Source: Candidatus Falkowbacteria bacterium (GTDB lineage: Bacteria > Patescibacteriota > Patescibacteriia > Patescibacteriales > Patescibacteriaceae). Taken from it: a stretch of 64,000 bases of DNA. The position numbers and the translations under genes are program-made. Location of the stretch: assembly GCA_026396835.1 (NCBI GenBank), contig JAPLWA010000003.1, positions 1 through 64,000 on the forward strand. The letters are read 5' to 3'. The notes beneath the pieces were generated by a model that saw nothing but the letters and a program-made list of their open reading frames with translations, made no database searches and was not told where the DNA came from. Position 1 is the first letter of the stretch, and each line of letters opens with the position of its first letter. Shown here piece by piece: positions 1 through 64,000 of this stretch.

Positions 1-29
1 GCAATGGTCGAGTTTGTATAAACGTGCAT
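1..29 (-). CDS. 5' end of an unidentified minus-strand gene (partial)
   Basis: An ATG at 29-27 opens a frame that runs off the window edge, giving only MHVYTNSTI. A strong Shine-Dalgarno (TAAGGAGGTG on the minus strand, about 43-53) lies some 15 nt upstream, and a promoter-like pair is at 70-97. Ten codons are too few to name the product. A GTG overlapping the Shine-Dalgarno would use another frame and is less likely because it leaves no spacing. Confidence 0.35.
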
Positions 30-69
30 TTGTAATATATTTCACCTCCTTACTAGTTTAGCTACTTTA

Positions 70-97
70 ATTATAGCCCCATGGGCTACGCCATCAA
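70..97 (-). promoter_or_regulatory. Promoter for the minus-strand gene at the left edge
   Basis: On the minus strand TTGATG (97-92) and a perfect TATAAT (75-70) are 16 bp apart. They lie just downstream of the terminator of the upstream RNA unit and just upstream of the Shine-Dalgarno at 43-53, so this is probably a separate promoter for the edge gene. Confidence 0.45.
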
Positions 98-104
98 ACG
101 CACA

Positions 105-128
105 CGCCCGCTACCGCGGGCGGTTTTT
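105..128 (+). terminator. Rho-independent terminator, plus orientation
   Basis: A GC stem GCCCGC/GCGGGC with a TACC loop is followed by a short T run (124-128). It fits plus-strand readthrough, although no plus-strand gene is seen upstream within the window. Confidence 0.5.
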
Positions 129-582
129 GGATAATAAAAAAGGGAAGTCATTTCTGAACTTCCCTTTTGATTTAAGCTGGATGGCTTTTTGCATCATCTC
201 AGCTTTGATGTTTTAATCTTGATAATGAACGTATTTATTCTGCATTATCCAGATAACAGCAATGTGCTAGTTTTTTTCAAGGCAGGTCTTTCTTTTTTTA
301 ATTACATTCAAAAAAATGTTATGAGCCAATCTTGCTAATTTTTAGCAGCTCATTTACCGCGCTGACGTTTATATGACAATTATATTGATCCCAAGGTGAA
401 CCTCCTTTCTATGGGAAATTAGAGAAAAACGAAAAATATGTTAAGGCAACAAACTAAAAGTTGAAATCCGGGAATGCTGGAGCAGAAAAATTACTATATT
501 AATCCCTCTGCCCCACCACGGAAAAACGTTAGCTGCAACCCATAGCACCCCCTTCGTGTTTGGTTAAAAAATTGTTAATTAC
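128..582 (-). ncRNA. Putative structured non-coding RNA of unknown family
   Basis: No frame of useful length exists here, yet the stretch is bounded on the minus strand by a near-consensus sigma70 promoter (615-587) and a strong terminator (168-137). The predicted transcript of about 450 nt contains several clean hairpins: 467-522 (GGGGCAGA/TCTGCTCC inside TCCG/CGGA), 321-353 (ATGAGC and GCTAA arms), 245-256, and 174-205 (AAGCTG/CAGCTT). Between the first two lies an unpaired AGAAAGGAGGT (410-400), a full complement to a typical 16S 3' tail. Two tiny frames with good Shine-Dalgarno sequences, ATG at 543 (MGCS) and TTG at 394, are each four codons long. It does not match tmRNA, SRP, 6S or RNase P consensus motifs that I know. 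Function unknown. Confidence 0.5.
137..168 (-). terminator. Bidirectional terminator ending the putative RNA
   Basis: An 11-bp stem AAAAGGGAAGT/ACTTCCCTTTT with a nine-base loop is followed, on the minus strand, by a TTTTTTATTAT tract. It would end the transcript starting near 580. Confidence 0.7.
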
Positions 583-586
583 CCAT

Positions 587-615
587 AGTATATACTATAT
601 TCAAAATATTGTCAA
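587..615 (-). promoter_or_regulatory. Strong sigma70-type promoter of the putative RNA
   Basis: On the minus strand a perfect TTGACA (615-610) is separated by exactly 17 bp from TATACT (592-587). Predicted start of transcription is near 580. The same TTGACA-N17 layout drives rpmA, rpsB, rnpB and the KH gene in this window. Confidence 0.7.
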
Positions 616-737
616 GTCCTAACAATTATCTATTAAATATAATGGCTTATTTTAGCTAAAATATGTAAAATGCTCAAAAAATGTAATAATAATTTTACAA
701 TTTTTTCGACTGATTGTGCCTAAATATAAGGCATGAT

Positions 738-753
738 ATAGTGAATTCACTAT
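738..753. promoter_or_regulatory. 16-bp perfect palindrome over the uvrB start: candidate operator
   Basis: ATAGTGAATTCACTAT is a perfect palindrome that overlaps a possible -10 (TATAGT, 739-744, 17 bp after TTGTGC at 716-721) and the first bases of the uvrB ATG at 752. The location suggests a repressor site; that uvrB is often a DNA-damage-induced gene is family knowledge, and the link is inference. Confidence 0.4.
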
Positions 754-2575
754 GTTCACCCTCCAATCTACCTTCCAGCCTACTGGCGACCAGCCAGAGG
801 CCATAAACAAGCTTACAAAAGGCCTTAAAAAGGGCTTTGAACGCCAAACCCTACTTGGTGTCACTGGCTCAGGCAAAACCTTTACAATGGCTAATATCAT
901 TGCTGATGTTAAACGGCCTACGCTTATAATTTCCCATAATAAGACCTTGGCAGCCCAGCTTTATAGCGAGTTTAAGCAGTTTTTCCCAGATGCAGCCGTA
1001 CATTACTTTGTGTCATATTATGACTATTACCAGCCAGAAGCCTATATCCCCCAAACAGACACTTATATTGAAAAGGAGGCAACCATTAACGAAGAAATTG
1101 ATCGCTTGCGACACGCGGCCACGCAATCACTTATTAATCGCCGGGACGTAATTATTGTAGCGAGTGTTTCTTGTATTTATGGTTTAGGCGAAAAAATTGA
1201 CTACTTAAGTTTAAGCCAAGTTTTTACAGTTGGCGAAACAATTAAGCGCAATGATATTTTACGCCGCCTAGTTAAGATTCAATACGAGCGCGACGACAAA
1301 CAACTTAGTCGCGGACAATTTCGCGTGCGCGGCGACCGTGTCGATATTCACCTAGCCACTGGTGAGGCGATTGTTCGCCTTAACCTAAATGGTGACACAA
1401 TTGAAAAAGTAATTATTTTTACTATCACACCGTCCAAAGAAGCTATCTGGTTAATTGATTTAGATGACAACAAAGGTCAGAGCTTAGATAAAATTTCTAT
1501 TTTACCAGCCAAGCATTACATGACAACAGAGCCAAAACTGCATGATGCTATTGGCTTGATTGAAGCTGAATTAGAAAGTAGATTAAAAGAATTAAGAGCT
1601 GAAAATAAAATTGGCGAAGCTGATCGTTTAGAGAGAAAAACAAATTATGATTTAGAAATGATTCGCCAAGCTGGTTATTGTTCAGGTATTGAAAATTATT
1701 CTCGTCTTTTGTCTGGTCGCGTCGCCGGCTCCCCGCCTGAAACTTTAATCGACTTCTTTCCGGACGATTATTTATTATTCATCGACGAATCGCACGTGAC
1801 TTTGCCGCAGATTCGCGGTATGCACGCTGGTGATGCTTCAAGAAAAAACACTTTAATTGATTTTGGTTTTCGTCTGCCTAGTGCACGCGACAATCGTCCT
1901 CTAACTTACACTGAATTCAAAACTAAAGTGAATCAAGTAATTTACGTTAGCGCCACACCAACGGCTTATGAAATTGATAATTCAAAACAAGTTGTAGAAC
2001 AAGTTATTCGTCCAACTGGTTTATTAGATCCTGAAATTGAAGTTAGACCAACTGAGCATCAAATTACTGACTTAGTCTTAGAAATTAATAAACGTGTACG
2101 CAAAAAGCAGCGTGTCTTAGTTACTACTTTAACTAAACGTATGGCTGAAGAATTAACTGATTACCTAACTAATGAGGGCATAAAAGTAAGCTATATTCAT
2201 AGCGAGGTTGATACGCTACAGCGTGTCGAAATATTAAAAGAATTACGCTCCGGCGTGTTTGACGTTTTAGTCGGAGTTAACTTATTGCGTGAAGGCTTAG
2301 ACTTACCCGAAGTATCGTTAGTCGCAATTTTAGACGCTGATATGAGCGGCTTTTTGCGCAATGAAACAGCTTTAGTCCAAACCATTGGTCGTGCCGCTCG
2401 TCACGTTGAAGGCAAAGTTATTATGTATGGCGACAAAATTACACCAGCCATGCGCTTGGCTATTGATGTGACTAATCGTCGCCGCAAAATTCAGGCTGAT
2501 TATAATGAAGAATATAACATTGTGCCAAAAACCGTTGGTCTAAAAGATTATCAACCACTAGACTCAGGCGACTAA
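752..2575 (+). CDS. uvrB: UvrABC system protein B, lacking the C-terminal UVR domain
   Basis: This is the damage-verifying helicase subunit of nucleotide excision repair, which is loaded by UvrA and then recruits UvrC. Visible are the N-terminal TGDQPEAI region, Walker A GVTGSGKT (residues 36-43), the beta-hairpin [12 protein letters not shown] and following residues (about 89-112), the DEAD-like FIDESH box and motif [10 protein letters not shown]. At 607 residues it is about 50-60 shorter than usual: it stops shortly after the conserved [11 protein letters not shown] segment, so the coiled UVR motif that normally contacts UvrC is absent. The stop is clean and a new gene follows 18 nt later, so this is a natural end rather than an edge effect. 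Confidence 0.95.
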
Positions 2576-2593
2576 AAACACTAATATAGAAAC

Positions 2594-3313
2594 ATGAGTA
2601 TTACAATCAAAAATTTTAATAACAAACGCTACGCTAGCCACGCTGCCCTTGAATCGGAAAATAACTTTTTTCTAGATAAAGTATATCTATTCAAAACCGC
2701 TAGAGAAATAGACAAAGTATTTGCTAAAACAAATGCAAAGATTCTTGAGATTGGTTGCGCTGATGGATCTTTTTCTAAACTACTAATGAAACGTGGTTAC
2801 AATGTAGTTGGAATTGATATCGCAGAAGAAGCAGTAAAAGCCGCTTGCGTTAATGGAGTTGAAGCTCAAGTCATGAACGTTGAAGAAGGTCTCGGATTTA
2901 ACGACGAAACATTTGATGCTGTTATTGCCTGTGAAGTGATTGAACATTTATATGACACAGACTTTTTTATTAAAGAAATTCTGCGCGTCCTAAAAAAAGG
3001 CGGCTATATATTTTTATCTACACCAAACTTAGCCAGTCTTCAAAACAGACTTCTTTTAATGCTTGGTAGATATCCAAAATATTCTGAATATAAAATTGAC
3101 GATAGTAGCGCAGGACATATACGTAACTATACAACCAGAATAATCGCCAAACAGTTAAATGATAATGGGGCAACAGTAGAAAGAATAATGGCTCCTAATT
3201 TTTGGTGTCCAATGACAAAAAATCTTCCACAAATCATTAAAAATATTGCGATTAAACTAGGTGATGTATTTTATAACATCGGTTCACATATGGTTGTTGT
3301 TGCGAAAAAGTAA
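2594..3313 (+). CDS. Class I SAM-dependent methyltransferase
   Basis: A 239-residue Rossmann methyltransferase. Motif I is ILEIGCADGSF (residues 50-60), motif II ends in VVGID (71-75), and an acidic CEVIEHLY box (113-120) plus the post-motif LKKGGYIFLSTPN are present, as in the Methyltransf_11/UbiG-like group. The HIRNYTT segment (175-181) is common in sugar or glycan methyltransferases. It lies 18 nt behind uvrB and may share its transcript; a hairpin follows. The substrate cannot be told from the sequence. Confidence 0.8.
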   Translation: MSITIKNFNNKRYASHAALESENNFFLDKVYLFKTAREIDKVFAKTNAKILEIGCADGSFSKLLMKRGYNVVGIDIAEEAVKAACVNGVEAQVMNVEEGLGFNDETFDAVIACEVIEHLYDTDFFIKEILRVLKKGGYIFLSTPNLASLQNRLLLMLGRYPKYSEYKIDDSSAGHIRNYTTRIIAKQLNDNGATVERIMAPNFWCPMTKNLPQIIKNIAIKLGDVFYNIGSHMVVVAKK

Positions 3314-3325
3314 AAGTATATGAAA

Positions 3326-3355
3326 AACACTAACAACTTAGTTGTCAGTGTTCTT
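3326..3355. terminator. Bidirectional terminator between convergent genes
   Basis: Stem AACACT-A-ACAAC / GTTGT-C-AGTGTT with a three-base loop and a T-rich tail lies between the methyltransferase (plus) and the HD gene (minus). Confidence 0.55.
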
Positions 3356-3369
3356 TGAAATGCTAAAAA

Positions 3370-3954
3370 TTATTTAAGCGTCAGCTTAATTTTATCTAGC
3401 GCATGGCGCAAAACAACATTGCTAATTTCAGGTCCACTATGAATATAAAACTCTTCAGCTGATATTGGCTGGCCAGTTTTTTGATAAGAATACGCCTTCT
3501 TAATCATCTGAAACTTATCTATCTGGCCACCAACTCTGGCCCTTAAAGTTTTTCTTTCTTCAAACTCTAGCCAAAGCTTCAATATCTCTTCACCGCCTGA
3601 TTTAAAACCTGAACAAATATTTTCCATAGCCCTTAACTCTCTTCTATATTTTTCTTCTTTGCTGCAGCGGCTTTTTTTTGGACAATTAACATCCGTGCGA
3701 ATATCACCAACAGCTTTATCTGACTCTGCCCAGTCATGGATTATGAGCATTTTTTTTAATCCCCTAAAAGCAAAATATTTCTTTGCTATCAGGACGGTCT
3801 GATCAGTATGCTCTCCAACGGTTTCTGGGTTCTTAACTCCCCTGTCAACCCAACCAGTCCGCGGTAATGCATGCAAGCGATTTATGATTATTTGAGCAAG
3901 CATGGCATCTTCTCCTTCTAAGCCCAATATGCCTAGATAGTAGTTTTTATTCAT
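3370..3954 (-). CDS. HD-domain hydrolase, YfbR/HDDC2-like
   Basis: A 194-residue protein of the HD superfamily. The start of the fold LPRTGWVDRGVKNPETVGEH (residues 30-49) is the signature of the 5'-deoxynucleotidase YfbR and HDDC2 group; the metal-binding HD pair is at 73-74 (IIHDWAES) and the final Asp is probably in QIDKFQ near 145. Known relatives dephosphorylate deoxyribonucleoside 5'-monophosphates. A cysteine pair in NCPKKSRC (90-97) is an extra feature. It is a single gene convergent with the methyltransferase. Substrate is inferred from the family only. Confidence 0.65.
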   Translation of the reverse strand: MNKNYYLGILGLEGEDAMLAQIIINRLHALPRTGWVDRGVKNPETVGEHTDQTVLIAKKYFAFRGLKKMLIIHDWAESDKAVGDIRTDVNCPKKSRCSKEEKYRRELRAMENICSGFKSGGEEILKLWLEFEERKTLRARVGGQIDKFQMIKKAYSYQKTGQPISAEEFYIHSGPEISNVVLRHALDKIKLTLK

Positions 3955-4028
3955 AATTTAATATTTGAAGGTTCAACAATAATTTAACCCCAGCTTAAAA
4001 GATATGATGTGTTTCGTCAAGTTGACGA

Positions 4029-4057
4029 TTGACAAAAATCAAATAATACATTATTAT
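4029..4057 (+). promoter_or_regulatory. Consensus promoter of the small membrane gene
   Basis: TTGACA (4029-4034), a 17-bp spacer and TATTAT (4052-4057) precede the gene that starts at 4099. Confidence 0.65.
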
Positions 4058-4098
4058 CTAAGCAAACAAAAATAAATTTAAAAGGGAGATAAGAATCT

Positions 4099-4431
4099 AT
4101 GGTTCTTTTTACAAGCTTGATAGTTTCTATAGCAATTGTAGGACTAATCGTTAGTTCTATTTTTATTAGGAAAAAGTTTTTGAGTAAAAGCATTAGGAAA
4201 GAAAACTGGTTGCCAAGTCATATCGGTCATTGCATTATGGCGCTAACCATTACTATCTTTCTAGCCTGGCCGGAAATTCAATCTGTTTCCATGGAATTAG
4301 ATAAAAGCCTATTCAGTCCTAAGGAAGAAAACTATCTTGAAAGTTTTACTAACTCTTATATTGTGCCATTAAACTATTTGATGTTCGCTAAATATCTAAA
4401 TCAGAAAGCGAAGATTCTAAAATCAAATTAA
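4099..4431 (+). CDS. Small membrane protein of unknown function
   Basis: A 110-residue protein with a hydrophobic N-terminal helix (about residues 4-23) followed by a basic stretch (RKKFLSKSIRK), a second hydrophobic segment (about 45-58) and a polar tail. An AAAGGGAG Shine-Dalgarno lies ahead of the ATG, with its own TTGACA-N17 promoter and its own terminator, so it is a single-gene unit. I do not recognise the family. Confidence 0.6.
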   Translation: MVLFTSLIVSIAIVGLIVSSIFIRKKFLSKSIRKENWLPSHIGHCIMALTITIFLAWPEIQSVSMELDKSLFSPKEENYLESFTNSYIVPLNYLMFAKYLNQKAKILKSN

Positions 4432-4458
4432 AACCGAACAAGAGTAAATCTATTAAAA

Positions 4459-4490
4459 AACGCTGACAGCAAAAGTTGTCAGCGTTATTT
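4459..4490. terminator. Terminator after the small membrane gene
   Basis: A perfect AACGCTGACA/TGTCAGCGTT stem with an eight-base loop and AT-rich flanks serves the gene on plus and probably the convergent SIMPL gene on minus. Confidence 0.65.
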
Positions 4491-4507
4491 ATTATCTATT
4501 AGAGATT

Positions 4508-5242
4508 CTATTCTAAGGAGAAAGTAGTCTTAACAGTAATCATTACATCTTTATCTGGTTTAGAAGTGTCATAGGTTCCATAATCAGTAATGTCAATTGA
4601 GTTAACCGAGGTAACTTGCGTTACACCAACATCAGCGGTTTTTAGAGAACCAACTTTGCGTCCGCCAGCTGAGGCAATCTTATCAGCTCGAGCACGAGCG
4701 TCGTTCACTGCGTCGGTTAGCAAATCGATTCTGGTTTGAGGCAAATTTGAATAATAATATTCTGGAGCTTGGGGCGAAAAAATAACGCCTTGATTTATTA
4801 AAGCCTGAGTGTCTTTAGCTAAATCAGTAATCTTTTTAATATCTTTCATTTGTATCTCAACAGTCTGGTTTAGAATATACTGTTGAGGGCCTTGGCTATT
4901 TGGATCACGGTATTGTTGATTTAAGTAAATAGGTGAAATTACTAAATCAGATTCTTTGATACCGCGATCAGTAAAAAACTTTTTAACAACCTTCAAATCA
5001 TTGGCCATTGAAGAATAGCCGGACTTTAAATCTGCTTCAAACACCGTACGAGCAAATGAACCTGTCCACTTAGCTACGTCAGCCGTGACTGTCTTTTTAG
5101 CTGAGCCGGTTACAGTTAAAGAGCGATCCATGCCTTTTACTTTATAAAAGACACCAGCTCCGATTACTGCGCTTATTATCAAGCATAAGCCCAATATCCA
5201 GGCAACCTTAGAAAGGTTATTATCTTGCATATTTTTATACAT
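4508..5242 (-). CDS. SIMPL domain protein (DUF541, YggE-like), membrane anchored
   Basis: A 244-residue protein with one N-terminal transmembrane helix (about residues 13-33) and an outer SIMPL domain. The fold is marked by SLTVTGSAKKTVTADVA at the start, DLVISPIYLNQQY in the middle, and the ARARADKIASAGGRKVG segment near the C terminus that is typical of YggE-type proteins. Relatives are periplasmic or surface proteins linked to stress; their biochemical role is unclear. A second ATG four codons in (5230) is an equally possible start. A TATAAT box is at 5265-5260 on the minus strand. Confidence 0.8.
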   Translation of the reverse strand: MYKNMQDNNLSKVAWILGLCLIISAVIGAGVFYKVKGMDRSLTVTGSAKKTVTADVAKWTGSFARTVFEADLKSGYSSMANDLKVVKKFFTDRGIKESDLVISPIYLNQQYRDPNSQGPQQYILNQTVEIQMKDIKKITDLAKDTQALINQGVIFSPQAPEYYYSNLPQTRIDLLTDAVNDARARADKIASAGGRKVGSLKTADVGVTQVTSVNSIDITDYGTYDTSKPDKDVMITVKTTFSLE

Positions 5243-5297
5243 TTTTAATTAATATCTTGATTATACACCCAATCTTTATCTACAACAAACCCAATTA

Positions 5298-5326
5298 TTG
5301 ACAATATATCAATTTTTATATATACT
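5298..5326 (+). promoter_or_regulatory. Promoter of rpmA
   Basis: TTGACA (5298-5303), 17-bp spacer, TATACT (5321-5326). The leader then contains a long palindrome at 5357-5376 before the rpmA start at 5395. Confidence 0.7.
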
Positions 5327-5356
5327 CATAATACTTTAATATTTAAAACTTTTGGT

Positions 5357-5376
5357 AAAGACGCGCCATGGCGCGT
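5357..5376. repeat. 20-bp palindrome in the rpmA leader
   Basis: AGACGCGCCATGGCGCGTCT is a perfect palindrome in the 5' leader of rpmA. Its ends (AGACGC...GCGTCTCT) resemble the terminator hairpin at 28737-28773, which suggests a dispersed palindrome family. Confidence 0.5.
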
Positions 5377-5394
5377 CTCTCCATATAAACAAAT

Positions 5395-5691
5395 ATGGCA
5401 CACAAGAAAGCCGGTGGTTCAACTACCCTGGGCCGAGATAGTGCAAGTAAACGACTCGGCGTTAAATTACAAGATGGTCAGATTGTTCACGCTGGTGCAA
5501 TCTTAGTACGCCAAAGAGGTACCAAGTATCGCGTAGGCAAGAATGTACGCCGCGGTAACGATGATACTCTTTATGCCGTAGTTACTGGTATTGTTAAATT
5601 TTCTACTAGAAAATTACTAAGATTTACCGGCCAACTAAAGTCAGCCAAGGTTGTTAGCGTTATACCTGAAACTAAAGTTGATAAGAAATAA
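5395..5691 (+). CDS. rpmA: 50S ribosomal protein bL27
   Basis: Ribosomal protein L27, whose N-terminal tail reaches the peptidyl transferase centre. The 98-residue product begins [16 protein letters not shown], the conserved N terminus without the cleavable extension found in Firmicutes, and continues with [19 protein letters not shown] and [13 protein letters not shown]. Its C terminus ([12 protein letters not shown]) is a little longer than usual. It is not next to rplU here; it sits alone between its own promoter and terminator. Confidence 0.95.
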
Positions 5692-5699
5692 TACTTATA

Positions 5700-5732
5700 A
5701 AAAATCCCTCTCAAGCGAGAGGGATTTTTTTT
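5700..5732. terminator. Terminator of rpmA
   Basis: AATCCCTCTC/GAGAGGGATT with an AAGC loop and a run of eight T. Symmetric flanks also serve the convergent gene on minus. Confidence 0.8.
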
Positions 5733-6349
5733 ATTGTTTCAGTAAATATATTTTTAAGTTTTTCCATAATTATCTGATTAACAGAGAACTCTTCTGCTCG
5801 TTTTAGTAGTTTATCAATTAGACCCGGTTTGAATTTAAGAAAAGTAAACCTACTGTAATAATCAGTCGGTTGAGTTGGTAACGATTTATACATCTTAACA
5901 ATACCGGCATTATAATCTTTCAAATCTTCTTCAATTTCGTTATTAGGACATTCTACATAATCTAAACAACAAAGATAATCTTTGATTGGGAAAGTTTGAA
6001 TATCTAATATGTCTTGTACTACCTTAAGCGCTGTTAAAGTTAACCAATCATCTGAAAAATTATCCAGTATAGGTTCGGTAGAAGAAAATAAAAAACCAAG
6101 ATTATTAATAAAAGCTTCGTACTGAGATTCATCATACAGCTGATGAACTGCCCAGCCCTTTTTGAAATCACTATTTTCATAAAATGATTTCTTGGTATAT
6201 TCTTCACTATGAGTTAAGTCTCGGCTAAGTTTGGTTGCATAACGACTATCCGGGTAAACCGTACCCGAGAGATACGGTTTAAGGTCGCTAACTATTAATT
6301 TGTCTTTCAATTCTAAGGCAGCCCTAATATGAGTTCCTGGTAGTGCCAT
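5711..6349 (-). CDS. Hypothetical protein, possibly zinc-dependent phospholipase C-like
   Basis: A 212-residue soluble protein. The N terminus has a histidine (H7 in MALPGTHIRAALEL), followed by GTVYPDSRYATKLSRDLTHS with D34 and H47. This spacing of His, a GT..PDSR turn and an R..TH motif recalls the all-helical zinc-dependent phospholipase C / S1-P1-like fold, in which N-terminal His, Asp and His residues bind zinc. The rest is helical and acidic without further landmarks. It follows pyrG by 6 nt on the same strand. The assignment is tentative. Confidence 0.5.
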   Translation of the reverse strand: MALPGTHIRAALELKDKLIVSDLKPYLSGTVYPDSRYATKLSRDLTHSEEYTKKSFYENSDFKKGWAVHQLYDESQYEAFINNLGFLFSSTEPILDNFSDDWLTLTALKVVQDILDIQTFPIKDYLCCLDYVECPNNEIEEDLKDYNAGIVKMYKSLPTQPTDYYSRFTFLKFKPGLIDKLLKRAEEFSVNQIIMEKLKNIFTETIKKIPLA

Positions 6350-6355
6350 ATCTAT

Positions 6356-8032
6356 CTATTTCTTTTTATCTTTTAAAGCTAAACAAACTTTAACAAATTC
6401 TACAAACAAAGGATGTGGATCTAATGGACGAGATATATATTCAGGATGGAATTGCGTACCAATGAAAAATGGGTGATTCTTTATTTCAATGGCTTCAACA
6501 ATACTATTGTCAGGTGAGGTTCCACAAACAACCAAACCTTTGCTTTCTAACAATTCTCGATATTCTGGATTAAATTCATAACGATGACGATGACGTTCGG
6601 AAACAACTTTTTTGGCGCCAAACTTTTTCGCATAAACTTTTCCTAAATGAGTATTAGGCACTAAGCGACATGGCCAACCGCCTAAACGAATTGTGCCGCC
6701 GTACTTACCGGCTTTCAGGGCAGCTTTTTGTGTTTCCATAATATCGATTACTGGATATGGAGTTTTAGGATCAACTTCTCTACTATTAGCGTCTTTCAGA
6801 CCGACAACGTTTCTAGCAAATTCAATCACAGCCATTTGCATACCGTAACACAAACCAAAATATGGAATGTTATTTTCACGACAATATTTAATAGTTTTAA
6901 TCTTGCCTTCAGCTCCACGCGTTCCCCAACCTTGGGGAACAATAATACCGTCAAATTTTTTCAACAACTTAGTTCCCTCTTTCTCAACTTCTTCAGAAGA
7001 CAGCCAATGAATTTTTACTTTGCAATGATTAGCTGCGCCGGCGTGTTTAATAGCCTCTAGAACTGAGATATAAGAATCAGTTAAAGTAAAACTACCAGAT
7101 ACAAAATACTTACCTACGATACCAATATTAACTTCTTTAGTAGCGGTCTTAATACGGCTAATCATGGCTTTCCACTCAACAAGATCTTTGCCGCGAGTTT
7201 TTATGCCAAAATGCTCTAATAAGCGATCACCTAAATTATCTTTTTCAAAATTAACTGGCACATCGTAGATTGATTCAATGTCAGGTGCAGAAATAACGGC
7301 TTCAGCGGGAATATTACAATTAACCGCAATTTTCTCGCGACGTGGCTGATCAATTGGTTTAGCGCTACGAGCAATAATAAAATCGGGTTGAATACCAGCC
7401 GCATTTAGAGTTCTAATAGCATATTGTGTTGGCTTGGTTTTCATCTCGCTTGATTGAGATGGAATTGGCAAATAACTTACCATTACAAAAACCACATCTC
7501 GACCACGAGTTAATTTCATCATACGAGCGGCTTCTAAGAACAACAGGTTCTGGTATTCACCAACCGTTCCGCCGATTTCAATAATCATAATTTCGGCGCC
7601 GGTCTTCTTAACCGCTGCTTCAATGCGAGAATTTATTTCCAAAGGAATATGAGGCACCACCTCAACACATTTACCACCATATTCAAGATTTCTTTCACGC
7701 TCAATCACCGCTTGATAAACACGACCAGTTGTCATGTAGTTATCGCGATAAATATTTTTATTTAAAAATCTTTCGTAATTACCAACATCCTGGTCGGTTT
7801 CATCACCATCTTCAGTTACAAAAACCTCACCATGCTCAATTGGGTTCATTGTACCAGCATCAACGTTTATATATGGATCAATTTTAATTGCACTAACATT
7901 AAAACCTCTGCCCGTTAAAATACGACCAATAGAAGCTGCGGCGACACCTTTACCAACGCCAGACATAACACCACCAACAACGAAAATGTATTTAGTGGTT
8001 GCTTTATTAGTTTTCTTTTTTTTGTTGGGCAT
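6356..8032 (-). CDS. pyrG: CTP synthase
   Basis: Makes CTP from UTP, ATP and glutamine. The N-terminal synthetase domain starts after a short lysine-rich tail with VVGGVMSGVGKG (residues 18-29), continues with KIDPYINVDAGTMNP and HGEVFVTEDGDETD, and contains SSEMKTKPTQ (194-203). The C-terminal class I glutamine amidotransferase has the nucleophile C395 in YFGLCYGMQ (usually GICLGMQ) and the HPE motif in GTQFHPEY. At 558 residues it has the usual length. It is the first of a long minus-strand run that goes on to the prepilin peptidase gene 6 nt upstream. Confidence 0.95.
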   Translation of the reverse strand: MPNKKKKTNKATTKYIFVVGGVMSGVGKGVAAASIGRILTGRGFNVSAIKIDPYINVDAGTMNPIEHGEVFVTEDGDETDQDVGNYERFLNKNIYRDNYMTTGRVYQAVIERERNLEYGGKCVEVVPHIPLEINSRIEAAVKKTGAEIMIIEIGGTVGEYQNLLFLEAARMMKLTRGRDVVFVMVSYLPIPSQSSEMKTKPTQYAIRTLNAAGIQPDFIIARSAKPIDQPRREKIAVNCNIPAEAVISAPDIESIYDVPVNFEKDNLGDRLLEHFGIKTRGKDLVEWKAMISRIKTATKEVNIGIVGKYFVSGSFTLTDSYISVLEAIKHAGAANHCKVKIHWLSSEEVEKEGTKLLKKFDGIIVPQGWGTRGAEGKIKTIKYCRENNIPYFGLCYGMQMAVIEFARNVVGLKDANSREVDPKTPYPVIDIMETQKAALKAGKYGGTIRLGGWPCRLVPNTHLGKVYAKKFGAKKVVSERHRHRYEFNPEYRELLESKGLVVCGTSPDNSIVEAIEIKNHPFFIGTQFHPEYISRPLDPHPLFVEFVKVCLALKDKKK

Positions 8033-8037
8033 ATTTA

Positions 8038-8832
8038 TTATCGTAAATTAATAAAATTTAAATACCAATTAACTATTGTCTGTCCGTATAGTAAAACAAT
8101 CAAAGCCGAGACAGACAAAAATGTTCCTAGCGGTAATTTGGAGCCCCAATGCTTTTTGCCAAAAGCTAACAGCAAAAGACCAACTACAGCACCAATGCCG
8201 TAACCTAAAAAAATAGCAGGCAAAACATTAGGCCAGCCAAAAGCTACTCCTAAGAGTAGGCCTAAACGAATATCGCCACCGCCAATCCAGCGGCCATGAG
8301 AAACAATAAATTGGACTAGGAAAAAACCAGTTCCTATTGTAGCAGAAATTAGGAGGCTCTGCCAGCTGAAACCTAGATAAAGATTCAATGCCAAAACCAC
8401 TCCAGCAGCAGTCAAGCTTACTCGATCAAAAATAACGAACCAACGTAAATCCATGACAAAAATAATTGTGAAGATACTAATCAAAAACCAATTGCGTAAT
8501 AAAGTTAACCAATTATTTAGCTGCCACAAATCTATGGCGCCGAATTCACTAATCAGTCGCCAAATAGCTAACATAAAAAATAAGCCAACTAAAGCTTCAA
8601 CGATTGGGTACTGCCAAGAAATGTGCTTTTTACAATGACGGCAACTGCCACCTAAGATAAGGTAACTAATTACTGGCAAATTATCATACCAGGCAATAGT
8701 TTTTTTACATGATCGGCAATGTGAGCGACCGCCCATTGACTCGTCTTCGTAAAGACGCCAAATTAAACAGTTTAAGAAACTGCCAATTATAAACCCAAAA
8801 AATAAACTAAAAACAATAAATAAACTATCCAT
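8038..8832 (-). CDS. pilD: Prepilin peptidase (type IV leader peptidase, A24)
   Basis: A membrane aspartic peptidase that cleaves and N-methylates type IV prepilins. It shows FGFIIGSFLNCLIWRL at the N terminus, a zinc-binding loop with two CxxC pairs (CRSC and CRHC, about residues 39-66), and the two catalytic aspartates, one in FVMDLRW and one in the GGGDIRLG motif. Length 264 is normal. Its substrates are likely the pilin at 17193-17618. It sits between pyrG and the glycan genes rather than inside the pil operon. Confidence 0.9.
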   Translation of the reverse strand: MDSLFIVFSLFFGFIIGSFLNCLIWRLYEDESMGGRSHCRSCKKTIAWYDNLPVISYLILGGSCRHCKKHISWQYPIVEALVGLFFMLAIWRLISEFGAIDLWQLNNWLTLLRNWFLISIFTIIFVMDLRWFVIFDRVSLTAAGVVLALNLYLGFSWQSLLISATIGTGFFLVQFIVSHGRWIGGGDIRLGLLLGVAFGWPNVLPAIFLGYGIGAVVGLLLLAFGKKHWGSKLPLGTFLSVSALIVLLYGQTIVNWYLNFINLR

Positions 8833-8838
8833 ATATTT

Positions 8839-10134
8839 TTATTTTTTAGCAAGTGCCCAAATATTATAAGCTATTTGAAAATAACCAATAGAAATAGATT
8901 CATTAGACCAGCCAGATTCAATTAACTGTTCACGAATTAATTTCTTTGTATAAAATTGCTTATGATCATTTATTTCTTCGCTAGAAATTAGTTTCATTTT
9001 AGCCAAAAGCCTCAAGAGCTTGTCCGCACCAGAACTTGGTGTTGTAATCACTAATCTTCCGCCTGGTTTCAACAAGCGATAAATATCTTTTAACAATTTT
9101 TTAGCTGTTTCAACATCAAGGTGTTCAATTACAGCCAACATAGTTATGGCATCAAAATAGTTATCTGACCAAGGTAAAGGAGAATCTTTAAAATCAATCT
9201 GCTTCAGATCTACGCCTGGAATTTTTTTAGCAGCTGACTGATCAATACCATATTTTTCTTTAAAATTTAATTTAGTTAGAAAATATGGATAGGCACCGCA
9301 ACCAATATCTAAAACTCTTTCATTGTCTGATCCCGACAAAATTCTCTTTGCTTTGTTGGAACGCCATATAGTTAAAAACCGATCGAGCGGTCCCCAACCC
9401 CGAGTAACTCGTCGCTCAACAAATGAGCGAGGCGCAATTAAGTTAAACCAAACAACTGACCAAACTGCCTCAAGCCAATCAACCCAATTAATTTTCTTGC
9501 CTTCTTCATAGCTACGTCCATTATAAGACACGCCAACTTCATAAACCCTAGCTTTACCGTGCCCCACCCAAGCAGTCAACTCTTCATCGATAGCAAAGCG
9601 ATTGCAAGTTAAGCGCCCACGAAAACGGTCAACCTGCTCTCTATTATATACTTTGTAGCAAGTTGCCATGTCAGTTAAATTCAAATTTGTGAAAATATTT
9701 GAGAAAGTAGACATCCATCGATTAGCGGCAGCGTGCCAGAAAAATAAAGCGTTCTTTGGGCGACCACCAATAAAACGAGAGCCGTAAACCACATCAGCGT
9801 GCTTATCAATAATCGGTTCAACAAGTTTTTCATAATCTGCTGGATCATATTCTAAATCAGCATCTTGAATAATCATAATATCGCCACTTGCTTTCTCGAA
9901 ACCAATTTGCAAACAAGATCCTTTGCCAGCATTTTTGTTTTTATAAATAACAGAAATCAGCGGATCATTTAGATTTTTTAATATCTCGCGTGTACCGTCG
10001 CTTGAGTAATCATCAATCACAATTATCTCTGAAATAATCGAACGACTAAGCGGCGCTTTCTTAACTAAATCAAGCAAACTCAGAATAGTTTGCTTCTCAT
10101 TGTAAACAGGAATAATTATGCTTATTTTATTCAT
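8839..10134 (-). CDS. GT2 glycosyltransferase fused to a SAM methyltransferase
   Basis: Residues 1 to about 230 are a DPM1-like family 2 glycosyltransferase: KISIIIPVYNEKQTI, IVIDDYSSDGT, and IIQDADLEYDP carrying the metal-binding DAD, then YGSRFIGG. The remainder (about 260-431) is a class I methyltransferase: VLDIGCGAYPYF, IEHLD and LLKPGGRLVITTPSS. Relatives of the first half transfer sugars to polyprenyl phosphate. The fusion suggests that a glycan is transferred and then methylated, or two steps in one pathway. It overlaps the next gene upstream (10127-11446) by 8 nt, implying coupled translation. Confidence 0.85.
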   Translation of the reverse strand: MNKISIIIPVYNEKQTILSLLDLVKKAPLSRSIISEIIVIDDYSSDGTREILKNLNDPLISVIYKNKNAGKGSCLQIGFEKASGDIMIIQDADLEYDPADYEKLVEPIIDKHADVVYGSRFIGGRPKNALFFWHAAANRWMSTFSNIFTNLNLTDMATCYKVYNREQVDRFRGRLTCNRFAIDEELTAWVGHGKARVYEVGVSYNGRSYEEGKKINWVDWLEAVWSVVWFNLIAPRSFVERRVTRGWGPLDRFLTIWRSNKAKRILSGSDNERVLDIGCGAYPYFLTKLNFKEKYGIDQSAAKKIPGVDLKQIDFKDSPLPWSDNYFDAITMLAVIEHLDVETAKKLLKDIYRLLKPGGRLVITTPSSGADKLLRLLAKMKLISSEEINDHKQFYTKKLIREQLIESGWSNESISIGYFQIAYNIWALAKK

Positions 10135-11446
10135 ATTTTTTTAAGTCCAGAACATGCAATGAAGCCATAAATATAAAAATTGAAGTCGAAGCTAAAGGTA
10201 TTATCGTCCTAGAAATTGCCGTATTATCCATAGCCCAAAGATAATGTTCAGTAAATGCATACATTGCAATAATACCGCCGCTCAAAAAGATAAACATAAG
10301 CCAAGCTGTCAAAAGGGATTTGTCTCTAACTATCATCCTAGACATTATAACAGACCCCAGCGCAAAAATAACCCACCAAGTATTCCAATTATTGCTAACA
10401 AATAAACTCTGAGAAAGGGAGTAAAAAATCTCAGGATGCCAAGCAAAAGCGCCTTCCACGTTAGAAAAACCAAGCCCATAAACAGCCTTAGTAATTAACC
10501 AAGGAGCAATCGGGAAAATTAAAAACAATAAACCGTAACCGATTTTACGCCATTTTAAGTCAATCAACTTAAACAATTTAGCTAAAAATAAAGCACCAAC
10601 AAAAGCTATGACGCAAAAAATTCCTTCATTTTTAACAAACATAGCCCAGCCGCTAAACAACGCCGCTATGAATAACAGCTTCTGATTATTATTCATTAAC
10701 CATTCTATAAAAAATAACATACCGACAGCTGAATAATAAGCGAGGGTTATGTCAGCGTAATTATTATAAGAATGATAATAAATAAATGGCATGGAAACAA
10801 AGAAAAGACCAAAAACCCAACCCTGCCACTCACCTAGCCACCGTCTACCGGCCTCAACTATCAGTATCACTAAACCCACAAGGTAACCCCAAGATATTAA
10901 ATTCAAATAGCCGCCTGATCCTCCGAGTAAACGGAGCCAATACTCCAGCAAAGAGTAGTGCCAGGGGTAGTTTTTTAAACTAAAAGCTGCCAAATAATTA
11001 TAACTGTTGGAATTAAAATTAACTGCCTTGTCTACTATCAAAGATTGAGCTCGCATTGACCAAAAAGCAATGCCGTCAAAAGCTAATATTGGCTTAGAAA
11101 TAGCTTGAATAAAATTTAGAGCTAAAAATAGTACAACAACCAAGCCAATAACTAGCGAAATTGAATATTTTTTATGCCAAGTAAAAATAAAATTATTGCT
11201 CCATTTTATTTTTTTAAAAACAAACCAAAGAGCAGCTAAGGTCTGTAAACTTATAAAATAGTAAATAAAAAATGAGAAAGACAATCTAAATATAACAAAA
11301 TATAAAAATAATTCTAAAGAAATAACAGCCGCGCCAAGCCCATAAGCCAAAGCAATATAACGAAAACCTTGCTTCAGCTTAAAATAATTAAGTAGCCAAG
11401 CGCCAACTGATAGTAATGAAATAAAAAATAATATAACTGCTAACAT
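10127..11446 (-). CDS. Multi-pass membrane protein, GT39-like glycosyltransferase candidate
   Basis: A 439-residue polytopic protein with about ten hydrophobic segments. The first extracytoplasmic loop contains AFDGIAFWSMRAQ (about residues 122-134), which resembles the acidic loop of GT-C enzymes that use polyprenyl-phosphate sugars (GT39/ArnT-like). It overlaps the GT2-methyltransferase fusion by 8 nt, so a lipid-linked sugar made by that protein could be its donor; that is inference. No soluble catalytic domain is present. Confidence 0.6.
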   Translation of the reverse strand: MLAVILFFISLLSVGAWLLNYFKLKQGFRYIALAYGLGAAVISLELFLYFVIFRLSFSFFIYYFISLQTLAALWFVFKKIKWSNNFIFTWHKKYSISLVIGLVVVLFLALNFIQAISKPILAFDGIAFWSMRAQSLIVDKAVNFNSNSYNYLAAFSLKNYPWHYSLLEYWLRLLGGSGGYLNLISWGYLVGLVILIVEAGRRWLGEWQGWVFGLFFVSMPFIYYHSYNNYADITLAYYSAVGMLFFIEWLMNNNQKLLFIAALFSGWAMFVKNEGIFCVIAFVGALFLAKLFKLIDLKWRKIGYGLLFLIFPIAPWLITKAVYGLGFSNVEGAFAWHPEIFYSLSQSLFVSNNWNTWWVIFALGSVIMSRMIVRDKSLLTAWLMFIFLSGGIIAMYAFTEHYLWAMDNTAISRTIIPLASTSIFIFMASLHVLDLKKYE

Positions 11447-11449
11447 AAT

Positions 11450-12082
11450 TTATTTTATAACTCTTTTAAAAATAGCTGTGTCCGCATCAAATCTATTTAT
11501 CATTGTAAAATCACCCAAATATCGTCGATCGTTGCCTTCTAGTATATATAATTTTCCATCCTCGAAAGCAAATGCCTTAGAGCTACGATATAAAATAAAA
11601 TAGTCTGCTGTATCCTGATTAGTGACGACAAAATAGTTATACAAAAAATAACGTAAGTAAATACCAATATTCGTACTAAAAATCTTTACACTTGCGCCTG
11701 CTGGAATTAATTTCTTAGACACCTGTGCAAATGGGTATATACCACAGATTCCACCACCCAAACCATGGTTCCTATCCAGGCTGCAATAACGCCAAAGAAT
11801 CTGAGCTTCCTCTGGAGCATCAACAAAATTATATATATTCTTAAAATCAATAATTGAACTATAACTGAATTGAAAAAGCAAGGGTAACCAAGCTATTAAC
11901 GCCGAGATAATGATAATATTTTTAATTGGCCACTTAAAAAGCCTAGCCAAAGAAAAACCAAATAATAAAATAGAAGCAAAAATGCCACCAAAAAAGAGAA
12001 TGGCTGAAATTGAGCCTATAATCTGTCCTGGAATTATATTTATTGAGTAAAATAGCTCCGGCTGGTACAAGAAAAAATTCAT
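11450..12082 (-). CDS. Membrane protein of unknown function in the glycan cluster
   Basis: A 210-residue protein with two hydrophobic segments in the first 75 residues (IIGSISAILFFGGIFASILLF and a following helix) and then a polar, probably outer domain ending in NRFDADTAIFKRVIK. No family is recognised. Its ATG (12082) overlaps, as ATGA, the stop that would end the upstream GT9 gene if the amber codon at 12172-12174 were read through; the downstream GT39-like gene starts 3 nt after its stop. This places it firmly in the operon. Confidence 0.6.
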   Translation of the reverse strand: MNFFLYQPELFYSINIIPGQIIGSISAILFFGGIFASILLFGFSLARLFKWPIKNIIIISALIAWLPLLFQFSYSSIIDFKNIYNFVDAPEEAQILWRYCSLDRNHGLGGGICGIYPFAQVSKKLIPAGASVKIFSTNIGIYLRYFLYNYFVVTNQDTADYFILYRSSKAFAFEDGKLYILEGNDRRYLGDFTMINRFDADTAIFKRVIK

Positions 12083-12171
12083 AAATTATCTATATAAGAT
12101 ATCACATCTCTTGATGTCAAGCTATCTAATGCCTGATGATTAAAAGTTAAGATTTTAGCAGATCTCGGCGC

Positions 12172-13158
12172 CTAAACATCAGGGTCATGAACCAGGGAAA
12201 ATAAGCACAAAGATTTAACTGACATGGCACTAGCAATATGAGTAAGCCCTGAATCATGGCCAATGAATAAAGACATTTTTGAAATACCAGAGACGACTTG
12301 ATTAAAAGGTATCCCGCTCAGGTCAATTATTTTACTGCTTAGTTCGGAAGGTATGTTATATAAAGTCTTTTTATCATCAAGAGAGCCAAAATAAAAAATT
12401 TTATATCGTCCTATTAAACTATTAAGTATTTTAATCCATGAGTCGAGAGAGAAAATCTTCGTAGCTTCACCTGCGCCTAGATGTATACCTAGTCGAGGCA
12501 AAGAATCATTACTCTCTATCTGATTAATAAATTCTGCTTCAGATTTTAATATGCCTGAACTAAGTTCTATTTTAGGAATAGAATCTTCTTCCGAGCCGTC
12601 GCAAAAACTTAATAACTGTTTGGTGCGCGAAATCAATTCGTTATTATCATGAGCAATGTGCAAGAAGGCGCCCAATCCACCATTAACGAATCCCGCACGA
12701 CAAGGGACTCTGCTAGCTAACATAAAAATAATTGCCAAAGGATCGCCGTTAGTATCAGTAGCTACCTTATAGGAGTTCAACAGCTTAATTTTATTCTTAT
12801 ACCAGAATTTTATCCACTGACCAGGGTTAAATCCTTTCTTAAAATCAGGAAAAATAATTATTTCATCTATACCGGGTATAAGCTTTAATACTTTAGCTGA
12901 TAAATCATTAGTAATAACATCGATCTTTATAGTCGAATGTCTCTTGTTTAAAAAACGTATTAGCGGCTCTAGTAAAACGGCATCACCTAAACCTCCTAAG
13001 CTAAAGATTAAAATCTTATCACCAGAACCTAGCTTTAGTTTGACAAAAGAAGTACTTCTAATAAAAAATTTTACGGGAAACAACAGAGAGTCAACAACAA
13101 AAGCTATGATCAAAAAAGATTTCTTCTTATAGGAATAATAACCAGAAAATAGATTCAT
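12172..13158 (-). CDS. GT9 (heptosyltransferase-like) glycosyltransferase, ended early by an in-frame TAG
   Basis: A family 9 transferase of the ADP-heptose:LPS heptosyltransferase fold. Seen are ILIFSLGGLGDAVLLEPLI near the N terminus, LGIHLGAGEATKIFSLDSW in the middle, and the donor-site FIGHDSGLTHIASAM near the C terminus. The ATG at 13158 (MNLFSGYY) is chosen because it lies just after the stop of the upstream gene; an upstream in-frame start at 13194 would overlap it. The frame stops at TAG 12174-12172 right after HDPDV, but continues open for 30 codons (APRSAKILT... to YIDNL) to a TGA at 12081-12079 that overlaps the next ATG. TAG in place of TGG is likely. Product as annotated lacks its last helices. 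Confidence 0.75.
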   Translation of the reverse strand: MNLFSGYYSYKKKSFLIIAFVVDSLLFPVKFFIRSTSFVKLKLGSGDKILIFSLGGLGDAVLLEPLIRFLNKRHSTIKIDVITNDLSAKVLKLIPGIDEIIIFPDFKKGFNPGQWIKFWYKNKIKLLNSYKVATDTNGDPLAIIFMLASRVPCRAGFVNGGLGAFLHIAHDNNELISRTKQLLSFCDGSEEDSIPKIELSSGILKSEAEFINQIESNDSLPRLGIHLGAGEATKIFSLDSWIKILNSLIGRYKIFYFGSLDDKKTLYNIPSELSSKIIDLSGIPFNQVVSGISKMSLFIGHDSGLTHIASAMSVKSLCLFSLVHDPDV

Positions 13159-13159
13159 A

Positions 13160-14806
13160 TTATCTCTTAAGAGCAATAACAATAAGATTATCACCAGTAC
13201 CAGTAATAAACGATATAACTTTAATAATAATCTTTAAAAGACCCCTTAAATTAAACGAGGCCTTATGATACATATTTATTCTAGTATACGCCTTAACTAC
13301 CGCAAAGCCATTCCTTTCTAAAGTAGAGCAGAGACCTTTATTGCCAAACTGCCAGATATGCTGAAAAGGAGAAAAGCCATACCACTTATATCCCAAGATA
13401 AGCCGCCAGGCGCTAAAAAATCTAGGTACCTCTATTAATAATATTCCGCTTGGCTTAATAACTCGCTTAATATTTTTCAATTCTAAATCCAGATTTTCTA
13501 TGTGTTCAAAACAATGAACATAAGTAATAATATCCCAATAATTATCGGGGTAAGACTGTTCAGCGAGTGTGCCAAGCTTCAAGCGCCCAGTTAAATCTAA
13601 TTTCTTTTCGCCTAGTTCTAATGACCCTTCTGACAAATCAATACCCATTGAATCAAAACCATATTTTTTTGCCTCAGCAACGAAAACTCCAAGGCTACAG
13701 CCAACATCGAGCAGATTGCCTGTCTTTTTCCATTTCTTTAATAACTTAATAGTATTGCCAGAAAAATATTCCCACTCAGGAAGACGATCAAACCGATCTT
13801 CGTGATCATGCCTTGCTTGATAATATTCGATCAACAAGTTATCTTGCAAAGGGATTGGCCAAGTACGAGCCAAACCACAGTTTTTACAAGCTAATATTGA
13901 GATGTTTCTCCCTGCCGTATCATACCAATATTTGGTATATGTATCACCACCGCAAGGACAAACTATCTCAGGCATCTTAACTGTTTTCTTCTTTTTTCCT
14001 AAAAATATATTCCAATCAATCACTATACGAAAAATCCCTAGCATGAAGGCTGATCGCCAGGCGACGAGTCCTTCTTTATAAGCACCAGAGTATAAATTTT
14101 TTAAGACAACAATAAAAAAGTCGGGAACGGCAATCAACAGTGGCCAATGTCGACGTAAAAAAATACTTCTTGGCCAATTGTCTCTTGAATAATTAAATTT
14201 TTTAATTTCTGAAAAATCTTTAAGATATAGGCTAGCTTGAAATTTTGCCCAGGGAACCCATTTTTTTACAAAAATTTTCCAGGAATAATTATTGTAATTA
14301 GGACGATGTTCTAATAAAATAGGGACTTCTTTAACGCTACCCTCAACATCGACAACGTAATGTAATAAACCTAAAAACGACATAGCGGATCTTCTAAAAA
14401 GACATCTCTTATATGGCCAATTACTGCTTACATATTTTTTACCATCATAGAGCGGCCATAAAAACTCAAATGAATCAACGCTATCATCTTGAATTAAATT
14501 AGGTAAAGCAGCCTGAAGCTCGGGAGACAAAAATTCATCCGCATCAATCTGTAATATCCATTCACCCTGAGCAGCTTCATAACTTAAACACCTAATTGGC
14601 TCTGCCTCTCCTGTTCTTGGCGCAATAATAATCTTTGCTCCGTAATTCGCAGCAATTTCTAAAGTCTTATCTTGGCAAGGCCCATCATGGACAACAATAA
14701 TTTCATCAACTACAGAGGCAATGCTTTTAAGACAGCGTTCAATAACAAGTTCCTCGTTATAGACAACTAGACAGGCGGAAATTTTAACAAGCTTATTATC
14801 ATTCAT
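13160..14806 (-). CDS. GT2 glycosyltransferase fused to a zinc-ribbon SAM methyltransferase
   Basis: The first 265 or so residues form a WaaE-like family 2 transferase: SACLVVYNEELVIERCL, IIVVHDGPCQDKT, and ILQIDADEFL with the DAD motif. A CxC...CxxC cluster follows (CPCGG and CKNCG, about 270-300), and then a class I methyltransferase with LLDVGCSLGVFVAEAK, MGIDLSEGSLELG, HCFEHIENLD and IKPSGILLIEVPRF. Zn-ribbon plus methyltransferase resembles sugar C-methyltransferases. It is the second GT2-methyltransferase fusion in the same operon. A role in a methylated surface glycan is inferred. Confidence 0.85.
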   Translation of the reverse strand: MNDNKLVKISACLVVYNEELVIERCLKSIASVVDEIIVVHDGPCQDKTLEIAANYGAKIIIAPRTGEAEPIRCLSYEAAQGEWILQIDADEFLSPELQAALPNLIQDDSVDSFEFLWPLYDGKKYVSSNWPYKRCLFRRSAMSFLGLLHYVVDVEGSVKEVPILLEHRPNYNNYSWKIFVKKWVPWAKFQASLYLKDFSEIKKFNYSRDNWPRSIFLRRHWPLLIAVPDFFIVVLKNLYSGAYKEGLVAWRSAFMLGIFRIVIDWNIFLGKKKKTVKMPEIVCPCGGDTYTKYWYDTAGRNISILACKNCGLARTWPIPLQDNLLIEYYQARHDHEDRFDRLPEWEYFSGNTIKLLKKWKKTGNLLDVGCSLGVFVAEAKKYGFDSMGIDLSEGSLELGEKKLDLTGRLKLGTLAEQSYPDNYWDIITYVHCFEHIENLDLELKNIKRVIKPSGILLIEVPRFFSAWRLILGYKWYGFSPFQHIWQFGNKGLCSTLERNGFAVVKAYTRINMYHKASFNLRGLLKIIIKVISFITGTGDNLIVIALKR

Positions 14807-14822
14807 AAAATATTAGAAAAAA

Positions 14823-17123
14823 TTATTTTAATTTTTCCATTAGTCCATTGATTTTTTCATTGTTTGGATCAATATTTTTCACTTCATTAGCATAACGCAA
14901 GGCTGTGGTCTTGTCGCCTAGCTCGAGATATAAACTAGCTAAACCAAAGGGCCATAAACTATTATTAAAATCAATCGCAAAACCTTTCTTGTTATACTCA
15001 ATCGCCAATTTAATATTCTTTTGCTGATAAGCAATATCAGCCAACTCCTTATAAGCAGATACTGTTTCAGGATAAATTCCTAAAGCTTTTTTATAGTTTA
15101 TGATTGCTTGATCAAAGTTTTTCTCGCCACTATAGGTGAGGCCAATTAGATGATAAAAATATCCTAATTGCTCAGCAATAACGGTCGTGTGCCCACTACC
15201 GGAAACTGCCTTTTCTAAACTAGGAGAGGCGGTAATGCCATCTAAAAATATCTTGCGCGCTTCTTTATATTTTGCTTGCCATAATTTCATACGTCCGTAA
15301 TCCTGATAAGTAGTAGTAATATTAGGGTTAATAAGCAGCATTTCTTGGTAATATTTTTCCGCTATACCATAATACTTGGGGTCAGAATAATAACCAAGAA
15401 TCGAATAGGCGTGAGATAGGTCAATCAAGGTATATAGTTGAATTTCTTTGGGCGGAATATTTTTCGTTTGATCAATAATGTTATTTATCAACTTATTCTT
15501 AGCCTCTTCGGAAGATATTGCTGAGAGACAATTTACATTATGATGAAGATAAGCGCGAGAATAATAATGACTAGCTGGATACCATTCCATTACACTCTCT
15601 ATATTATTCACAATTTTCCAGCAGTCTTTCTCAGCTTCACCTTTTTTTACTTGGAAATAATAATAATCCGCTACTAGGGGACGAATATTGTAGCCATAAA
15701 ATATTGTTGTCATGAATATTATGCCGACACCACTAATCAACCAACGCGAAGAAGCGTGAAAAAAATCAACTGACTTATAGTCAATTTGCTCTGAGGTACT
15801 ATTTACGCGCCAGGACAAAGCAAGCAGAACATAAAACAACATGCTCATGGCAGTTAAAGAAAAACTAAATAGATTATTGAAAAAATAAGCGAGTAAAGAA
15901 GCTCCGATAGCTAGAGTTAACCAATAAACTTCACCCTTCTCTCTGGCCAGCACTTTGTACATTCTCTCAATACAGAGATAAATCAAGGTTAACAATGACA
16001 ACAATCCAACAAAACCGAATTGAAGTAAAATATCAAAAAAATTATTATGAGCTCTATCTGGGAATGAATTGAGTCTTTCGGCATAGGCCCAATCAGGTTG
16101 ATACATACGCGCAAAAACACTCGCCTCAACGTCAGGACCAAAGCCAAATAACTGGCGATAAAATGGAGCTTGCTCAATTGCCTGCCAAGAAGCGCTCCAA
16201 TATTTGAGTCTAATATTGACTGAACCATTATTAAAATCAAGTATACTGATTGCTCTGACAAAAAAATTGTTGCTAAAGTCGATACGCGACACTAAATTTG
16301 ATCGAACGCTAGGTGTGAATAAAACAATAACAAAGACAGCGCTTAACACTACCAGTGCTAATGATATAAACCGTTTTTTAAAATGCCAGAGGCAAAAAAC
16401 TAAGGCTATAAAAGAGGTGCCTAGTAAGGCTATCCATGCACCACGACTGGAAGTGAATAATAGGCAAATAAACTCACTGAGCAATAAAATAAAAAATAAA
16501 ATACGAATGTAAAAACGACGACTTATAAAGAAAATTGAATAAATTGTCAAAGGAATCATCACGACTAAATAATGACCGAAAAAATTGGGTTGCCCAAAAG
16601 TTGAGAATATTCTAGAAAATGAACTTTCAGACCAATACAAGAAATCAAAACCAAGGCATTGAGTTAAGCCGTACAAACATGTTACTGCGGCAGAAATGTT
16701 TAAAGTCACTATTAAACGCTTTAGCTGAGACTTGCTTCGGAAAATAGTAATTATAAAAATAAAAAGTATCAAGTAAGCTGCAATATTGTTAAGCCCCTGC
16801 TGACGCTCATAGGTGCCAAGCAAGCTAATCATTGGGTGAAGCGAAAAAATAGTACTTATGACAACAGCTAAAAAGAATACTCCCCAAGCTAAAATTATTT
16901 TCTTAGATTTAAAAATTATTAACTTACTACTTAAACAAAAAAATAGCAACCAGGCAGTAACAGCGATCATTAGACATAGTCTAAGCCAGACTGATTTGTT
17001 TAAGTCAAAAACAGTGTAGTTTTCCTGAAAAAAAGCAAAATATATAGGGACAAAAAACACAGCAGCGAGCAATGACCATTCTATAACGTTAAAAAATATT
17101 TTTTGATTTCTATTGATAATCAT
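14823..17123 (-). CDS. O-antigen ligase family membrane protein with C-terminal TPR repeats
   Basis: A 766-residue protein. The first 470 or so residues hold about twelve transmembrane helices and the Wzy_C/WaaL region, with a large outer loop carrying FGFGPDVEASVFARMYQPDW and PDRAHNNFFDILLQFGFVG, where the RAHN(N) motif is the hallmark of the family. From about residue 590 there are TPR repeats (ALGIYPETVSAYKELADIAY and similar). Such proteins attach or polymerise surface glycan chains outside the membrane. It heads the glycan gene run and is separated from the pilin gene by a terminator. Confidence 0.85.
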   Translation of the reverse strand: MIINRNQKIFFNVIEWSLLAAVFFVPIYFAFFQENYTVFDLNKSVWLRLCLMIAVTAWLLFFCLSSKLIIFKSKKIILAWGVFFLAVVISTIFSLHPMISLLGTYERQQGLNNIAAYLILFIFIITIFRSKSQLKRLIVTLNISAAVTCLYGLTQCLGFDFLYWSESSFSRIFSTFGQPNFFGHYLVVMIPLTIYSIFFISRRFYIRILFFILLLSEFICLLFTSSRGAWIALLGTSFIALVFCLWHFKKRFISLALVVLSAVFVIVLFTPSVRSNLVSRIDFSNNFFVRAISILDFNNGSVNIRLKYWSASWQAIEQAPFYRQLFGFGPDVEASVFARMYQPDWAYAERLNSFPDRAHNNFFDILLQFGFVGLLSLLTLIYLCIERMYKVLAREKGEVYWLTLAIGASLLAYFFNNLFSFSLTAMSMLFYVLLALSWRVNSTSEQIDYKSVDFFHASSRWLISGVGIIFMTTIFYGYNIRPLVADYYYFQVKKGEAEKDCWKIVNNIESVMEWYPASHYYSRAYLHHNVNCLSAISSEEAKNKLINNIIDQTKNIPPKEIQLYTLIDLSHAYSILGYYSDPKYYGIAEKYYQEMLLINPNITTTYQDYGRMKLWQAKYKEARKIFLDGITASPSLEKAVSGSGHTTVIAEQLGYFYHLIGLTYSGEKNFDQAIINYKKALGIYPETVSAYKELADIAYQQKNIKLAIEYNKKGFAIDFNNSLWPFGLASLYLELGDKTTALRYANEVKNIDPNNEKINGLMEKLK

Positions 17124-17134
17124 AATTTTTATAA

Positions 17135-17169
17135 AAAAAAGACCATAACAAAATGAAATGATCTTTTTT
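17135..17169 (-). terminator. Terminator after the pilin gene
   Basis: Stem AAAAAAGATCAT/ATGGTCTTTTTT with an eleven-base loop and a T run on the minus strand isolates the pilin transcript from the glycan genes. Confidence 0.65.
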
Positions 17170-17192
17170 AAAATCTATTAGAACTATAACTA

Positions 17193-17618
17193 CTAGTTCA
17201 ATCCAGCAGGTGTTGCACGATGAGTACCAGCACCTAAATCTCCAATTTGTCCACCAATGCAGTAAGTAATAATATACGAAGTACCGGAACCAATCTGGGT
17301 GTATGTGTAGTTACCTGAAGTTGGACAATTTCCATCATTATTTGGAGAAGGGTTAGATGGAACTACTGCCATATAGGTCGTTGTGCTGTAAACCAATGAG
17401 TTACCAGGGGTAACATTGGTTGGATAAGAACCACCGTCATTATAATATAACTCTAGAGCAGACATCATCTGACGCATATCAGCCACACGCTTAGCGTCGC
17501 GAGATTTTGTACGAGCATTACCCAAAGCTATAACAGCCATGGTAGAGAGCACACCAATGATCGCAATGACGACCAAAAGTTCAATGAGGGTAAAACCCTT
17601 ACGATTGATTTTATTCAT
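17193..17618 (-). CDS. Type IV pilin-like protein with class III signal
   Basis: A 141-residue prepilin. MNKINRKG is the positively charged leader; cleavage after G8 gives the mature FTLIELLVVIAIIGVLSTMAV helix with Glu at mature position 5. The linker NARTKSRDAKRVADMRQMMSALELYYND is typical of PulG/PilA-like pilins of CPR genomes, and a globular domain with two or three cysteines follows. It is likely matured by the prepilin peptidase at 8038-8832 and polymerised by the downstream-listed pil ATPase. It lies at the end of the pil cluster and has its own terminator. Whether it is the major pilin is not known. Confidence 0.9.
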   Translation of the reverse strand: MNKINRKGFTLIELLVVIAIIGVLSTMAVIALGNARTKSRDAKRVADMRQMMSALELYYNDGGSYPTNVTPGNSLVYSTTTYMAVVPSNPSPNNDGNCPTSGNYTYTQIGSGTSYIITYCIGGQIGDLGAGTHRATPAGLN

Positions 17619-17714
17619 ATTATTATGAAGTTTCTTTTAGGTAGGGCTTAAAAATAACCCTTTATAAATATAAGTATATTATACACCAAATTTAAAAATA
17701 CAACAATAGCAATA

Positions 17715-18923
17715 TTATATATTACTAACTACACTATACATCGGCATCAAAATAGCCCAAACCATAACTCCGACGCCCAAACCCATAGTCACCATTAAAA
17801 CAGGCTCAATCAAAGACATCATATTGGCCAGCATATTAGTTATCTCGCGATTATAAAAATTTGTCACTTTTTCTAAGGAAACATCAAGTTTTCCGGTCTT
17901 TTCACCGACTAGCATCATCTGAGAAACCATGTTAGGAATTTCTTTTGTTTTAACAAATATTGTGCATATTGAGTTACCGCTCTGCACCTCAATAATCGTG
18001 TCATCAATAATTTTTTTATAGTAAGCGTTATCCACAACCTCACCGGCAACTTGCAAGCTAGTAGAGATATTCACACCCCCTATGATAAGAGTGTTCATAG
18101 ATCTAGTAAAGCGAACTAAGCAAATCATTTGTAACAATATACCAAAAATAGGCATATTGAGAATTATGTGATCAAATAGAAGACGACCTGGTTTAGTTTT
18201 TAAATAAAACTTAATAGCTACAGCTAAAGCACCAGCCCCAATTAGCAAGGTCCACCAATAGGCGTTAAGAAAGTCAGATATGGCAATCATTGTTTTTGTA
18301 GCTGCCGGTAGTTCACTACCTGTTTCGATAACGATCTGCGTTAGTTTAGGAACAATAAACATCATCATTAAAAAACCTATACCAATCATCATGCAAATAA
18401 CAAAAATTGGATAAATCATGGCACCCTTAATCTTACTGTTCATGTCATAATCCTTTTCCATTTCATCAGCAATATAATTAAGAGAGTCATCTAATTTACC
18501 AGATTGTTCACCAGACTTTACAACGCTTGTATAAAAGTTAGAAAAAATTTTTGGGTGTTTAGCTAAAGAAGTCGATAAGTTTCCACCACTGTCAACTTCA
18601 TCACCTATTTCGGCGACGATCTTCCTGAGCTTAGGTTTAGTAATCTGTTTAGATAGAACCTTCAATGACTCTACAACCGGAACGCTTGCTCCAACCATAA
18701 CTGAAAACTGCCTCGAAAAAGAAACTATATCTTTAGTTGTAACACGGGAAATCAACTCATTAGCTGACCAACCAGCATTAAGAGATAATTCCTTTAGAGA
18801 AATAATTTGCAAACCACGTGAAGCCAAAGTATCAATTGCTTGAGCTTCATTCGCTGCTTCAATTGTTCCGCTTTCTTGACGATCACTGACAGGATTAGCG
18901 GCTTTAAAATTAAAAGTTGGCAT
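17715..18923 (-). CDS. pilC: Type IV pilus inner-membrane platform protein
   Basis: A 402-residue member of the T2SF/PilC family. The N terminus MPTFNFKAANPVSDRQESGTI is followed by two repeated T2SF helical domains: FSRQFSVMVGASVPVVESLKVL near residue 70 and FTRSMNTLIIGGVNISTSLQV near 270. Three long hydrophobic segments are at about 170-195, 220-240 and 375-397. It anchors the assembly ATPase PilB. It ends the run pilM-N-O-P-B-regulator-pilC, with 3 nt between it and the response regulator. Confidence 0.9.
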   Translation of the reverse strand: MPTFNFKAANPVSDRQESGTIEAANEAQAIDTLASRGLQIISLKELSLNAGWSANELISRVTTKDIVSFSRQFSVMVGASVPVVESLKVLSKQITKPKLRKIVAEIGDEVDSGGNLSTSLAKHPKIFSNFYTSVVKSGEQSGKLDDSLNYIADEMEKDYDMNSKIKGAMIYPIFVICMMIGIGFLMMMFIVPKLTQIVIETGSELPAATKTMIAISDFLNAYWWTLLIGAGALAVAIKFYLKTKPGRLLFDHIILNMPIFGILLQMICLVRFTRSMNTLIIGGVNISTSLQVAGEVVDNAYYKKIIDDTIIEVQSGNSICTIFVKTKEIPNMVSQMMLVGEKTGKLDVSLEKVTNFYNREITNMLANMMSLIEPVLMVTMGLGVGVMVWAILMPMYSVVSNI

Positions 18924-18926
18924 ATT

Positions 18927-19307
18927 TTATTCGTCTGTTAAAATTTTTTTTACTTTATCAACAATCTCTGTTGGGTCATAGTAAGCTTTAACCCAAAAAT
19001 CAAGCGCTCCGTAAATCAAGCCCTTCTCTCTATAAGCCGGTTCACTTAAATTACTCAACAATACAACTGGAATAGCGGCAGTAGTCTTGCTTCTTTTTAA
19101 TTTTTTCAAAAGCATAATACCATCTTCGTCTGGCAACATAATATCAAGCATAATCAAATCAGGCTTAAAAATTGAAGCTTCAGCAAAACCTTCTTCGGCT
19201 GTCATAGCACCATGAACAACAAAGCCCTCAGTTAAGAACTTCAAACTGTACATTGAAAGAAGAAACTTATCATCTTCAATAAAGAGTATTTTTACCTTTT
19301 TCTTCAT
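18927..19307 (-). CDS. CheY-like response regulator receiver
   Basis: A 126-residue stand-alone receiver domain: ILFIEDDKFLLS with the acidic pair, the phospho-acceptor Asp in LIMLDIMLPDEDG, a Ser in VVLLSNLSE and a conserved Lys in DFWVKAYYDP. There is no output domain. The ATG at 19307 (MKKKVKIL) is chosen because it starts just after the pilB stop; an earlier in-frame start would overlap pilB. Its place between pilB and pilC suggests control of pilus assembly by protein contact, possibly under the histidine kinase at 29946, which is inference. Confidence 0.9.
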   Translation of the reverse strand: MKKKVKILFIEDDKFLLSMYSLKFLTEGFVVHGAMTAEEGFAEASIFKPDLIMLDIMLPDEDGIMLLKKLKRSKTTAAIPVVLLSNLSEPAYREKGLIYGALDFWVKAYYDPTEIVDKVKKILTDE

Positions 19308-19311
19308 AATA

Positions 19312-21081
19312 TTAGTTCTGTATAACACGCATCACTTCTTCAATTGTAGTCATACCCTGAATAACCTTAATTAGTCCGTCTTGTTGCATTGTCAAGAAAG
19401 GTTGATTAGCTCTCACGTCCTCAATCGTCATAGAACCGCCTTTCTTTAAAATAAGATTTTTCATATCAGAGTTAACGTCAACAATTTCAGCAATACAAAC
19501 ACGTTCGCGATAACCAGATTTACCACAGTGAGAGCAACCTTCACCATGATAGAATTTAATATTATTAATATCAAAATCAGGAATCGACTGTTTAATTATG
19601 TCAACTGGTATTTCGGCCAATTTCTTTTTTAAATCTTGGAAAAAAGTTTCTTCTAATTTGACCTCGGCCTTACAATATGAGCAAATACGTCGAGTCAAGC
19701 GCTGCGCCATAGACATGTTAAGAACTGAGCCAAGCAAAAATGGTTCAACTTTCATATCAAGCAAACGAGCGATACTACCAACAGCGTCTTTGGTGTGCAA
19801 AGTTGAAACAACTAAGTGTCCTGTTAGCGCTGAGTGAATAGCTAGCTCAGCTGTTTCGTTATCACGAATTTCTCCGACCATGATAATATCTGGATCTTGA
19901 CGCAAAATAGATCTTAAACCGCTCGCAAAAGTGAAACCGATTTCTGGACGAATCTGAGATTGGTTAATACCTTTCATAGAATATTCTACCGGATCTTCCA
20001 AGGTAACAATGTTCGATGACTCAAGGTTTAACAAACTAAGCAAGGCATACAAAGTCGTGGTTTTACCAGAACCAGTCGGACCTGTTACCAGCATAATACC
20101 ATCAGTCTTTTTGATAGCAGTTTCAATAACCTTGTAGTTATGGCCCATGAAACCGAGATTATCTAAAGTAAATACATTGCGGGTGTTGTCCAACACACGC
20201 ATAACAATCTTTTCATCACCCATTAAAGGCATTGAAGAAACACGGAAATCAATTTCACGATTATTGATAACTAAACGAATACGACCGTCTTGTGGCGATC
20301 TAGTTTCATCAAGCTTTAAATTGGATAAAACCTTAATACGAGCCACGATTGAAGCGTGAATATCTTTTGGCAACACTAAAGAGTTATGTAACATGCCGTC
20401 AATACGATAGCGCACGCGAGTCTCCTTAGGTAATGGCTCAATGTGAATATCACTCGCTCCGCCCTCGACGGCGTGTCGAATAATAACTGACACAATTTTA
20501 GCGACTGGAGCATCCTTAACAATCCCCTCAAACTGAACCGTGTCATCCTTCTTTATGTCTGTTTCTTTTTTATCAGAGTCCTCTTTAGCCTTAACCGCTA
20601 AAGCCGAGGAAATTTCTTTACTAAAATTTTTGTACTTACTAAAAACATTATTAAAACTAAAACTGGAAATTAAAAAATAATCAACTTTAAGCTTATTCTT
20701 CTGAGCTAAGAAATCCATCGCTTCGATTGCTTTGAAGTTTTCACCGTCAACTAAACCAACTTTTACTCTATCTTTATCTTTATCGAAGGCAACAATTTTA
20801 TAATGCTCAGAAACATTGGTTGGCACAATATTTAGAATTTCCTCAGGAACTTCTTTGTCAGCTAAATCAACGTAAGAGAAGTTTAAAAACGCAGCCTTAG
20901 CCTTAACAAAGTCTTCAATGTTAATCAGATTCTTTTCATAGATTATTTCTTCAACCGGCTTATTAGAAGTACTTGATTCGGCTAACAGTTCGGCCGCGGT
21001 TTGTGCACTAATAAGACTACGACTTGAAACGAAGTCTAAAAGTTTTTTTTGCTTATCTATAAAATTCTGATTAACAACCAT
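19312..21081 (-). CDS. pilB: Type IV pilus assembly ATPase
   Basis: A 589-residue GspE/PilB ATPase that drives pilus extension. An N-terminal MshEN-like domain (about 1-150) precedes the ATPase: GGASDIHIEPLP, RYRIDGMLHNSL, Walker A GPTGSGKTTTLYALL, Asp box LRQDPDIIMVGEIRDNETAELAI, and the His box TGHLVVSTLHT. A C-terminal zinc site has CSYC and CSHCGKSGYR. Length and motif order are normal. The retraction partner pilT lies elsewhere (51292). Confidence 0.95.
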   Translation of the reverse strand: MVVNQNFIDKQKKLLDFVSSRSLISAQTAAELLAESSTSNKPVEEIIYEKNLINIEDFVKAKAAFLNFSYVDLADKEVPEEILNIVPTNVSEHYKIVAFDKDKDRVKVGLVDGENFKAIEAMDFLAQKNKLKVDYFLISSFSFNNVFSKYKNFSKEISSALAVKAKEDSDKKETDIKKDDTVQFEGIVKDAPVAKIVSVIIRHAVEGGASDIHIEPLPKETRVRYRIDGMLHNSLVLPKDIHASIVARIKVLSNLKLDETRSPQDGRIRLVINNREIDFRVSSMPLMGDEKIVMRVLDNTRNVFTLDNLGFMGHNYKVIETAIKKTDGIMLVTGPTGSGKTTTLYALLSLLNLESSNIVTLEDPVEYSMKGINQSQIRPEIGFTFASGLRSILRQDPDIIMVGEIRDNETAELAIHSALTGHLVVSTLHTKDAVGSIARLLDMKVEPFLLGSVLNMSMAQRLTRRICSYCKAEVKLEETFFQDLKKKLAEIPVDIIKQSIPDFDINNIKFYHGEGCSHCGKSGYRERVCIAEIVDVNSDMKNLILKKGGSMTIEDVRANQPFLTMQQDGLIKVIQGMTTIEEVMRVIQN

Positions 21082-21089
21082 AGTATGAC

Positions 21090-21440
21090 TTAAAATGGAT
21101 CAAAGGGGCTGCTACGACGCAGCTCTATTTTTGGCTTAGCTGACGGGGTTACTGTTCCACTTACAGTGCCGCCGCCGCCAGTGTTGTTACCTGCTTCAGC
21201 TAACTCTCCTTTAGCTAAAATTGGCTCAAGCGAAGTAAATTTCTTATCATTTAGAAGACCGAACTTCAGGTCTTTCTCACTAATCATACCACGAGAACTT
21301 GGGGTGTAAACATTTAAATTTAATTGCTTGTTTGGGAAAAACCAACTATTAAAATTCATAATAACAAAAACTAAAACTCCGCAAACTCCCAGAGCAATCG
21401 CATAAGTTATTATTAAACTTTTATTACCTTCAAAAAGCAT
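21090..21440 (-). CDS. Pilus-cluster single-pass membrane protein, PilP-like position
   Basis: A 116-residue protein with one N-terminal transmembrane helix (about residues 8-27) and a short outer part rich in Gly and Pro that ends in KIELRRSSPFDPF. The C-terminal R-DPF-like ending and the place after the PilO-like gene recall PilP, which links the inner-membrane pilus ring to the secretin. CPR cells lack an outer membrane secretin, and this protein lacks a clear lipobox, so a PilP role is only suggested. Confidence 0.6.
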   Translation of the reverse strand: MLFEGNKSLIITYAIALGVCGVLVFVIMNFNSWFFPNKQLNLNVYTPSSRGMISEKDLKFGLLNDKKFTSLEPILAKGELAEAGNNTGGGGTVSGTVTPSAKPKIELRRSSPFDPF

Positions 21441-21442
21441 AT

Positions 21443-22105
21443 CTATTGTTCAAGATGATAAGTAAGTAATTTAACACCTCCCGAACGAGCAACTGGATCA
21501 AAATTTAAATCAGTCACATCCATAATTCTTAAACTAGACTCTAGTCGAGCTAAAAGTCTCTTTAACTGCTCATAATTTATACTCTTAACATCAAAAGATA
21601 CCTGAACCAAACCCAATTTATCAAAAGATTGACCCTTTTTTGATTCATCACTGATTTTAATCATTTTTTCTTTTGAATTATCAAGCGGAGTTATAACAAC
21701 ATTATCAATTATAGCACCTCTTTCTTTTACTGCCTTATCAACTTCACGCAATAAAATAATTTTTAATCTATCAATATCTTGGCCCGCTGACAGAATAAGA
21801 TCGATTTTATCTTTATCAGATTGATTGATAGATGTTTTATATAAATTTTTTATATCATTAAGCTGCTTAAGATAGCTAACCTTTTCATCATACTCTGTTT
21901 TACGAAAAGATAGCTCTGTATCATTATTTATAAAATCATATTTTGGCTTTATTAACCACCAGTAACCAGCCGCTAAAATAATTAAACAAATTAAAATAAT
22001 AAACCAATTAAAAAAGCCAGCGAAAATATTAAAGGCCACAACTCTTACGTTTTTCAAAAGCGCATTTTCTGGTTTATTAGCTTTAAAATTTATCTTATTA
22101 TCCAT
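21443..22105 (-). CDS. pilO: PilO-like pilus assembly protein
   Basis: A 220-residue single-pass protein with a cytoplasmic N terminus, a transmembrane helix at about residues 30-52 (IFAGFFNWFIILICLIILAA), a coiled region (about 60-100) and a ferredoxin-like outer domain ending in YEQLKRLLARLESSLRIMDVTDLNF. This is the PilO plan, and the gene follows the PilN-like gene by 6 nt. Identity rests on topology and order more than on sequence motifs. Confidence 0.7.
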   Translation of the reverse strand: MDNKINFKANKPENALLKNVRVVAFNIFAGFFNWFIILICLIILAAGYWWLIKPKYDFINNDTELSFRKTEYDEKVSYLKQLNDIKNLYKTSINQSDKDKIDLILSAGQDIDRLKIILLREVDKAVKERGAIIDNVVITPLDNSKEKMIKISDESKKGQSFDKLGLVQVSFDVKSINYEQLKRLLARLESSLRIMDVTDLNFDPVARSGGVKLLTYHLEQ

Positions 22106-22111
22106 AAAAAA

Positions 22112-23434
22112 CTACTTTATAAAAATCTTCTGATCTAAAGACATTTCAAGATCAAACTTAACAGTCGATGGTTTATCGGCAGTGGCAGGCACCGTCTGAG
22201 ACGCACTATACTGAACAGTTCTAAGCATATTATACCCCTTCATAACTTCAAGCTGTAACGATATCGCATCAAGATTACGAGCAATAGAGGGGATCTTATA
22301 TTTACCAGACAAATCACCTGAAAAGCTAGTGAAATAAACGTCTTTTAAGGTATTATTTTCCAAGAAAACGAAGAAGTTTGTCCAATAGACATGATTATTG
22401 AGAATATAGCTTACGGCATCAAGCTTCTTATTAAAAGCTGTTATTTCTTTTAGTTCACTCTCGCTTTTTACAACTTCGTTGTTTATAGCTGCCTGATTTG
22501 CAAAAGTTGATTTATTATCATTAAGCTTCTCTTTTTGCCAAATCAATAAACTGACATAAACCAAACTGATAGCCAAACAGCACAGAATAAGAGACAGTGA
22601 TAGAGTTAACATTTTTTGTTGCCAATTAAAGAACAACACCACCTGATCTTTTATTAAGTTAGCCTTAACACCATTGTAAGATTGCCAAAAACGACTTTCT
22701 ACTTCATTCTTGCTCATAACAGCCGACTCGGCTTCTCTTTCGTTAGACAATTTTTTTGCCAAAGAAGTTTTAGAAAACAAAGTAGATAGCTTTTCAAAAA
22801 AATTAATACTGTTCTTTGCTTTCACCTGAACTATTGGCGATGGCACTGCTAACTCTACCTTACGACTTTCTATTTTTGGCGCAACAGACGGAGCCGGTGC
22901 TTCTATTTCCTCAACGCTTTCAGCTGTTTCTTTAGAATTAAAAATCGGATCTTCAAGCAGTTTTTTTTCTACAGGATATATATCTTGAGAATTCGGAATT
23001 TTATCAACAATCGGTTCTGGTATGACAACTTCTTTTTCAACTTCAGCTGGCCTGGGTATTTCTAAAACCGTTTCTGCTTTATATACCTCTTGTTTAAGCT
23101 CAGGCTGAGAAATAAATTTATCAAGCTCTTTCTTTGGAACTGGCTTAAGTATTTTTTTATTATCATTAACGACTGGTATGTCAGATTTAGTATTACTGTG
23201 ACGCAATAAATTTTCATAAGAACGCCTCTGTCGCAAGAGCTCAGTGTGTTCCCTGCTCCTATCTCGCTCTAATCTCTCTATATCTCTTTTTGTCTGCAGA
23301 GTATTTACAGTTTTTTTGGTTTTATTTAAAAAACGAGAAATCTTTTTTACAAAAACAAAAAGTCCGCCCAACGACTTCTTAGTACCGGATAAATCTTTTG
23401 CTCCGGTTGATTTAATGTGAGGCGAATATGCCAT
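22112..23434 (-). CDS. pilN: PilN-like pilus assembly protein with a long cytoplasmic extension
   Basis: A 440-residue protein. A transmembrane helix at about 270-293 (LSLSLILCCLAISLVYVSLLIW) is followed by a coiled coil and a small outer domain (YWTNFFVFLENNTLKDVYFTSF), matching PilN. Unlike the usual PilN of about 200 residues, it carries some 260 extra N-terminal residues that are charged, Pro/Glu-rich and low complexity, with no visible domain. The short tail that normally contacts PilM would have to lie in this extension. It sits directly between pilM and pilO. Confidence 0.7.
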   Translation of the reverse strand: MAYSPHIKSTGAKDLSGTKKSLGGLFVFVKKISRFLNKTKKTVNTLQTKRDIERLERDRSREHTELLRQRRSYENLLRHSNTKSDIPVVNDNKKILKPVPKKELDKFISQPELKQEVYKAETVLEIPRPAEVEKEVVIPEPIVDKIPNSQDIYPVEKKLLEDPIFNSKETAESVEEIEAPAPSVAPKIESRKVELAVPSPIVQVKAKNSINFFEKLSTLFSKTSLAKKLSNEREAESAVMSKNEVESRFWQSYNGVKANLIKDQVVLFFNWQQKMLTLSLSLILCCLAISLVYVSLLIWQKEKLNDNKSTFANQAAINNEVVKSESELKEITAFNKKLDAVSYILNNHVYWTNFFVFLENNTLKDVYFTSFSGDLSGKYKIPSIARNLDAISLQLEVMKGYNMLRTVQYSASQTVPATADKPSTVKFDLEMSLDQKIFIK

Positions 23435-23457
23435 ACCTTTTACAAATACGAAACCAT

Positions 23458-24513
23458 TTACTTATGATCAAATTCTCGCATAGCTAAACCGATAGCAACC
23501 GCTAGACGGGGTCCGATTTTATCAAGAATCGGTTTTAACTCAAATGGATAAGCCACTCTGAACCAAGGATCACCAACAATAACATTTAAATTGAATTCTT
23601 CAGATAAATAGTTTGTTAAACCTGGCAATAAAGCACCGCCACCGGTTAGAATTATTTTTTCTACGCGGCGATTGTCTTTGTTTCCGAAAACTTCAAGAAT
23701 ATATTTTATTTCATTAACAATCGGATTGAAGGCTTCAATAATCATAGCTGGAAGCTTTTCAATATTTTCGCCCTCCCCGTTGTACATTAAGTCATACTTA
23801 AACTGCTCTGCTTGTGCCAGGGTCATATTAAGATGAGAAGCAACTGATTGAGTAATATTTATTCCTCCAACGGCGATACTACGATTGATCACGGGAACAG
23901 TTTTATCAACCACAAAAATGTTTGTTGTTGTTGATCCAAGTTGAACAATCATAATTGATGAACGGTCATTACCGACCAGTGATCTAATCAGGGCAAAAAT
24001 TTCTGTTTCTAAGCTTAAAAGATTTAATTGTGCAGTTTTAAAAATGCCAACATAATTTTGGATCAGATTTTTTGGAGCTCCAGTCAGCAAAACTTTATGA
24101 CCGCCGGCAGTCGCCGCGGCCTCATCAACCATTTGCCAATCAATCACGATATCTTGCAAAGGCAACGGAATAACTTTTTTTGCCTCCCAATTGATAGCGG
24201 CTTCAATATCTTTTTTGTTAACACTGTTGTTAATATTTATGATTGAAGAAAAGACTGAAAAGGTAGGCAAAGAAGCTAGCGCTAAATTAGTACTCGTGTG
24301 CGCTTTCTGACAAATACTTTTAATCAAGTCTGATGATTTCCTAATATCTAGCGGAGCGCTTTCCTTAGGCATGACCTCACTAAAATGTTCACTGAAACCA
24401 TAAGTAGCCAAGGCAACTTTGTTGCCATGTTTTTTTAACTCGACTACCTTAACACTCGAAGCATTGATATCAATGCCAAGATAACTTTGAAGCGATGATT
24501 TGAAGATTTCCAT
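23458..24513 (-). CDS. pilM: Type IV pilus actin-like ATPase PilM
   Basis: An actin/FtsA-fold protein of 351 residues: YLGIDINASSVKVVELKK at the N terminus (phosphate 1), IINWEAKKVIPLPLQDIVIDWQ-type segment, IMIVQLGSTTTNIFVVDK (phosphate 2), and ILTGGGALLPGLTNYLSEEF (adenosine site). It forms the cytoplasmic ring that recruits PilN. The ATG at 24513 is preferred over an in-frame TTG eight codons upstream. It is the first gene of the minus-strand pil run and has an extended -10 promoter just upstream. Confidence 0.9.
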   Translation of the reverse strand: MEIFKSSLQSYLGIDINASSVKVVELKKHGNKVALATYGFSEHFSEVMPKESAPLDIRKSSDLIKSICQKAHTSTNLALASLPTFSVFSSIININNSVNKKDIEAAINWEAKKVIPLPLQDIVIDWQMVDEAAATAGGHKVLLTGAPKNLIQNYVGIFKTAQLNLLSLETEIFALIRSLVGNDRSSIMIVQLGSTTTNIFVVDKTVPVINRSIAVGGINITQSVASHLNMTLAQAEQFKYDLMYNGEGENIEKLPAMIIEAFNPIVNEIKYILEVFGNKDNRRVEKIILTGGGALLPGLTNYLSEEFNLNVIVGDPWFRVAYPFELKPILDKIGPRLAVAIGLAMREFDHK

Positions 24514-24542
24514 ACAGAAAAACGTCCGACTTATCAACCATT

Positions 24543-24572
24543 TTGACAGCTGGAGATAAGACGTACTATAAT
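24543..24572 (+). promoter_or_regulatory. Promoter of the beta-propeller gene
   Basis: TTGACA (24543-24548), 18-bp spacer, perfect TATAAT (24567-24572), reading rightwards toward the start at 24656. Confidence 0.65.
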
Positions 24573-24589
24573 TTAGAAAGATTACCTCT

Positions 24590-24618
24590 ATTATACCATA
24601 AAATTACTTATAAACAAA
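24590..24618 (-). promoter_or_regulatory. Promoter of the pilM operon
   Basis: On the minus strand TGG-TATAAT (24595-24590) is an extended -10 with a weak TTTGTT 17 bp upstream (24618-24613). It is divergent from, and interleaved with, the plus-strand promoter at 24543-24572. Confidence 0.5.
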
Positions 24619-24655
24619 AGCGTTTTACTAAACTTTGATCAACTTAAACAACCAT

Positions 24656-25888
24656 ATGATTCTTGCCAATTTTAGTTTTAAAAAAATAGGTCTAATCCTT
24701 GTCTTTTTAATCATTGCAGGAGCTATCGGCTGGTTCATTTTCAGTCTTTTCTTCAAAACAAATGTCCAAATCGAACCTGGAGTTGGGACTGAGCAGACCG
24801 GGACTGGAACAGGCTTGCCTGAAGCTGGAACTGGCACAGGGACAACAACCACAAATGAAAATGGTCAATTGCCAGGCACACAAAATCAAGGAAACCAAGG
24901 CCAAAATCAAGGAAATGAGGCAACTAACCAAGATAACTCAACTGATTTAGGTGTTCAAGCATCTGGTTCAAGAGTTGGCTCTAATGGACAAATCGAATAC
25001 TACGATAAAAACGACGGCAGATTTTATAAACTAGGAGCTGATGGGAAAGCCGTCGCTTTATCCGATAAACAATTCCCAGATGTCCAAAATATTACCTGGG
25101 CACCAAATAGCGACAAAGCAATTTTAGAATTCCCGGATGGCAGTAAAATTCGCTACAACTTTACAAGCAAAGAGCAAGTTACTTTACCTAAGCACTGGGA
25201 AGGATTTGACTTTTCACCAACTGGTGACAAAATTGTTGCTAAAAGCATTGGTATAGATCCTGATAACCGCTGGTTAGTTACCGCCAATGACGACGGATCA
25301 AAAGCACAGAAGATTGAAGAGCTTGGCGAAAACGGTGACAAAGTAATTTCTTCTTGGTCCCCAAACAACCAAAGTATCGCGCTATTTGTCGACGGTGTTG
25401 ATTTCAATCGTAAAGAAGTCTTCTTTGTTGGACTAAACGGAGAAAATTTTAAATCAATGGTTGTTGAAGGACGTGGCTTTGAATCAAAATGGTCACCAAA
25501 AGGTGATGAATTATTATATAGCGTCTATTCATCAGACAATGATTACAAACCAACTTTATGGTTAGCCGGTGCTCAGGGTGACAGCATTGGTGCTAACCGC
25601 CGTCCACTGGGCATAGATACTTGGGCTAACAAATGCTCATTCACTTCGGGCTCTATTTATTGTGCAGTACCACAAACTCTAGAACGCGGCGCCGGTCTCT
25701 TTCCTACGACTGCCAACTCAACGCCAGATACTTTATACAGAATAAATCCACAAACCGGAATTAAAGAACAAATTAGCCTAGGTTCAGGCTCATATACTAT
25801 GAGCAACCTCTCTCTATCAGCTGATGGAATGTATCTTTACTTTACTGACACGACAACTGGTCGTTTGCGTCAAATAAAAGTTAGATAG
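24656..25888 (+). CDS. Membrane-anchored beta-propeller (PD40/TolB-like) protein
   Basis: About 410 residues. One N-terminal transmembrane helix (IGLILVFLIIAGAIGWFIF, about residues 10-28) is followed by a low-complexity linker rich in Thr, Gly, Gln and Asn (about 40-100), then propeller blades with ITWAPNSDKAILEF, FDFSPTGDKIVAKS, SSWSPNNQSIALFV and SKWSPKGDELLYSVYS, the W/FSPxGD pattern of PD40 repeats. It is probably surface exposed and protein- or glycan-binding. The ATG at 24656 is favoured over an in-frame TTG at 24635. It is divergent from pilM. Confidence 0.75.
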   Translation: MILANFSFKKIGLILVFLIIAGAIGWFIFSLFFKTNVQIEPGVGTEQTGTGTGLPEAGTGTGTTTTNENGQLPGTQNQGNQGQNQGNEATNQDNSTDLGVQASGSRVGSNGQIEYYDKNDGRFYKLGADGKAVALSDKQFPDVQNITWAPNSDKAILEFPDGSKIRYNFTSKEQVTLPKHWEGFDFSPTGDKIVAKSIGIDPDNRWLVTANDDGSKAQKIEELGENGDKVISSWSPNNQSIALFVDGVDFNRKEVFFVGLNGENFKSMVVEGRGFESKWSPKGDELLYSVYSSDNDYKPTLWLAGAQGDSIGANRRPLGIDTWANKCSFTSGSIYCAVPQTLERGAGLFPTTANSTPDTLYRINPQTGIKEQISLGSGSYTMSNLSLSADGMYLYFTDTTTGRLRQIKVR

Positions 25889-25892
25889 AATA

Positions 25893-26007
25893 AATTTCAA
25901 GTTATAAATTCCAAATTTCAAAACAATTTTTAATGTTTTAATTTATAATTTTAAAAATTTGTAGCTATTTGTTTTAGAACTTGAAATTTTAAATTTGAAA
26001 TTAACGT
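25893..26007. repeat. AT-rich intergenic inverted repeat
   Basis: The gap between the propeller gene and radA is almost pure A/T with inverted arms (AAATTTCAAGTT... and ...AACTTGAAATTT) around a core TTTTTAATGTTTTA. The same core and layout recur at 57086-57208, and fragments are at 41975-41995. No gene or clear RNA is seen. Confidence 0.55.
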
Positions 26008-27342
26008 ATGTCCAAATCATCAAACATATTCTCTTGTTCTAATTGTGATGCGCAGTATGCAAAATGGCAGGGTCGCTGTAACGAATGTCAGCAATGGGGA
26101 ACAATTACTCAAGTTGAAACAACTACTAACAACCAACCCTTAGCAACTGCAGCCACAGTTGTTAATTTAGCTGAGCTATCAGGCGAGGATGGTTTTACTA
26201 GATTAGAAACTGGCATTGAAGAAATCGATCGCGTTTTTGGCGGTGGTATTGTTAGCGGATCATTAACTTTATTGGCTGGTGAACCTGGTATTGGTAAATC
26301 AACTTTAGTCGCGCAAATCGCTAATGAACTAAATGATAAGAATAAAGTTTTATACGCCAGCGGTGAAGAATCATTACCACAAGTTAAATTACGTCTAGAA
26401 AGATTAAATTGTTCGCTCGATAAATTTAATTTTATTAGCGATACTGACGTTGATAAAATTGCTGCAGCAGTTGAAAAAAATAATCCCAGCTTAGTCATCA
26501 TTGACTCTATTCAGACAGTACACACCAATATTGTTCCGGGTGAAGCTGGCAGCATTAATCAGATTCGTGCTTCAGCTGTAAAATTTTTAGAAGTTGCTAA
26601 ACGAAGAAATATTGCTTTCATTGTCATTGGTCATATCACTAAAGATGGCAGTGTCGCTGGTCCAAAATCATTAGAACACTTAGTTGATACCGTGCTTTAT
26701 TTAGAGCAAGAAACTGCTCGTGGTTATCAGCTTTTGCGCGCTAGTAAAAATCGTTTTGGCTCAACTAATGAATTAGGTATTTTTGAAATGACTGGCGCAG
26801 GCTTTTCTCCGGTTAAAAATCCGTCGGCTGCTTTTCTAGATCATGACAATAACCAAGCTAGTGGTTCGGTTGTAAGTTGCATCATTGAAGGGACTCGTCC
26901 CTTTTTAGTGGAAATTCAAGCTTTAGTTACTAAAACGGTCTTTGGTTATCCGCAAAGAAAGGCCAGTGGTTTTGATTTAAATCGCTTGCAAGTTTTAATT
27001 GCTGTCATCAATAAACGCACTAAAATTAATCTTTCCAACCAAGATATAATCGTGAACATCGTGGGTGGTTTGAAAGTTGAGGATCCGGGGATCGACGCCG
27101 CGATTGCAGCGGCAATTATCTCTTCTTCGCTAGATAAAGCCATAAAAAATAAACAAGCAATACTCGGCGAAATTGGTTTAGGTGGTGAAATTAGAGGTAT
27201 TTCTAAGGCCAATATGCGTCTTAAAGAATTATCTAAACTTGGCTTTAAATCAGTCCTCTGCCCTAAAGTAGAACAAGCTGCAAAAGAAGTTAGCATCACC
27301 AATATAAAAAGCTTAGCTGACTTATTGACGAATCTTTTTTAA
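26008..27342 (+). CDS. radA: DNA repair protein RadA (Sms)
   Basis: A hexameric helicase that extends recombination intermediates, also in natural transformation. The 444 residues begin with a C4 zinc finger (C10, C13, C24, C27), then a RecA-like core with Walker A GEPGIGKS (91-98) and the RadA signature KNRFG (247-251), and end with the Lon-like domain (GGLKVEDPGIDAAIAAAI, GEIGLGGEIRGI). Length is typical. A terminator follows. With dprA in the same window this fits DNA uptake. Confidence 0.95.
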   Translation: MSKSSNIFSCSNCDAQYAKWQGRCNECQQWGTITQVETTTNNQPLATAATVVNLAELSGEDGFTRLETGIEEIDRVFGGGIVSGSLTLLAGEPGIGKSTLVAQIANELNDKNKVLYASGEESLPQVKLRLERLNCSLDKFNFISDTDVDKIAAAVEKNNPSLVIIDSIQTVHTNIVPGEAGSINQIRASAVKFLEVAKRRNIAFIVIGHITKDGSVAGPKSLEHLVDTVLYLEQETARGYQLLRASKNRFGSTNELGIFEMTGAGFSPVKNPSAAFLDHDNNQASGSVVSCIIEGTRPFLVEIQALVTKTVFGYPQRKASGFDLNRLQVLIAVINKRTKINLSNQDIIVNIVGGLKVEDPGIDAAIAAAIISSSLDKAIKNKQAILGEIGLGGEIRGISKANMRLKELSKLGFKSVLCPKVEQAAKEVSITNIKSLADLLTNLF

Positions 27343-27363
27343 AAAAACTTCTAGATAGAGTAA

Positions 27364-27398
27364 GAGCCTTGGTTAAATTTATAACCAAGGCTCTTTTT
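27364..27398. terminator. Terminator of radA
   Basis: AGAGCCTTGGTTA/TAACCAAGGCTCT with an AATTTA loop and six T. A near copy is at 28053-28086, including the TAGAGTA lead-in. Confidence 0.8.
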
Positions 27399-27405
27399 TC
27401 CAAAT

Positions 27406-27876
27406 CTAATTTTTTTCTTTTTGCTTTATCAATTCTCTTATGAAAGCCGCTAGCTCATAATCCTTGTTATTAATAGCATCTCTCATTTTTTTACTGAGCA
27501 CTGAAATGTGCTGTGATAAACTTGGATTAGGATCGTCAGCTGATTTAAGAATTTCTTCTATTGGAGTGTTTCCAAAGTCAATAACTTCACCATAAATGTT
27601 TTTGTAGACTCCAATATTACAACGTAAACTTTGCTTTTCCCATTTGTGATCAATTTCATTCACACAAGCTACATATCCGCCTTCCCACAGCTTTGTAACT
27701 CTAAGGATCATTAAATCGCAAGGTTTATTTGAATATTTACATTCTTCATTAATAAAGCATTCTCCGTCGCCTCTTACCAACATGTGCGCTGGGTCAATAT
27801 AAGCTGATTCTCTATCTTTTAAATCGTGGAGCTCAGCTTCTTTTTTCTTTAATTTGTCTTCTGGTAATTTTGCCAT
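27406..27876 (-). CDS. Small protein with a C-terminal UVR motif
   Basis: A 156-residue soluble protein. The last 35 residues, VLSKKMRDAINNKDYELAAF and IRELIKQKEKN, match the UVR motif (LxxxMxxAxxxxxxExAAxxRDxI) found at the C terminus of UvrB and in UvrC and McsA. The middle carries four or five cysteines (GECFINEECKYSNKPCD and VACVNE) that could bind metal. The gene has its own TTGACA-N17 promoter and a leader with an inverted repeat. It is notable because UvrB in this window lacks its UVR domain. A direct role in repair is inference. Confidence 0.65.
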   Translation of the reverse strand: MAKLPEDKLKKKEAELHDLKDRESAYIDPAHMLVRGDGECFINEECKYSNKPCDLMILRVTKLWEGGYVACVNEIDHKWEKQSLRCNIGVYKNIYGEVIDFGNTPIEEILKSADDPNPSLSQHISVLSKKMRDAINNKDYELAAFIRELIKQKEKN

Positions 27877-27900
27877 TTTTTTACCCTTCTTTCTTTATTT

Positions 27901-27956
27901 AATATTAAGTTATTTTTCCTAGCCCCTTAAAGAACTAAAAAAGATAACTTAATATA
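27901..27956. repeat. Inverted repeat in the leader of the UVR-motif gene
   Basis: ATATTAAGTTAT and ATAACTTAATAT form 12-bp arms about 31 nt apart, lying between the promoter (28007-27979) and the start codon at 27876. It may be a leader hairpin or an operator. Confidence 0.4.
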
Positions 27957-27978
27957 CTTTTCAAAAAACTAATATTGT

Positions 27979-28007
27979 AGAATATCATTTTTTATTAATT
28001 TTGTCAA
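27979..28007 (-). promoter_or_regulatory. Promoter of the UVR-motif gene
   Basis: TTGACA (28007-28002), 17-bp spacer, TATTCT (27984-27979) on the minus strand. Confidence 0.55.
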
Positions 28008-28052
28008 GAATAGGGCCTTTAGAGGGCGGCGTAATATCGTCTATATAGAGTA

Positions 28053-28086
28053 AGAGCCTTGATCGTGTTTTTGACCAAGGCTCTTT
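28053..28086. terminator. Terminator-like hairpin, near copy of the radA terminator
   Basis: AGAGCCTTGATC/GACCAAGGCTCT with a CTTT tail lies after the minus-strand gene at 28106. The T tract is short on both sides. Confidence 0.45.
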
Positions 28087-28105
28087 GTGTTTGAAATTTC
28101 ATAAA

Positions 28106-28537
28106 TCATGTAATCCAATCGATAGTTGTTTCACTAAATCTCGTACGCTCATGCTTGCCGTAAGCATTAATAATTATTCTTTTAACATTTAAATTGTACG
28201 GTAAGTTTATATCCGTGAATTTGCAAGACAACTTATAAGTACCTAGGCACAATGTACAAAACATCTCATCTATGGCCATGTTTTCATTATAGTACTTAGC
28301 CTTATTTAGTTCTGATATTTTACCAAAACACTCGGAGGCACTACTGGTCGTCTTTTTGTATCGACCATTATTAGATCTCTCCTGAACTTGAACCACCTGA
28401 TTTTTTTCAATTAGCTCAGTAACCATCGACTTAACTTGTTCGACTGTCATATCTTTTCTACCTACTGGCAGAAACTCTCTTAACTTCAATGTTAAGTTGA
28501 GAATAATACAACTATATATTACTTTTAAGTAATTCAT
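28106..28537 (-). CDS. Orphan hypothetical protein
   Basis: A 143-residue protein that I do not recognise. It begins with a hydrophobic stretch (YLKVIYSCIILNLTLKL), then MTVEQVKSMVTELIEKN, a Ser/Thr-rich turn and a cysteine cluster CTLCLGTYKLSC in the second half. A start at the internal ATG (28450) would remove the hydrophobic head, but the AGAAGGG Shine-Dalgarno and a consensus promoter support 28537. Its leader AGAAGGGTAAGAAAATG closely matches that of the neighbouring UVR-motif gene. Confidence 0.5.
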   Translation of the reverse strand: MNYLKVIYSCIILNLTLKLREFLPVGRKDMTVEQVKSMVTELIEKNQVVQVQERSNNGRYKKTTSSASECFGKISELNKAKYYNENMAIDEMFCTLCLGTYKLSCKFTDINLPYNLNVKRIIINAYGKHERTRFSETTIDWIT

Positions 28538-28607
28538 TTTCTTACCCTTCTATAATTAAGTTTTATTTGATTTTTTAATGTAAACAAGTATTTTTACTTA
28601 TTTTTAT

Positions 28608-28636
28608 ATTATATCACATAATGTCATAATTGTCAA
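28608..28636 (-). promoter_or_regulatory. Consensus promoter of the orphan gene at 28106
   Basis: Perfect TTGACA (28636-28631), 17-bp spacer and perfect TATAAT (28613-28608) on the minus strand. Confidence 0.7.
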
Positions 28637-28673
28637 TATATGCTAATATGCCTATATTCTAAGAGATTTCAGT

Positions 28674-28727
28674 TACCCCCCCCCCTAACCCCTCCTTAAG
28701 CTCTGCTTGAGGAGGGGTGGGGGTAGA
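28674..28727. repeat. GC-rich inverted repeat with a ten-C run
   Basis: Ten C (28676-28685) and CCCCTCCTTAAGC pair with GCTTGAGGAGGGG and GGGGG, making a hairpin of more than 16 bp in an otherwise AT-rich spacer. Such sequences look like dispersed palindromes rather than a gene. Confidence 0.55.
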
Positions 28728-28736
28728 GTAAAAAAA

Positions 28737-28773
28737 AGTAGAGACGCATAATTATGCATCTCTACTTTTTTGT
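28737..28773. terminator. Terminator of trmD
   Basis: GTAGAGACGCATAA/TTATGCATCTCTAC with A runs before and T runs after on both strands. Its arms resemble the palindrome in the rpmA leader. Confidence 0.75.
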
Positions 28774-29427
28774 CTTCAAATGCTTCATGCGCCACTCTTT
28801 TATCTTAGCGTGGTTACCAGATAATAATACTGGCGGCACTTTATATTTCTTTTTACCAAATGTAACAACTTCTGGTTTAGTATATTGTGGATATTCTAGA
28901 ATTCCGACTTTACTATGTGACTCCATGTCTAAACTTTCGCTATTACCTAAAACTTCGGGCAATAAACGAGCCACTGAATCTATGATTGTCATAGCACCTA
29001 ATTCTCCGCCAGTTAAAACATAATCACCAATGGAAATTTCTTCATCAACTAATTCCATTATTCTTTCATCAATTCCTTCGTAACGACCGCAAATAAAAAT
29101 TATGGATTCTAAATCTTTGGCATATTTTTTTGCTAACTGCTGATTCCAGGTTTTGCCCTTAGCTGACAACAAAATTACTTTCTGCTTTTTAATTTTAATC
29201 TTTTGCAATTCTTTTAAGGCATCATAAACCGGTTCAGCTTTCATAAGCATACCAGCTCCCCCGCCATAAGGTGTATCATCAACCGTATTGTGCTTATCTT
29301 TAGTCCAAGCTCTTAAATCATAAGCAATAACTTTAATTAAATTTTTCTTTATTGCACGACCAAGCATACCTACTTTAACGTAAGCGTCAATAACTTCTGG
29401 AAAAATTGTTATAACTCGAAATAGCAT
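28762..29427 (-). CDS. trmD: tRNA (guanine-N1)-methyltransferase
   Basis: A SPOUT (trefoil-knot) enzyme that makes m1G37 in tRNAs and prevents frameshifts. Seen are ITIFPEVIDAYVKVGMLGRA at the start, DDTPYGGGAGMLMK, the SAM knot FICGRYEGIDERI and SIGDYVLTGGELGAM, and LEYPQYTKPE. Its 221 residues are near normal length (about 230-250). It lies 52 nt after the KH gene, the usual partner in the rpsP-khpA-rimM-trmD block; rpsP and rimM are not here. Confidence 0.95.
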   Translation of the reverse strand: MLFRVITIFPEVIDAYVKVGMLGRAIKKNLIKVIAYDLRAWTKDKHNTVDDTPYGGGAGMLMKAEPVYDALKELQKIKIKKQKVILLSAKGKTWNQQLAKKYAKDLESIIFICGRYEGIDERIMELVDEEISIGDYVLTGGELGAMTIIDSVARLLPEVLGNSESLDMESHSKVGILEYPQYTKPEVVTFGKKKYKVPPVLLSGNHAKIKEWRMKHLKTKK

Positions 29428-29441
29428 TTCTTTATCTAAAA

Positions 29442-29472
29442 AACAAAACCCCGATTTAACGGGGTTCTGCTT
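29442..29472 (-). terminator. Terminator after the KH gene
   Basis: ACCCCG/CGGGGT stem followed by TTTGTTTTTT on the minus strand, between the KH gene and trmD. It could act as an attenuator for trmD. Confidence 0.65.
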
Positions 29473-29478
29473 TCTAAC

Positions 29479-29811
29479 TTAAATTGTTAGGTTGTCAATT
29501 GAAGAAGTATCAATCTGTTCCTCAGCTGGCTTAGAAAACTCCTTACGACCTCTGGTTGAACCTTCTGGCTCGTGAATCTTTAGATTAACGCGAGCGTTGT
29601 TTTTCGCACCAACGATCTTCAAGAGGGTTCGGATTGCCTGAGCGGTCTGACCGCGGCGTCCGATTACATATCCCATATCTTCCGGATCAATCTTTAAAGT
29701 AAGGAGAACGCCCATTTCATCAACGGTGCGATCGACCTCAACTTTGTCCGGGTGGCCGACAATCGCCTTAACGATTGTTTCCAAAAATGCCTTATCTTGC
29801 ACTTCTGACAT
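29479..29811 (-). CDS. khpA: KH-domain RNA-binding protein (KhpA-like)
   Basis: A 110-residue protein with one type II KH domain: LLTLKIDPEDMGYVIGRRGQ, with the RNA-binding GRRG loop at 51-54. KhpA pairs with KhpB in other bacteria and affects cell-wall growth and RNA metabolism. The C terminus has an extra 30-residue acidic tail. The ATG at 29811 (MSEVQDK) is preferred over a TTG 16 codons upstream because the family begins close to this point. A strong promoter precedes it and trmD follows. Confidence 0.85.
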   Translation of the reverse strand: MSEVQDKAFLETIVKAIVGHPDKVEVDRTVDEMGVLLTLKIDPEDMGYVIGRRGQTAQAIRTLLKIVGAKNNARVNLKIHEPEGSTRGRKEFSKPAEEQIDTSSIDNLTI

Positions 29812-29882
29812 ACATTTCTTGCTTGCTAAATTGGCTCTAGAATAGAAAACAATTTGCAAAGTACTTAATAATAAGTGTTGTT

Positions 29883-29911
29883 ATTATAGTCGATAAAAAG
29901 TCTCTTGTCAA
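29883..29911 (-). promoter_or_regulatory. Promoter of khpA-trmD
   Basis: Perfect TTGACA (29911-29906), 17-bp spacer, perfect TATAAT (29888-29883) on the minus strand. Confidence 0.75.
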
Positions 29912-29945
29912 CCCTGAAAAAATTAAAAAACAACCAATATTTAAG

Positions 29946-30719
29946 CTAAACCGGTATTTCAAAGATTACTTTAAATCCAAAATCCTTACCTCTAGTTTCA
30001 GCCCAAATTTTACCTTTATGCGCCTCAACAATTAAACGATTAACATACAAACCTAAACCAAAACCAGATTCTTCTTTTGTGCGGCGTTCAAATTTATCAA
30101 ACAAATCTTTCAAATCTTTCTCATCTAAGCCAGGGCCAGTATCAATCACCGAAACCTTCAATAATTTATTTTTTAATTCAACCTTCAATGTAATTCCACC
30201 CTTCTTAGTATACTTAATAGCATTGTCTAACAAATTTAGTAAAAGTTGTCTCATCATTAATTCATCAGCCTTAACTAAAAATTTCTTTCTTGGCATGGCG
30301 GCCGTTAAAACTAATCTTTTAGCCGCTGCTTTTGGTTTTATCTCAGTAATTGTTTCATGAACAACTGACGGAAAATCAAAAGCTTGAAGATTAACATGTA
30401 TGGCATTGTCTTCTAGCTGAGAAACTTCCAAAAAATTATCAGTCAAACGTATTAGTCTTTCGTTAGCTTGATAGACGGCGGATAAAGCGGCCTTAATTTT
30501 TGTTTGTTTTAGCTCCCCTAGCTGGCCTTCTAAAATCATAGAAATATAACCTTTCATAATTGTTAAAGGAGTTCGCAGTTGATGAGAGGCAAGAGAAACA
30601 AAATCAGTTTTACTTTTTTTATTAGGACGAGAATATAAATGATAAGCCACTGTAATAATAACAATGACCAATAAACCGCTGGAAAAAATATCTAATAAAT
30701 CGAGTGTTAGTTGCTCCAT
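29946..30719 (-). CDS. Sensor histidine kinase
   Basis: A 257-residue kinase with one N-terminal transmembrane helix (about residues 12-28), a HisKA domain with the phospho-acceptor H46 in SLASHQLRTPL, and a HATPase_c domain with LLNLLDNAIKYTKKGG (N box), VIDTGPGLDEKDL (G1) and FGLGLYVNRLIVEAH (G2). There is almost no outer sensor region, so it probably senses a membrane or cytoplasmic cue. No response regulator is adjacent; the nearest is the one in the pil cluster. A pairing of the two is only a guess. Confidence 0.9.
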   Translation of the reverse strand: MEQLTLDLLDIFSSGLLVIVIITVAYHLYSRPNKKSKTDFVSLASHQLRTPLTIMKGYISMILEGQLGELKQTKIKAALSAVYQANERLIRLTDNFLEVSQLEDNAIHVNLQAFDFPSVVHETITEIKPKAAAKRLVLTAAMPRKKFLVKADELMMRQLLLNLLDNAIKYTKKGGITLKVELKNKLLKVSVIDTGPGLDEKDLKDLFDKFERRTKEESGFGLGLYVNRLIVEAHKGKIWAETRGKDFGFKVIFEIPV

Positions 30720-30739
30720 ATAAACTAATTTTTTTTCTA

Positions 30740-31729
30740 CTAGCGAATCTTTAAATCCTTAAATGGTTTATTTCTCTCATTATTTTCATCTAAAGCATCC
30801 AACGCTAAATAATATTGCTGAGGCGATAAATACATTTCCCCTGATCTTCCTACGCCAAGATTAGATGTTAAACGATTTTCATATGATTTTATTATACCCC
30901 GCGCTATTTCTTTCTTTCTAGAGGGGCTGGCTTCATCGTCTTCGGAAGTAAGTTCTAGCTCCTTATTCCAATTATCAGTAGTACAAATAGCTGCTACTTG
31001 TTGAGGGTTAAGCGTGAGCTTCCCTAAACTTAATTCAGGTGCTTGCTGATAAAGATATCTACAACAATCTTGTTCGATTTCTTTGTCATATAAATTTGGA
31101 CAAATGCCATCAATTAAGCCGACACCACTCCCCTTTAAGGTTGAAATTATATTGCCCAGCGTATTCCTATAAACCTCAGAGGTTAAAGCAGTGCTAGGTA
31201 TAGGGAAAATATCTTTTTCATAAAAATAGTCGTGGTGGCCAAAAACAACAGATTTTACTTTGCTTTCACTGATTATTTCACTTAAATTTTCCATGCCTTT
31301 TATAGTTTCAATTAGCGGTATAATAGGGACATCAATCCCTCTTTCCTCCAGTATGGATAGCAAGCTCTTAACCTCTTCTAGTGAATCTGTCTTCGACAAA
31401 ACTATCCCCTCACAAAGAGAATTAAAATTAATTTTTTCCTTCAAGTCTGATAGTAGCTCGACATCTTCCTCCCAAAAGCTTGACCTTAAATCATTAATTC
31501 TTAAACAGAATGGCTCATTATCACTCAAAATATATTCTTGCATCGTTTTCCTGGCTTGACGTTTTAATTCAGCGGAGCGATTAACGTCAGTAGCATCTTT
31601 TATTGAATCTTCAAAATCAATTATACGAATCGTGTCGCCATTCCCTACAAGTTCTTTAGATTTAGCTAAACTTTTCTCCTGGCTTGCAGGAACAAATAAA
31701 TAGCTTTTTACCCGTTTTGAGTTATCCAT
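30740..31729 (-). CDS. HpcH/HpaI aldolase or citrate-lyase beta-like protein
   Basis: About 329 residues with a CitE/HpcH TIM-barrel pattern: SYLFVPASQEKSLAKS, IIDFEDSIKD (acid ligand), CLRINDL, GIVLSKTDS and IPLIETIKG, and a metal-ligand-like VFGHHDYFYE. Family members cleave or condense acyl-CoA or keto acids with Mg. The C-terminal third with LTLNPQQVAAI resembles the CitE signature. The ATG at 31729 has a good AAGGAGT Shine-Dalgarno. It follows the methyltransferase by a few bases. The substrate is unknown; CitE-like genes in small genomes often lack the rest of citrate lyase. Confidence 0.7.
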   Translation of the reverse strand: MDNSKRVKSYLFVPASQEKSLAKSKELVGNGDTIRIIDFEDSIKDATDVNRSAELKRQARKTMQEYILSDNEPFCLRINDLRSSFWEEDVELLSDLKEKINFNSLCEGIVLSKTDSLEEVKSLLSILEERGIDVPIIPLIETIKGMENLSEIISESKVKSVVFGHHDYFYEKDIFPIPSTALTSEVYRNTLGNIISTLKGSGVGLIDGICPNLYDKEIEQDCCRYLYQQAPELSLGKLTLNPQQVAAICTTDNWNKELELTSEDDEASPSRKKEIARGIIKSYENRLTSNLGVGRSGEMYLSPQQYYLALDALDENNERNKPFKDLKIR

Positions 31730-31733
31730 ATTG

Positions 31734-32525
31734 TTACTCCTTACTACCAATAAATAAAGTAAAGGGTACATCCCAGCTAAAATGTTTTTTCTTCATATGA
31801 AAATGAGGCATATTTTTAGATTTATAATTTTTTTCTACTATTTTCATTATCTTTTGTATTTTGCCATCATTAATTGGATATCTTTTTTGCAAGTCACTCT
31901 GAGGCTGCAAACAACTAAAAGCTTTCCTTTGTTTTATTTTATAAAAATATTTTCTTAGTATCAATTCATACTGAGAACTTCCATTTAATGTCATATCCCG
32001 ATTAAGAACTTTCTGTATACTTTTAAAAATCTTTCTTTCACTAATACTTTCAAAAGTAATTGCTTGGTCAATATAAAATCCACCACTCTTCAAAACTCTC
32101 TTGACCTCACCTAAAACTTTATTTATATCTTTTAGGTTCTTCTCGTAGTGTGTTACGCTCCTAGCACAAACTATGTCAAATGAAGCATTCTTAAATGGTA
32201 ACTTTTTATTGTCACCAAAAACTTTTTTTGTCGTTGAGTCTAAATTACAATCTAGCCCCTCTTTCCATGTATCAATAATTGTTAAATTAGCCTTAACCTT
32301 TAATTTACTAAGACAGCTTTTTATATATTGGCCAACCATTCCATTGCCGCCCCCTATTTCTAGAATATTAACGCTTTTAGGCAAGAGTTTTTTAACTTCT
32401 TCAATAGCATTGCTAAAAGGCTTCAATTTTTTTGCATCGCAAAAATAACCACTATATAGACCGAAAAGAAAGTAATCTGGACTTACTTTAAGGCTTTTAC
32501 ATAATTCTAGTTGCTCTTTAATCAT
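31734..32525 (-). CDS. SAM-dependent methyltransferase
   Basis: A 263-residue class I methyltransferase: NILEIGGGNGMVGQYI (motif I), LTIIDTWKEG (motif II), FDIVCARSVTHYEKN, and EVKRVLKSGGFYIDQAI. The end is rich in Lys and aromatic residues. The ATG at 32525 lies only 6 nt after an extended -10 TGCTATAAT (32537-32532), so the mRNA may be leaderless; an upstream TTG is an alternative start. It is linked with the CitE-like gene. Substrate unknown. Confidence 0.7.
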   Translation of the reverse strand: MIKEQLELCKSLKVSPDYFLFGLYSGYFCDAKKLKPFSNAIEEVKKLLPKSVNILEIGGGNGMVGQYIKSCLSKLKVKANLTIIDTWKEGLDCNLDSTTKKVFGDNKKLPFKNASFDIVCARSVTHYEKNLKDINKVLGEVKRVLKSGGFYIDQAITFESISERKIFKSIQKVLNRDMTLNGSSQYELILRKYFYKIKQRKAFSCLQPQSDLQKRYPINDGKIQKIMKIVEKNYKSKNMPHFHMKKKHFSWDVPFTLFIGSKE

Positions 32526-32558
32526 ATATATATTATAGCAATCTACCAGATAAAACAA

Positions 32559-32597
32559 AACACGCCCCGCTAAAATCGCGAGACGTGCTTTTTAAGA
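32559..32597 (-). terminator. Terminator of tsf
   Basis: AGCACGTCTCGC/GCGGGGCGTGTT (with wobble pairs) followed by a T-rich tail on the minus strand. Confidence 0.65.
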
Positions 32598-32603
32598 TAA
32601 ATC

Positions 32604-33404
32604 TTATAGAGAATAACGAATAAACTTTTCAATCGTTGAACCAGCTAAGACGTCTTTTACCTTTTTAGTATCGTCTTTAACAAATTCTTGATCCATTAAA
32701 CAAACTTCTTCGTAATATTTATTCATTTTACCAACCAAAATCTTTTCAATCATCTCATCCGGTTTACCTTCTTTCTTAAGTTGTTCGCGGTAAATTTCTT
32801 TTTCTTTGTCCATTTCCGCAGGATCAACCTCTGTTGAGTTAATATAGCGTGGGCTAGCTGCTGCGATATGCATAGCAATATCTTTAGCAATCTCAGAGGC
32901 ACCAGTATTGCTCAAAGCAATCAATACGCCAATATTACCGGCCGGGTGAGCATAACCTGCTATTGTACCGTTTGAAGTTAAACGATCAAAACGACCGATG
33001 CCCATTTTTTCTCCAATTACACCTGATAAATGTTTCCAGCTTTCTTCGACAGAAGTACCATCATCTAATTTCAAAGCTAAAACTTCTTCAAGAGTTGCTG
33101 GCTTATTATCTATAATAGCGGCTAAAGTTTTTTCACCAAGATTTTTAAATTGATCGTTTCGTACTACAAAATCTGTTTCAGCATTAAGCTCTAAAAGACA
33201 AGCTTCTTTAGCATCGTCGCTAACAGAAACTAAAACTACACCAGCGTGAGTTTCGCGATCGCCTCTTTTAGCAGCCTTGGCAATTCCTTTTTTACGTAAG
33301 ATTTCAATCGCTTTTTCAATATCACCACCGGCTTCGGTTAAAGCGGCTTTACAGTCAACAATACCAGCGCCAGTTCGGTCGCGAAGTTGTTTTATTTCTT
33401 CCAT
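32604..33404 (-). CDS. tsf: Translation elongation factor Ts
   Basis: The nucleotide exchange factor for EF-Tu. The UBA-like N terminus KQLRDRTGAGIVDCKAAL is followed by GDIEKAIEILRKKGIAKA, the EF-Tu-contacting ELNAETDFVVRN, and dimerisation segments including HIAAASPRYI. It has 266 residues, slightly short but complete. It follows rpsB in the universal rpsB-tsf order with a 115-nt spacer full of hairpins. Confidence 0.95.
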   Translation of the reverse strand: MEEIKQLRDRTGAGIVDCKAALTEAGGDIEKAIEILRKKGIAKAAKRGDRETHAGVVLVSVSDDAKEACLLELNAETDFVVRNDQFKNLGEKTLAAIIDNKPATLEEVLALKLDDGTSVEESWKHLSGVIGEKMGIGRFDRLTSNGTIAGYAHPAGNIGVLIALSNTGASEIAKDIAMHIAAASPRYINSTEVDPAEMDKEKEIYREQLKKEGKPDEMIEKILVGKMNKYYEEVCLMDQEFVKDDTKKVKDVLAGSTIEKFIRYSL

Positions 33405-33422
33405 ATATTTATGTTAATTTTT

Positions 33423-33452
33423 TCCGCCGAAGGCGGACCAGCCTTTGGCTGG
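33423..33452. repeat. 30-bp double-hairpin element between rpsB and tsf
   Basis: Two abutting 15-bp palindromes, TCCGCCGAAGGCGGA and CCAGCCTTTGGCTGG, each with a 6-bp stem and a 3-nt loop (GAA, TTT). The same layout occurs twice inside the tRNA-Glu relic (55519-55548, 55562-55591). Confidence 0.7.
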
Positions 33453-33475
33453 AATTTTGTAATTTTTATTTGGAC

Positions 33476-33516
33476 TTGCCATTCCGAAGTCCCGACAAAA
33501 TATCGGGGCGTAGTAT
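33476..33516. repeat. Further hairpin in the rpsB-tsf spacer
   Basis: TCCCGA/TCGGGG with an outer CCAT/ATGG pairing; its first part GACTTGCC.TTCCG.AG resembles the third insert in the tRNA-Glu relic (55601-55620). It may act as an attenuator between rpsB and tsf. Confidence 0.4.
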
Positions 33517-33519
33517 GGT

Positions 33520-34266
33520 TTATTCTTTATTTGAGACAATGGCTTTCTCTTTAGCTTCTTTGGCGTTATTTCTAGCCTCTATAACAGTATCTTTGATAAG
33601 ACCCAAGACTAGAGTTACAGCCTTACTAGCATCATCATTAGAAGGAATAATATATTCTATTCCTTGTGGGTTAACGTTAGTATCACAGACAGCAATAATT
33701 GGAATACGACGTTTCTTAGCTTCAGCTAAAGCTGTTTCTTCGTGCTTAATATCCCAAATGAAAATAATATCAGGTGTACGATTCAATGTAATCAAACCAC
33801 CAACGCTGGCGGAAAGTTTCTTGATTCTGCGATCAAATTGAATGCGTTCTTTTTTAGTATATTTTTCTAACTTACCACTTTCTTTTTTCTCTAATAAATC
33901 TTGGTAAGCTCTGATTGAGTTACGAATAATATTAAAATTGGTCAATGTTCCGCCGAGCCAACGTTCAACAACGTAAGCTACTCCAGCTTCTTGAGCCATC
34001 TCTTTTAGATGAGTCTTAACCTGATTTTTCGTACCAACCATTAAAATGGTTTTACCTTCAGCAATTGAGCGTGACATAAAAGTTAGAGCGTCTTCTAACT
34101 TAAGTAATGTCTTCTGAAGATCGATGATATGAATCCCTTTGCGGGCTTCAAAAATATATGGCTTCATTTTTGGGTGCCACTTGTAGGTGCGGTGCCCAAA
34201 ATGCATGCCGGCTTCTAGCATCTCTTGCACTGATGGCAAGGACACTTTAGATTTTGCGTCTTTCAT
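33520..34266 (-). CDS. rpsB: 30S ribosomal protein uS2
   Basis: Ribosomal protein S2, 248 residues. It shows SVQEMLEAGMHFGHRTYKWHPKMKPYIF, IHIIDLQKTL, ILMVGTKNQ, VERWLGGTLTNF, and near the C terminus PDIIFIWDIKHEETALAEA with IPIIAVCDTNVNP. Length is normal. It heads the rpsB-tsf operon with a leader of about 115 nt. Confidence 0.95.
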   Translation of the reverse strand: MKDAKSKVSLPSVQEMLEAGMHFGHRTYKWHPKMKPYIFEARKGIHIIDLQKTLLKLEDALTFMSRSIAEGKTILMVGTKNQVKTHLKEMAQEAGVAYVVERWLGGTLTNFNIIRNSIRAYQDLLEKKESGKLEKYTKKERIQFDRRIKKLSASVGGLITLNRTPDIIFIWDIKHEETALAEAKKRRIPIIAVCDTNVNPQGIEYIIPSNDDASKAVTLVLGLIKDTVIEARNNAKEAKEKAIVSNKE

Positions 34267-34269
34267 ATT

Positions 34270-34382
34270 TTCCTTTAATCCTCTACTCCGTTGGCCTTAA
34301 AACACACAGTCTTAAGACAAGGAAAATCCAGTGGAGTATGAGAAATGTTAATTAAAATCAACCATGATAAGTCATGATTGGT
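34270..34382 (-). promoter_or_regulatory. Structured leader of rpsB-tsf
   Basis: The leader contains ATACTCCACTGG pairing with CCAACGGAGTA and a second short hairpin CATGACTTATCATG. Autoregulation of rpsB by S2 binding to its leader is known in other bacteria; whether this leader matches that structure is not checked. Confidence 0.4.
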
Positions 34383-34388
34383 GCCGTT

Positions 34389-34417
34389 ATTGTAAATTAT
34401 TATTCTCAATATGTCAA
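34389..34417 (-). promoter_or_regulatory. Promoter of rpsB-tsf
   Basis: TTGACA (34417-34412), 17-bp spacer, TACAAT (34394-34389) on the minus strand. Confidence 0.7.
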
Positions 34418-34434
34418 TAAAAAACTCAATAATA

Positions 34435-34463
34435 TTGACAAAATAGATACAATATGATGTTAT
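34435..34463 (+). promoter_or_regulatory. Promoter of the orphan pair at 34497
   Basis: TTGACA (34435-34440) with TGTTAT 17 bp on; a TATAAT lies a few bases further. The context ATAATATTGACAAAATA is shared with the promoter of the orphan at 62865. Confidence 0.45.
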
Positions 34464-34496
34464 ATAATAAATGTCCTTTAAACAACTTAATTAAAA

Positions 34497-34871
34497 ATGA
34501 AAAGCTTAAAAATATATAATAAATACAGAGGCATAATTATAGTTGGCGTTGATTGTGGCATAAGCATGCCAATAAGAGAAGTAATACTTAGAGGTTCAGC
34601 AGATATTATTCATGTATCAGTGCCGAGCAATCTGCCTCAACCAACTACGGTTGCCTATGCAATTGCAAATAAATATCAAGACAGACAAAACGAAGTGGTA
34701 AAATCTTTTGAAGAAATAATCAGGCAGCAGAAAGAAATATATAAGAAAAAAGCTAGCCTTGATTTAAAAATAAAGAATAAGTTTAATCAAAGCTCTAAAA
34801 AATTTAACAAACAATCAAATAGTCTTTATAAGGCTTTAAATAACAAAAAGAATTTTCACAACAAACATTAA
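34497..34871 (+). CDS. Orphan hypothetical protein, Lys/Asn-rich C terminus
   Basis: A 124-residue protein of unknown family. The first 60 residues look folded (IIIVGVDCGISMPIREVILR then a VPSNLPQPTTVAYAIANKY segment); the last 60 are highly basic and helical (EEIIRQQKEIYKKKASLDLK and on), which suggests nucleic-acid or ribosome contact. It is followed 15 nt later by another small gene, and a terminator ends the pair. Confidence 0.45.
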   Translation: MKSLKIYNKYRGIIIVGVDCGISMPIREVILRGSADIIHVSVPSNLPQPTTVAYAIANKYQDRQNEVVKSFEEIIRQQKEIYKKKASLDLKIKNKFNQSSKKFNKQSNSLYKALNNKKNFHNKH

Positions 34872-34886
34872 AACCAGAACGAAACA

Positions 34887-35084
34887 ATGCCTGAAAACAA
34901 GAATCTCTTACCTCCGGGTATAAAAAACATTTATGTTGTGTTTGGCTTAGCTCTTCAAAACGAAGACAAAAAAACTAATGTAGCTGATAACAAAAGCAAA
35001 AAAGAAAGAACAAATTCTGATTTTTCAAAATTTAGCTCAGGAATGTTCTACATGGCCGCTTTCCACAACGGCCTAAACAAATAG
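34887..35084 (+). CDS. Orphan small protein
   Basis: A 65-residue protein (MPENKNLLPPGIKNIYVVFG...) with a hydrophilic, lysine-rich middle. No family is recognised. It has no strong Shine-Dalgarno, but its position between the gene at 34497 and the terminator at 35098 supports a two-gene unit. Confidence 0.35.
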   Translation: MPENKNLLPPGIKNIYVVFGLALQNEDKKTNVADNKSKKERTNSDFSKFSSGMFYMAAFHNGLNK

Positions 35085-35097
35085 GCAAGGTTTTAAA

Positions 35098-35130
35098 ATA
35101 AAGACGGAATCATTTAATGGTTCCGTTTTC
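35098..35130. terminator. Terminator between the orphan pair and rarA
   Basis: ACGGAATCAT/ATGGTTCCGT with a T-rich tail; it serves the plus-strand pair and reads into the end of rarA on minus. Confidence 0.6.
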
Positions 35131-36340
35131 ATTTTGGCAAATATTTTTTTGGCTTAAAATCTTTCGGCCAATAATCTTGTTTTTCTTGATAATCAAAGTC
35201 AGGACTATATTTATAATCTTTACCATAACCCAAATCCTTCATTAATGAAGTCGGCGCATTGCGTAAATGTAATGGCACGCCAAGATGACTAGTGGTTTTT
35301 GCGTCTTCAGCCGCCTCTAAATATGCTGTATATAATGCATTAGATTTTTGGCAACGCGCTAAGTAAACGACTAACTGAGCAATGATAACATTACATTCCG
35401 GCATGCCCAAAGAATGACAAGCCTGATAAGTTGCCATAGCTTGTTCTAAAGCTTTAGAATTAGCCAAGCCAATATCTTCTGAAGCAAAACGAACTAAGCG
35501 ACGGACAACATACATTGGATCTTCACCAGCTTCGAGCATACGAGCTAACCAGTACAATGCCGCATTTTCATCGCTGCCACGCAAAGATTTATGAAGTGCC
35601 GAAATTATATTGTAATGCTCTTCCCCGCCTTTATCATACAAAAGATGAGATTTTTGAGCAGCTTGTTTAATAACATCAATTGTAATATCAGTATTCACTA
35701 AAGTAGCGGCTTCTAAAATATTTAAAGCTGAACGCGCATCACCTTGACTGATACTGGCTAAAAATTTTACAACTTCATCATCAACTTGTAAGCTTAATTC
35801 GCCTAAGCCTTCTGCTTTATCAGTAATCGCTCGCTGAAGAATTTTTTCAATGGCTTCAACAGAAAGATTCTTCAAAACGATCACGCGGCAACGAGACAGT
35901 AAAGCTGATCTAATTTCAAAACTTGGATTTTCAGTTGTAGCACCAATTAAAACAATAGCTCCACTTTCAATATGAGGTAAAAGCGCATCTTGTTGGGCTT
36001 TATTCCAACGATGAATTTCATCAATAAATAAAATAGTCTTTTTATCTAGTAGCTGATTCGAACGAGCGCGATCAATAACTTTTCTTAAATCAACTACACC
36101 TTGAGTCACGGCTGAAAAACGAACGAATTCGGCTTCCATTAATTTAGAAATTATCAAAGCCAAGGTAGTCTTCCCAGTTCCTGGCGGTCCCCAAAAAATT
36201 AAAGACGGTAAATTACCAGCCGCAATTGACTGTTTAATTAATGAGCCTTCTTTTATAATATCGTCTTGACCAAAAAACTCTTCAAAAGTAGAAGGTCGAA
36301 GACGATCAGCTAATGGTGAATTTTTCTTACTACTGGACAT
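35129..36340 (-). CDS. rarA: Replication-associated recombination protein RarA (MgsA)
   Basis: An AAA+ clamp-loader-like ATPase acting at stalled forks. The 403 residues show DRLRPSTFEEFFGQDDI, Walker A GPPGTGKT (51-58), Walker B ILFIDEIHRW, sensor 1 IGATTENPSFEI, arginine finger region SALLSRCRVIVL, and the C-terminal LARMLEAGEDPMYVVRRLVR with SEDIGLAN typical of RarA. Length is a little short of the usual 440 but complete. Confidence 0.95.
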   Translation of the reverse strand: MSSSKKNSPLADRLRPSTFEEFFGQDDIIKEGSLIKQSIAAGNLPSLIFWGPPGTGKTTLALIISKLMEAEFVRFSAVTQGVVDLRKVIDRARSNQLLDKKTILFIDEIHRWNKAQQDALLPHIESGAIVLIGATTENPSFEIRSALLSRCRVIVLKNLSVEAIEKILQRAITDKAEGLGELSLQVDDEVVKFLASISQGDARSALNILEAATLVNTDITIDVIKQAAQKSHLLYDKGGEEHYNIISALHKSLRGSDENAALYWLARMLEAGEDPMYVVRRLVRFASEDIGLANSKALEQAMATYQACHSLGMPECNVIIAQLVVYLARCQKSNALYTAYLEAAEDAKTTSHLGVPLHLRNAPTSLMKDLGYGKDYKYSPDFDYQEKQDYWPKDFKPKKYLPK

Positions 36341-36347
36341 AAATACT

Positions 36348-37502
36348 TTACTTAACTATCTCGCCAAATAATTTCAAATAATCTTGAGCTGATTGATTCC
36401 AACTAAACTGTCTAGCTCGCTCTTGCCCCCTTAAAGCTAGATTAGCAGCTAAAGAAGTATCTGACAAAATTGTATCAAGAGCATTAGCAATTGAATCTGC
36501 ATTATAAGGATCAACTAAAATTCCGGCGTCGCCCACGATTTCCAATAAAGAAGATGAGGCTGAGGCAACTACCGGTAAGCCACAGGCCATCGCTTCCAAA
36601 GGAGGAAAACCAAAACCTTCATAAAATGATGGATAAGCAAAGACAGAAGCTAGATTATAAATATACGGTCTATCCGCTGAATCAACATAATCTAGTTCAA
36701 CAATATCAGGCTTAAAACTAGACTGATTAATTCGCTCGACAATTGGTTCTGACTTCCAACCGCGGGCGCCAGCTAAAACTAATTTTAAATCTTGATAGCG
36801 ACCACTAGCTTTCAAAATCTCAAAAGCTTTAACCAAGCCTTCGATATTTTTTCGTGGCTCTAAGGTGGCTAAGAAAAGAATAAATGGGCTAGATAAATTA
36901 TATTTAGTTTTAACAGCTTGCAATTGAGTGTCGGCTTCATGAATAGGCTTAAAAGAATTATCAATCCCAGAATGAATCACTGTAATTTTACTTGGCTCAA
37001 TTTTGCAAATATCAATTAAGTCTTGTTTAGTATTGTTTGATACGGCAACTATTTGATCAAAACGATGAGTTAATTCTTTTACATTAATAAACCAGTGCCA
37101 AACATTTTTGCGCCAAGAAAACCAGTGCTTATTAATTAAAAATGATAAGTCATGAATTGTTAAAACACTTTTAACGTCAGATGACACAGCAGCAAACTGT
37201 AAATGCGGCATGAAAAATATATCGATTTTTTCTTTGACTAGCTTATCAAATAAAGGGCGTGCAAAAGGCCAGAGATAAAGATAATTAAAAACCTTATTAG
37301 GAATATGGGTTACAACTAATTTAACATTAGGCTGATCAAACTTAGGTAAGCGTTTAGCCACATCATGTAAAGCATTGCAAAACAAAATATATTGATTAGT
37401 TTTATCAATTTCAAAAAGAGCGGACAATAACCGAATAACATATTCGGAAACGCCGCTGTATTTTTCATCCATTAAAGGACGAATATCAATTAAGATTTTC
37501 AT
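36348..37502 (-). CDS. GT4 glycosyltransferase
   Basis: A 384-residue GT-B retaining transferase. MKILIDIRPLMDEKYSGVSEYVIRLL is the acceptor-side N terminus; FILFLATLEPRKNIEGLVKAF and the donor motif YPSFYEGFGFPPLEAMACGLPVVAS with the E-x7-E pattern are in the second half. The ATG at 37502 is chosen since it aligns with the family start and only overlaps the upstream gene by 17 nt; an in-frame GTG lies further up. It pairs with a second GT4 and a sugar-phosphate transferase in one operon. Confidence 0.9.
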   Translation of the reverse strand: MKILIDIRPLMDEKYSGVSEYVIRLLSALFEIDKTNQYILFCNALHDVAKRLPKFDQPNVKLVVTHIPNKVFNYLYLWPFARPLFDKLVKEKIDIFFMPHLQFAAVSSDVKSVLTIHDLSFLINKHWFSWRKNVWHWFINVKELTHRFDQIVAVSNNTKQDLIDICKIEPSKITVIHSGIDNSFKPIHEADTQLQAVKTKYNLSSPFILFLATLEPRKNIEGLVKAFEILKASGRYQDLKLVLAGARGWKSEPIVERINQSSFKPDIVELDYVDSADRPYIYNLASVFAYPSFYEGFGFPPLEAMACGLPVVASASSSLLEIVGDAGILVDPYNADSIANALDTILSDTSLAANLALRGQERARQFSWNQSAQDYLKLFGEIVK

Positions 37503-38601
37503 TGCCGTCCTTGAAACGCTTATATTCACTGGCGATGTAATTTTCTATTTCGGACTTAAAACGTTTAGTTGAAAAAAGTTCGGCGTGTTGGCGAATAAGG
37601 GCTGGCTCAAAAGTCATTTCAGCAAAATGCTTAACGACCGCCATTAAAGACTCGGCAGTTTGTTCATTAAAAAATAATCCAGTTTTACCCTCAATAACAG
37701 TCTCGGTTGCACCACCGCGATTATAAGCAATAACCGGGCGGCCAGCGGCCATGGCTTCGACTACAGTAATACCAAAATCTTCTTCCTGGGGGTTAATAAA
37801 GGCCCTGCAGCGACGATATAGCTCGGCTTTGCGGCGCTCATCAACTCTACCTAAAAACTCAATATTTGGCGCTCCGGCAGCAATACGGCGTAGACGATTC
37901 AAATCAACACCGTCGCCGAAGATTTTTAATGGCAAACCTAGTTTAACAAAGGCTTCAACTACAATGTCAACTCTCTTATATGGCGCTAAGCGTCCACCAA
38001 TCAAAAAATATTCACCAATTGTATCGGCTACCTGGAAAGATTCAACTTCAACTGGCGGATAAATTACGGTTGAATTTCGACGATAATATTTAGAAATTCT
38101 TCGCTGTACAGTTTTAGAATTGGCAATAAAAGAATCAACGCGATCAGCCGCTTGTCTATCCCACAAACGAATATAATTTAAAATTAAAGAAATAACTTTT
38201 TTTAAATACTTATTGTGGTGCAGCTCTTCAATATACTTATGAGTATAATCCCAAATATAGCGAGTTGGTGTATGGCAATAGCAAATATGTAGAGTATCAG
38301 TACTGGTAATAGCGCCTTTAGCAAAGGCGCTAGCGTCTGACAAAACAACATCGTAATTACTTAAATCAAAAAATTCTACCGCCATAGGCATGAACGGCAT
38401 GTACCATTGATAATGTTTTACGCCGCCCGGTAAATGCTGAATGATTGAAGTACGCAAACGGTCGCCAAAATTTTTAGCAACTTCTTTTTCGGCCAACAAA
38501 GTATAAATTGGTGCATCAGGAAACATATCAGCGAACACGCGCAAAACTTTTTCGGCGCCGCCGTCCTGAGCTAAGTGATCATGGATTAAAGCTACTTTCA
38601 T
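37486..38601 (-). CDS. GT4 glycosyltransferase
   Basis: A 371-residue GT-B enzyme: MKVALIHDHLAQDGGAEKVLR (the GGAEK motif of mannosyl- or rhamnosyl-type GT4), ICYCHTPTRYIWDYTH, FLIGGRLAPYKRVDIVVEAF and NPQEEDFGITVVEAMAAGRPVIAY with the E-x7-E signature. It probably adds the next sugar to a lipid-linked glycan started by the transferase just upstream (3 nt away). Specific sugar unknown. Confidence 0.9.
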   Translation of the reverse strand: MKVALIHDHLAQDGGAEKVLRVFADMFPDAPIYTLLAEKEVAKNFGDRLRTSIIQHLPGGVKHYQWYMPFMPMAVEFFDLSNYDVVLSDASAFAKGAITSTDTLHICYCHTPTRYIWDYTHKYIEELHHNKYLKKVISLILNYIRLWDRQAADRVDSFIANSKTVQRRISKYYRRNSTVIYPPVEVESFQVADTIGEYFLIGGRLAPYKRVDIVVEAFVKLGLPLKIFGDGVDLNRLRRIAAGAPNIEFLGRVDERRKAELYRRCRAFINPQEEDFGITVVEAMAAGRPVIAYNRGGATETVIEGKTGLFFNEQTAESLMAVVKHFAEMTFEPALIRQHAELFSTKRFKSEIENYIASEYKRFKDGNENLN

Positions 38602-38603
38602 AT

Positions 38604-40019
38604 TTATTCAGCTTGTCGAGGCCTAAAAACGGCCAAGGGAGTTTTTAATAAGATAATAATATCTGAAATCAGTGACCAGTTCTCAATATAATAAATATCT
38701 AGTCTAACTTCATCTTCAAAAGTTAAATCTGATCGACCAGAAACCTGGGCTAGTCCTGTAATACCTGGCTTAATGGTCATAACTTTTTTATGACGACTTT
38801 CGTATTTCGCAACCTCTTCTGGTAAATGTGGACGTGGTCCAACTAAACTCATTGAGCCTCTTAAAACCAAAAATAATTCTGGTAATTCATCAAAGCTAAA
38901 ACGTCGAATAAACTTACCGACTCTAGTAACTCTTGGGTCATCTTTAATTTTAACCATTGGACCATCAGCGCGAATATTTTTATCGGCCAATTCATTATAA
39001 CGCATGCTATCAACGCGATCCATCATGGAGCGAAACTTGAAATAGCGTATTTTTTTACCGCCCTGACCAATACGATAAAGCCAAGAACCATCATCTAAAC
39101 GAGAGAAAAGAATAGGTCCACGGGAATCAAGTTTAATGGCAATAACCACTAAAAGCATTATCGGACTAGTAATTATAATCAAAATTAGTGAACCAACAAT
39201 ATCAATAATTCTTTTGGCTACTCTACCCCAACCATCAAGTGGAGTTTTCTTAACTTCAACAATCGGCAAACCGGCTAACTCATCAACTTCAACGCGCAAA
39301 ACTTTTGTTTCTAATAAGTCAGCTGCATATTTAAAAGTTAAATGATGTTCATCAGCAAAGTCGTACAAGCGCAAACGATCACTCTTTGATAGATTTGGAT
39401 CAGCCTGAACTACTTCATCAACTTCTTTGCTTAACATAAACTCTTCCAGTTCTTTCGCAGCCTCAGAACTAAAATCATCAAAACGCTTAACTACTAAAAA
39501 GCCTAGCCAACTTCGACTGGCAAATTCCTTAACTAAACGATCGGCGGTTTGACCAGCGCCAATCATAACTACCTTATGAATACCAACGCCGTATTTATAA
39601 AAAAAGCGTCGAACATAAGTAATAATGATTCGACCAATTGCTACATAAATTATAGAAAATCCCCAACCTGCCAAAACAATAAAACGTGAAGAGAATAATT
39701 CACGATAAAAGAAAATAAAAATCACAACCGAGACTAAACCTAGAGAACAACCTAATACAACTTTTTTTAGTTCTGACTTAAGGCTGCCTAGTTCGCGTAA
39801 ATTATATAAACCAGCAAAACTAAAAACAACTAACCACACAGCTGCAATGGCTAATAAAATTTGAAAATATTCGATAGCTGGTAAAGAAAAAATTACTGGC
39901 CTAATCTCAGTAGTTAATTCCGAGAAACGAACATAATAAGCTGATAGCCCAGCTAAGACTACCATTATAAAATCAATAGGAATTAATATGACTGAAAAAA
40001 ATAATTCTGATTTTTTCAT
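38604..40019 (-). CDS. Polyprenyl-phosphate sugar-1-phosphate transferase (WcaJ/WbaP type)
   Basis: Starts glycan synthesis by moving a sugar phosphate onto undecaprenyl phosphate. The 471 residues have four N-terminal transmembrane helices, a CoA-binding-like domain (VVMIGAGQTADRLVKEF), a membrane hairpin (KRIIDIVGSLILIIITSPIM) and the catalytic bac_transf domain: YFKFRSMMDRVD, KDDPRVTRVGKFIRRFSFDE, LRGSMSLVGPRPHLPEE and KPGITGLAQVSGRS. Donor sugar is not determined. It heads the three-gene glycan operon next to rnpB. Confidence 0.9.
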   Translation of the reverse strand: MKKSELFFSVILIPIDFIMVVLAGLSAYYVRFSELTTEIRPVIFSLPAIEYFQILLAIAAVWLVVFSFAGLYNLRELGSLKSELKKVVLGCSLGLVSVVIFIFFYRELFSSRFIVLAGWGFSIIYVAIGRIIITYVRRFFYKYGVGIHKVVMIGAGQTADRLVKEFASRSWLGFLVVKRFDDFSSEAAKELEEFMLSKEVDEVVQADPNLSKSDRLRLYDFADEHHLTFKYAADLLETKVLRVEVDELAGLPIVEVKKTPLDGWGRVAKRIIDIVGSLILIIITSPIMLLVVIAIKLDSRGPILFSRLDDGSWLYRIGQGGKKIRYFKFRSMMDRVDSMRYNELADKNIRADGPMVKIKDDPRVTRVGKFIRRFSFDELPELFLVLRGSMSLVGPRPHLPEEVAKYESRHKKVMTIKPGITGLAQVSGRSDLTFEDEVRLDIYYIENWSLISDIIILLKTPLAVFRPRQAE

Positions 40020-40027
40020 AAAAAAAT

Positions 40028-40450
40028 ATAAGACCTTGTCGTGAAATAAACACCGGATAAGCTATAAGCCGGATCCTGTATTCCGTAATTGTACGGAACG
40101 ACGACCATCTATCTTGATCCACAATTACTTATGGATTCTAGCGAGCTACGTTCCTCTTCCTCAATTTTGTTAAGGAAGGTTTGCTCTTGCTCCAGGCAGG
40201 GTTTACCGCGCTTTCCTTGTCACCAAGGATCGAAAGCCATAGCTATTTAATTAACCTTGGCTAACTTTTCACCTTTCCCCCGTAAAAGCTTGCGCTCTAC
40301 GGGGTAGTATTGTCTCTGTGGCACTTTCCCTAGAATTACTTCTGGTGGGCATTACCCACTGCCTTTATTCCGGAGTCCGGACTTTCCTCTATACCAATTT
40401 TTTGATACAGCGATCGTCTGCTTATCCGGCGCTTATCTCAAGACAAGGCA
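40028..40450 (-). ncRNA. rnpB: RNase P RNA, bacterial type A
   Basis: The catalytic RNA that trims tRNA 5' ends. On the minus strand the 5' region GCCGGATAAGCAGACGATCGC pairs as P1 with the 3' GCTTATCCGGTG; the conserved GAGGAAAGTCCGG (CR I, about 40376-40388) and the CCGGCTTATAGC 3' core are present, along with the AGGCAGTGGGTAATGCCCACC segment. The end is set by the CCTTGTC/GACAAGG pairing and a T run; the start by a consensus promoter. Boundaries are good to about ten bases. Confidence 0.93.
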
Positions 40451-40456
40451 TACCAT

Positions 40457-40485
40457 ATTATACGAGTAGAACCGTGCTTAGTCAA
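40457..40485 (-). promoter_or_regulatory. Promoter of rnpB
   Basis: TTGACT (40485-40480), 17-bp spacer, perfect TATAAT (40462-40457) on the minus strand. Confidence 0.75.
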
Positions 40486-40514
40486 GAGCATTTTTTAAAG
40501 CTTTTTGAGTATTT

Positions 40515-40832
40515 TTACTTAATATTAGGCAAAATTTTCTTAGAAAGCTCAATAATAAGCTCCTGATTATCATCTTTAGACACCTTGTTTTTAATGATTT
40601 TAGAGCAAATGACGCAGCGATGAACGATTATTTGATCCTTGGAACTTATTATTAAACCAATTGGCTCCATCAGGCCCTGACAAGTCGCTGCCCTGTCCCC
40701 TGGATTATTATCAACATGTTTAGCCCACAAACAATAAGGACAGTGGTTAGTGTAACCATTACCAATTACTTTTTTACCGCATTGCTCGCAAATAAAATTT
40801 TCTATTTTTCTTTGAAATTTTAAACTAGACAT
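40515..40832 (-). CDS. RNHCP domain protein (zinc ribbon)
   Basis: A 105-residue protein of the RNHCP family. ENFICEQCGKKVIGNGYTNH is followed directly by CPYCLWAKHVDNNPGDRAATCQGLMEPIG, the family signature (here TNHCP for RNHCP), and a later HRCVICSKI pair. Four CxxC-type cysteine pairs suggest two zinc sites. The function of the family is not established. It lies between rnpB and the deaminase on the same strand. Confidence 0.85.
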   Translation of the reverse strand: MSSLKFQRKIENFICEQCGKKVIGNGYTNHCPYCLWAKHVDNNPGDRAATCQGLMEPIGLIISSKDQIIVHRCVICSKIIKNKVSKDDNQELIIELSKKILPNIK

Positions 40833-40843
40833 CGAATTAAATT

Positions 40844-41302
40844 TTATAATTTTATAGCAGCCCTACCATGCTTTATTTGCTTTAAGCACTCGTCCTTGAA
40901 TAGTCCTTTAGTAATATTTATTTTAACTTTAGATTTTTTTGCAATTAAACTCAGTGGAATTTTTAATACCTGAGCATCTTCCTGTTCTGAACCATAATAT
41001 ATATCTCTAATGCCCGACCTAATTAAAGCAGAGGCACACATTGAACAAGGTTCTGAATTAATAAAAACAAATATATTTTTGAACTTTACTATTTTTAACT
41101 TTTTTGCCAATTTTCTCAATAGATTAATTTCAGCATGCGCAGTCGGGTCCATGTCGGAATTCACTGTATTATGAGATTGAACAATTATTTCACCCCGCTT
41201 ATTTATAGCCACTGTGCCAAATGGAGCATTACCACTTTTTATTGCCTTCTCTGCCTCAGATTGCGTCAACTTCATTAATTTTTTTATTTGATCCGATTTC
41301 AT
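40844..41302 (-). CDS. Nucleoside/cytidine deaminase family protein
   Basis: A 152-residue zinc deaminase of the CMP/dCMP superfamily. The zinc site is H56-A-E58 (TAHAEINLL) and P85-C86-x-x-C89 (SEPCSMC). The pattern AEINLLRKLAK and GNAPFGTVAIN resembles the guanine/cytosine deaminase branch more than TadA. It would hydrolyse an amino group from a base or nucleoside. Substrate not fixed. It is 11 nt upstream of the RNHCP gene. Confidence 0.8.
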   Translation of the reverse strand: MKSDQIKKLMKLTQSEAEKAIKSGNAPFGTVAINKRGEIIVQSHNTVNSDMDPTAHAEINLLRKLAKKLKIVKFKNIFVFINSEPCSMCASALIRSGIRDIYYGSEQEDAQVLKIPLSLIAKKSKVKINITKGLFKDECLKQIKHGRAAIKL

Positions 41303-41335
41303 AAAACAAAAATTAGATAATTTTAATGTTGAAAC

Positions 41336-41974
41336 TTAAATTTTGTTCTTATTTATTCCAACAGTTTCTTCGATAAAAAAGTCTATTCCGTCAGTTAGAA
41401 CTTTTACATAGGCCGTATTCTTAACTGCCCCAACCAATTCCTGACGTGTTGCAAATCCTAAATGCATCAAAAACATTCTTATACATCCACCATGACTTAC
41501 AACTAGAACCTTTTTACCAACATAAGCTGCGGCAATTTCACGTAAGTGAGTGACAAATCTTGTCGTTGTCTCTGCCTCACTCTCGTCACCGGTGCCGGTC
41601 TTATTATTAAATCTTTCTTCGTCAGATAAATTTTCTTTTTTACCTAAAGCTTCTTTTAAGGCAGCTGTATAATCCTTAACCAGACCACCTTCAAAAGCAC
41701 CATAAGCTTTTTCTCTTAAAAGCTCAGTAGTTTTAATAGCTAAATTTTTTTCTAAAATAATAATCGCCGCTGTAGTTTTAGCGCGCGATGAATCTGATGA
41801 AAATACTGCGTCAAATTTAATGTCTTTAAAATTTTCTTTTAGCTTATGTGCTTGAACTATACCGTTAGCAGTTAAAGGTGAATCTTTATGTCCCATCATA
41901 ATCTGCTTAACATTCCATTCTGTTTCACCGTGACGAACGATATACATCGTACAATATTTACTTGAATCTATCAT
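41336..41974 (-). CDS. Histidine phosphatase family protein
   Basis: A 212-residue phosphoglycerate-mutase-like phosphatase: the catalytic R14-H15-G16-E17 in YIVRHGETEWN, an Arg in SSDSSRAKTTA, the acidic LLREKAYGAFEGG, and the second His in VLVVSHGGCIRMFLMHL. Family members act as phosphatases or cofactor-dependent mutases; this one looks like a phosphatase (CobC/GpmB type). Because the iPGM homologue nearby seems inactive, a mutase role deserves a check. The start could instead be the ATG at 41947. Confidence 0.85.
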   Translation of the reverse strand: MIDSSKYCTMYIVRHGETEWNVKQIMMGHKDSPLTANGIVQAHKLKENFKDIKFDAVFSSDSSRAKTTAAIIILEKNLAIKTTELLREKAYGAFEGGLVKDYTAALKEALGKKENLSDEERFNNKTGTGDESEAETTTRFVTHLREIAAAYVGKKVLVVSHGGCIRMFLMHLGFATRQELVGAVKNTAYVKVLTDGIDFFIEETVGINKNKI

Positions 41975-42016
41975 AATTTGAAATTTGAAATTTAGGTCCC
42001 CGCGAAAGCGGGGATG
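41975..42016. repeat. AT-rich repeat fragment and GC palindrome
   Basis: AATTTGAAATTTGAAATTTA is followed by TCCCCGCGAAAGCGGGGA, an 18-bp palindrome with a GAAA loop. Both parts belong to repeat types seen elsewhere in the spacers. Confidence 0.45.
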
Positions 42017-42025
42017 AAATTGTTA

Positions 42026-43657
42026 CTATATTCCTCTTACTTCACCTTGGTCATCATTCTTTACCTTCTTAATTGAATCAAGAATTCTAACTTTAGTCGC
42101 CGCCCAAAGTTCAAAGAATTCTTCACTCTTTAATAATGAGCAGACAGCCAAGTAGACAACTAAGCCAAACAAGCCAGCTAAAGCACCCTGAGATAAGACA
42201 CCCCACAACTTAGTCATATCAACATATGGCCAAACTAGTAATTTCATAGCCTGTACGCTCAAACCCATAGCAAGGGCGGCGGCTGAGAACTTAGCAATTG
42301 AAACAACAATTTTCTTGTCGTCCAAAGAACCTAAACGATGATGTAGAACGAAAAACAGAAGTAAGAAGTTTAAAATTACGCTGAGCGAAAATGATAAGGC
42401 TAGCCCCGCAACACCCAAAATTTTAATTAACCATAAGGCTAAGAAGACGTTCATAGCGTCTGAGAACAAGCCAATAAAGAAAGGTGTTTTTGAATCATGT
42501 CGCGCGTAAAATCCTCTGGTTAACAAAGGAATTGTGGCTTGTGCAAATAAAGACAAAACAAAGAAACCTAAAGTATCAATTGTTAAAGTAGTGTCATGCC
42601 AGTTGAATTGACCGCTACCAAGAATAACACGCACAATCTGAGCTCGCAAAACAATAAAGGCGACCGTCGCCGGAACAATAAAAAACATAATCTGTCTAAA
42701 GGTCCTAGAAAAGCGATCAGTAAAATCTTTATCAGTTGTTGTGGCTGATAGCAACGGAAATACTGCAATCGCAAATGAAATTCCAAAAATACTAACCGGG
42801 AAAGATTGTAGATTATTTGCCAAGTTAAAGACACTTAAAGATCCGGCTGGTAAGCCAGAGGCAATAATTGTTATAACAGTTAAATTTATTTGGGTAATAG
42901 CTAAACCTAAAGTACGAGCTGTCATCATTCTGTAAATTGCTCGCATTGATTTATCTTTCCAATCAATAAAAAAGTGATATCTAAAACCGAGCTGGAATAA
43001 AGCTGGCAGCTGAACTAAGAAGTGACAGAAAGATCCAATGACCACACCCCAAGCTAAGCCCATGATGCCAAAATATGGAACTAAAAATAAAGCACCACAA
43101 ATAATCCCGATGTTATATAAAATTGGTGAGAGCGAATAAACAAAAAATTTACTAAACGATTGCAACATTCCGCCAGCAATACTTGATAGACCAAGAAAGA
43201 TTGGTGACAAGAACATTATTCTTGTTAAAGTCACAATAGTTGAACGAGCTTCAATTGGAAAACCTGGCGCAATAACATTAACTAGCCATGGTGCAATCAA
43301 AACCGCCACGCCACAAACAACCAACAATCCGACCGTAAGAGTATTTAAAATATTCGAAGCTAACTTCCAGGCAACTTCATGATCTTTATTGTCTTTTATT
43401 AATCGAGCAAAGACCGGAATAAAACCAGCCGATAGTGCCCCTAAAACCAACAAGTTAAAAACTAAATCAGGCAAACGAAAAGCCGCATAATAAATATCCA
43501 GAGTCTGACTTGCACCAAACGAAGAAGCTAAAATACGATCTCTAAAAATTCCTAAGAATCTGCTGGCAATCGACATTAAACCGATAACAAAAGCAGCCGA
43601 AGCAACGCTTGCTCCGGGAGACGAATTAAAAAAACGACTGAAGGGATTACGAGACAT
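42026..43657 (-). CDS. murJ: Lipid II flippase MurJ (MviN family)
   Basis: A polytopic MOP-superfamily protein of 543 residues that moves lipid II across the membrane for peptidoglycan synthesis. It has about fourteen transmembrane segments and the family landmarks MSIASRFLGIFRDRILASSFGAS, DIYYAAFRLPDLVFNLLVLGAL and ARHDSKTPFF. Length is slightly above usual. Its presence implies a peptidoglycan wall. It starts 4 nt after the iPGM-like gene. Confidence 0.93.
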   Translation of the reverse strand: MSRNPFSRFFNSSPGASVASAAFVIGLMSIASRFLGIFRDRILASSFGASQTLDIYYAAFRLPDLVFNLLVLGALSAGFIPVFARLIKDNKDHEVAWKLASNILNTLTVGLLVVCGVAVLIAPWLVNVIAPGFPIEARSTIVTLTRIMFLSPIFLGLSSIAGGMLQSFSKFFVYSLSPILYNIGIICGALFLVPYFGIMGLAWGVVIGSFCHFLVQLPALFQLGFRYHFFIDWKDKSMRAIYRMMTARTLGLAITQINLTVITIIASGLPAGSLSVFNLANNLQSFPVSIFGISFAIAVFPLLSATTTDKDFTDRFSRTFRQIMFFIVPATVAFIVLRAQIVRVILGSGQFNWHDTTLTIDTLGFFVLSLFAQATIPLLTRGFYARHDSKTPFFIGLFSDAMNVFLALWLIKILGVAGLALSFSLSVILNFLLLFFVLHHRLGSLDDKKIVVSIAKFSAAALAMGLSVQAMKLLVWPYVDMTKLWGVLSQGALAGLFGLVVYLAVCSLLKSEEFFELWAATKVRILDSIKKVKNDDQGEVRGI

Positions 43658-43661
43658 GTTA

Positions 43662-45221
43662 TTATATTAAACTTTTTCCAACCATTTCTTTAGGAACTGG
43701 CAAATTAGCTAAAGTCAAGATTGTTGGAGCAATATCAACTAAAGAACCAATTGGCTTTAGAAGACTTAAATCACCACCAACTGCTTCTGGCCAGCCAAGA
43801 TTATAGCCTTCAAATTGCTTACCTATTAAATAGCAGGGTACTGGGTTAAGCGAATGATAAAAAACCTCTTTATCAACGGCCGGATCAATTGTTTGTTCGG
43901 CAAAGCCGTGAGTTCCGACAATAACTGCAACACCACCAGAAAGCTCAACCGCTTCAATCATTGACTTAATATTATCATCAAAAGACTTAACAACTAAAGA
44001 TAGATCATCCCGCTCTTGATTATGAGCCATTAAATCAATTTGTGAGAAGGTAACGACAATTAAATCATAAACTGATTTCTGAACCGCTTCGTTAAATTGG
44101 CGTCTGGTCTCTTTGATTGTCTCAATTATATTTTCGACCAAGGGAACATTAGCTGACGCTGGAATTAGTTTCTTATCAACTTTGTCAGAGAACTCAGTCG
44201 AGTAATAATCAAAAGCCGTTGTAACATTAGGGAAGCCCGCGCTTTCTGATAATCTTAGCTGACGTAAATTATTATTAGAAAATATCTTACCCAAAGAATC
44301 ACTTAAAGCTGGTTTAGGAAATAGAACTGAAACTTCAGTATCTAGATTATAATCGACTAAAGTAAAAGTTTTTACCTCAGTTAAATTAGAAGTGAAATAA
44401 TTAGCTAGTTGACGAATGCCTTGTCCTGAATGATTCCAAAAAATAACCACGTCAGATGAATTTATCTTAGTTGGATTAACTGATTCTTCTCGAATTGTTA
44501 CCGGAGGAAATTCTTCATCAAATATTTTTTTATCATAAATTTGATCAAAGGCTTCGTTAGCTGAAGAAAACACATTCCCCTCTCCAAAAGAAAATAGCTG
44601 AAATGCTTTAGCACTACGAGAGATGTTATTTTTTTCATCCAAACCATAAAGCCGCCCAACCAAAGAGACTAATTGGCAAGCTTTATGCTCAGCTAAAAAT
44701 TCGGAAAATTCTTCAACTAACTTCTGCCCAGAATTTTTATTAGTTTCTCGTCCATCAAGAATGCAATGAACATAAATTTTACCTACAGACTTAGACTCTA
44801 AATAAATTATTATGTTTTCTAAGTGCTTAATTGAAGCTTCTTTTTCTGAACTTGAAAGCAAGCCAATCAAATGAAATGTCTTACCAGCTTTAGCAAAATC
44901 AACCAATTCACCAAAACCCTCACCACTAGAAAATAAGTTTTCATCAATTTTTTTATCAATCTGATATCGAGCATCATAAAACAAGCGACCTGACCCTATT
45001 ACCGTATGACCAATTTCGCCACTTCCAGCCTTGCCCAAAGGTAAACCAATTTCTTCTCCAGAGGCATTCAAGACGCTAACCGGATAATGCTCAATCACAT
45101 GACTAAAATATGGCGCTGAACCAATTAATTTATTACCCGTACTTTCTGGAGCAACACCCCAGCCCTCGAGCATTATAAGAGCGACCGGTTTAGGTCGCGT
45201 ATTTTTATTTACAGTTGTCAT
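43662..45221 (-). CDS. Phosphoglycerate mutase (iPGM) homologue with degenerate active site
   Basis: At 519 residues it aligns along the full iPGM (GpmI) fold: LIMLEGWGVAPES, LNASGEEIGLPLGKAGSGEIGH, HCILDGRET, QIDLMAHNQERDD, VGTHGFAEQ and HSLNPVPCY. Yet many key residues differ: the first metal Asp (DGWG) is Glu; the catalytic Ser (GNSEVGH) is Gly at its place with a Ser one earlier (S67, G68); the dHis loop DGGVHS is SSEKEAS; the NFRPDRAR substrate loop reads NHSGQGIRQ; ADHGN is GTHGF. D and H of the second metal site stay. It may be inactive or use another substrate. It lies 2 nt from pgk. Confidence 0.8.
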   Translation of the reverse strand: MTTVNKNTRPKPVALIMLEGWGVAPESTGNKLIGSAPYFSHVIEHYPVSVLNASGEEIGLPLGKAGSGEIGHTVIGSGRLFYDARYQIDKKIDENLFSSGEGFGELVDFAKAGKTFHLIGLLSSSEKEASIKHLENIIIYLESKSVGKIYVHCILDGRETNKNSGQKLVEEFSEFLAEHKACQLVSLVGRLYGLDEKNNISRSAKAFQLFSFGEGNVFSSANEAFDQIYDKKIFDEEFPPVTIREESVNPTKINSSDVVIFWNHSGQGIRQLANYFTSNLTEVKTFTLVDYNLDTEVSVLFPKPALSDSLGKIFSNNNLRQLRLSESAGFPNVTTAFDYYSTEFSDKVDKKLIPASANVPLVENIIETIKETRRQFNEAVQKSVYDLIVVTFSQIDLMAHNQERDDLSLVVKSFDDNIKSMIEAVELSGGVAVIVGTHGFAEQTIDPAVDKEVFYHSLNPVPCYLIGKQFEGYNLGWPEAVGGDLSLLKPIGSLVDIAPTILTLANLPVPKEMVGKSLI

Positions 45222-45223
45222 AA

Positions 45224-46387
45224 TTAAAATCTAATAAGCTTGCTTAAACCAGGTAAAGATTTTCCTTCAAGATAAGCCAAGCTAGCGCCACCGCCAGTTG
45301 AAATCCAACTAAATTTATTTTTGGTGCTAAGAGCGGCGACGGTCTCCCCTCCACCAATTAAAGTGAAAGATTTATTTTTAGTAGCCTTAGAAACTAAAGC
45401 TGCAATTTGCTGATTACCTTTTGCAAAGGCCTTTTTTTCAAATAAGCCCATTGGCCCATTCCAAATAACTGTTTTAGCTTTAGCTATATATTTAGCATAC
45501 AGCTTAATAGTTTTTGGACCAATATCTAGTATGTTATCACTTGGCTTAATGTCTTTAAGATTTTTTTCTAAGCGTTTATTATTAGCTAAAACTGCTACAT
45601 CAATTGGTGCAATAACATTGGCTAGTTTAGCTCGACTATAGACTGCTGCACCTTCTTTGTCAAACAAAGATTTTCCGATTTCTAAACCAGTAGCTTTAAA
45701 AATTGTGTTAGCAATTCCCCCGCCAGTTAAAACTACCGAAGCACTGGGCGCTAATTTTTTAAGCAAAGGTAACTTAGTTGAAAGCTTAGCACCACCCATG
45801 ATTAAAACAAACGGCTTCTTACCAGTTCTAGCTTTTTCTAAATTATTTACTTCAACACTTAAAAGCGGACCAGCAAAAGATGGTAAATACTTTTTTATAG
45901 CGTCAACCGAAGTATGACTGCGATGAGACACAGCAAAGGCATCATTAATATAGACTTGAGCTAAGCTAGCCAGCTGACGAGCTAGAACTTCACTATTATC
46001 TATTTCTCCTTTAAACAGTCTAATATTTTCAAACATGACTACTTCGCTGTCAGACATTTTTTTTACAGCCAAATTAATAGCTGACCAATTCATACCTAAT
46101 ACCTTAATAGAAATATTTAATTTTTTAGCCAACCATTTAGCCAAAGGCTCAACTGAGAAACTTTTCTGTTCTGGTTTGCTTAAAGGTAATTTTGGCTCAG
46201 CTAAATGAGTAATGATTATTACGGAACAGCCGAGACTGCGTAATAACTTAATCGTCGGCAAGGCACAACGCAATTTATACTCGTTAGTAATCTTACCTTT
46301 AGCTTGAGGTACATTAAGATCAAGCCTTAGTAAGACTTTTTTACCTGCTATTTTTTTTAAGTTATCTTGAACTGAAAAGATTTTCAT
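45224..46387 (-). CDS. pgk: Phosphoglycerate kinase
   Basis: Converts 1,3-bisphosphoglycerate and ADP to 3-phosphoglycerate and ATP. The 387 residues have LLRLDLNVPQ (usual RVDFNVP), ENIRLFKGE, INDAFAVSHRSHTS, VLIMGGAKLSTKLPLL, NGPMGLFE, and GGGETVAAL with STGGGASLAYLEG at the end. The usual SHLGRP reads THLAEP, so one conserved Arg is missing. Otherwise it looks functional. It is in one transcription run with the iPGM homologue and murJ. Confidence 0.93.
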   Translation of the reverse strand: MKIFSVQDNLKKIAGKKVLLRLDLNVPQAKGKITNEYKLRCALPTIKLLRSLGCSVIIITHLAEPKLPLSKPEQKSFSVEPLAKWLAKKLNISIKVLGMNWSAINLAVKKMSDSEVVMFENIRLFKGEIDNSEVLARQLASLAQVYINDAFAVSHRSHTSVDAIKKYLPSFAGPLLSVEVNNLEKARTGKKPFVLIMGGAKLSTKLPLLKKLAPSASVVLTGGGIANTIFKATGLEIGKSLFDKEGAAVYSRAKLANVIAPIDVAVLANNKRLEKNLKDIKPSDNILDIGPKTIKLYAKYIAKAKTVIWNGPMGLFEKKAFAKGNQQIAALVSKATKNKSFTLIGGGETVAALSTKNKFSWISTGGGASLAYLEGKSLPGLSKLIRF

Positions 46388-46393
46388 AAAAAA

Positions 46394-47479
46394 CTATTTC
46401 ACTGTAATCTCATCGAGCTTAACTGATATTTTTTTATTTTCTGCGCCACGACGAACAGTTAGATTAACTGTATCACCAGGGGCGTAATCTTGCATCAATA
46501 AAGTCAAACTATTAAATTCATTGATTGGTGTATCATCTAAGGCGGCAATTATGTCACCTAATTTAAGACCGCTTTTCTCGGCCGGAGAACCTGGAATAAT
46601 TCCTAAATTATCTTTATCAATTGTGGTAATTAATGCCCCAACCCTAGCTTCCTTATCTAAAACTTTTGCTAAATCCAGGTAATTAACACCAAGGCGTGCA
46701 TAAACTATTTTACCTTCGGTTAAAAGCTTTTCTAAAGTTTTCTGTATGCCATTCATGGCCAAAATAGCCCCATTGTAACTAAGACCAGCTAGCTGCCCAT
46801 TGGCATCAAATAAATAAGCACCGTGTCCACTAAAATTCGATACGACCAACTTGGTGAACAATGTATCACTTGAATATAGGGTCGAAATATCACGTGATAA
46901 ACGACTAATCTCAACCGAACCGTCAAAACCAATAGCTACTAAAGTTTGGCCAGTTGATAGGTCCTGACTAGAAATTAGACTATTAACTGACAAATTTTTT
47001 GCATCTACCAAATGAACAAATGAAATTTTGCTAATTGGATCTGACTTTATAGTCTCAATAACATAGGCCTTACGGTCAGCTGTCATAGCCTCATAATCTT
47101 CCCAGGTATTATTTTTTGAAGGAGTTAAACTATTGGCCATCATCAACCAACCATCGCTAGTCATTATCGTTGCCGTAGCAACAGCATCCTTTGGTTGATA
47201 AATACTATTTGTTTGTTTTTTAAAAATCTTTACCATCCTCTTATCAGCCAAGGAAACAGACTGAGAAATTTTGCTATCTTGTTCTACTATCGTTTTTTTA
47301 GTTTCACGAACGATAACTGACTGAGAACTTGAGTTCGCCAAATAATTACCGCCCGGTATGCCATAATACTTATCAAGCATATAAATAAAAACCCAGTTAC
47401 CTAAAATTCCTCCTAATAAAGCAGCTATTAAAACAAAGGAGAAAACAAGCCAAAATTTTAAAGATTCAGTTAACTTCAT
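46394..47479 (-). CDS. HtrA/DegP-like membrane protein with PDZ domain and degraded protease site
   Basis: A 361-residue protein: one N-terminal transmembrane helix (about 10-34), a coiled linker, a trypsin-like domain and a C-terminal PDZ domain (GIIPGSPAEKSGLKLGDIIA, FNSLTLLMQDYAPGDTVNL). In the protease domain the usual TNxHV His segment reads MMANSLT and the GNSGGP Ser loop reads NFSGHGAY, so His and probably Asp are lost. It is probably a surface PDZ scaffold or sensor rather than a protease. Confidence 0.75.
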   Translation of the reverse strand: MKLTESLKFWLVFSFVLIAALLGGILGNWVFIYMLDKYYGIPGGNYLANSSSQSVIVRETKKTIVEQDSKISQSVSLADKRMVKIFKKQTNSIYQPKDAVATATIMTSDGWLMMANSLTPSKNNTWEDYEAMTADRKAYVIETIKSDPISKISFVHLVDAKNLSVNSLISSQDLSTGQTLVAIGFDGSVEISRLSRDISTLYSSDTLFTKLVVSNFSGHGAYLFDANGQLAGLSYNGAILAMNGIQKTLEKLLTEGKIVYARLGVNYLDLAKVLDKEARVGALITTIDKDNLGIIPGSPAEKSGLKLGDIIAALDDTPINEFNSLTLLMQDYAPGDTVNLTVRRGAENKKISVKLDEITVK

Positions 47480-47486
47480 AAATTTT

Positions 47487-48239
47487 TTAAAACCAGCGAG
47501 CCGTAATTAAAACGGCAAGCCAGATAATTATTATAAGACTAATAAGCACGCGACCGCGTTTAAAGTTTAACCTGGTTCCAATATTTTCAGTCGCCAAGAA
47601 GGACATGCCATGCCAAGCAGAGGCAACAATGAAACCACTGATATTAAAATTCAAAGGCAACAAGGTCATGACGAAGAACAACTCTAAAACCATAAATAAC
47701 AGAGCTACGCTATATGGCCAAGCAGCGCTCCAGTCAAGTTTATTAATCCATGACCACAGATAAATCAAAATTAATTCAAACAATAGAAAAACGCTAGCTA
47801 GCTGCCAAAGAGGTATATCAAGAAAAGTTTTAATTCCGTATGCAGCAGCAGTAAAGAAAAAAATTGAAATAAAACTTAAATAGTAAAAGAAACGCTCTAA
47901 ACTAAAAGGATGATAAGCGGGATGTTTAAAGGCATAAATATAAACTAGGCGCCAATAAATTACCAACACTACAAAAGTAAAAGTAATAATACTTATAACG
48001 ACACTAGGGCTACTAATAACCAAAGAATAAGCTAGTGCGCTGAAGGTAAAAATCAAAGGCAACAAAGAAAAGCTCCACCAATCACGGCGGGAACTATTAA
48101 GCCATAAGGCTAAGATTAAGTTTATTACAACTAATGCTATGGTTATATATAAAAAATCGTTGGTTCTAGAATACCACCAAATAAAAAGGCCTAAATTAGC
48201 CAAAGCTGCGATTGGTAAAAAAGCAATTCGAGAATTCAT
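47487..48239 (-). CDS. Multi-pass membrane protein of unknown function
   Basis: A 250-residue hydrophobic protein with about seven or eight helices (for example IAALANLGLFIWWYS at the start and VLISLIIIIWLAVLIT at the end) joined by short loops. There is no recognised motif. It lies 7 nt from the HtrA-like gene and is probably co-transcribed with it. Confidence 0.55.
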   Translation of the reverse strand: MNSRIAFLPIAALANLGLFIWWYSRTNDFLYITIALVVINLILALWLNSSRRDWWSFSLLPLIFTFSALAYSLVISSPSVVISIITFTFVVLVIYWRLVYIYAFKHPAYHPFSLERFFYYLSFISIFFFTAAAYGIKTFLDIPLWQLASVFLLFELILIYLWSWINKLDWSAAWPYSVALLFMVLELFFVMTLLPLNFNISGFIVASAWHGMSFLATENIGTRLNFKRGRVLISLIIIIWLAVLITARWF

Positions 48240-48245
48240 AGTTTA

Positions 48246-48677
48246 TTATAGTGACTTATCAGATAACCAAGTGTAATCCTTCTTTAGTTTGTCTAAAATA
48301 GTTTTGGCTTTTGTTAATGATTTTTCATCACGTGACAAAGAATAATCTTCTAAAGACGCGCTTGCCATAACAAGCTCAAAATGAACCTCTTTAAATTCTT
48401 TAGAAACAGTTATATCTAATAATTCTTTTTTAACTTGCTGAGCATCGGCTGGGTTAGCTGGCGACAAACGTGCAAAAAGACCCCGCACTAATGTTTTATA
48501 TTTATTACTATCAAAGACAGGCTCTTTTTTATCATTAGTAATTAAATTTTTATTATTAGTTGGCGTTTGATTATTTGTTTTCTTTACAAAAAATAAAACT
48601 CCGGCGACGATCAAGATAACTAATAATAAAATAATTGGCAAATATATACTTTTGTTATTTGACGAGAGGTTTTTCAT
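48246..48677 (-). CDS. Single-pass membrane protein of unknown function
   Basis: About 143 residues: a short basic head, a transmembrane helix (YLPIILLLVILIVAGVLFF) and an outer helical part (SPANPADAQQVKKELLDITV to the C terminus). The ATG at 48677 gives a 23-nt overlap with the upstream gene; an earlier ATG (48713) would overlap it by 59 nt. I do not recognise a family. Confidence 0.5.
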   Translation of the reverse strand: MKNLSSNNKSIYLPIILLLVILIVAGVLFFVKKTNNQTPTNNKNLITNDKKEPVFDSNKYKTLVRGLFARLSPANPADAQQVKKELLDITVSKEFKEVHFELVMASASLEDYSLSRDEKSLTKAKTILDKLKKDYTWLSDKSL

Positions 48678-50886
48678 ATAAAATTGGGACTGGAGTTCCT
48701 TGAATTGGAGCATCCAAAGTCGGCAAGTTAATTGTTTTAATATTTTTTAAATCAACCAGTTGATGAACGCCAAACATTGTTGGTGATAGAGTGTAAAGAT
48801 AGTCACCAATATACAAACTTCGAGAAATCATTTCTGACCCTGTATAACCTGAGGCTTTCTGAGCTTCAGATAAAGGATGGGCAATGCGACCCAATTCTGT
48901 TATTTTATCAGCTTCAATCTTAAAGACACCTAAACCTTGAAACTCTGGCGCGTAGTTACTGGAGTCTGCCTTTGTCAAAGACATTGGAATCGCAACTAGG
49001 TCTTTATCAGGAATAAATAGAAAAGCTTTATGATCAAATAACACCGCTGTATCACTACCTCTTCCACCCAAACCTAAGCTGGTGACTTCTTTAGGATTAG
49101 TCATATCAGTTACATCAAATAAACTTAACTTTATTCCCCGAACATCAACTCCTTGAACGCCATTGTCAGTTGCCTCTTTACCAACACCAATCAGCATATT
49201 TTCTTTATAAGGATGTAAATAACTTGAGAATCCAGGAATCTTGAGCTGACCAGCGACGATTGGTTGAGCTGGATTTTTAAGGTCAAGAACGAACAAAGGA
49301 TCGGTTTGTTTAAAAGTAACAACATAGCCGCGATCCCCCAAAAAACGAACTGAATAAATTCTCTCACCTGGTGCTAAATTTTCGATTGTACCAGCTAAAG
49401 CTAGCTGATCATCAAGCGTATAAACATTATTATATAATTCTTGGGTTTGTTCTGGAGCAGGCATCTTCCTAAATGAAGCAGCTAAGGGCATCATCCAAGA
49501 CTGGCTACGAGTTGTAGCTACACGGAAATAACCCTTATACTCATCCATCGAAAACTGATTAAGCACTCGTCCGGAAACTTCAGCCGACCCTTTATAAGTT
49601 AGACTACCGTTATCTAAGCTAATTTTATGAATTACGGTTTTCTCTAATTCTTTATAAACATCTTTATAGCGCTGAGCAAACTCATCATCAAGTTGTTTAA
49701 TCAAAGTATCTCTTGCACCAACTTCTAAGCGTGCTAAGAAATTATCAATCACCTGATTTACTTTCATAGCTTTTTCATCGTCGGACAAAATTGCTGAATC
49801 AATATTGGCAATCGCAGTAATTCTTGCTTGATCCTCTTGTGATAATTTATCGAATAAGAAATCACGAGCAACCGACATTCTTAGTTGGTAGTCGCTTAAA
49901 TATTTTGTGTAAGTTAAATATAGATTACCAGCTGAAGCGTAAATACTTTCGCCAGCCGGCATCATATAAACCTGAGAAACTAATGGCTTATCAAGTTCGT
50001 CTAAAGATATTAGTGAAACCGTACTAGCATTGTAAGCTGAGTTAGAGTCAACATAATATACTTCTGGATAACTATAAACGTTAGAACTCTTTTCGCTTGA
50101 AATCATTTTTCCGTCAGCTAAAACCTTAGGCAAAACAAAATCACCACCAGGATAAAAATTGTAAGTCGTACTTATAAAGTAAAGTTTATTATCAATTAGT
50201 CTAGAGGCAGTATAAGAACCTTCAAATTTTAAATTTTTCAAAAGTTTTGGATTGGCTTGATCGCTGATATCATAAAACGATAAAAAGACATAGGAATTTT
50301 GTCTAAAATAAATTCTCATCGAAGCGTCATTATCAACTGATTGATCATAACCAAAAACAACTAAGCGGTTTTTGTTAATATATATTTCCTGTCCCTGACC
50401 ATCAAGCTTGATTGTCGTCACTAGCGAAGCATCAGCAGCTGGTACAGCTTTAATAATTGAAACTACATTATTATTTATTGAATAAACATAGTTGCCATCA
50501 GTTTTTACAAGGTCAGATTCATCAACTCCGGCGACCTGCACGTTAGTTGTGGAAAAATTATTAGCTGGTCCTGCGCCTAAACCAGAAGCTTCAGTCGGAG
50601 CAGATAACTTAGCAGTTGAATCTCCCCATAAGCCAAGCCCAGTATCACGAGCAGAACCACTAGATTGACTGACTGGTCGACTAGCAAAAAAGTTTTTAAT
50701 TTCTTCGGCTGAAGAAAACTTCTTTAATTCTTTCTGTCCATCTAAACTAGCTTTTAATTGATCGATTCCTGAACTAGCGCCGGGATTAGGGTTTATCTTA
50801 TTTGCCGGCTTATTGTAAAAAAAGTAAAACGCGCCTGCCGCAATAGCCAAAACAATAACTGAAGCAATAATTATTTTTGTTTTCAT
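48655..50886 (-). CDS. Secreted beta-propeller protein (COG4880-like)
   Basis: A 743-residue protein with an N-terminal signal or anchor helix (IIIASVIVLAIAAGAFYFF, about 4-22) followed by VAGVDESDLVKTDGNYVYSI, the start signature of the secreted C-terminal-beta-propeller family, and repeated blades such as GDRGYVVTFKQTDPLFVLDL and HLYIN-like strands. A helical part (about 320-400) interrupts the blades. It is exported and probably binds something outside the cell; the role is unknown. Confidence 0.8.
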   Translation of the reverse strand: MKTKIIIASVIVLAIAAGAFYFFYNKPANKINPNPGASSGIDQLKASLDGQKELKKFSSAEEIKNFFASRPVSQSSGSARDTGLGLWGDSTAKLSAPTEASGLGAGPANNFSTTNVQVAGVDESDLVKTDGNYVYSINNNVVSIIKAVPAADASLVTTIKLDGQGQEIYINKNRLVVFGYDQSVDNDASMRIYFRQNSYVFLSFYDISDQANPKLLKNLKFEGSYTASRLIDNKLYFISTTYNFYPGGDFVLPKVLADGKMISSEKSSNVYSYPEVYYVDSNSAYNASTVSLISLDELDKPLVSQVYMMPAGESIYASAGNLYLTYTKYLSDYQLRMSVARDFLFDKLSQEDQARITAIANIDSAILSDDEKAMKVNQVIDNFLARLEVGARDTLIKQLDDEFAQRYKDVYKELEKTVIHKISLDNGSLTYKGSAEVSGRVLNQFSMDEYKGYFRVATTRSQSWMMPLAASFRKMPAPEQTQELYNNVYTLDDQLALAGTIENLAPGERIYSVRFLGDRGYVVTFKQTDPLFVLDLKNPAQPIVAGQLKIPGFSSYLHPYKENMLIGVGKEATDNGVQGVDVRGIKLSLFDVTDMTNPKEVTSLGLGGRGSDTAVLFDHKAFLFIPDKDLVAIPMSLTKADSSNYAPEFQGLGVFKIEADKITELGRIAHPLSEAQKASGYTGSEMISRSLYIGDYLYTLSPTMFGVHQLVDLKNIKTINLPTLDAPIQGTPVPILYEKPLVK

Positions 50887-50894
50887 ATTTTAGA

Positions 50895-51221
50895 TTAAGA
50901 AAAAGCTTTAGAATCAAAGACTCGCCAATCATTAAGTTCATCATCCCAACGAAAAACATCTAAAGAGCTTGTGGTTTCAGTTGGACTATAAACATAATCA
51001 ATCGAGGTTTCTGATCCAATTCGTTTATGATATTTAGTATTAGTTTGCAATATAAGCGGATGAGTAGAATACTCTAAACGCAAATGACCCAAAGGGCCAT
51101 TAAACTCAATGTACTCGGTTTTAGTTCCACCATTCTCATCATCTTCAATAATACCTGAATCCTCTACATCAAAAGAGTTTTTTATTTGTTCAACAATTTC
51201 TTGCCATCTTTCTAATCGCAT
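50895..51221 (-). CDS. Small conserved-looking hypothetical protein
   Basis: A 108-residue acidic, soluble protein (ERWQEIVEQIKNSFDVEDSG, YIEFNGPLGHLRLEYSTHP, FRWDDELNDWRVFDSKAF). It has mixed alpha and beta segments and no cysteine or signal. The pattern of a small beta domain with an aromatic end is common among uncharacterised CPR proteins, but I cannot name a family. It is 8 nt from the propeller gene. Confidence 0.55.
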   Translation of the reverse strand: MRLERWQEIVEQIKNSFDVEDSGIIEDDENGGTKTEYIEFNGPLGHLRLEYSTHPLILQTNTKYHKRIGSETSIDYVYSPTETTSSLDVFRWDDELNDWRVFDSKAFS

Positions 51222-51291
51222 AACATCTTTTAATTTATATTATTTATCTAAAACAAAATAATTATTTATAGTCCGAAGCTTTAGCGTAGGA

Positions 51292-52338
51292 CTAATAATA
51301 AGCCGCTTGCGTCTCCATATTCCTCTTTCTTCCTTCGGAAGTTTCATAAGAGACAATACCTCTTTCAGTGAGTTGATCAATTGCTTTGTTCATTGGAATC
51401 ATGCCTTCACGCGCACTAGTTTGGATAATCGACATAATCTGAGTAACTTGATTACGACGAATAAGACTAGCCACGGCAGCATTATTTATTAAAATTTCCC
51501 TAGCCGCAACTAAACCTCCGGTTGAGCGAGGAATAAGTTGCTGAGTAATAATAGCTTTCAAACAAGTAGAAAGCTGATTTAAAACCTGAGCTTGCTGATG
51601 TGGCGGGAAAGAGTCAACAATTCTAGAAATACTATCAGCCGCTGAGGCTGTGTGTAGAGTTGATAAAACTAAGTGACCAGTTTCGGCTGCGGTTAAAGCT
51701 GCTGCCATAGTTTCCAAGTCTCTCATTTCTCCAACCATGATAATGTTTGGATCTTGGCGCAAAGAATATTTAAGCGCATCAGCAAAACTTAAAGTGTCGG
51801 TTCCAATTTCACGTTGCTCAATTAAACTTTTATCATTTTCAAAAACATATTCAATTGGATCTTCAATTGTAATAATATGTGAACCGCGTGACTTATTAAT
51901 AATATTAATCATGGCCGCTAAAGTCGTTGACTTACCAGAGCCAGACGGACCGGTTACTAAAACTAAACCATCTCTTAAATTAGCAAGATTATAAATTGTG
52001 TCATTAAAGCCTAGCCAATCAGGATCAGGTGACATTTCAGAAATCAAACGTGTTGTTAAGGCAACTTGATCGCGTTGATAGTGAAGGTTAATACGAAAAC
52101 GTTTACCAAAAAATTCATGAGAAAAATCCAATTCTCTCTTGGCGTCAAACTTTTTCCAGAGCTCTTCGCTAATGACTTGTTTTAATTCATTAATCATGAA
52201 CGCATTATCAATCACCTCTTCGCCAGCAATGGCTTCTAACTTACCGTCGATACGTAAAGAAGGCAATGCTCCAGCTACTAAATGTAGGTCGCTAGCATGC
52301 CTATCAATCGCTATTTTGAAATAATCTCGTAGAATCAT
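51292..52338 (-). CDS. pilT: Type IV pilus retraction ATPase
   Basis: A 348-residue hexameric ATPase that pulls back the pilus. It has ASDLHLVAGALPSLRIDGKL at the start, Walker A GPSGSGKST (130-138), Asp box LRQDPNIIMVGEMRDLETM, the AxTAAETGHLVLSTLHT His box, and an AIRDIL-like region near the C terminus (GMIPMNKAIDQL). With pilB, C, M, N and O it implies pili that extend and retract. An extended -10 box lies only 9 nt before the ATG. Confidence 0.93.
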   Translation of the reverse strand: MILRDYFKIAIDRHASDLHLVAGALPSLRIDGKLEAIAGEEVIDNAFMINELKQVISEELWKKFDAKRELDFSHEFFGKRFRINLHYQRDQVALTTRLISEMSPDPDWLGFNDTIYNLANLRDGLVLVTGPSGSGKSTTLAAMINIINKSRGSHIITIEDPIEYVFENDKSLIEQREIGTDTLSFADALKYSLRQDPNIIMVGEMRDLETMAAALTAAETGHLVLSTLHTASAADSISRIVDSFPPHQQAQVLNQLSTCLKAIITQQLIPRSTGGLVAAREILINNAAVASLIRRNQVTQIMSIIQTSAREGMIPMNKAIDQLTERGIVSYETSEGRKRNMETQAAYY

Positions 52339-52347
52339 ATGTAATCT

Positions 52348-52353
52348 ATTATA
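52348..52353 (-). promoter_or_regulatory. Extended -10 promoter of pilT
   Basis: TGC-TATAAT (52353-52348) with no good -35; predicted start lies a few bases before the ATG, giving a very short leader. Confidence 0.45.
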
Positions 52354-52387
52354 GCATATATTTTATGATATATATTTTACTACAATC

Positions 52388-52416
52388 TTGACATATTAAC
52401 ACCTTTATTGTAATCT
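52388..52416 (+). promoter_or_regulatory. Promoter of the small gene at 52474
   Basis: TTGACA (52388-52393), 17-bp spacer, TAATCT (52411-52416). Confidence 0.5.
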
Positions 52417-52473
52417 CTTGAATTAAATAAAAACCTTAAAATAAAAATCAACTCTTGGAAGGAGAAATAAGTT

Positions 52474-52761
52474 ATGGTGAATACAATAGTTGTTGTAGCA
52501 CTCGTGCTCTTTATAATATTTCTTTTAAAAAAACTGTGGACCTCAAAGCAAGTTAAACAATGGCCTAAGCATGCCACTATTAATAAACATTATGAATGTA
52601 TTGGTTGCTGGGAAGAGGCCTGTACTTTTTCAACAGACACAATTCGGGAATATTTCGCTGTTATGAGTGAATCAGGAACAGAAATATATGTCGTATTTGA
52701 AACGCCAGAGTTGTTTATAAAAGGTGAAAAATACATACATGGTTATAGAGAAGCTGAATAG
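52474..52761 (+). CDS. Small membrane protein of unknown function
   Basis: A 95-residue protein with an N-terminal transmembrane helix (IVVVALVLFIIFLL) and a small soluble domain carrying CIGCWEEACTF, three cysteines that might bind metal. A GGAAGGAG Shine-Dalgarno supports the start, and it stands as a single gene between its promoter and a terminator. Family not recognised. Confidence 0.55.
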   Translation: MVNTIVVVALVLFIIFLLKKLWTSKQVKQWPKHATINKHYECIGCWEEACTFSTDTIREYFAVMSESGTEIYVVFETPELFIKGEKYIHGYREAE

Positions 52762-52783
52762 CATCAAGTCTTGAACAATAAAC

Positions 52784-52812
52784 AAAAAAGCCGATTCTCA
52801 GGAACCGGCTTT
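52784..52812. terminator. Bidirectional terminator before trxB
   Basis: AAAAGCCGATTC/GGAACCGGCTTTT hairpin with A and T runs on both sides, between convergent genes. Confidence 0.7.
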
Positions 52813-52835
52813 TGTATTTATAAAAACAGTTTTAA

Positions 52836-53762
52836 CTATTGTGAAACGCTCAATGATTTATAAATTGCATCAGCGGCCACAGCACCTTCGCCGCAAGCTG
52901 TTACAATTTGATGAAAATTATTTGAAGCGTTAGTTGAATCACCAGCCGCATAAACACCAGGAATATTAGTCGACATATCAGCTTTAACTAAAATATAACC
53001 AAGCGCATCAGTTTCTCCGCCCATGACTTTAAATAATTCAGTTTGTGGTACTAAACCAATTTCTACAAACATTCCATCAACGGCTAAGACATTAGAGCCA
53101 TTATATTCTTTATCAAGCTCTAAGGCTTCAAGCTTTTCTTGACCAACTAAATTAACGACATTGGTATTATTAATAATAGTAACATTAGGACGCTTAGCTA
53201 ATTCTTCACGCCAAAGTGGCTCACCCTTTAAAGCTTCCCCACGAACTATTACAAAAACTTTTTCAGCCACATCAGCTAAATACAAAGCAGCAGAAATTAC
53301 AGAGTTACCGCCACCAACCATGGCGACGCGGCGTCCTTGATAAAATAGCCCATCACAAGTTGCGCAGTAACCAACCCCTTTGCCTAGTAAATCATTTTCA
53401 CGTGCTACACCAAGATGACGATGCTTTGTACCAGAAGTGAATAAAACTTTTTTAGCACTCAAAGACTTACCACTTTTAGTTTTAATCAAGAAGCCATTAT
53501 CTTGCTTGGCAACTTCAACAACTGTATCGCCCATTATCTCAGCCCCCAATTCTTTAACATGGGCTGACATTTTATTGGTTAGTTCAAAACCAGTAATTCC
53601 AGGATCACCTGGCCAGTTATGAATTTTGTGAGCTTCGGTTGTAGTACCACCTAAAATGTCGCCAATTAATAAATTCTTCATCTTATAGCGTGAAGCATAA
53701 ATTGAGGCTGTCAAACCAGCTGCACCAGAACCAATAATAATTAAATCATAATCGTATGTCAT
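52836..53762 (-). CDS. trxB: Thioredoxin reductase-like flavoprotein
   Basis: Keeps thioredoxin reduced using NADPH and FAD. The 308 residues show FAD site IIIGSGAAGLTASIYASRY (8-26), the redox pair C133-A-T-C136 in YCATCDG, the NADPH site VGGGNSVISAALYLA, and the C-terminal GVYAAGDSTNASNNFHQIVTA. Length is typical. It is followed by MazG and NUDIX genes on the same strand, a small block for redox and nucleotide upkeep. Confidence 0.92.
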   Translation of the reverse strand: MTYDYDLIIIGSGAAGLTASIYASRYKMKNLLIGDILGGTTTEAHKIHNWPGDPGITGFELTNKMSAHVKELGAEIMGDTVVEVAKQDNGFLIKTKSGKSLSAKKVLFTSGTKHRHLGVARENDLLGKGVGYCATCDGLFYQGRRVAMVGGGNSVISAALYLADVAEKVFVIVRGEALKGEPLWREELAKRPNVTIINNTNVVNLVGQEKLEALELDKEYNGSNVLAVDGMFVEIGLVPQTELFKVMGGETDALGYILVKADMSTNIPGVYAAGDSTNASNNFHQIVTACGEGAVAADAIYKSLSVSQ

Positions 53763-53768
53763 ATATTT

Positions 53769-54101
53769 TTATTTACGGTATTTACTGTCCTTATGTAAGG
53801 TACCTTTTTTTAAACGCTCATCAAGCTTTTTAAGATTTAATTTAGCAACATCTTCTAGATCAAAATTAAAGTCTCTCGACAACATAGCAACATACCAAAG
53901 CACATCGCCTAATTCATCTTTTAAGGCCTTTCTATATTCAGGCGTAATCTTGCCTTTATGATTACGAAAAATCTTTTTTACCAAATCAAGCACTTCGCCA
54001 GATTCTCCGGCTAAGCCAAGCGCTGGATAAACATAACGCTTTGAAATCGTTGGATACTTCGCAGTCAGCGCTGCTTTTTTTTGATACTCATTTAACTTCA
54101 T
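53769..54101 (-). CDS. MazG-like nucleotide pyrophosphohydrolase
   Basis: A 110-residue helical protein with the MazG metal site: GLAGESGEVLDLVKK (ExxE) and KDELGDVLWYVAML (ExxD). Short single-domain members hydrolyse (d)NTPs to monophosphates and pyrophosphate. The neighbour NUDIX gene starts 8 nt upstream, so both likely clean up nucleotides. Exact substrate unknown. Confidence 0.85.
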   Translation of the reverse strand: MKLNEYQKKAALTAKYPTISKRYVYPALGLAGESGEVLDLVKKIFRNHKGKITPEYRKALKDELGDVLWYVAMLSRDFNFDLEDVAKLNLKKLDERLKKGTLHKDSKYRK

Positions 54102-54109
54102 AATATTTT

Positions 54110-54622
54110 TTACTTTTTATAAAAAGAAATTGCTTGAGTGACCTCTTCTCTTATTCCATTGATGCATTCATATTCTTTTATTTCCTCTTCATTAACCCAG
54201 GCATAATCATCAAAGGCGCCTTCTTCAATTTTTACTTCACCACTTTTATAACAAAGCGTTAATTTAATCATCATAACAGGAACACCGTCGGGCCGAATGT
54301 AAGCGACACTATTAATATACTTTAGCTGACCAGCTACTTCTAGATTACATTCTTCCTTTATTTCGCGAATTAACAAGTTTTCTAAAGCATTTTCAAAATC
54401 AAAAACATCACCATTCATTCTAGTAGGCTTGCTTATATCTAAGTCATCCCAATCTAATTTACCACCAGGAACACAATATTTTCCGGGATGAACTTTCTCG
54501 GTATTACAGCGCTTTAAGATAAGACAACGACCATCGCTTTCTCTATAAACAACAGCGTTGGCAACAAAGTAAAATAGTTTATCTTGTTTGGCTTTTTCTA
54601 GGCTAATTTTGTCTGCTTTCAT
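54110..54622 (-). CDS. NUDIX hydrolase with an insert in the NUDIX box
   Basis: A 170-residue NUDIX protein. The box begins with VPGGKLDWDD and is then split by about 20 residues before the helix part LLIREIKEECNLEV, which keeps the catalytic RE-xx-EE. The N-terminal strand ANAVVYRESDGRCLILKRC and YAWVNEEEI are typical. Substrates are nucleoside diphosphate-linked molecules in general; none can be named. Confidence 0.85.
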   Translation of the reverse strand: MKADKISLEKAKQDKLFYFVANAVVYRESDGRCLILKRCNTEKVHPGKYCVPGGKLDWDDLDISKPTRMNGDVFDFENALENLLIREIKEECNLEVAGQLKYINSVAYIRPDGVPVMMIKLTLCYKSGEVKIEEGAFDDYAWVNEEEIKEYECINGIREEVTQAISFYKK

Positions 54623-54693
54623 AAATAATATGTTTTGACATCATATAATAAATCGTACCTTTGAGCAATATGATTAGAAGCACAATTTAGCCA

Positions 54694-54722
54694 TTGACTT
54701 TTGCAATAAAAGATGTTATATT
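54694..54722 (+). promoter_or_regulatory. Promoter of the DUF218 gene
   Basis: TTGACT (54694-54699), 17-bp spacer, TATATT (54717-54722). Confidence 0.55.
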
Positions 54723-54752
54723 GCGATATAAAATAAAAAGAGAGGGTGCACG

Positions 54753-55316
54753 TTGAAACAAAAAATAATAATCGTTCTAGGCAGGAACTGGAAAGAGTAT
54801 CCTGAACTAAGTCAGGAAAGTAAAATAATAGCTACGGCCACTGTTATAATCATGAATCAGTTCAAAGATACCATGGTTATAATCTCTGGCGGCAAAACAG
54901 CTGGCTTAGATAATTTATCGGAAGCAAGAGCAATAAGAGATTTCATGATTAAAGAATCTCCAGGTGTAAACATTGATTTAATAATATTAGAGGAAGAATC
55001 AATCGACACTTTTGCAAATGCTGAAAAGATTTTGAAGCTTTTAAAAAATGAATTAATTAATACCGCGGATAAAGAACTGTGGTTAATGACGTCAAAGGTC
55101 CACTTAAAAAGAGCGACCATGATATTTAATAAATTTTTTAAAATAAACAAACCTGTTGCTGCCGAGGAAATAATAGTAGAACATCTTAAAAAAGAAAAAA
55201 ATTATTTTCAAATTAGCAAAATTGAAATAATTAAAGAATTTATTTTAAGATTAATTACTACAATCGATAGGCAAGGTAAATTTTTAAGAAAATTAACAAA
55301 AGTTATTAGAAAATGA
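54753..55316 (+). CDS. DUF218 (YdcF/ElyC-like) family protein, TTG start
   Basis: A 187-residue soluble protein: IIIVLGRNW, VIISGGKTAG, SEARAIRDFMI and LEEESIDTFANAEKI match the DUF218 core, whose conserved Glu and Ser/Thr-Asn residues are present. DUF218 proteins are linked to envelope metabolism in other bacteria. There is no membrane helix here. The start is TTG at 54753, 4 nt after AGAGGGTG; no ATG or GTG in frame is better placed. A terminator follows. Confidence 0.7.
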   Translation: MKQKIIIVLGRNWKEYPELSQESKIIATATVIIMNQFKDTMVIISGGKTAGLDNLSEARAIRDFMIKESPGVNIDLIILEEESIDTFANAEKILKLLKNELINTADKELWLMTSKVHLKRATMIFNKFFKINKPVAAEEIIVEHLKKEKNYFQISKIEIIKEFILRLITTIDRQGKFLRKLTKVIRK

Positions 55317-55352
55317 AAGCAGACCACTTAACCGTTGTTTGCTTTTTTATTT
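55317..55352 (+). terminator. Terminator of the DUF218 gene
   Basis: AAAGCAGAC/GTTTGCTTT hairpin followed by six T. Confidence 0.65.
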
Positions 55353-55368
55353 AAGAGAGCCATTGCAT

Positions 55369-55404
55369 AAAATAAAAACAGACTCAAAAGTCTGTTTTTA
55401 TTTT
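55369..55404. terminator. Terminator downstream of tRNA-Glu
   Basis: AAAACAGACT/AGTCTGTTTT with a CAAA loop; T tract on both strands, right at the 3' side of tRNA-Glu. Confidence 0.7.
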
Positions 55405-55408
55405 CTAG

Positions 55409-55480
55409 TAGTCCCAAGGGGAATCGAACCCCTATTACCAGGATGAAAACCTGGCGTCCTAACCGTTAGACGATGGGACC
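55409..55480 (-). tRNA. tRNA-Glu (anticodon UUC)
   Basis: A 72-nt cloverleaf on the minus strand. Acceptor GGTCCCA pairs with TGGGACT (G1-U72 wobble), the anticodon arm is CCAGG-TTTTCAT-CCTGG giving UUC, and the T arm is AGGGG-TTCGATT-CCCCT. CCA is not encoded. A broken copy of its 5' half lies just upstream at 55514-55648. Confidence 0.95.
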
Positions 55481-55518
55481 AAATATATTAAATTTTTAAC
55501 AACCATTATTTAAGGATG

Positions 55519-55548
55519 CCCGCCAGAGGCGGGTCCGCCTTTGGCGGA
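55519..55548. repeat. 30-bp double-hairpin element (insert 1)
   Basis: CCCGCCAGAGGCGGG abuts TCCGCCTTTGGCGGA: two palindromes of 6-bp stem and 3-nt loop. It sits exactly between the G of GGATG and AAAACC of the tRNA-Glu copy. Confidence 0.75.
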
Positions 55549-55561
55549 AAAACCTGGCGTC

Positions 55562-55591
55562 TCGCCCGAAGGGCGACCAACCTTTGGTTGG
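55562..55591. repeat. 30-bp double-hairpin element (insert 2)
   Basis: TCGCCCGAAGGGCGA abuts CCAACCTTTGGTTGG; same plan and loops (GAA, TTT) as the element between rpsB and tsf. Confidence 0.75.
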
Positions 55592-55603
55592 CTAATCTTA
55601 GAC

Positions 55604-55637
55604 TTGCCCTTCCGTAGCTCGCAAAGCGAAGGAGGGC
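55604..55637. repeat. 34-bp palindromic insert (insert 3)
   Basis: GCCCTTCC...CGC-AAA-GCG..GGAGGGC forms one long imperfect hairpin. Its left part resembles the hairpin at 33474-33490. Confidence 0.6.
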
Positions 55638-55800
55638 GATGGGACCATGAGTCAATAATCTCTATAATTAAAGAAAATTAAGATCAAAATCTAGTATAAT
55701 AATGAAAAGCAATATTGTCAAGCACTGATTTACCTTGACACTAGCCCATATTTACCGTAGATTGAAAGATTGATTTTACAGATCTAGGGTTTAATTTTAC

Positions 55801-56952
55801 ATGAAAACAAACGAACAACAAATTTTCGAAACTATTGATAAGGCCAAAAGGATACTAATCGTCTTTGGTCGCAATTGGTCTGGCGACGCCGTGGCTTCTG
55901 CTTTGGCGCTTCGTTTGTGGCTTGGAAAGAATAATAAAGAAGTAGAAGTAGCGGCAGAAAAACCAACTGCAAGCTCTAGCTATTCTTTCTTACCGGGCTT
56001 TTCTTTAATTAAACCTGATTTAGAAAACCTCAGAAAATTCATTATTTCTCTAAATATTAGTAATGCTAAAGTTAGTCAGATTGAATATCAGGTTGATGAA
56101 GCTAAACTTGATTTTATTATTTCACCTAAAGATGGTTTTTTCAAAAATCAAGATATTTCATCTCATTCCAGTGGCTTCAAATATGATTTAATTATTAGCT
56201 TAGCCACAGCCGACTTTGAATCACTCGGTTCAATCTATGATCATGATACGGAATTCTTTTTTGAAACTACAGTTATTAATATTGATAACCAAGCAGCTAA
56301 TGATAACTACGGGCAAATCAATTTAGTTAATGTTAACGCAGTTGCTACTGCAGAAATACTTTATAGCTTGTTTGAACAAAAAGATATTAAACTTGATGGC
56401 GATATTGCTACTTGTTTATTGACTGGTTTAATCACGGCGACGAAAAGCTTTAAGACAGCTAACATAACTCCGCGCACCCTAAACATTGCTTCAGAATTAA
56501 TTAGCCGTGACGGACGCCGGGAAGAAATTATTAATGCACTTTATCGCTCACGCCAACTTAATGTTCTAAAGCTCTGGGGACTTGTCTTAACCAATCTACA
56601 AAGCACGCTCGACAATAAAGTTGTTTGGTCAACTATAAAAGCTGAGGACTTTAATACGACAGAAACTAAGCCTGAAAACTTAGCTGATGTAATTGAAGAA
56701 TTAATTGTTAATATGCCTCAAGCTCAGGTTATTGTTCTAAGCTATGAAACAGAACAAACTGACAGCGAAGTAAAGACCGTTAAAGCCATAATCCATAGTG
56801 TTAAAAACATTGATGCCTTATATCTAGCGCAACCTTTTATGGCCGAAGGCACAAAAACATCAGCCTTGGTTTCTTTTAATATGCCTTTGAATGAAGCCAA
56901 CGAAAACCTTATAAAATCTATTGAAGGCAAAATAAAACTGTTAGAATCATAA
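55801..56952 (+). CDS. DHH-family phosphoesterase homologue with lost motifs
   Basis: A 383-residue protein with the fold of the DHH/DHHA1 NrnA-like phosphoesterases. The first motif, normally HxNPDGDAxGS, reads GRNWSGDAVAS; the DHH motif reads DNQ (NIDNQAANDNYGQINLVN, about residues 160-177), followed by the expected AVATAEILYSLF helix. So metal-binding His and Asp residues are missing. The C-terminal substrate domain is less clear. It is likely a non-catalytic relative, perhaps binding a nucleotide. It precedes the tRNA pair. Confidence 0.7.
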   Translation: MKTNEQQIFETIDKAKRILIVFGRNWSGDAVASALALRLWLGKNNKEVEVAAEKPTASSSYSFLPGFSLIKPDLENLRKFIISLNISNAKVSQIEYQVDEAKLDFIISPKDGFFKNQDISSHSSGFKYDLIISLATADFESLGSIYDHDTEFFFETTVINIDNQAANDNYGQINLVNVNAVATAEILYSLFEQKDIKLDGDIATCLLTGLITATKSFKTANITPRTLNIASELISRDGRREEIINALYRSRQLNVLKLWGLVLTNLQSTLDNKVVWSTIKAEDFNTTETKPENLADVIEELIVNMPQAQVIVLSYETEQTDSEVKTVKAIIHSVKNIDALYLAQPFMAEGTKTSALVSFNMPLNEANENLIKSIEGKIKLLES

Positions 56953-56968
56953 ATTCCGAGACAATATC

Positions 56969-56997
56969 TTGAAAAAAGATAAGGCTTATGGTATCTT
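56969..56997 (+). promoter_or_regulatory. Promoter of tRNA-Val
   Basis: TTGAAA (56969-56974), 17-bp spacer, TATCTT (56992-56997), just ahead of the tRNA at 57010. Confidence 0.5.
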
Positions 56998-57009
56998 AGT
57001 CTAAGTTAA

Positions 57010-57083
57010 GACCGCTTAGCTCAGTTGGTTAGAGCGCTACATTGACATTGTAGAGGTCAGTGGTTCGAGTCCACTAGTGGTCA
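57010..57083 (+). tRNA. tRNA-Val (anticodon GAC)
   Basis: A 74-nt cloverleaf: acceptor GACCGCT/AGTGGTC, D arm GCTCAGTTGGTTAGAGC, anticodon arm CTACA-TTGACAT-TGTAG giving GAC, T arm AGTGG-TTCGAGT-CCACT. CCA is not encoded. Confidence 0.95.
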
Positions 57084-57085
57084 CA

Positions 57086-57208
57086 AGAACAATTTTATAA
57101 TTTTTAATTTTATAATTTTATAATTAATTTTTAATGTTTTAGTTTTTAGTTTAAAAATTAAAAATTTAAAGCATTAACTAAAAATTAAAAACTACAAAAT
57201 TATAAAAT
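57086..57208. repeat. AT-rich inverted repeat between two tRNA genes
   Basis: About 120 bp, nearly all A/T, with left arm ATTTTATAATTTT and right arm AAAATTATAAAAT around a core TTTTTAATGTTTTAG. The core matches that in the spacer before radA (25893-26007). Confidence 0.6.
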
Positions 57209-57215
57209 TCTACTC

Positions 57216-57289
57216 GCACCCGTAGCTCAGCTGGTTAGAGCATCGAGCTTATACCTCGAGGGTCCTTGGTTCGAGTCCAAGCGGGTGTA
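57216..57289 (+). tRNA. tRNA-Ile (anticodon UAU)
   Basis: A 74-nt cloverleaf: acceptor GCACCCG/CGGGTGT, D arm GCTCAGCTGGTTAGAGC, anticodon arm TCGAG-CTTATAC-CTCGA giving UAU, T arm CTTGG-TTCGAGT-CCAAG. UAU would read AUA directly, without the lysidine-modified CAU used by most bacteria. CCA is not encoded. Confidence 0.9.
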
Positions 57290-57317
57290 CAAAAATTAAT
57301 AACCTAATTTATATTCT

Positions 57318-58460
57318 ATGGAGGGAATAGAGTATTTAGTAGCATTAAGTCACTTTGAACACTTTGGCCCTAGACGGCTAAAGTTTTTATTTAATTATTT
57401 TGGTTCTTGGCAAAAAGCTTGGGAAGCAAATAGCAAAGACTTAATTGCTAGCGGCGTCAAAGAAAGTAATGTTAATTTGTTACTTGATCATCGCGCCAAA
57501 ATTAAACCGGACGAACTACTAAAAAATATTTTAGACGAGGGTATTAAACTACTGACACTAGATGATTCTTTGTATCCACCATTGTTAAGAGAAATTTATG
57601 CTCCGCCGCCACTAATTTATTATCAAGGAGAATTAAATAAAAAATTATTTTTAGCACCACTCGCAATTGTTGGCACGCGCAAAGCAACGAGTTATGGTCA
57701 ACATGCTACTGAAAAAATAATTAGCGAATTAGCCGCTTCAAATATTACAATAGTTAGTGGTCTAGCATTGGGGATTGATACTTTAGCGCATCAACTGGCA
57801 CTAGAAAATAATTTAGCGACTGTCGCTTGGCTTGGTTGCGGCGTCGATCAAGTTTATCCTCGAGCCAATAAAAATTTAGCACAAAAAATCATTAACAATG
57901 GTGGTGCAATTATGTCTGAATTCCCGCCCAAGACTGAACCACACAAAAGCAACTTTCCACGCCGCAATCGTTTAATCGCTGGTACTTGTTTTGCTACTTT
58001 AGTAATTGAGGCAGCTGAAAAATCAGGCGCATTAATTACAGCTCGCTATGCTTTAGAGGAAAACCGGGAAGTTATGGCTATTCCTGGACCAATTTATAAT
58101 GACAGCTCTATTGGTACAAACAATCTATTAAAGTCTGGCGCTAAGCCTATAACTGAGGCTAATGACATTATTAGCGGATTAAATCTAGCTAACATAGATA
58201 TAGAAGCGGACAGTCAAAAGTCATTAAACAGCAATGATAATGATGAAAAAATTATTGAATTATTAAAAGCTGGACCGCAACATATTGATCTAATCGCCAA
58301 AGAGACAAAACTTGACATCAATGTGATAAACAGTAGACTGACTATTATGGAAATAAAGGGCTTAGTCAAAAATTTAGGAAACATGCAGTATATTAGGAAT
58401 AAGCCAATGAAAATTAATAAAACTACACATGAAGCTAGTAATCGTCGAGTCGCCGACTAA
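57318..58460 (+). CDS. dprA: DNA-processing protein DprA (Smf)
   Basis: Loads RecA on incoming single-stranded DNA in transformation. The 380 residues have an N-terminal HhH/SAM-like part (FEHFGPRRLKFLFNYFG), the Rossmann core with APLAIVGTRKATSYGQ, IVSGLALGIDTLAHQLAL, GCGVDQVYPRANKNLA, EFPPKTEPHKSNFPRRNRLI, and a C-terminal winged-helix (ELLKAGPQHIDLIAKETKL). It overlaps topA by 32 nt, the common dprA-topA order. Confidence 0.95.
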   Translation: MEGIEYLVALSHFEHFGPRRLKFLFNYFGSWQKAWEANSKDLIASGVKESNVNLLLDHRAKIKPDELLKNILDEGIKLLTLDDSLYPPLLREIYAPPPLIYYQGELNKKLFLAPLAIVGTRKATSYGQHATEKIISELAASNITIVSGLALGIDTLAHQLALENNLATVAWLGCGVDQVYPRANKNLAQKIINNGGAIMSEFPPKTEPHKSNFPRRNRLIAGTCFATLVIEAAEKSGALITARYALEENREVMAIPGPIYNDSSIGTNNLLKSGAKPITEANDIISGLNLANIDIEADSQKSLNSNDNDEKIIELLKAGPQHIDLIAKETKLDINVINSRLTIMEIKGLVKNLGNMQYIRNKPMKINKTTHEASNRRVAD

Positions 58461-60654
58461 AGCGAAAACAATTTCAAAATTTTTAGGCAAGGGGTTCATG
58501 GTTGAATCTTCTTTTGGTCATATCCGCGATTTACCGAAGTCTGATATTGGTATTGATATTGAACATGACTTTAAACCACGTTATGTTATTCCTACCAAAG
58601 CCAAAAAAACTGTTACTAAATTAAAGAAAGCAGCCGAGAAAGCTGATGAAATTATTCTAGCAAGCGATGAAGACCGCGAAGGAGAAGCGATTGCTTGGCA
58701 TTTGGCCGAAGCACTAAAGATTCCGGCGGATAAAATTTCTCGTATTGTTTTTCACGAAATTACTAAAGAAGCAATTCAACACGCTTTAGAAACACCGCGT
58801 CAAATTGATCAAAATTTAGTTGACGCTCAACAAGCTCGTCGTGTACTTGATCGTTTGGTTGGTTACGAGCTCTCCCCTTTCTTATGGAAAAAAGTCGCGC
58901 GCGGTTTATCAGCCGGACGCGTTCAATCAGTCGCTCTAAAAATAATTGTTGATCGCGAAAAAGAAATTGACAGTTTTGAAACTCAAGAATACTGGAGTAT
59001 TACTGCTCAACTCATAACTAAACAAAAAGAAAAGTTTAATGCTGAATTAGTTAAGTTCGATAATAAGTCACTTGATAAGCTAGCCATTAAAAATAAAGAA
59101 GAGACTGAAGACTTTGTTAGCAAATTAAAACAAGCTGATTTTATAGTTGAAAGCCTAGAAAAGAAACGAACTAATAAATCAGCGCCTGCTCCATTTATAA
59201 CTTCAAGTTTACAACAGGCAGCTAACCGAACTTTAGGTTTTTCAGCCAAGCAAACCATGATGTTAGCTCAGCAGTTATACGAAGGTATTGAGTTGGGCTC
59301 TGAAGGCAGCGTTGGTTTGATTACTTACATGAGAACTGACTCACTAAATCTAAGTGAGAATTTTTTGAATGAAGCACGCGAACATTTAATTGAATCATTA
59401 GGCAAAGAATACGCGCTTGATAAGCCACGTCATTTTAAAACTAAAGCCAAAGGCGCTCAAGAAGCGCACGAAGCAATTCGTCCCAGCTCTGCGCTTAGAA
59501 CGCCGGAAAGCATTAAAGATTCATTAGCGCCTAATCAATTCAAGCTATATAAACTTATTTGGCAAAGAGCAATCTGCAGCCAAATGCCAGAAGCACAACT
59601 TGATCAAACTGCGATTAACATTAAAGCTGACAAAGGCGAATTCAAAACCACTGGTCAGACCATTGTCTTCCCTGGTTGGTTAAAGCTATCACCGGAAAAA
59701 AGCCAAGAAACAATTTTGCCTGAAGTTAGCGAAAAAGAAAAATTAGAATTGGAAGATCTAATATCAGAACAACATTTTACTAAAGCGCCAGCCCGTTACA
59801 GCGATGCTACTTTAGTTAAAGAATTAGAAAAGCACGGCATTGGTCGCCCTTCGACTTATGCTCCAACCATTTCTACAATTGAAGCGCGTAATTACGTTAC
59901 ACGCGATGAACATAAAAGATTAAAACCAACCGACATTGCTAAAATTGTCATTGATTTACTAGCTGAACATTTTAAAAATATTGTCGATGTTACTTTTACA
60001 GCTAAAATGGAAAATGATCTTGATGAAATTGCTGACGGAAAAATATTATGGCAGCCAATCGTGTCTCAGTTCTATGGTCCCTTTCATGAGAACCTACAAA
60101 CTAAATATGAACTAATTAAAAAAACCGATATTATGCCAGAACAAACAACCGAGGAAAAGTGCGATAAGTGTGGTTCGCCTATGTTAGTCAAAACTGGTCG
60201 CTTTGGACCATTTTTAGCTTGCAGTAACTTTCCTGAGTGCCGCAATATTAAATCCATGAATAAAGATGCGACACCTGAACAAAGTGAAAAACTTAATGCT
60301 TTGAATGAACAATTCAAAGATGAAGTTTGTTCAAAGTGCGGTTCAAAAATGGTAGTTAAGAATGGTCGCTTTGGTCCTTTCTTGGCTTGTAGTTCTTACC
60401 CAAAATGTAAGAATATAAAAAATATCGTTGATCCAAACGCCGAAGTTATTAAATGTCCAGTTTGTAAAGAAGGTCACATTATCCAAAAGCGAAGTCGCCG
60501 CGGAATCTTCTGGGCCTGTGACCAATACCCTGATTGTAAAACAGCTTTTAACAGTAAGCCGACTGGTGATAAATGTCCTGATTGCGGCGAGCCACTAGTT
60601 GAAGGCAAAGATGGCCCACGTTGTTCAGGCAAAGGCTGCGATTACGGAAAATAG
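58429..60654 (+). CDS. topA: DNA topoisomerase I
   Basis: Type IA enzyme relaxing negative supercoils. The 741 residues start with the TOPRIM domain (MKLVIVESPTKAKTISKFLG and ILASDEDREGEAIAWHL), then the active Tyr in GLITYMRTDSLNLS, HEAIRPSSALRTP, and GIGRPSTYAPTISTI. The C terminus has four C4 zinc ribbons, beginning CDKCG, CSKCG, CPVCK and CPDCG. Translation starts inside the end of dprA, so the two are coupled. A terminator is at 60693-60727. Confidence 0.96.
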   Translation: MKLVIVESPTKAKTISKFLGKGFMVESSFGHIRDLPKSDIGIDIEHDFKPRYVIPTKAKKTVTKLKKAAEKADEIILASDEDREGEAIAWHLAEALKIPADKISRIVFHEITKEAIQHALETPRQIDQNLVDAQQARRVLDRLVGYELSPFLWKKVARGLSAGRVQSVALKIIVDREKEIDSFETQEYWSITAQLITKQKEKFNAELVKFDNKSLDKLAIKNKEETEDFVSKLKQADFIVESLEKKRTNKSAPAPFITSSLQQAANRTLGFSAKQTMMLAQQLYEGIELGSEGSVGLITYMRTDSLNLSENFLNEAREHLIESLGKEYALDKPRHFKTKAKGAQEAHEAIRPSSALRTPESIKDSLAPNQFKLYKLIWQRAICSQMPEAQLDQTAINIKADKGEFKTTGQTIVFPGWLKLSPEKSQETILPEVSEKEKLELEDLISEQHFTKAPARYSDATLVKELEKHGIGRPSTYAPTISTIEARNYVTRDEHKRLKPTDIAKIVIDLLAEHFKNIVDVTFTAKMENDLDEIADGKILWQPIVSQFYGPFHENLQTKYELIKKTDIMPEQTTEEKCDKCGSPMLVKTGRFGPFLACSNFPECRNIKSMNKDATPEQSEKLNALNEQFKDEVCSKCGSKMVVKNGRFGPFLACSSYPKCKNIKNIVDPNAEVIKCPVCKEGHIIQKRSRRGIFWACDQYPDCKTAFNSKPTGDKCPDCGEPLVEGKDGPRCSGKGCDYGK

Positions 60655-60694
60655 TCTGAACCACAGATACCACAGATTAATTGATTAACACAGA
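60654..60694 (+). repeat. Dispersed CCACAGAT repeat, left copy
   Basis: Its first 24 bases (60654-60677, with ACCACAGATACCACAGAT) are the exact inverted match of 61612-61635, and similarity extends to about 40 bp. The two copies flank the gene at 60770. A degenerate third copy is at 61488-61526. Confidence 0.7.
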
Positions 60695-60727
60695 TAAAAC
60701 CCTCTATCAAAAGGGTTTTATTTTTAT
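60693..60727 (+). terminator. Terminator of topA
   Basis: TAAAACCCT/AGGGTTTTA stem followed by TTTTTA. Confidence 0.6.
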
Positions 60728-60769
60728 ACTTACTTGTATTTATTTACTCTCATGTTAGAATAAGCTCAT

Positions 60770-61480
60770 ATGAAAGAAAAACTTGAGCTAGAAAGTGACC
60801 CACAATTATTTAAAGGGGAAATTAGAGAAAACCCTAAAAAAGGTAAAATTATTGTTTTAGCTGGTTACCATTATAATGAAAAATTTTTTGGACAATTTTT
60901 AAAAAAAGCCTTTGAAGAAAATATAAAGGATCCTGGCCAACATGTAGATTTTCTAGTTTTAGAAAAAAGTGATGTGGCGGGTGGTGATATAGCACCTCTC
61001 TCAGAAAAGGAAATGGATGAATATGTTAATAAAAATGGCGGATGGGAAAAATACGAGGCTTTAGTAGATATACATTGTGATAAATATTTAGATAGCGACG
61101 ATGATGATATGGTTAGAGTTAGCATGGGTCCAAACTACAAACAGGAAGAAGTTAAAAAAGAATTATCAGCTATATCTCGAGGTCAGGGTGAAGATATTAA
61201 GATAACTGATAAGTTTCATTTTCAACTAAGCAAAAAAGAACGCGATCAAGTTATTAAAGATAACTATGATACTTTTGGCAAAGAAATAGAAAAATTTGAT
61301 ATGACAAGAGACAGAGAAATGCCAGTTTTAAAACTCGACCCACGAATTGCTAACTTTCAAGATGAAATAAATAATTATTTAAAGGGTGAGCCAATAACTT
61401 CTCCAGAATTAATAAAACTGGTTAATTCAGAAATTGCTATATTAACAAAATTCTCTAATTTAGTATTGGATAATGAATAA
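60770..61480 (+). CDS. Unknown protein, possibly AstE/AspA-like metallohydrolase
   Basis: A 236-residue acidic protein. IIVLAGYHYNEKFF has H34 and E37 in an HxNE pattern, and LVDIHCDKY has H102; the aspartoacylase/succinylglutamate desuccinylase family uses HGNE and a later D-x-H for zinc. The rest is helical and charged and does not clearly fit. It lies between inverted copies of a dispersed repeat, so gain by transfer is possible. Function uncertain. Confidence 0.5.
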   Translation: MKEKLELESDPQLFKGEIRENPKKGKIIVLAGYHYNEKFFGQFLKKAFEENIKDPGQHVDFLVLEKSDVAGGDIAPLSEKEMDEYVNKNGGWEKYEALVDIHCDKYLDSDDDDMVRVSMGPNYKQEEVKKELSAISRGQGEDIKITDKFHFQLSKKERDQVIKDNYDTFGKEIEKFDMTRDREMPVLKLDPRIANFQDEINNYLKGEPITSPELIKLVNSEIAILTKFSNLVLDNE

Positions 61481-61487
61481 GGATAGT

Positions 61488-61526
61488 CAGAACCACGGAT
61501 TACGCAGATTTTATGATATGCACAGA
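61488..61526 (+). repeat. Dispersed CCACAGAT repeat, degenerate copy
   Basis: AACCACGGATTACGCAGAT and a later GCACAGAT repeat the pattern of the copies at 60654 and 61594, in the same orientation as the first. Confidence 0.5.
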
Positions 61527-61565
61527 TGGTTTTGAATCAAACAGACCCAAATAATATAAACAAAT

Positions 61566-61592
61566 AAAAACTCTCCAAAAGAGAGTTTTTAT
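61566..61592. terminator. Terminator after the gene at 60770
   Basis: AAAAACTCTC/GAGAGTTTTT with a CAAAA loop and AT-rich flanks. Confidence 0.65.
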
Positions 61593-61593
61593 T

Positions 61594-61635
61594 ATCTGTA
61601 TCAATCAGTTCATCTGTGGTATCTGTGGTTCAGAC
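61594..61635 (-). repeat. Dispersed CCACAGAT repeat, right (inverted) copy
   Basis: Inverse of the left copy at 60654-60694: 24 bases perfect, about 40 bases overall with few changes. Confidence 0.7.
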
Positions 61636-61662
61636 AATTTGGCGAGGATACAATAAAAAGTC

Positions 61663-61694
61663 AAAAGCCGTCTACTTTCGTAAACGGCTTTGTG
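61663..61694. terminator. Terminator of the orphan operon at 61715-62565
   Basis: AAAAGCCGT/ACGGCTTT hairpin; reading minus, it ends in TTTTGACTTTTT. Confidence 0.6.
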
Positions 61695-61714
61695 CTATTT
61701 AATTTTATGTGACT

Positions 61715-62041
61715 CTATACGACCTCTGAAAACCAATAAGTTTTATGTTTTATTGAATACTCAGATAACGGAACAATAATCACTGAAAATCTATGATTAA
61801 TATTCAAGGTTACTAAACCGATGATACGCCTCAAATTTTCTACATGGTTCATCGCAACCTTCATATCAAGTATTGAATTAAATTCATAATCCTCAATAGC
61901 TTCGTGACGAGGCTTATTAGATTCAGCTTTATCAGTTATGGATTTCAGAACTCTTTCAAAAGCATTTTTCTCTTCTTTATAATCGAATTCTATAATCAAT
62001 TGATCATTATCAAATGTTTTTGGAAATATTTTATATGACAT
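61715..62041 (-). CDS. Orphan hypothetical protein, second gene of a pair
   Basis: A 108-residue protein starting MSYKIFPKTFDNDQLIIEFD. It looks like a small alpha/beta domain (VENLRRIIGLVTLNINHRFS, VIIVPLSEYSIKH). The ATG at 62041 overlaps the stop of the upstream gene as TAATG and has GGAGGGAA ahead of it, clear translational coupling. Family not recognised. Confidence 0.5.
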   Translation of the reverse strand: MSYKIFPKTFDNDQLIIEFDYKEEKNAFERVLKSITDKAESNKPRHEAIEDYEFNSILDMKVAMNHVENLRRIIGLVTLNINHRFSVIIVPLSEYSIKHKTYWFSEVV

Positions 62042-62565
62042 TATATTCCCTCCAACATCAATCTCCAAGCCAAGATAAATCTTTTAATTAAAGATAATTT
62101 ATGATCAGCCATCATACCCCTGAGAATATCAAAAGCATTTTGCTTTTTTTGCACATTTTCATAAGATATAATTGGAGCGATTGTGCCAGCCTGTAGTTTT
62201 TGAAGAAGAATTTTCATTTCTTTAATACCTGCCCATGAATTTGTTTCGAGCTTTACACACGCATATCTACTTTGATCAGAATCTGTAACTTCAACAGTTA
62301 CCTTACCGTATCGATAGACTCCTCTCAAACGATACTTCGCATAAGAAATAAATTTTATTTCAGTAGCTTTAATAAAAAAAGCTCTGATTAATTTACTTTT
62401 ATTTATAAAGACCTCTTCATCAAGAGTAGATGAATCAATATAAGGCGCTAATTCAGGACTATGAATCATTTTTCCTTCAAGAAAAGGTACTCCACCTTCG
62501 CTTAGCTTTATCTGATTATTTAATAAACCAAAACAATCAGATTCTTCATTTAAATACATTCTCAT
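62041..62565 (-). CDS. Orphan hypothetical protein, first gene of a pair
   Basis: A 174-residue soluble protein (MRMYLNEESDCFGLL...). Central strands FISYAKYRLRGVYRYGKVTV suggest a beta core, and the C terminus is a basic helix (KLSLIKRFILAWRLMLEGI). No domain recognised. TTGACA (62678-62673) with a weak TAGTGT 17 bp on is the likely promoter; the gene is coupled to the next through TAATG. Confidence 0.5.
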   Translation of the reverse strand: MRMYLNEESDCFGLLNNQIKLSEGGVPFLEGKMIHSPELAPYIDSSTLDEEVFINKSKLIRAFFIKATEIKFISYAKYRLRGVYRYGKVTVEVTDSDQSRYACVKLETNSWAGIKEMKILLQKLQAGTIAPIISYENVQKKQNAFDILRGMMADHKLSLIKRFILAWRLMLEGI

Positions 62566-62864
62566 TTTTAAAGAACCTTTCTGTATACTTTCCGGTCGTT
62601 AGCAGGATTATTCCTACAATACGCCTTTGATATATACTTCATAGCCAGAACACTACAATATTATTGGCAATTTGTCAATAGCTATAATTTATTAGCTAAA
62701 TTCACACTTTTTCGAATAATATTGACAAAATATAACTATTATGGTAGTTTTCGATATTAAATGCTCTTTAAATACGCTGCTATTATTTGCATATTATTAG
62801 GTTATCCCTGCTTCTTTAAGGAAGTTGAGACAACTTAATAATTTTCAAATAACTTAGTCAAAAA
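62566..62864. promoter_or_regulatory. Divergent promoter region between orphan genes
   Basis: This 299-nt spacer holds a minus promoter (TTGACA 62678-62673) and a plus promoter (TTGACA 62722-62727, 17 bp, TAGTTT 62745-62750). The plus leader contains AAGTTG-AGA-CAACTT (62822-62836), a neat hairpin. No other gene is seen. Confidence 0.45.
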
Positions 62865-63056
62865 ATGGACAATAACGAAGAAAAGAAACCGAAGGAAGAT
62901 GACCCGGTTTCAATCGAAGGTAGAAAAGGTAAAATTAAGATTTGTGGTAGAAAATTTTTTAATGTACCAGGAGAATGCTACATGGTCGTATTTGACGATA
63001 AGGAAAACTATCCGCCATGGCAATGGACTACAGACAAAATCATGGTTGTGCTCTAA
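62865..63056 (+). CDS. Orphan small protein
   Basis: A 63-residue protein (MDNNEEKKPKEDDPVSIEGR, then KGKIKICGRKFFNVPG and a WQW pair). It looks like a small beta barrel (SH3-like) after a charged head, but no family is recognised. A weak start region lacks a Shine-Dalgarno; a terminator follows at once, supporting a single-gene unit. Confidence 0.4.
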   Translation: MDNNEEKKPKEDDPVSIEGRKGKIKICGRKFFNVPGECYMVVFDDKENYPPWQWTTDKIMVVL

Positions 63057-63068
63057 AAAGAGCCAAAA

Positions 63069-63104
63069 ACAAAAGCCGTTGAACGAGATTCAACGGCTTT
63101 TTTA
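63069..63104. terminator. Bidirectional terminator
   Basis: AAAAGCCGTTGAA/TTCAACGGCTTTTTT with a CGAGA loop; on minus it is followed by TTTTGTTTTT. Serves the plus gene at 62865 and the minus microprotein pair. Confidence 0.8.
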
Positions 63105-63119
63105 TATTCAGAATGTAAT

Positions 63120-63266
63120 TTACTTAGCGCCAAAAAATTTAGTTGTTTTATCTACTAAAGTTTTAGGCATAGTAACAACTCTTTGTTTGTTCTTAAAAAA
63201 ACTCGGCGTCCTAAAAGCAGGACTGCCGGTTCTTTTGCAGACTTTAGTTCGGCTTTGGCCCTTCAT
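63120..63266 (-). CDS. Basic microprotein (48 residues)
   Basis: A short frame MKGQSRTKVCKRTGSPAFRT followed by PSFFKNKQRV and a lysine-rich end ...KFFGAK. It is strongly basic, like a small ribosomal or nucleic-acid-binding protein. The ATG is 3 nt after the stop of the next microprotein upstream, and a terminator is 16 nt after its stop. The operon layout is the main support. Family not recognised. Confidence 0.5.
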   Translation of the reverse strand: MKGQSRTKVCKRTGSPAFRTPSFFKNKQRVVTMPKTLVDKTTKFFGAK

Positions 63267-63269
63267 AAA

Positions 63270-63422
63270 CTAGGGACGCATGATGGCAAACATGTAAGAA
63301 GCTGTCTGAGCCCAGATTAACCAAGCAACAAGAAAGCCAATTACGAAGCTAGCCAAGGAAGACATGAAGCTTCGGCTCACTTTCCAAGTGATGAAGCGAC
63401 TGTCGGACTTTGTTTTCTTCAT
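63270..63422 (-). CDS. Single-helix membrane microprotein (50 residues)
   Basis: MKKTKSDSRFITWKVSRSF is followed by one hydrophobic helix (SSLASFVIGFLVAWLIW) and a short tail AQTASYMFAIMRP. The positive head and the helix fit a small inner-membrane protein with the N terminus inside. It is divergent from rmuC and followed by the basic microprotein. A TATAAT on the minus strand lies about 20 nt upstream (63455-63450). Confidence 0.5.
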   Translation of the reverse strand: MKKTKSDSRFITWKVSRSFMSSLASFVIGFLVAWLIWAQTASYMFAIMRP

Positions 63423-63449
63423 AAATTTGTTTATTGAATATAGCTATAT

Positions 63450-63467
63450 TATAGAGTATAATGACAA
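63450..63467. promoter_or_regulatory. Divergent -10 boxes between microproteins and rmuC
   Basis: ATTATA (minus TATAAT) and, a few bases on, TATAAT on plus overlap in this short spacer, one for each direction. -35 boxes are weak. Confidence 0.4.
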
Positions 63468-63488
63468 ACGAATTACTTTGCAATACTT

Positions 63489-64000
63489 ATGGAAAATTTA
63501 TTTATCATTATCCTCGTTATAGCCGCACTCCTAGTTGGAGCTTTGCTTATAATAATTATAACACTTCTTAAAAAAAGTGGTCAAAGCACTGAGTCAGGCG
63601 CTTTAATGGAAAGACTAGCTAACTTGAGTGAACAGAGCAAAGAAATGAAGCAAGTACTTGATAACAAGCTTTCGGAAACTCACACTGTTACTCGTCAGCA
63701 GTTTAGCGAATCATCTCAACTCATAAAAGAGGTTACTGAGAAGTTAACCAAGCTTGATGAAACCAATCGTCAGGTTATTAACTTTTCTTCACAGCTACAA
63801 AGCTTACAAGATATTTTAAAAAATCCTAAACAGCGCGGCGTTCTTGGCGAATACTACCTAGAGACATTACTAAAGAATGTCATGCCGCCCGGTAGTTACC
63901 AAATGCAATATGCTTTTAAGAACAAAACCATTGTTGATGCGGTTGTGTTTGTAAAAGATAAAATTATTCCAATTGATTCTAAGTTCTCTTTAGAAAATTA
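63489..64000 (+). CDS. rmuC: DNA recombination protein RmuC (5' part)
   Basis: Runs off the right edge after 170 codons. MENLFIIILVIAALLVGALL is an N-terminal membrane helix, followed by a long coiled coil (SESGALMERLANLSEQSKEM to about residue 110) and the start of the RmuC nuclease-like domain: NPKQRGVLGEYYLETLLKNV and AVVFVKDKIIPIDSKFSLEN, where the rG-xGE and P-DSKF motifs are diagnostic. RmuC limits inversions at short repeats. Starts at ATG 63489 with no strong Shine-Dalgarno. Confidence 0.85.
   Translation, partial: MENLFIIILVIAALLVGALLIIIITLLKKSGQSTESGALMERLANLSEQSKEMKQVLDNKLSETHTVTRQQFSESSQLIKEVTEKLTKLDETNRQVINFSSQLQSLQDILKNPKQRGVLGEYYLETLLKNVMPPGSYQMQYAFKNKTIVDAVVFVKDKIIPIDSKFSLEN

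Follow-up and report, generated by a model that had tools for sequence, protein, structure and literature searches.

Upstream of uvrB (752-2575, plus strand) and divergent from it, the minus strand of a 1.05-Mb Candidatus Falkowbacteria genome carries a segment (positions 128-615) in which no protein gene is apparent, raising the question of whether it encodes an RNA and what such an RNA could do. The stretch analysed here, referred to as the window, comprises 64,000 nucleotides and is the start of contig C3. A first-pass annotation, made from the letters alone, had read the segment as a self-contained gene for a structured RNA that belongs to no recognised family. We compared it with its copy in a sister genome, "Ca. 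Falkowbacteria bacterium UBA2355" (hereafter UBA2355), which shares its genus with the window genome.

A predicted transcription unit divergent from uvrB

The unit is delimited by the following minus-strand features:

587-618 (boxes 615-587), minus: sigma-70 type promoter, TTGACA-N17-TATACT, with 11 of 12 consensus bases
618-589, minus: 30-base promoter stretch GACTTGACAATATTTTGAATATAGTATATA, spacer included
129-580, minus: predicted transcript of about 450 nt (about 350 nt in UBA2355), placed from promoter and terminator positions and fold z-score
168-138, minus: intrinsic terminator, 12 pairs followed by a T run; UBA2355 has a different, equivalent one

The near-perfect promoter, the strong terminator and the lack of a coding frame, all three of which had been annotated, were borne out; no minus-strand ORF within 128-615 exceeds 35 codons and none is conserved. 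Sites with at least 11 of the 12 sigma-70 consensus bases number 13 in the window, against 2.2 expected from simulated sequence (about sixfold), and one of them, at 40485 on the minus strand, sits just before the RNase P RNA (40429-40049, minus). Because of this over-representation and this neighbour, promoters of this type are probably in use in the window genome and their sites functional. Three of the 13 match the consensus in full (24543 plus, 29911 minus and 28636 minus).

The RNA spanning 582-129 folds with -115 kcal/mol (z = -3.2), a value equalled by none of 100 shuffled sequences, and the predicted UBA2355 RNA reaches z = -6.0. The locus thus shows what is expected of an autonomous small RNA, namely its own promoter and terminator and a transcript that takes in neither a neighbouring gene nor a conserved protein frame. 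We take the RNA gene to be real and probably expressed.

The first 134 positions of the window (minus strand) are the left end of a repeated mobile element, also present at the ends of contigs C2, C3, C4 and C5 (L002-L005). All five copies begin directly after the T run of differing intrinsic terminators, and this mobile element seems to target terminators. Where contig ends resemble the opposite end of the element, they code for the C-terminal part of an IS200-type Y1 transposase (PF01797).

A stand-alone copy in the sister genome

An alignable copy of the RNA element was found in one of 145 relatives, UBA2355, on a 16,415-base contig. It also lies upstream of uvrB, with its orientation kept, and the two uvrB genes share 84% identity as proteins and 73% as DNA. 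The UBA2355 promoter (TTGACA-17-TATAAT) matches all 12 consensus bases, and a 30-base stretch that takes in the spacer does not differ from that of the window. The gene on the far side of the UBA2355 copy is convergent, no same-strand gene lies downstream and the RNA ends at its own terminator; because the next gene is convergent, this RNA stands alone.

These observations bear on whether the element acts in cis, as the leader or attenuator of a gene that follows it, as the first-pass annotation had offered in proposing a leader with micro-ORFs. Short translated frames, hairpins and a terminator are indeed the anatomy of a leader, and an IS200-type insertion now sits just downstream in the window, where another neighbour may formerly have stood. 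However, since UBA2355 has no gene to lead, its next gene being convergent and its transcript ending at its own terminator, the leader reading is disfavoured and largely refuted, and we regard it as highly improbable.

A perfect 16-base palindrome, ATAGTGAATTCACTAT, spans the uvrB start codon in the window (738-753), and its arms are kept in UBA2355 (L009, 1753-1768) through paired changes (ATAGTTAATCAACTAT). This palindrome is a possible operator or RNA hairpin controlling uvrB.

A conserved 5' hairpin and an unalignable 3' half

The structured parts of the transcript are as follows:

429-557, minus: long 5' hairpin enclosing micro-frame 1, with a fold common to the window and UBA2355
467-522, minus: top of the 5' hairpin (UCCG/CGGA and apical stem), conserved
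518-529, minus: conserved 12-base block ACGTTTTTCCGT, its first base being the final one of stop codon 1
174-379, minus: 3' region, predicted to fold in the window and in UBA2355, alignment not possible

Folded separately, the first approximately 130 nt of both RNAs each give one long hairpin (z = -4.6 in the window and -7.4 in UBA2355). The two hairpins have 34 corresponding pairs, comprising 15 that are unchanged, 9 with a change on one side and 10 with changes on both. When the 3' part of the UBA2355 domain was shuffled as a control, the corresponding pairs averaged 4.5, and 34 was reached in 1 of 500 trials. The comparison gives strong support for a fold common to both RNAs, as two-sequence support and not as the usual covariation test, whose statistics are weak because n = 2. 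The 5' arm is also conserved in primary sequence.

Four hairpins had been annotated, with an alignment of the region upstream of uvrB proposed as their test. In the comparison with UBA2355 the hairpin at 522-467 is conserved as part of the 34-pair structure, and a terminator is present in both genomes. For the hairpins predicted in the window at 353-321, 256-245 and 205-174, UBA2355 offers nothing that can be aligned; because nothing between about 390 and 170 is convincingly alignable, they are without support from the relative. Conservation of secondary structure, as judged from two sequences, is therefore that of the 5' hairpin only.

Nothing in the transcript is better conserved than the ACGTTTTTCCGT block, which lies within the expected footprint of a ribosome terminating on micro-frame 1. 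Its conservation favours a base-pairing small RNA that would act through the conserved ACGUUUUUCCGU or through the hairpin, while the Shine-Dalgarno sequences and frames would be incidental or would stabilise the RNA by ribosome binding, as in STAB-SD leaders. Binding of 30S subunits at strong Shine-Dalgarno sequences without useful translation protects RNA in STAB-SD elements (PMC4113751), and also before minigenes (PMC8708949). Nevertheless, a search of the window genome for antisense targets found no further site with a full match to the block's 11-nt complement, and the start, glycine and stop codons are kept in both frames. We consider a base-pairing RNA of this kind possible, if somewhat unlikely. 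A second perfect ACGGAAAAACG does not occur in the window genome.

When pairing over the ribosome footprint on micro-frame 1 was forbidden in the computation, the lower 5' hairpin was lost and the apical stem stayed in both RNAs. This calculation under a forced constraint suggests that ribosome loading may switch the fold of the RNA.

Two four-codon frames behind strong Shine-Dalgarno sequences

Two putative translation sites lie in the transcript:

546-554, minus: Shine-Dalgarno 1, AAGGGGGUG, paired within the hairpin
529-543, minus: micro-frame 1, ATG GGT TGC AGC TAA (MGCS); in UBA2355, ATG GGT GAT GGA TGA (MGDG)
400-411, minus: Shine-Dalgarno 2, UAGAAAGGAGGU, 12 nt complementary to the 16S 3' end of its own genome
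380-394, minus: micro-frame 2, TTG GGA TCA ATA TAA (MGSI); in UBA2355, GTG GGG GAC AAC TAA (MGDN)

Both four-codon frames noticed at the outset, from ATG 543 to TAA 529 and from TTG 394 to TAA 380, are present, each behind a good Shine-Dalgarno sequence. In UBA2355, Shine-Dalgarno 1 is AGGAGGUGAUC, with 11 nt complementary to the 16S end, and micro-frame 2 is preceded by AAGGAGGG. Five of the six bases of codons 3 and 4 of micro-frame 1 have changed between the genomes, ATGGGT and a stop are kept, and the hairpin arm opposite changes along with these codons. The arrangement start-Gly-x-x-stop is found in all four frames (two loci in each of two genomes). Because only start, glycine and stop are conserved, the peptides themselves are unlikely to matter. 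What each genome holds is two very short conserved frames behind a functional-looking Shine-Dalgarno sequence, as in minigenes.

The core of Shine-Dalgarno 2, AGAAAGGAGGT at 410-400, extends to 12 nt with T411 and pairs with the 16S end of its own genome (...ACCTCCTTTCTA). It is the longest complement of the 16S tail in the 64 kb, the runner-up, of 10, being in a transposon leader; by itself, its length is only mildly unusual, because 4 of 60 simulated windows contain a complement of at least 12. A four-codon frame suitably spaced behind Shine-Dalgarno 2 would arise by chance with p of about 0.012, or about 0.0006 with glycine second, a post hoc estimate since the window frame chose the question. 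The first-pass annotation had described this 16S complement as exposed; the match itself stands, whereas the exposure is partial, with unpaired probabilities mostly of 0.2-0.7. Shine-Dalgarno 1 is largely paired in the predicted hairpin of both genomes, a point absent from that annotation. The ribosome-binding RNA and the micro-ORFs, which it had listed as separate options, turn out to be one thing, each strong Shine-Dalgarno sequence standing before a four-codon frame; the frames hold and the leader role is disfavoured.

Strong Shine-Dalgarno sequences with four-codon frames could also form a ribosome or tRNA sink, capturing ribosomes and releasing peptidyl-tRNA so as to damp translation when the RNA is abundant. 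The consensus promoter in UBA2355, the strong Shine-Dalgarno sequences and the extreme shortness of the frames, which end in UAA or UGA, would suit such a role, and the reported toxicity of minigenes increases with Shine-Dalgarno strength and with shortness (PMC8708949). Yet two-codon minigenes are the most toxic and Shine-Dalgarno 1 is sequestered; moreover, no single tRNA is targeted, since the last sense codons vary between the genomes (AGC/GGA and ATA/AAC). A sink appears distinctly unlikely.

The frames also bear on whether the locus is a short protein gene, in decay or private to the lineage, or else DNA without a function that has retained a promoter. Its occurrence in only two genomes and its unconserved 3' half would fit, as would the reading frame of micro-frame 1 in UBA2355, which continues beyond its UGA for 45 codons until it meets the UAA that ends micro-frame 2. 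In the window, however, the UAA is followed by another stop nine codons later, so that the two copies have no protein frame in common, and the fold, the micro-frames and the entire promoter spacer have been kept despite the drift of uvrB to 73% nucleotide identity. We judge this explanation improbable. Stop-codon readthrough joining frames 1 and 2 was likewise rejected, being possible in UBA2355 only and not in the window.

The element is confined to two genomes and matches no known family

A search of Rfam 15 returned nothing at or above the gathering threshold for the window or UBA2355 RNA, and permissive thresholds gave chance-level matches only. The suggestion of a divergent known RNA gained no support from Rfam, and that of a self-contained structured RNA gene outside the known families was upheld, as the promoter, 5' hairpin, micro-frames and terminator all recur in UBA2355.

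No homologue was found upstream of uvrB in other genomes of the family, nor any convincing copy in the two other genus genomes, nine further family genomes or larger samples of the order, class and phylum. A covariance model (R1), scanned against 192 relatives, 381 class genomes and 380 phylum genomes (overlapping sets), scored 147 bits in the window and 138 bits in UBA2355; the next matches reached at most 24 bits and were without a Shine-Dalgarno sequence plus micro-frame. One R1 match, in genome G144, was suggestive at first and proved to be antisense within a gene. A pattern search of GTDB contigs retrieved DDTV01000023.1 ('Candidatus Falkowbacteria bacterium UBA2355') together with three matches in unrelated phyla, about the number expected by chance from the information content of the pattern. 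No second copy of the promoter spacer, which might have marked an operator used elsewhere, was found in the genus. A phage or viral origin was rejected, there being no match in viral contigs or phage records. Since convincing copies are limited to two of the genomes searched, the gene is of recent origin, evolves fast or is frequently lost. Bacteria commonly have small RNAs that are private to one lineage, and the element is ordinary in that respect.

A genus member without the RNA (G001) has in this place, upstream of uvrB and on the opposite strand, a short ORF (about 71 codons, MLGSRGYLHRK...; L049, about 439-654) with its own TTGACA box and terminator.

Comparison with known systems

The closest parallels are minigene leaders (axe-txe mg1/mg2, LEE1 ler and phage lambda bar), which likewise have frames only a few codons long behind strong Shine-Dalgarno sequences, in some cases a pair of minigenes per leader, and a peptide sequence of no importance. 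Minigenes with strong Shine-Dalgarno sequences stabilise RNA or tune the downstream cistron in cis, and drain tRNA if overexpressed (PMC8708949). Unlike these leaders, which act in cis on a downstream gene, the element stands alone, without a downstream cistron in UBA2355, uses four codons and has its first frame buried in a hairpin. The STAB-SD of cry3A mRNA likewise offers a near-complete complement of the 16S tail at which 30S binding is expected, but it lies in the 5' region of an mRNA and is not translated, whereas both Shine-Dalgarno sequences of the element are followed by a start and a stop codon, and no protein frame or mRNA comes after.

Among stand-alone structured RNAs, tmRNA (RF00023) has a similar length and a tiny frame. 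The element differs in having neither a tRNA-like domain nor a tag; it was rejected as a tmRNA because it scores 10.3 bits where the gathering score is 47, and a normal tmRNA lies elsewhere (G000:C5:92474-92855). 6S RNA (RF00013) is also a stand-alone transcript with a long hairpin near its 5' end, but the element is without the large central bubble and is lineage-restricted. The Rfam 6S model matched neither the element nor anything in 13 family genomes (G000 and 12 others), which is weak evidence as the model misses many controls. Intergenic bacterial small RNAs resemble the element in their own promoter, intrinsic terminator, stable hairpins and narrow distribution, and the element adds to these two conserved four-codon frames with strong Shine-Dalgarno sequences.

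A proposed model for a ribosome-loaded small RNA

We favour the reading that the locus is a regulatory RNA gene, autonomous and of recent origin, in one Falkowbacteria lineage, whose RNA would load ribosomes at two minigenes and switch with the state of translation, and hold it tentatively, as plausible though still short of probable. Transcription would start at the element's own sigma-70 promoter, run divergently to uvrB and stop at the element's own terminator, with four-codon minigene 1 inside the long 5' hairpin and minigene 2, behind a near-complete Shine-Dalgarno sequence, in the middle of the molecule. Ribosomes would load at site 2, the better exposed one, and also at site 1 when initiation capacity permits. 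With a ribosome on minigene 1, whether held there or terminating, the conserved ACGUUUUUCCGU behind the stop codon would be covered and the lower hairpin broken, and the fold, stability or partner binding of the RNA would therefore shift with the translation state of the cell. As no cistron follows, what is left is an action in trans or on the RNA's own stability.

Several observations weigh against this preferred reading. Shine-Dalgarno 1, paired in the predicted fold, may rarely be used; the 3' half is not conserved; and the element is absent from two genus members and from the rest of the family. As only two sequences exist, any function is putative. A bolder proposition is that the two minigenes make a stand-alone RNA into a ribosome sensor, in which loading, and not a peptide or ligand, would set the fold and hence the activity in trans; this we regard as speculative and unlikely.

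A limited literature search brought up no published account of small regulatory RNAs from Patescibacteria. The anatomy of this RNA, a pair of four-codon frames behind strong ribosome-binding sites and otherwise noncoding, is rare, and simple enough to be tested in a laboratory host. If loading of ribosomes does switch the RNA, it would be an instance of minigenes at work outside a leader, in an RNA that stands alone.

Follow-up and report, generated by a model that had tools for sequence, protein, structure and literature searches.

The double hairpin (DH), a 30-bp element of two abutting palindromes, is probably a non-autonomous mobile palindrome that strikes RNA genes in Patescibacteria and in certain phyla co-occurring with them; the surviving cells would owe their rescue to an intact neighbouring copy. 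Its status as a family, its covarying two-hairpin fold, its target motif, its empty sites and its insertion in opposite orientations at the same site are established.

A covarying family of double hairpins

The three 30-bp doubles with 6-bp stems and 3-nt loops that a sequence-only reading had described were recovered at their coordinates, all on the plus strand, in the window, i.e. the whole 64-kb stretch of DNA analysed (Table 1). No further abutting 6-3-6/6-3-6 double occurs in this stretch, and 20 first-order Markov shuffles of it yielded none. The first loops of the window copies read GAA, AGA and GAA and the second loops TTT, while AAA or GGA is also found as the first loop in relatives. 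The family is small in the source genome (1.05 Mb, six contigs), with three exact copies and two more at one mismatch that are seemingly real (C4:260415 and C6:96409). The window also contains a second hairpin region unrelated to DH, one flank of which, GACTTGCC, is similar to sequence flanking the 34-nt hairpin of the tRNA-Glu relic. Additionally, positions 60649-60697 and 61592-61640 form an inverted repeat of 49 nt, 90% complementary and spaced 894 nt apart.

Table 1. Hairpin elements and tRNA-Glu copies in the 64-kb window; a slash marks the point of insertion.
Feature	Position	Strand	Description
Double hairpin (DH)	33423..33452	+	rpsB-tsf spacer, 30 bp; TCCGCC GAA GGCGGA followed by CCAGCC TTT GGCTGG
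Second hairpin region, unrelated to DH	33479..33518	+	CCAT ... CCCGACAAAATATCGGGG ... ATGG; read from sequence, approximate bounds
Intact tRNA-Glu (TTC)	55408..55480	-	Working copy, downstream of the relic; ARAGORN, Rfam
tRNA-Glu relic	55513..55646	-	5' part of the gene as far as CATCCT, with three inserts
DH	55519..55548	+	30 bp; anticodon loop of the tRNA-Glu relic (TTTT/CATCC on the minus strand)
DH	55562..55591	+	30 bp; D arm of the tRNA-Glu relic (TTAG/GACG on the minus strand)
34-nt hairpin of a non-DH family	55604..55637	-	Insert between relic bases 9 and 10

The family was searched for with the pattern CCRRAGG-N8-CCTTTGG, in which the second loop is fixed as TTT, and with the reversed pattern as the control. 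Exact matches fall at 79 distinct places, spread over 28 of the 145 related genomes, while the control pattern matched five times, which bears out the expectation of more copies than by chance; 77 of these places were examined, one sequence having not been obtained and another not recovered. Fifty distinct elements align without gaps over 30 columns. Under a two-hairpin model, standard pairs occupy 95.3% of cells compared with 79.0% after shuffling, both sides have changed in 89 cells compared with 25.7, and the covariation score is 0.439 compared with 0.142, in a test where the search pattern leaves eight of the twelve pairs unconstrained. One long palindrome spanning the 30 bp was rejected, its covariation score being 0.144 against 0.159 after shuffling. 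The predicted minimum-free-energy fold of the relic RNA pairs one DH as such a single long palindrome despite this result. The sequence-only reading had seen in the varied but paired stems a sign of selection, or of a mechanism, acting on the structure; the covariation stands, whereas selection on the pairing is not established, since template switching in quasi-palindromes would also keep the arms matched, and would do so in one step.

Beyond the 145 genomes, well-paired copies occur, among the matches listed, in records of Omnitrophota, Ignavibacteria, Zixiibacteriota, Elusimicrobia, Bacteroidota, Margulisiibacteriota and Nanoarchaeota; many matches of this wider listing are chance matches in coding sequence, and mis-binning may account for copies in other phyla, as the records are largely metagenome bins. 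Carriage by phages was considered and rejected, as just one of the 34 places matching the pattern in viral contigs has at least 11 of the 12 pairs. A second dispersed palindrome, the 20-bp CCTGCCTGCCGGCAGGCAGG, is present in 54 of the 145 genomes, with no control matches.

Target sites and broken copies of RNA genes

At the 77 examined places, position -2 of the flanks is T in 65, -1 is Y in 64, +1 is R in 68 and +2 is A in 65, giving TY/RA as the preferred insertion point, and no target-site duplication is visible at them. The motif is a property of the target rather than of the element, since it is present in intact tRNAs and 16S genes, with good or near matches in the universal T-loop (TTCRA), the anticodon loop (TTTT/CA) and the 16S start (GTTT/GATC). 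The D-arm copy at 55562 has an insertion point that is not TYRA. Opposite orientations occur at one tRNA-Glu site, TTTT/CATCC (L001 and L024 versus L038), and at one 16S site, AGAGTTT/GATCC (L043 versus L045).

Empty sites in relatives, which the sequence-only reading had predicted, were found at the one locus compared: the rpsB-tsf spacers of nine relatives, orthologous to the 33423 locus, are all without DH, with one-sided matches in two further genomes (G002 and G007) left out. One of these spacers, TTTTT/AATTTTG in G008, equals the joined flanks of the 33423 copy. Copies also lie in frame in proteins matching the Pfam families GrpE, SMC_N, GyrI-like and DUF3298, the length of 30 bp keeping the reading frame and making such insertions compatible with it. 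A general targeting of hairpin loops was considered and set aside as weak, an empty-site palindrome score of at least 7 being reached at 13% of sites compared with 8% of controls. At one locus (L007, 1550-1680), a long inverted repeat, TGTCATCCTGAACTTG...CAGGATGACA, lies between grpE and the next gene.

The tRNA-Glu relic of the window reads, on the minus strand, GGTCCCATC, the 34-nt hairpin, GTCTAAGATTAG, a DH, GACGCCAGGTTTT, another DH and CATCCT, followed 32 bases on by the intact tRNA-Glu. With the inserts removed, relic and intact gene align with a single gap and are identical at 39 of 40 bases, confirming that the elements are precisely bounded. The precise double-hairpin inserts had been recognised from the sequence alone, while the third insert and the general pattern had been overlooked. 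Since three inserts share one relic, at least two of them arrived after the relic was dead.

Among the 77 places, 17 have a DH crossing a tRNA copy (E<=0.01), whereas of 611 control points within those loci, 23 fall in such a copy; four places have a DH crossing a duplicated 16S 5' end, with the true 16S start adjoining by Rfam in three (L043, L045 and L072) and the fourth (L087) read by eye. Genes for tRNA, at about 45 per genome and 75 bases each, occupy about 0.3% of the sequence, while about one fifth of DHs lie in tRNA-derived sequence, so the TYRA motif alone is insufficient to account for the excess; either loops are preferred, or insertions are retained thanks to the spare copy. One locus (L036, 1-2596) presents a tRNA relic with a DH, then a GIY-YIG gene, then a tRNA with a group I intron (Rfam).

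The frequency of partial copies was assessed in a general sample of 166 tRNA genes from 70 loci, drawn from the top of the tRNA score list blind to DH and GIY-YIG, with a few genes counted twice through overlapping loci (L353/L381 and L365/L406). A same-strand partial copy lies within 450 nt of 31 of these genes, and a GIY-YIG gene within 500 nt of five. A palindrome stands at the inner edge of 14 of the 36 relic segments with a clear end, compared with three of 36 at the outer edge and 161 of 3000 random points; several segments without a perfect hairpin have a shorter one visible by eye (for instance, in L350 and L393). The source genome contains a further palindrome-broken relic of tRNA-Ile (L354). 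It also contains a tRNA-Lys (L058, G000:C4 near 540215) with one 5' and two 3' relics, all broken by palindromes; the two 3' relics enclose a GIY-YIG gene. In G036 (L389), an intact tRNA-Ile in an inverted repeat divides another tRNA-Ile at the anticodon loop, and in the related genome G018 (L365) the two are found in swapped roles.

GIY-YIG genes, rival explanations and the preferred mechanism

Matches to the GIY-YIG domain (PF01541) are present in 143 of the 145 genomes, and the best-scoring 96 of many more matches were taken as loci, 92 of which yielded an ORF. In 23 of these 92 best-scoring loci, a tRNA on the same strand lies near the stop codon, between 45 nt ahead of it and 150 nt past it; ten loci have an upstream tRNA and none has a tRNA on the opposite strand. 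A clear 5' relic of the same tRNA lies ahead of the start codon in 15 of the 23, all 15 of which contain an intact full tRNA. Palindromes of differing families break 14 of these relics (those in L145, L152, L153 and L183 were completed by eye), and in the 15th the anticodon loop is replaced. A rule by which the palindrome would always occupy the loop of the last relic arm was dropped, as breaks fall in tRNA loops in just 8 of the 15.

Judged by their sequences, the GIY-YIG proteins retain the catalytic residues Y, Y, G, R, H and E, and those of the tRNA cassettes have sequence-profile matches to UPF0213 (1zg2, 1ywl), SLX1 and I-TevI chains. Unlike these relatives, the cassette genes are free-standing, about 80 aa long and flanked by one broken and one intact copy of a tRNA; their products are predicted nucleases. 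The NCBIfam match of the member presented falls under the curated cut-off. Protein similarity, over all pairs, is 0.474 within a tRNA isotype compared with 0.381 between isotypes, a result reached in 0 of 20000 permutations. A tmRNA gene lies near the GIY-YIG gene in four loci (L103, L119, L169 and L185). According to one published account, GIY-YIG insertions in rRNA genes of CPR bacteria fit neither intron group (PMC11270868).

These loci could be read as evidence that the palindromes function as components of GIY-YIG tRNA cassettes, which would insert in a tRNA or rRNA gene, supply a replacement gene and leave the spare copy inactivated. The 14 palindrome-broken relics, the grouping of the proteins by isotype and the tracking of GIY-YIG counts by DH counts agree with it; with kinship and genome size only partly controlled in this and the Y1 comparison, rho is 0.40 over all genomes, 0.33 without family f8 and 0.35 for family means. 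We consider this reading unlikely, since most DH relics, including that of the window, have no GIY-YIG gene between relic and gene, the majority of DHs lie outside relics, and just five of the 166 sampled tRNA genes are near a GIY-YIG gene against 31 with partial copies. Protection of a homing site by the hairpin was rejected as well: every target base is still present in the intact copy, and breaking a spare copy therefore gives no protection against the nuclease. It is possible, at a rather low probability, that mobile units of Patescibacteria target tRNA and rRNA genes, a palindrome breaking the resident gene and a replacement standing beside it, sometimes with a GIY-YIG gene, and that DH, CCTGCCTGCCGGCAGGCAGG and others are interchangeable parts of such units. 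This would fit the nested cases, namely the split tRNA-Ile of L389 and the loci L153 and L058, where the same palindrome is present in the relics on either side of the GIY-YIG gene. The latter two loci suggest that the palindrome preceded the duplication, and together with the inserts that entered a shared relic after its death they favour an independent mobile palindrome.

The sequence-only reading had suggested looking for a REP-associated transposase (RAYT); such a Y1 enzyme would move DH as a REPIN-like element. The source genome has Y1_Tnp fragments at two of its contig ends, and the domain is found in 20 of the 28 DH genomes compared with 55 of the 117 others (p=0.02), but the association is gone without family f8 (p=0.26), and the counts give a rho of 0.17 for the full set of genomes, 0.09 with f8 removed and 0.08 for family means (p=0.56). 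Eight of the 28 DH genomes are without Y1_Tnp at E<=0.001; it is absent from three of the richest, G135 (ten DHs), G049 (eight) and G115 (six), as well as from G078 (three), which makes the suggested link very unlikely. The two fragments (G000:C1:2-148 and C6:111940-112086) have equal scores and probably belong to a single repeated IS200-like gene lying at breaks of the assembly. A local origin by template switching or slipped replication at GC-rich palindromes, with DH not mobile, would explain compensatory stem changes by a single event and suits tandem units such as those of L074, but is highly improbable in view of the consensus common to many genera, the occurrence of either orientation at a single site and the clean 30-bp insertions in tRNA copies. 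A role as a transcription terminator or other cis-regulatory RNA, to which two stable GC hairpins in mostly intergenic positions would lend themselves, is extremely improbable, as copies lie in frame in proteins and inside tRNA relics. Whichever strand is read, the flanks are rich in T ahead of the element and in A behind it, the reverse of an intrinsic terminator (a hairpin and then a T run), which was rejected on this ground. An Rfam search of the window gave no match at the DH places.

According to the preferred explanation, an independent mobile palindrome, DH would insert precisely at the Y/R step of TYRA, in either orientation and with no duplication of the target site. It may be mobilised in trans by way of a folded single-stranded intermediate that a nuclease or recombinase pastes in; the comparison of Y1_Tnp and GIY-YIG counts with DH counts across the 145 genomes identified no mobilising enzyme. 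The loops of RNA genes would be struck, with survival only of cells holding or gaining an intact neighbouring copy, and the broken copy would persist as a relic in which further palindromes accumulate, the tRNA-Glu relic of the window plausibly representing such a case. Essential single-copy tRNA genes are the expected worst place for an insertion, yet partial copies beside working genes are common in these reduced genomes and rich in palindromes at their inner edges, which points to a steady flow of tiny palindromes through the tRNA genes of a large, mostly uncultured bacterial group. What moves non-coding elements of 20-30 bp, and how cells survive an insertion in an essential gene, thus become testable questions.

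Comparison with known mobile palindromes

Double-hairpin elements (DHE) were reportedly described in fungal (Allomyces) mitochondrial DNA by Paquin et al. in 2000 (cited in PMC5910586), and are not known to have a transposase. Sponge mitochondrial RHEs are a comparable kind of hairpin element (PMC2800124). Both resemble DH in having two short abutting hairpins, in being mobile and in lying between genes and within RNA genes. As in DHE, the two abutting hairpins of DH are conserved as a structure, judging by covariation, and the element is present or absent at homologous sites, namely one locus with nine empty spacers and the relic versus the intact tRNA. DH differs from DHE in its bacterial chromosome, fixed 30-bp length, TYRA target and many copies in spare tRNA and 16S copies. 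It is regarded as working like DHE and not as a member, because the host is bacterial; the likeness is one of structure.

Rickettsia palindromic elements (RPEs) are longer than the 30 bp of DH, and some of them lie in frame in coding genes. Like DH, they are dispersed palindromes (PMC2694212). In-frame insertion in proteins is likewise found for DH, and the likeness is one of behaviour. Cyanobacterial small dispersed repeats are very short and mobile, and resemble DH in these two respects.

REPINs share with DH a palindrome doublet that is dispersed and non-autonomous, but they form an inverted pair with a spacer, whereas DH has different, abutting palindromes (PMC3116915). A RAYT in the carrier genomes and two inverted REPs that pair with each other are features of REPINs; eight of the 28 DH genomes are without Y1_Tnp, and the single-palindrome fold of DH is without covariation. 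In a homing cassette, the insertion disrupts the target and the allele resists cutting, while an intact tRNA is present in all 15 GIY-YIG loci with a 5' relic. Searches of the PMC literature, which leaves out subscription journals, listed no paper dealing with bacterial DH or with GIY-YIG tRNA cassettes of this phylum. We call DH a new variant among the kinds to which the mitochondrial DHE and the Rickettsia RPE belong.

Follow-up and report, generated by a model that had tools for sequence, protein, structure and literature searches.

An interrupted tRNA-Glu copy in a Candidatus Falkowbacteria genome as the probable relic of a GIY-YIG nuclease unit occupying tRNA genes

How does a tRNA gene come to stand behind a broken copy of its own 5' half, cut at three points by palindromes? 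This question is raised by the window analysed here, a stretch of 64,000 nucleotides (contig JAPLWA010000003.1, assembly GCA_026396835.1) from Candidatus Falkowbacteria bacterium, which carries on its minus strand an intact tRNA-Glu(TTC) at 55480-55408, the sole TTC tRNA-Glu detected by ARAGORN in this 1.05-Mb genome (completeness 96%). Spliced alignment of this tRNA to the 240 nt upstream of it recovered bases 1-41 interrupted by three inserts (55646-55513, minus strand), with a score of 39 that none of 500 shuffles attained (best shuffle, 30). The copy is made of four minus-strand blocks (55646-55637, 55602-55592, 55561-55549, and 55518-55513) that are exact except for a middle one, where TCTAAGATTAG replaces the TCTAACGGTTAG of the tRNA and is one base shorter, and its break points fall after base 9 (or 10), base 22, and base 35. 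A preliminary description of the locus had reported such a 5' copy, with inserts of 30, 30, and 34 bp whose deletion restores the tRNA almost exactly; all of this is borne out, save that the copy extends to base 41 and not 38. The tRNA and its copy are both read leftwards and are separated by a 32-nt spacer (55512-55481, minus strand), at the place where the complete units of relatives carry a GIY-YIG nuclease gene. The window contains neither a nuclease gene nor any recognisable trace of one.

The inserts are of two kinds. The one nearest the 5' end of the copy, after base 9 or 10 as in the tRNA-Arg copies of Flagellimonas, is a single imperfect hairpin of 34 bp (55603-55636, minus strand), and a weaker one, its fold test having been run on a stretch shifted by four bases. 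The other two belong to one family of 30-bp double hairpins, each consisting of two 15-nt hairpins back to back, and lie in opposite orientations: after base 22 (55562-55591, plus strand) and after base 35, within the anticodon (55519-55548, minus strand), the latter being followed by CATCCT, which corresponds to bases 36-41. These two 30-bp inserts are thus pairs of adjacent GC-rich hairpins devoid of flanking duplication, so that the absence of target-site duplication proposed earlier holds for them, the ends of the 34-bp insert being ambiguous in this respect. A further member of the family occurs in the window at 33423-33452 (plus strand), flanked by A/T-rich sequence in a 3-kb locus that is devoid of tRNA, and dispersed double hairpins with the same stems are found away from tRNAs, in agreement with the earlier proposal that the palindromes are insertable units. 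Across 24 members of the family, 99.3% of cells are paired, and 41 cells have changed on both sides of the stem in a compensatory manner, versus 11.3 in shuffles.

Alignment with a sister genome, which the preliminary description had put forward as a check, points to which of the two tRNA sequences is the native one. A promoter-like site (TTGACA, 17 nt, TATACT; 55721-55693, minus strand), recognised by its match to the consensus and supported by its conservation, precedes the broken copy in the window. In G003, a genome of the same genus, the neighbouring gene is shared and both hexamers and their spacing are identical, and the site leads directly into an intact tRNA-Glu. G003 has no broken copy and thus provides the empty allele at this locus. 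Since the same promoter precedes the intact tRNA in one genome and the broken copy in the other, we infer that the broken copy occupies the start of the native gene and that the intact downstream gene is the restored one.

Several genomes of the order carry tRNA-Glu pieces broken at bases 35/36, mostly with a double hairpin at that point. Using a strict signature of break and hairpin, matches were obtained in 8 of 111 genomes of the order and 12 of 380 genomes of the class, giving 16 distinct genomes, and none with the reversed control; because this signature pre-selects a hairpin after base 35, it cannot alone establish that this position is favoured, which the nuclease-seeded survey presented below can do. 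Reading of the loci by eye located an open GIY-YIG frame between the copy and the intact tRNA in 11 of the 16 genomes, and Pfam PF01541 was matched for two of these frames. The frame is broken or truncated in G106 and G313, G298 retains what appears to be its tail, and neither the window's own genome nor G031 has such a frame between copy and tRNA. Second units lacking a nuclease, similar to that of the window, also occur in G105 and G305, G036 has a single unit of this sort, and G007 retains a fragment of tRNA-Glu (bases 1-40) without hairpin. In its complete form, the unit comprises on one strand the native promoter, the broken 5' part of the tRNA, a GIY-YIG gene of about 85 aa, and a complete tRNA, and it is because this nuclease gene, present in relatives, is absent from the window's own copy that we call the latter a relic. 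Furthermore, in five genomes (G026, G017, G036, G039, and G122), the intact and the broken tRNA belong to different acceptor-stem alleles.

Among 11 of the nuclease proteins, Y5, Y16-I17-G18, R26, H30, and E62 are invariant, which we take to be the motifs characteristic of a GIY-YIG active site. Comparison with NCBIfam placed the nuclease in no named family, as the matches were weak and limited to part of these 11 members, and the closest solved relatives by sequence are the UPF0213 proteins of PDB entries 1zg2 (E 8e-13) and 1ywl (E 5e-11), both named hypothetical proteins. Two other origins were considered and set aside: one protein of the family had no match when tried against phage records, and a self-splicing (group I or II) intron was rejected as Rfam, at the gathering threshold, gave only tRNA matches at these loci.

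A profile built from these 11 proteins, from nucleases of the tRNA-Glu type, was used to find the gene elsewhere, and the best 80 of 170 loci were retained by name. The hosts of these best 80 loci are Patescibacteria, Bacteroidota, Fidelibacterota, Omnitrophota, and others, with the reservation that metagenome-bin contigs can be wrongly assigned; the isolates represented in the survey have the tRNA-Arg form. A same-strand tRNA lies within 400 bp of the nuclease at 78 of the best 80 of 170 loci, a proximity to be compared with the roughly 1.4% of the window's genome that is this near a same-strand tRNA; the remaining 2 of the 80 lack a tRNA even within 700 bp. The neighbouring tRNA is tRNA-Glu in 39 cases, tRNA-Arg in 18, tRNA-Ser in 10, and one of seven other types in the rest of the 78 tRNA-adjacent loci among these best 80 of 170. 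With a scan cut-off of 40 or 44, which overlooks the window's own copy (score 39), a degenerate copy of the adjacent tRNA was detected at 59 of these 80 best-matching loci and a copy with inserts at 52, and no clear copy was seen beside 19 of the 78 tRNA-adjacent nucleases. Shuffled flanks yielded tRNA copies for 0 of 89 tRNAs. The nuclease lies between the copy and the intact tRNA at 52 of the best 80 of 170 loci, and its distance to the tRNA (median, 16 bp over the same best 80) suggests that both may belong to one transcript. At the loci read, an intact tRNA is always kept beside the broken upstream copy.

The positions of the inserts recur as well. Chains of more than three inserts (e.g., L140, L172, and L195) were excluded before counting, and of the 78 inserts counted in the best 80 of 170 loci, the site after base 35 accounts for 31 and the sites after bases 21 and 22 for 27; 69 of the 78, from these same best loci, fold better than their shuffles by more than 2 sd. 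Copies of tRNA-Glu mostly have double hairpins of 30-32 bp after base 35, whereas those of tRNA-Arg mostly have single palindromes of 20 bp, different in sequence, after base 21 or 22, a contrast indicating that bases 21-22 have been struck by unrelated palindromes across tRNAs and phyla. The break after base 9 is common to the window and Flagellimonas, and the inserts are located within the tRNA loops or adjoin them. Such a recurrence across genomes, phyla, and tRNA types argues against three chance insertions in the window's copy. Otherwise, the copies are variable, from about 28 bases to the whole tRNA, with none, one, two, or three inserts, and the ends of the tRNA fragments range from base 28 to base 75, which argues against a single crossover point.

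The nuclease is under purifying selection, as judged from dN/dS values of 0.013-0.176 in 8 of the 30 pairs listed, synonymous sites being saturated in the remaining pairs. Moreover, its lineages track tRNA type more than host phylum: on the nuclease tree, tRNA type changes 14 times, as compared with a shuffled mean of 35.8 and a lowest shuffled value of 31, and phylum changes 34 times, as compared with a shuffled mean of 41.1 and a least possible number of 22. This tree is weakly resolved, being built from 85 columns, with 39 of its 77 inner branches open.

Empty and occupied alleles coexist at a single locus within one genus, Flagellimonas, in addition to the pair formed by G003 and the window. 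Matches were found in 59 of 60 genomes, and 30 loci sharing the same upstream gene were fetched and classified: 21 are empty at the tRNA-Arg, 5 are relics without nuclease (two of them, L226 and L248, overlooked by the scan and added by eye), 3 bear the nuclease, and 1 is cut by a contig end. The unit has thus been gained and lost at the same site in this genus. In its three nuclease-bearing loci, the gene is found on either side of the tRNA-Arg. In another member of the survey, Algibacter, a TGA lies within the nuclease frame. We also observed that, in the spacers of L221, L222, L226, L246, and L248, a short inverted repeat immediately precedes the intact tRNA-Arg, and that the sequence of this repeat varies from species to species.

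The window's genome itself holds seven GIY-YIG genes, five of them more than 1 kb from a tRNA and one 325 bp from a tRNA-Pro. Another (C4:540215) is found 125 bp downstream of a tRNA-Lys, in a locus (C4:540150-540950) where palindrome-interrupted copies flank this tRNA on both sides; it is a nuclease-bearing unit of the same kind as that of the window, in the same genome. Among the five tRNA-distant genes, three (C1:33161-33382, C1:64438-64662, and C6:85861-86085) are bracketed by inverted ATCCC...GGGAT palindromic repeats, with scores of 53-66 where the highest of 150 random places reaches 29, and together with their repeats they look like single mobile units. Hairpin-interrupted 5' copies also stand 25-42 bp upstream of tRNA-Ile (C1:50979-51053), tRNA-Thr (C4:214025-214098), and tRNA-Asp (C6:59630-59704), with no nuclease gene between copy and tRNA, as at the window's tRNA-Glu, and an uninterrupted copy adjoins tRNA-Arg(gcg). 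Lastly, one 5' and one 3' tRNA-Glu half (C4:306691-306753 and C4:317848-317894, respectively) lie about 11 kb apart, and their order could correspond to the two ends of an inserted element.

From these data, we consider it probable that the feature in the window is what remains, without the nuclease, of a GIY-YIG element of the homing type, one that settles in tRNA genes while a functional copy of the tRNA is kept. The earlier view of the copy as the trace of an element entering tRNA genes would then stand in outline, with a different type of element, a GIY-YIG nuclease unit. The nuclease would cut uninvaded tRNA genes of its own type, and repair from a chromosome carrying the unit would copy the unit in between the tRNA sequences. 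The original 5' segment of the gene would persist as a dead leader, and the working tRNA would be kept downstream by selection, probably in the same transcript. Such a dead copy would tolerate insertions and could gather palindromes at set positions within the tRNA loops or beside them, and in the window the nuclease gene would since have been lost. A homing enzyme would, however, be expected to cut the intact tRNA at the locus where it resides as well, and this tRNA is nonetheless kept. As to the positions of the hairpins, bases 9, 22, and 35 could be cut sites healed by palindrome insertion, or they could reflect the target preference of the palindromes themselves, an idea that stems from the run of T often preceding the dispersed double hairpins; it is also conceivable that the inserts are retained since they would block pairing of the dead 5' half with the 3' half of the live tRNA. 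Going further, the different acceptor-stem alleles and the three repeat-bracketed GIY-YIG genes suggest, tentatively and with rather less than even probability, a widespread class of natural bacterial cleave-and-rescue elements, in which the nuclease would break an essential tRNA gene at set points of its loops, the unit would supply a replacement tRNA, and such nucleases would also spread palindromes into the cut points.

Other explanations must be weighed against the occupation of tRNA genes by a homing-type element. A passive origin, by which an error of replication or repair would have produced a partial tandem duplication, the dead copy being struck later by free palindromes and no nuclease ever being involved at this place, would accord with the lack of a nuclease gene in the window, with the nuclease-less interrupted copies at tRNA-Ile, tRNA-Thr, and tRNA-Asp and the uninterrupted one at tRNA-Arg(gcg), and with the existence of palindromes away from tRNAs. 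We hold it to be unlikely, as most other signature genomes combine the same break and insert positions with a nuclease gene, relic and nuclease-bearing forms share one Flagellimonas locus, and no tandem duplication of sequence upstream of the window's copy was seen.

The maintenance of pairing in the double hairpins by compensatory change could alternatively mean that the interrupted copy works as an RNA, a tRNA-like leader with lengthened arms that would regulate the nuclease or the tRNA behind it, with the hairpins as its working parts; inserts in or next to loops and the 49.1 bits still scored as a tRNA by the doubly interrupted tRNA-Arg copy of L199 point in the same direction. But the great variability of the copies in length and number of inserts speaks against this, and the dispersed double hairpins share the same stems, so that pairing may serve the palindrome itself; we regard a functional RNA as very unlikely. 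Finally, tRNA genes are common integration sites, and the locus might be the scar of an integrative element with a tyrosine recombinase and an att core inside the tRNA, later deleted, a reading near that of the preliminary description, for which the tRNA-Glu pieces 11 kb apart on C4 could be att sites. This appears highly improbable given that the loci read hold no island between copy and intact tRNA, where just one GIY-YIG gene or a short spacer is found, and that insertion at the same bases across tRNA types would be left unexplained.

In the PMC literature searched, the closest match to the homing-type unit, judged from the available part of the article, is SegB of phage T6, which is reported to cut within tRNA genes and to amplify a tRNA segment by recombination, and whose relatives are near tRNAs in phages (PMC13096335). 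These free-standing GIY-YIG homing endonucleases of T-even phages resemble the present nuclease by a gene adjoining tRNA genes of many types (PMC13096335); in contrast, the unit described here is found in chromosomes of Patescibacteria, Bacteroidota, and others, its protein has about 85 aa and lies between a hairpin-interrupted copy and an intact tRNA, and its cutting activity is presumed. In the rRNA genes of CPR bacteria, GIY-YIG-encoding insertions that match no intron share with our unit the bacterial group, the type of gene, and a location at the top or base of structural-RNA stem-loops; however, they are in rRNA, the accessible text reports neither a duplicated, restored target nor palindromic inserts, and it places these GIY-YIG genes outside homing (PMC11270868). 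In mitochondrial DNA, double hairpins and further repetitive hairpin elements, for which the same source cites those of Allomyces, are likewise GC-rich, dispersed as insertions, arranged in tandem pairs, and free of flanking duplications (PMC2800124). Compared by description, the present ones differ in being bacterial, in having a defined stem consensus, and in standing at fixed points of tRNA copies beside a nuclease. The available part of PMC1564403 draws no link between this nuclease group and tRNA genes. No published description of the unit was found in the open PMC literature, a scope outside which preprints and most subscription papers fall. The predicted unit combines traits of SegB, of the CPR rRNA insertions, and of mitochondrial hairpins in a form not found in the literature searched, and we class it as a putative free-standing homing-endonuclease element of which the window would hold a relic.

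This assignment links short palindromic repeats of bacteria, the spread of which largely lacks an explanation, with a nuclease family that has a defined place in the genome, namely the loops of tRNA genes, and it accounts for a class of tRNA pseudo-copies missed by annotation. It also suggests that, in very small genomes, tRNA genes that are essential and often present in one copy undergo repeated invasion and restoration. Cutting and movement are testable in isolates, since Flagellimonas beolgyonensis KCTC 23501 and Halpernia humi DSM 21580 have open nuclease frames.

A last arrangement was noted among the relatives of the window. At positions 1775-1997 of locus L087, in G017, a complete tRNA-Glu is nested within a split tRNA-Glu, with no nuclease gene, and the inverted repeat CCGCACCACAAAAATAA stands at both ends of the inserted piece.
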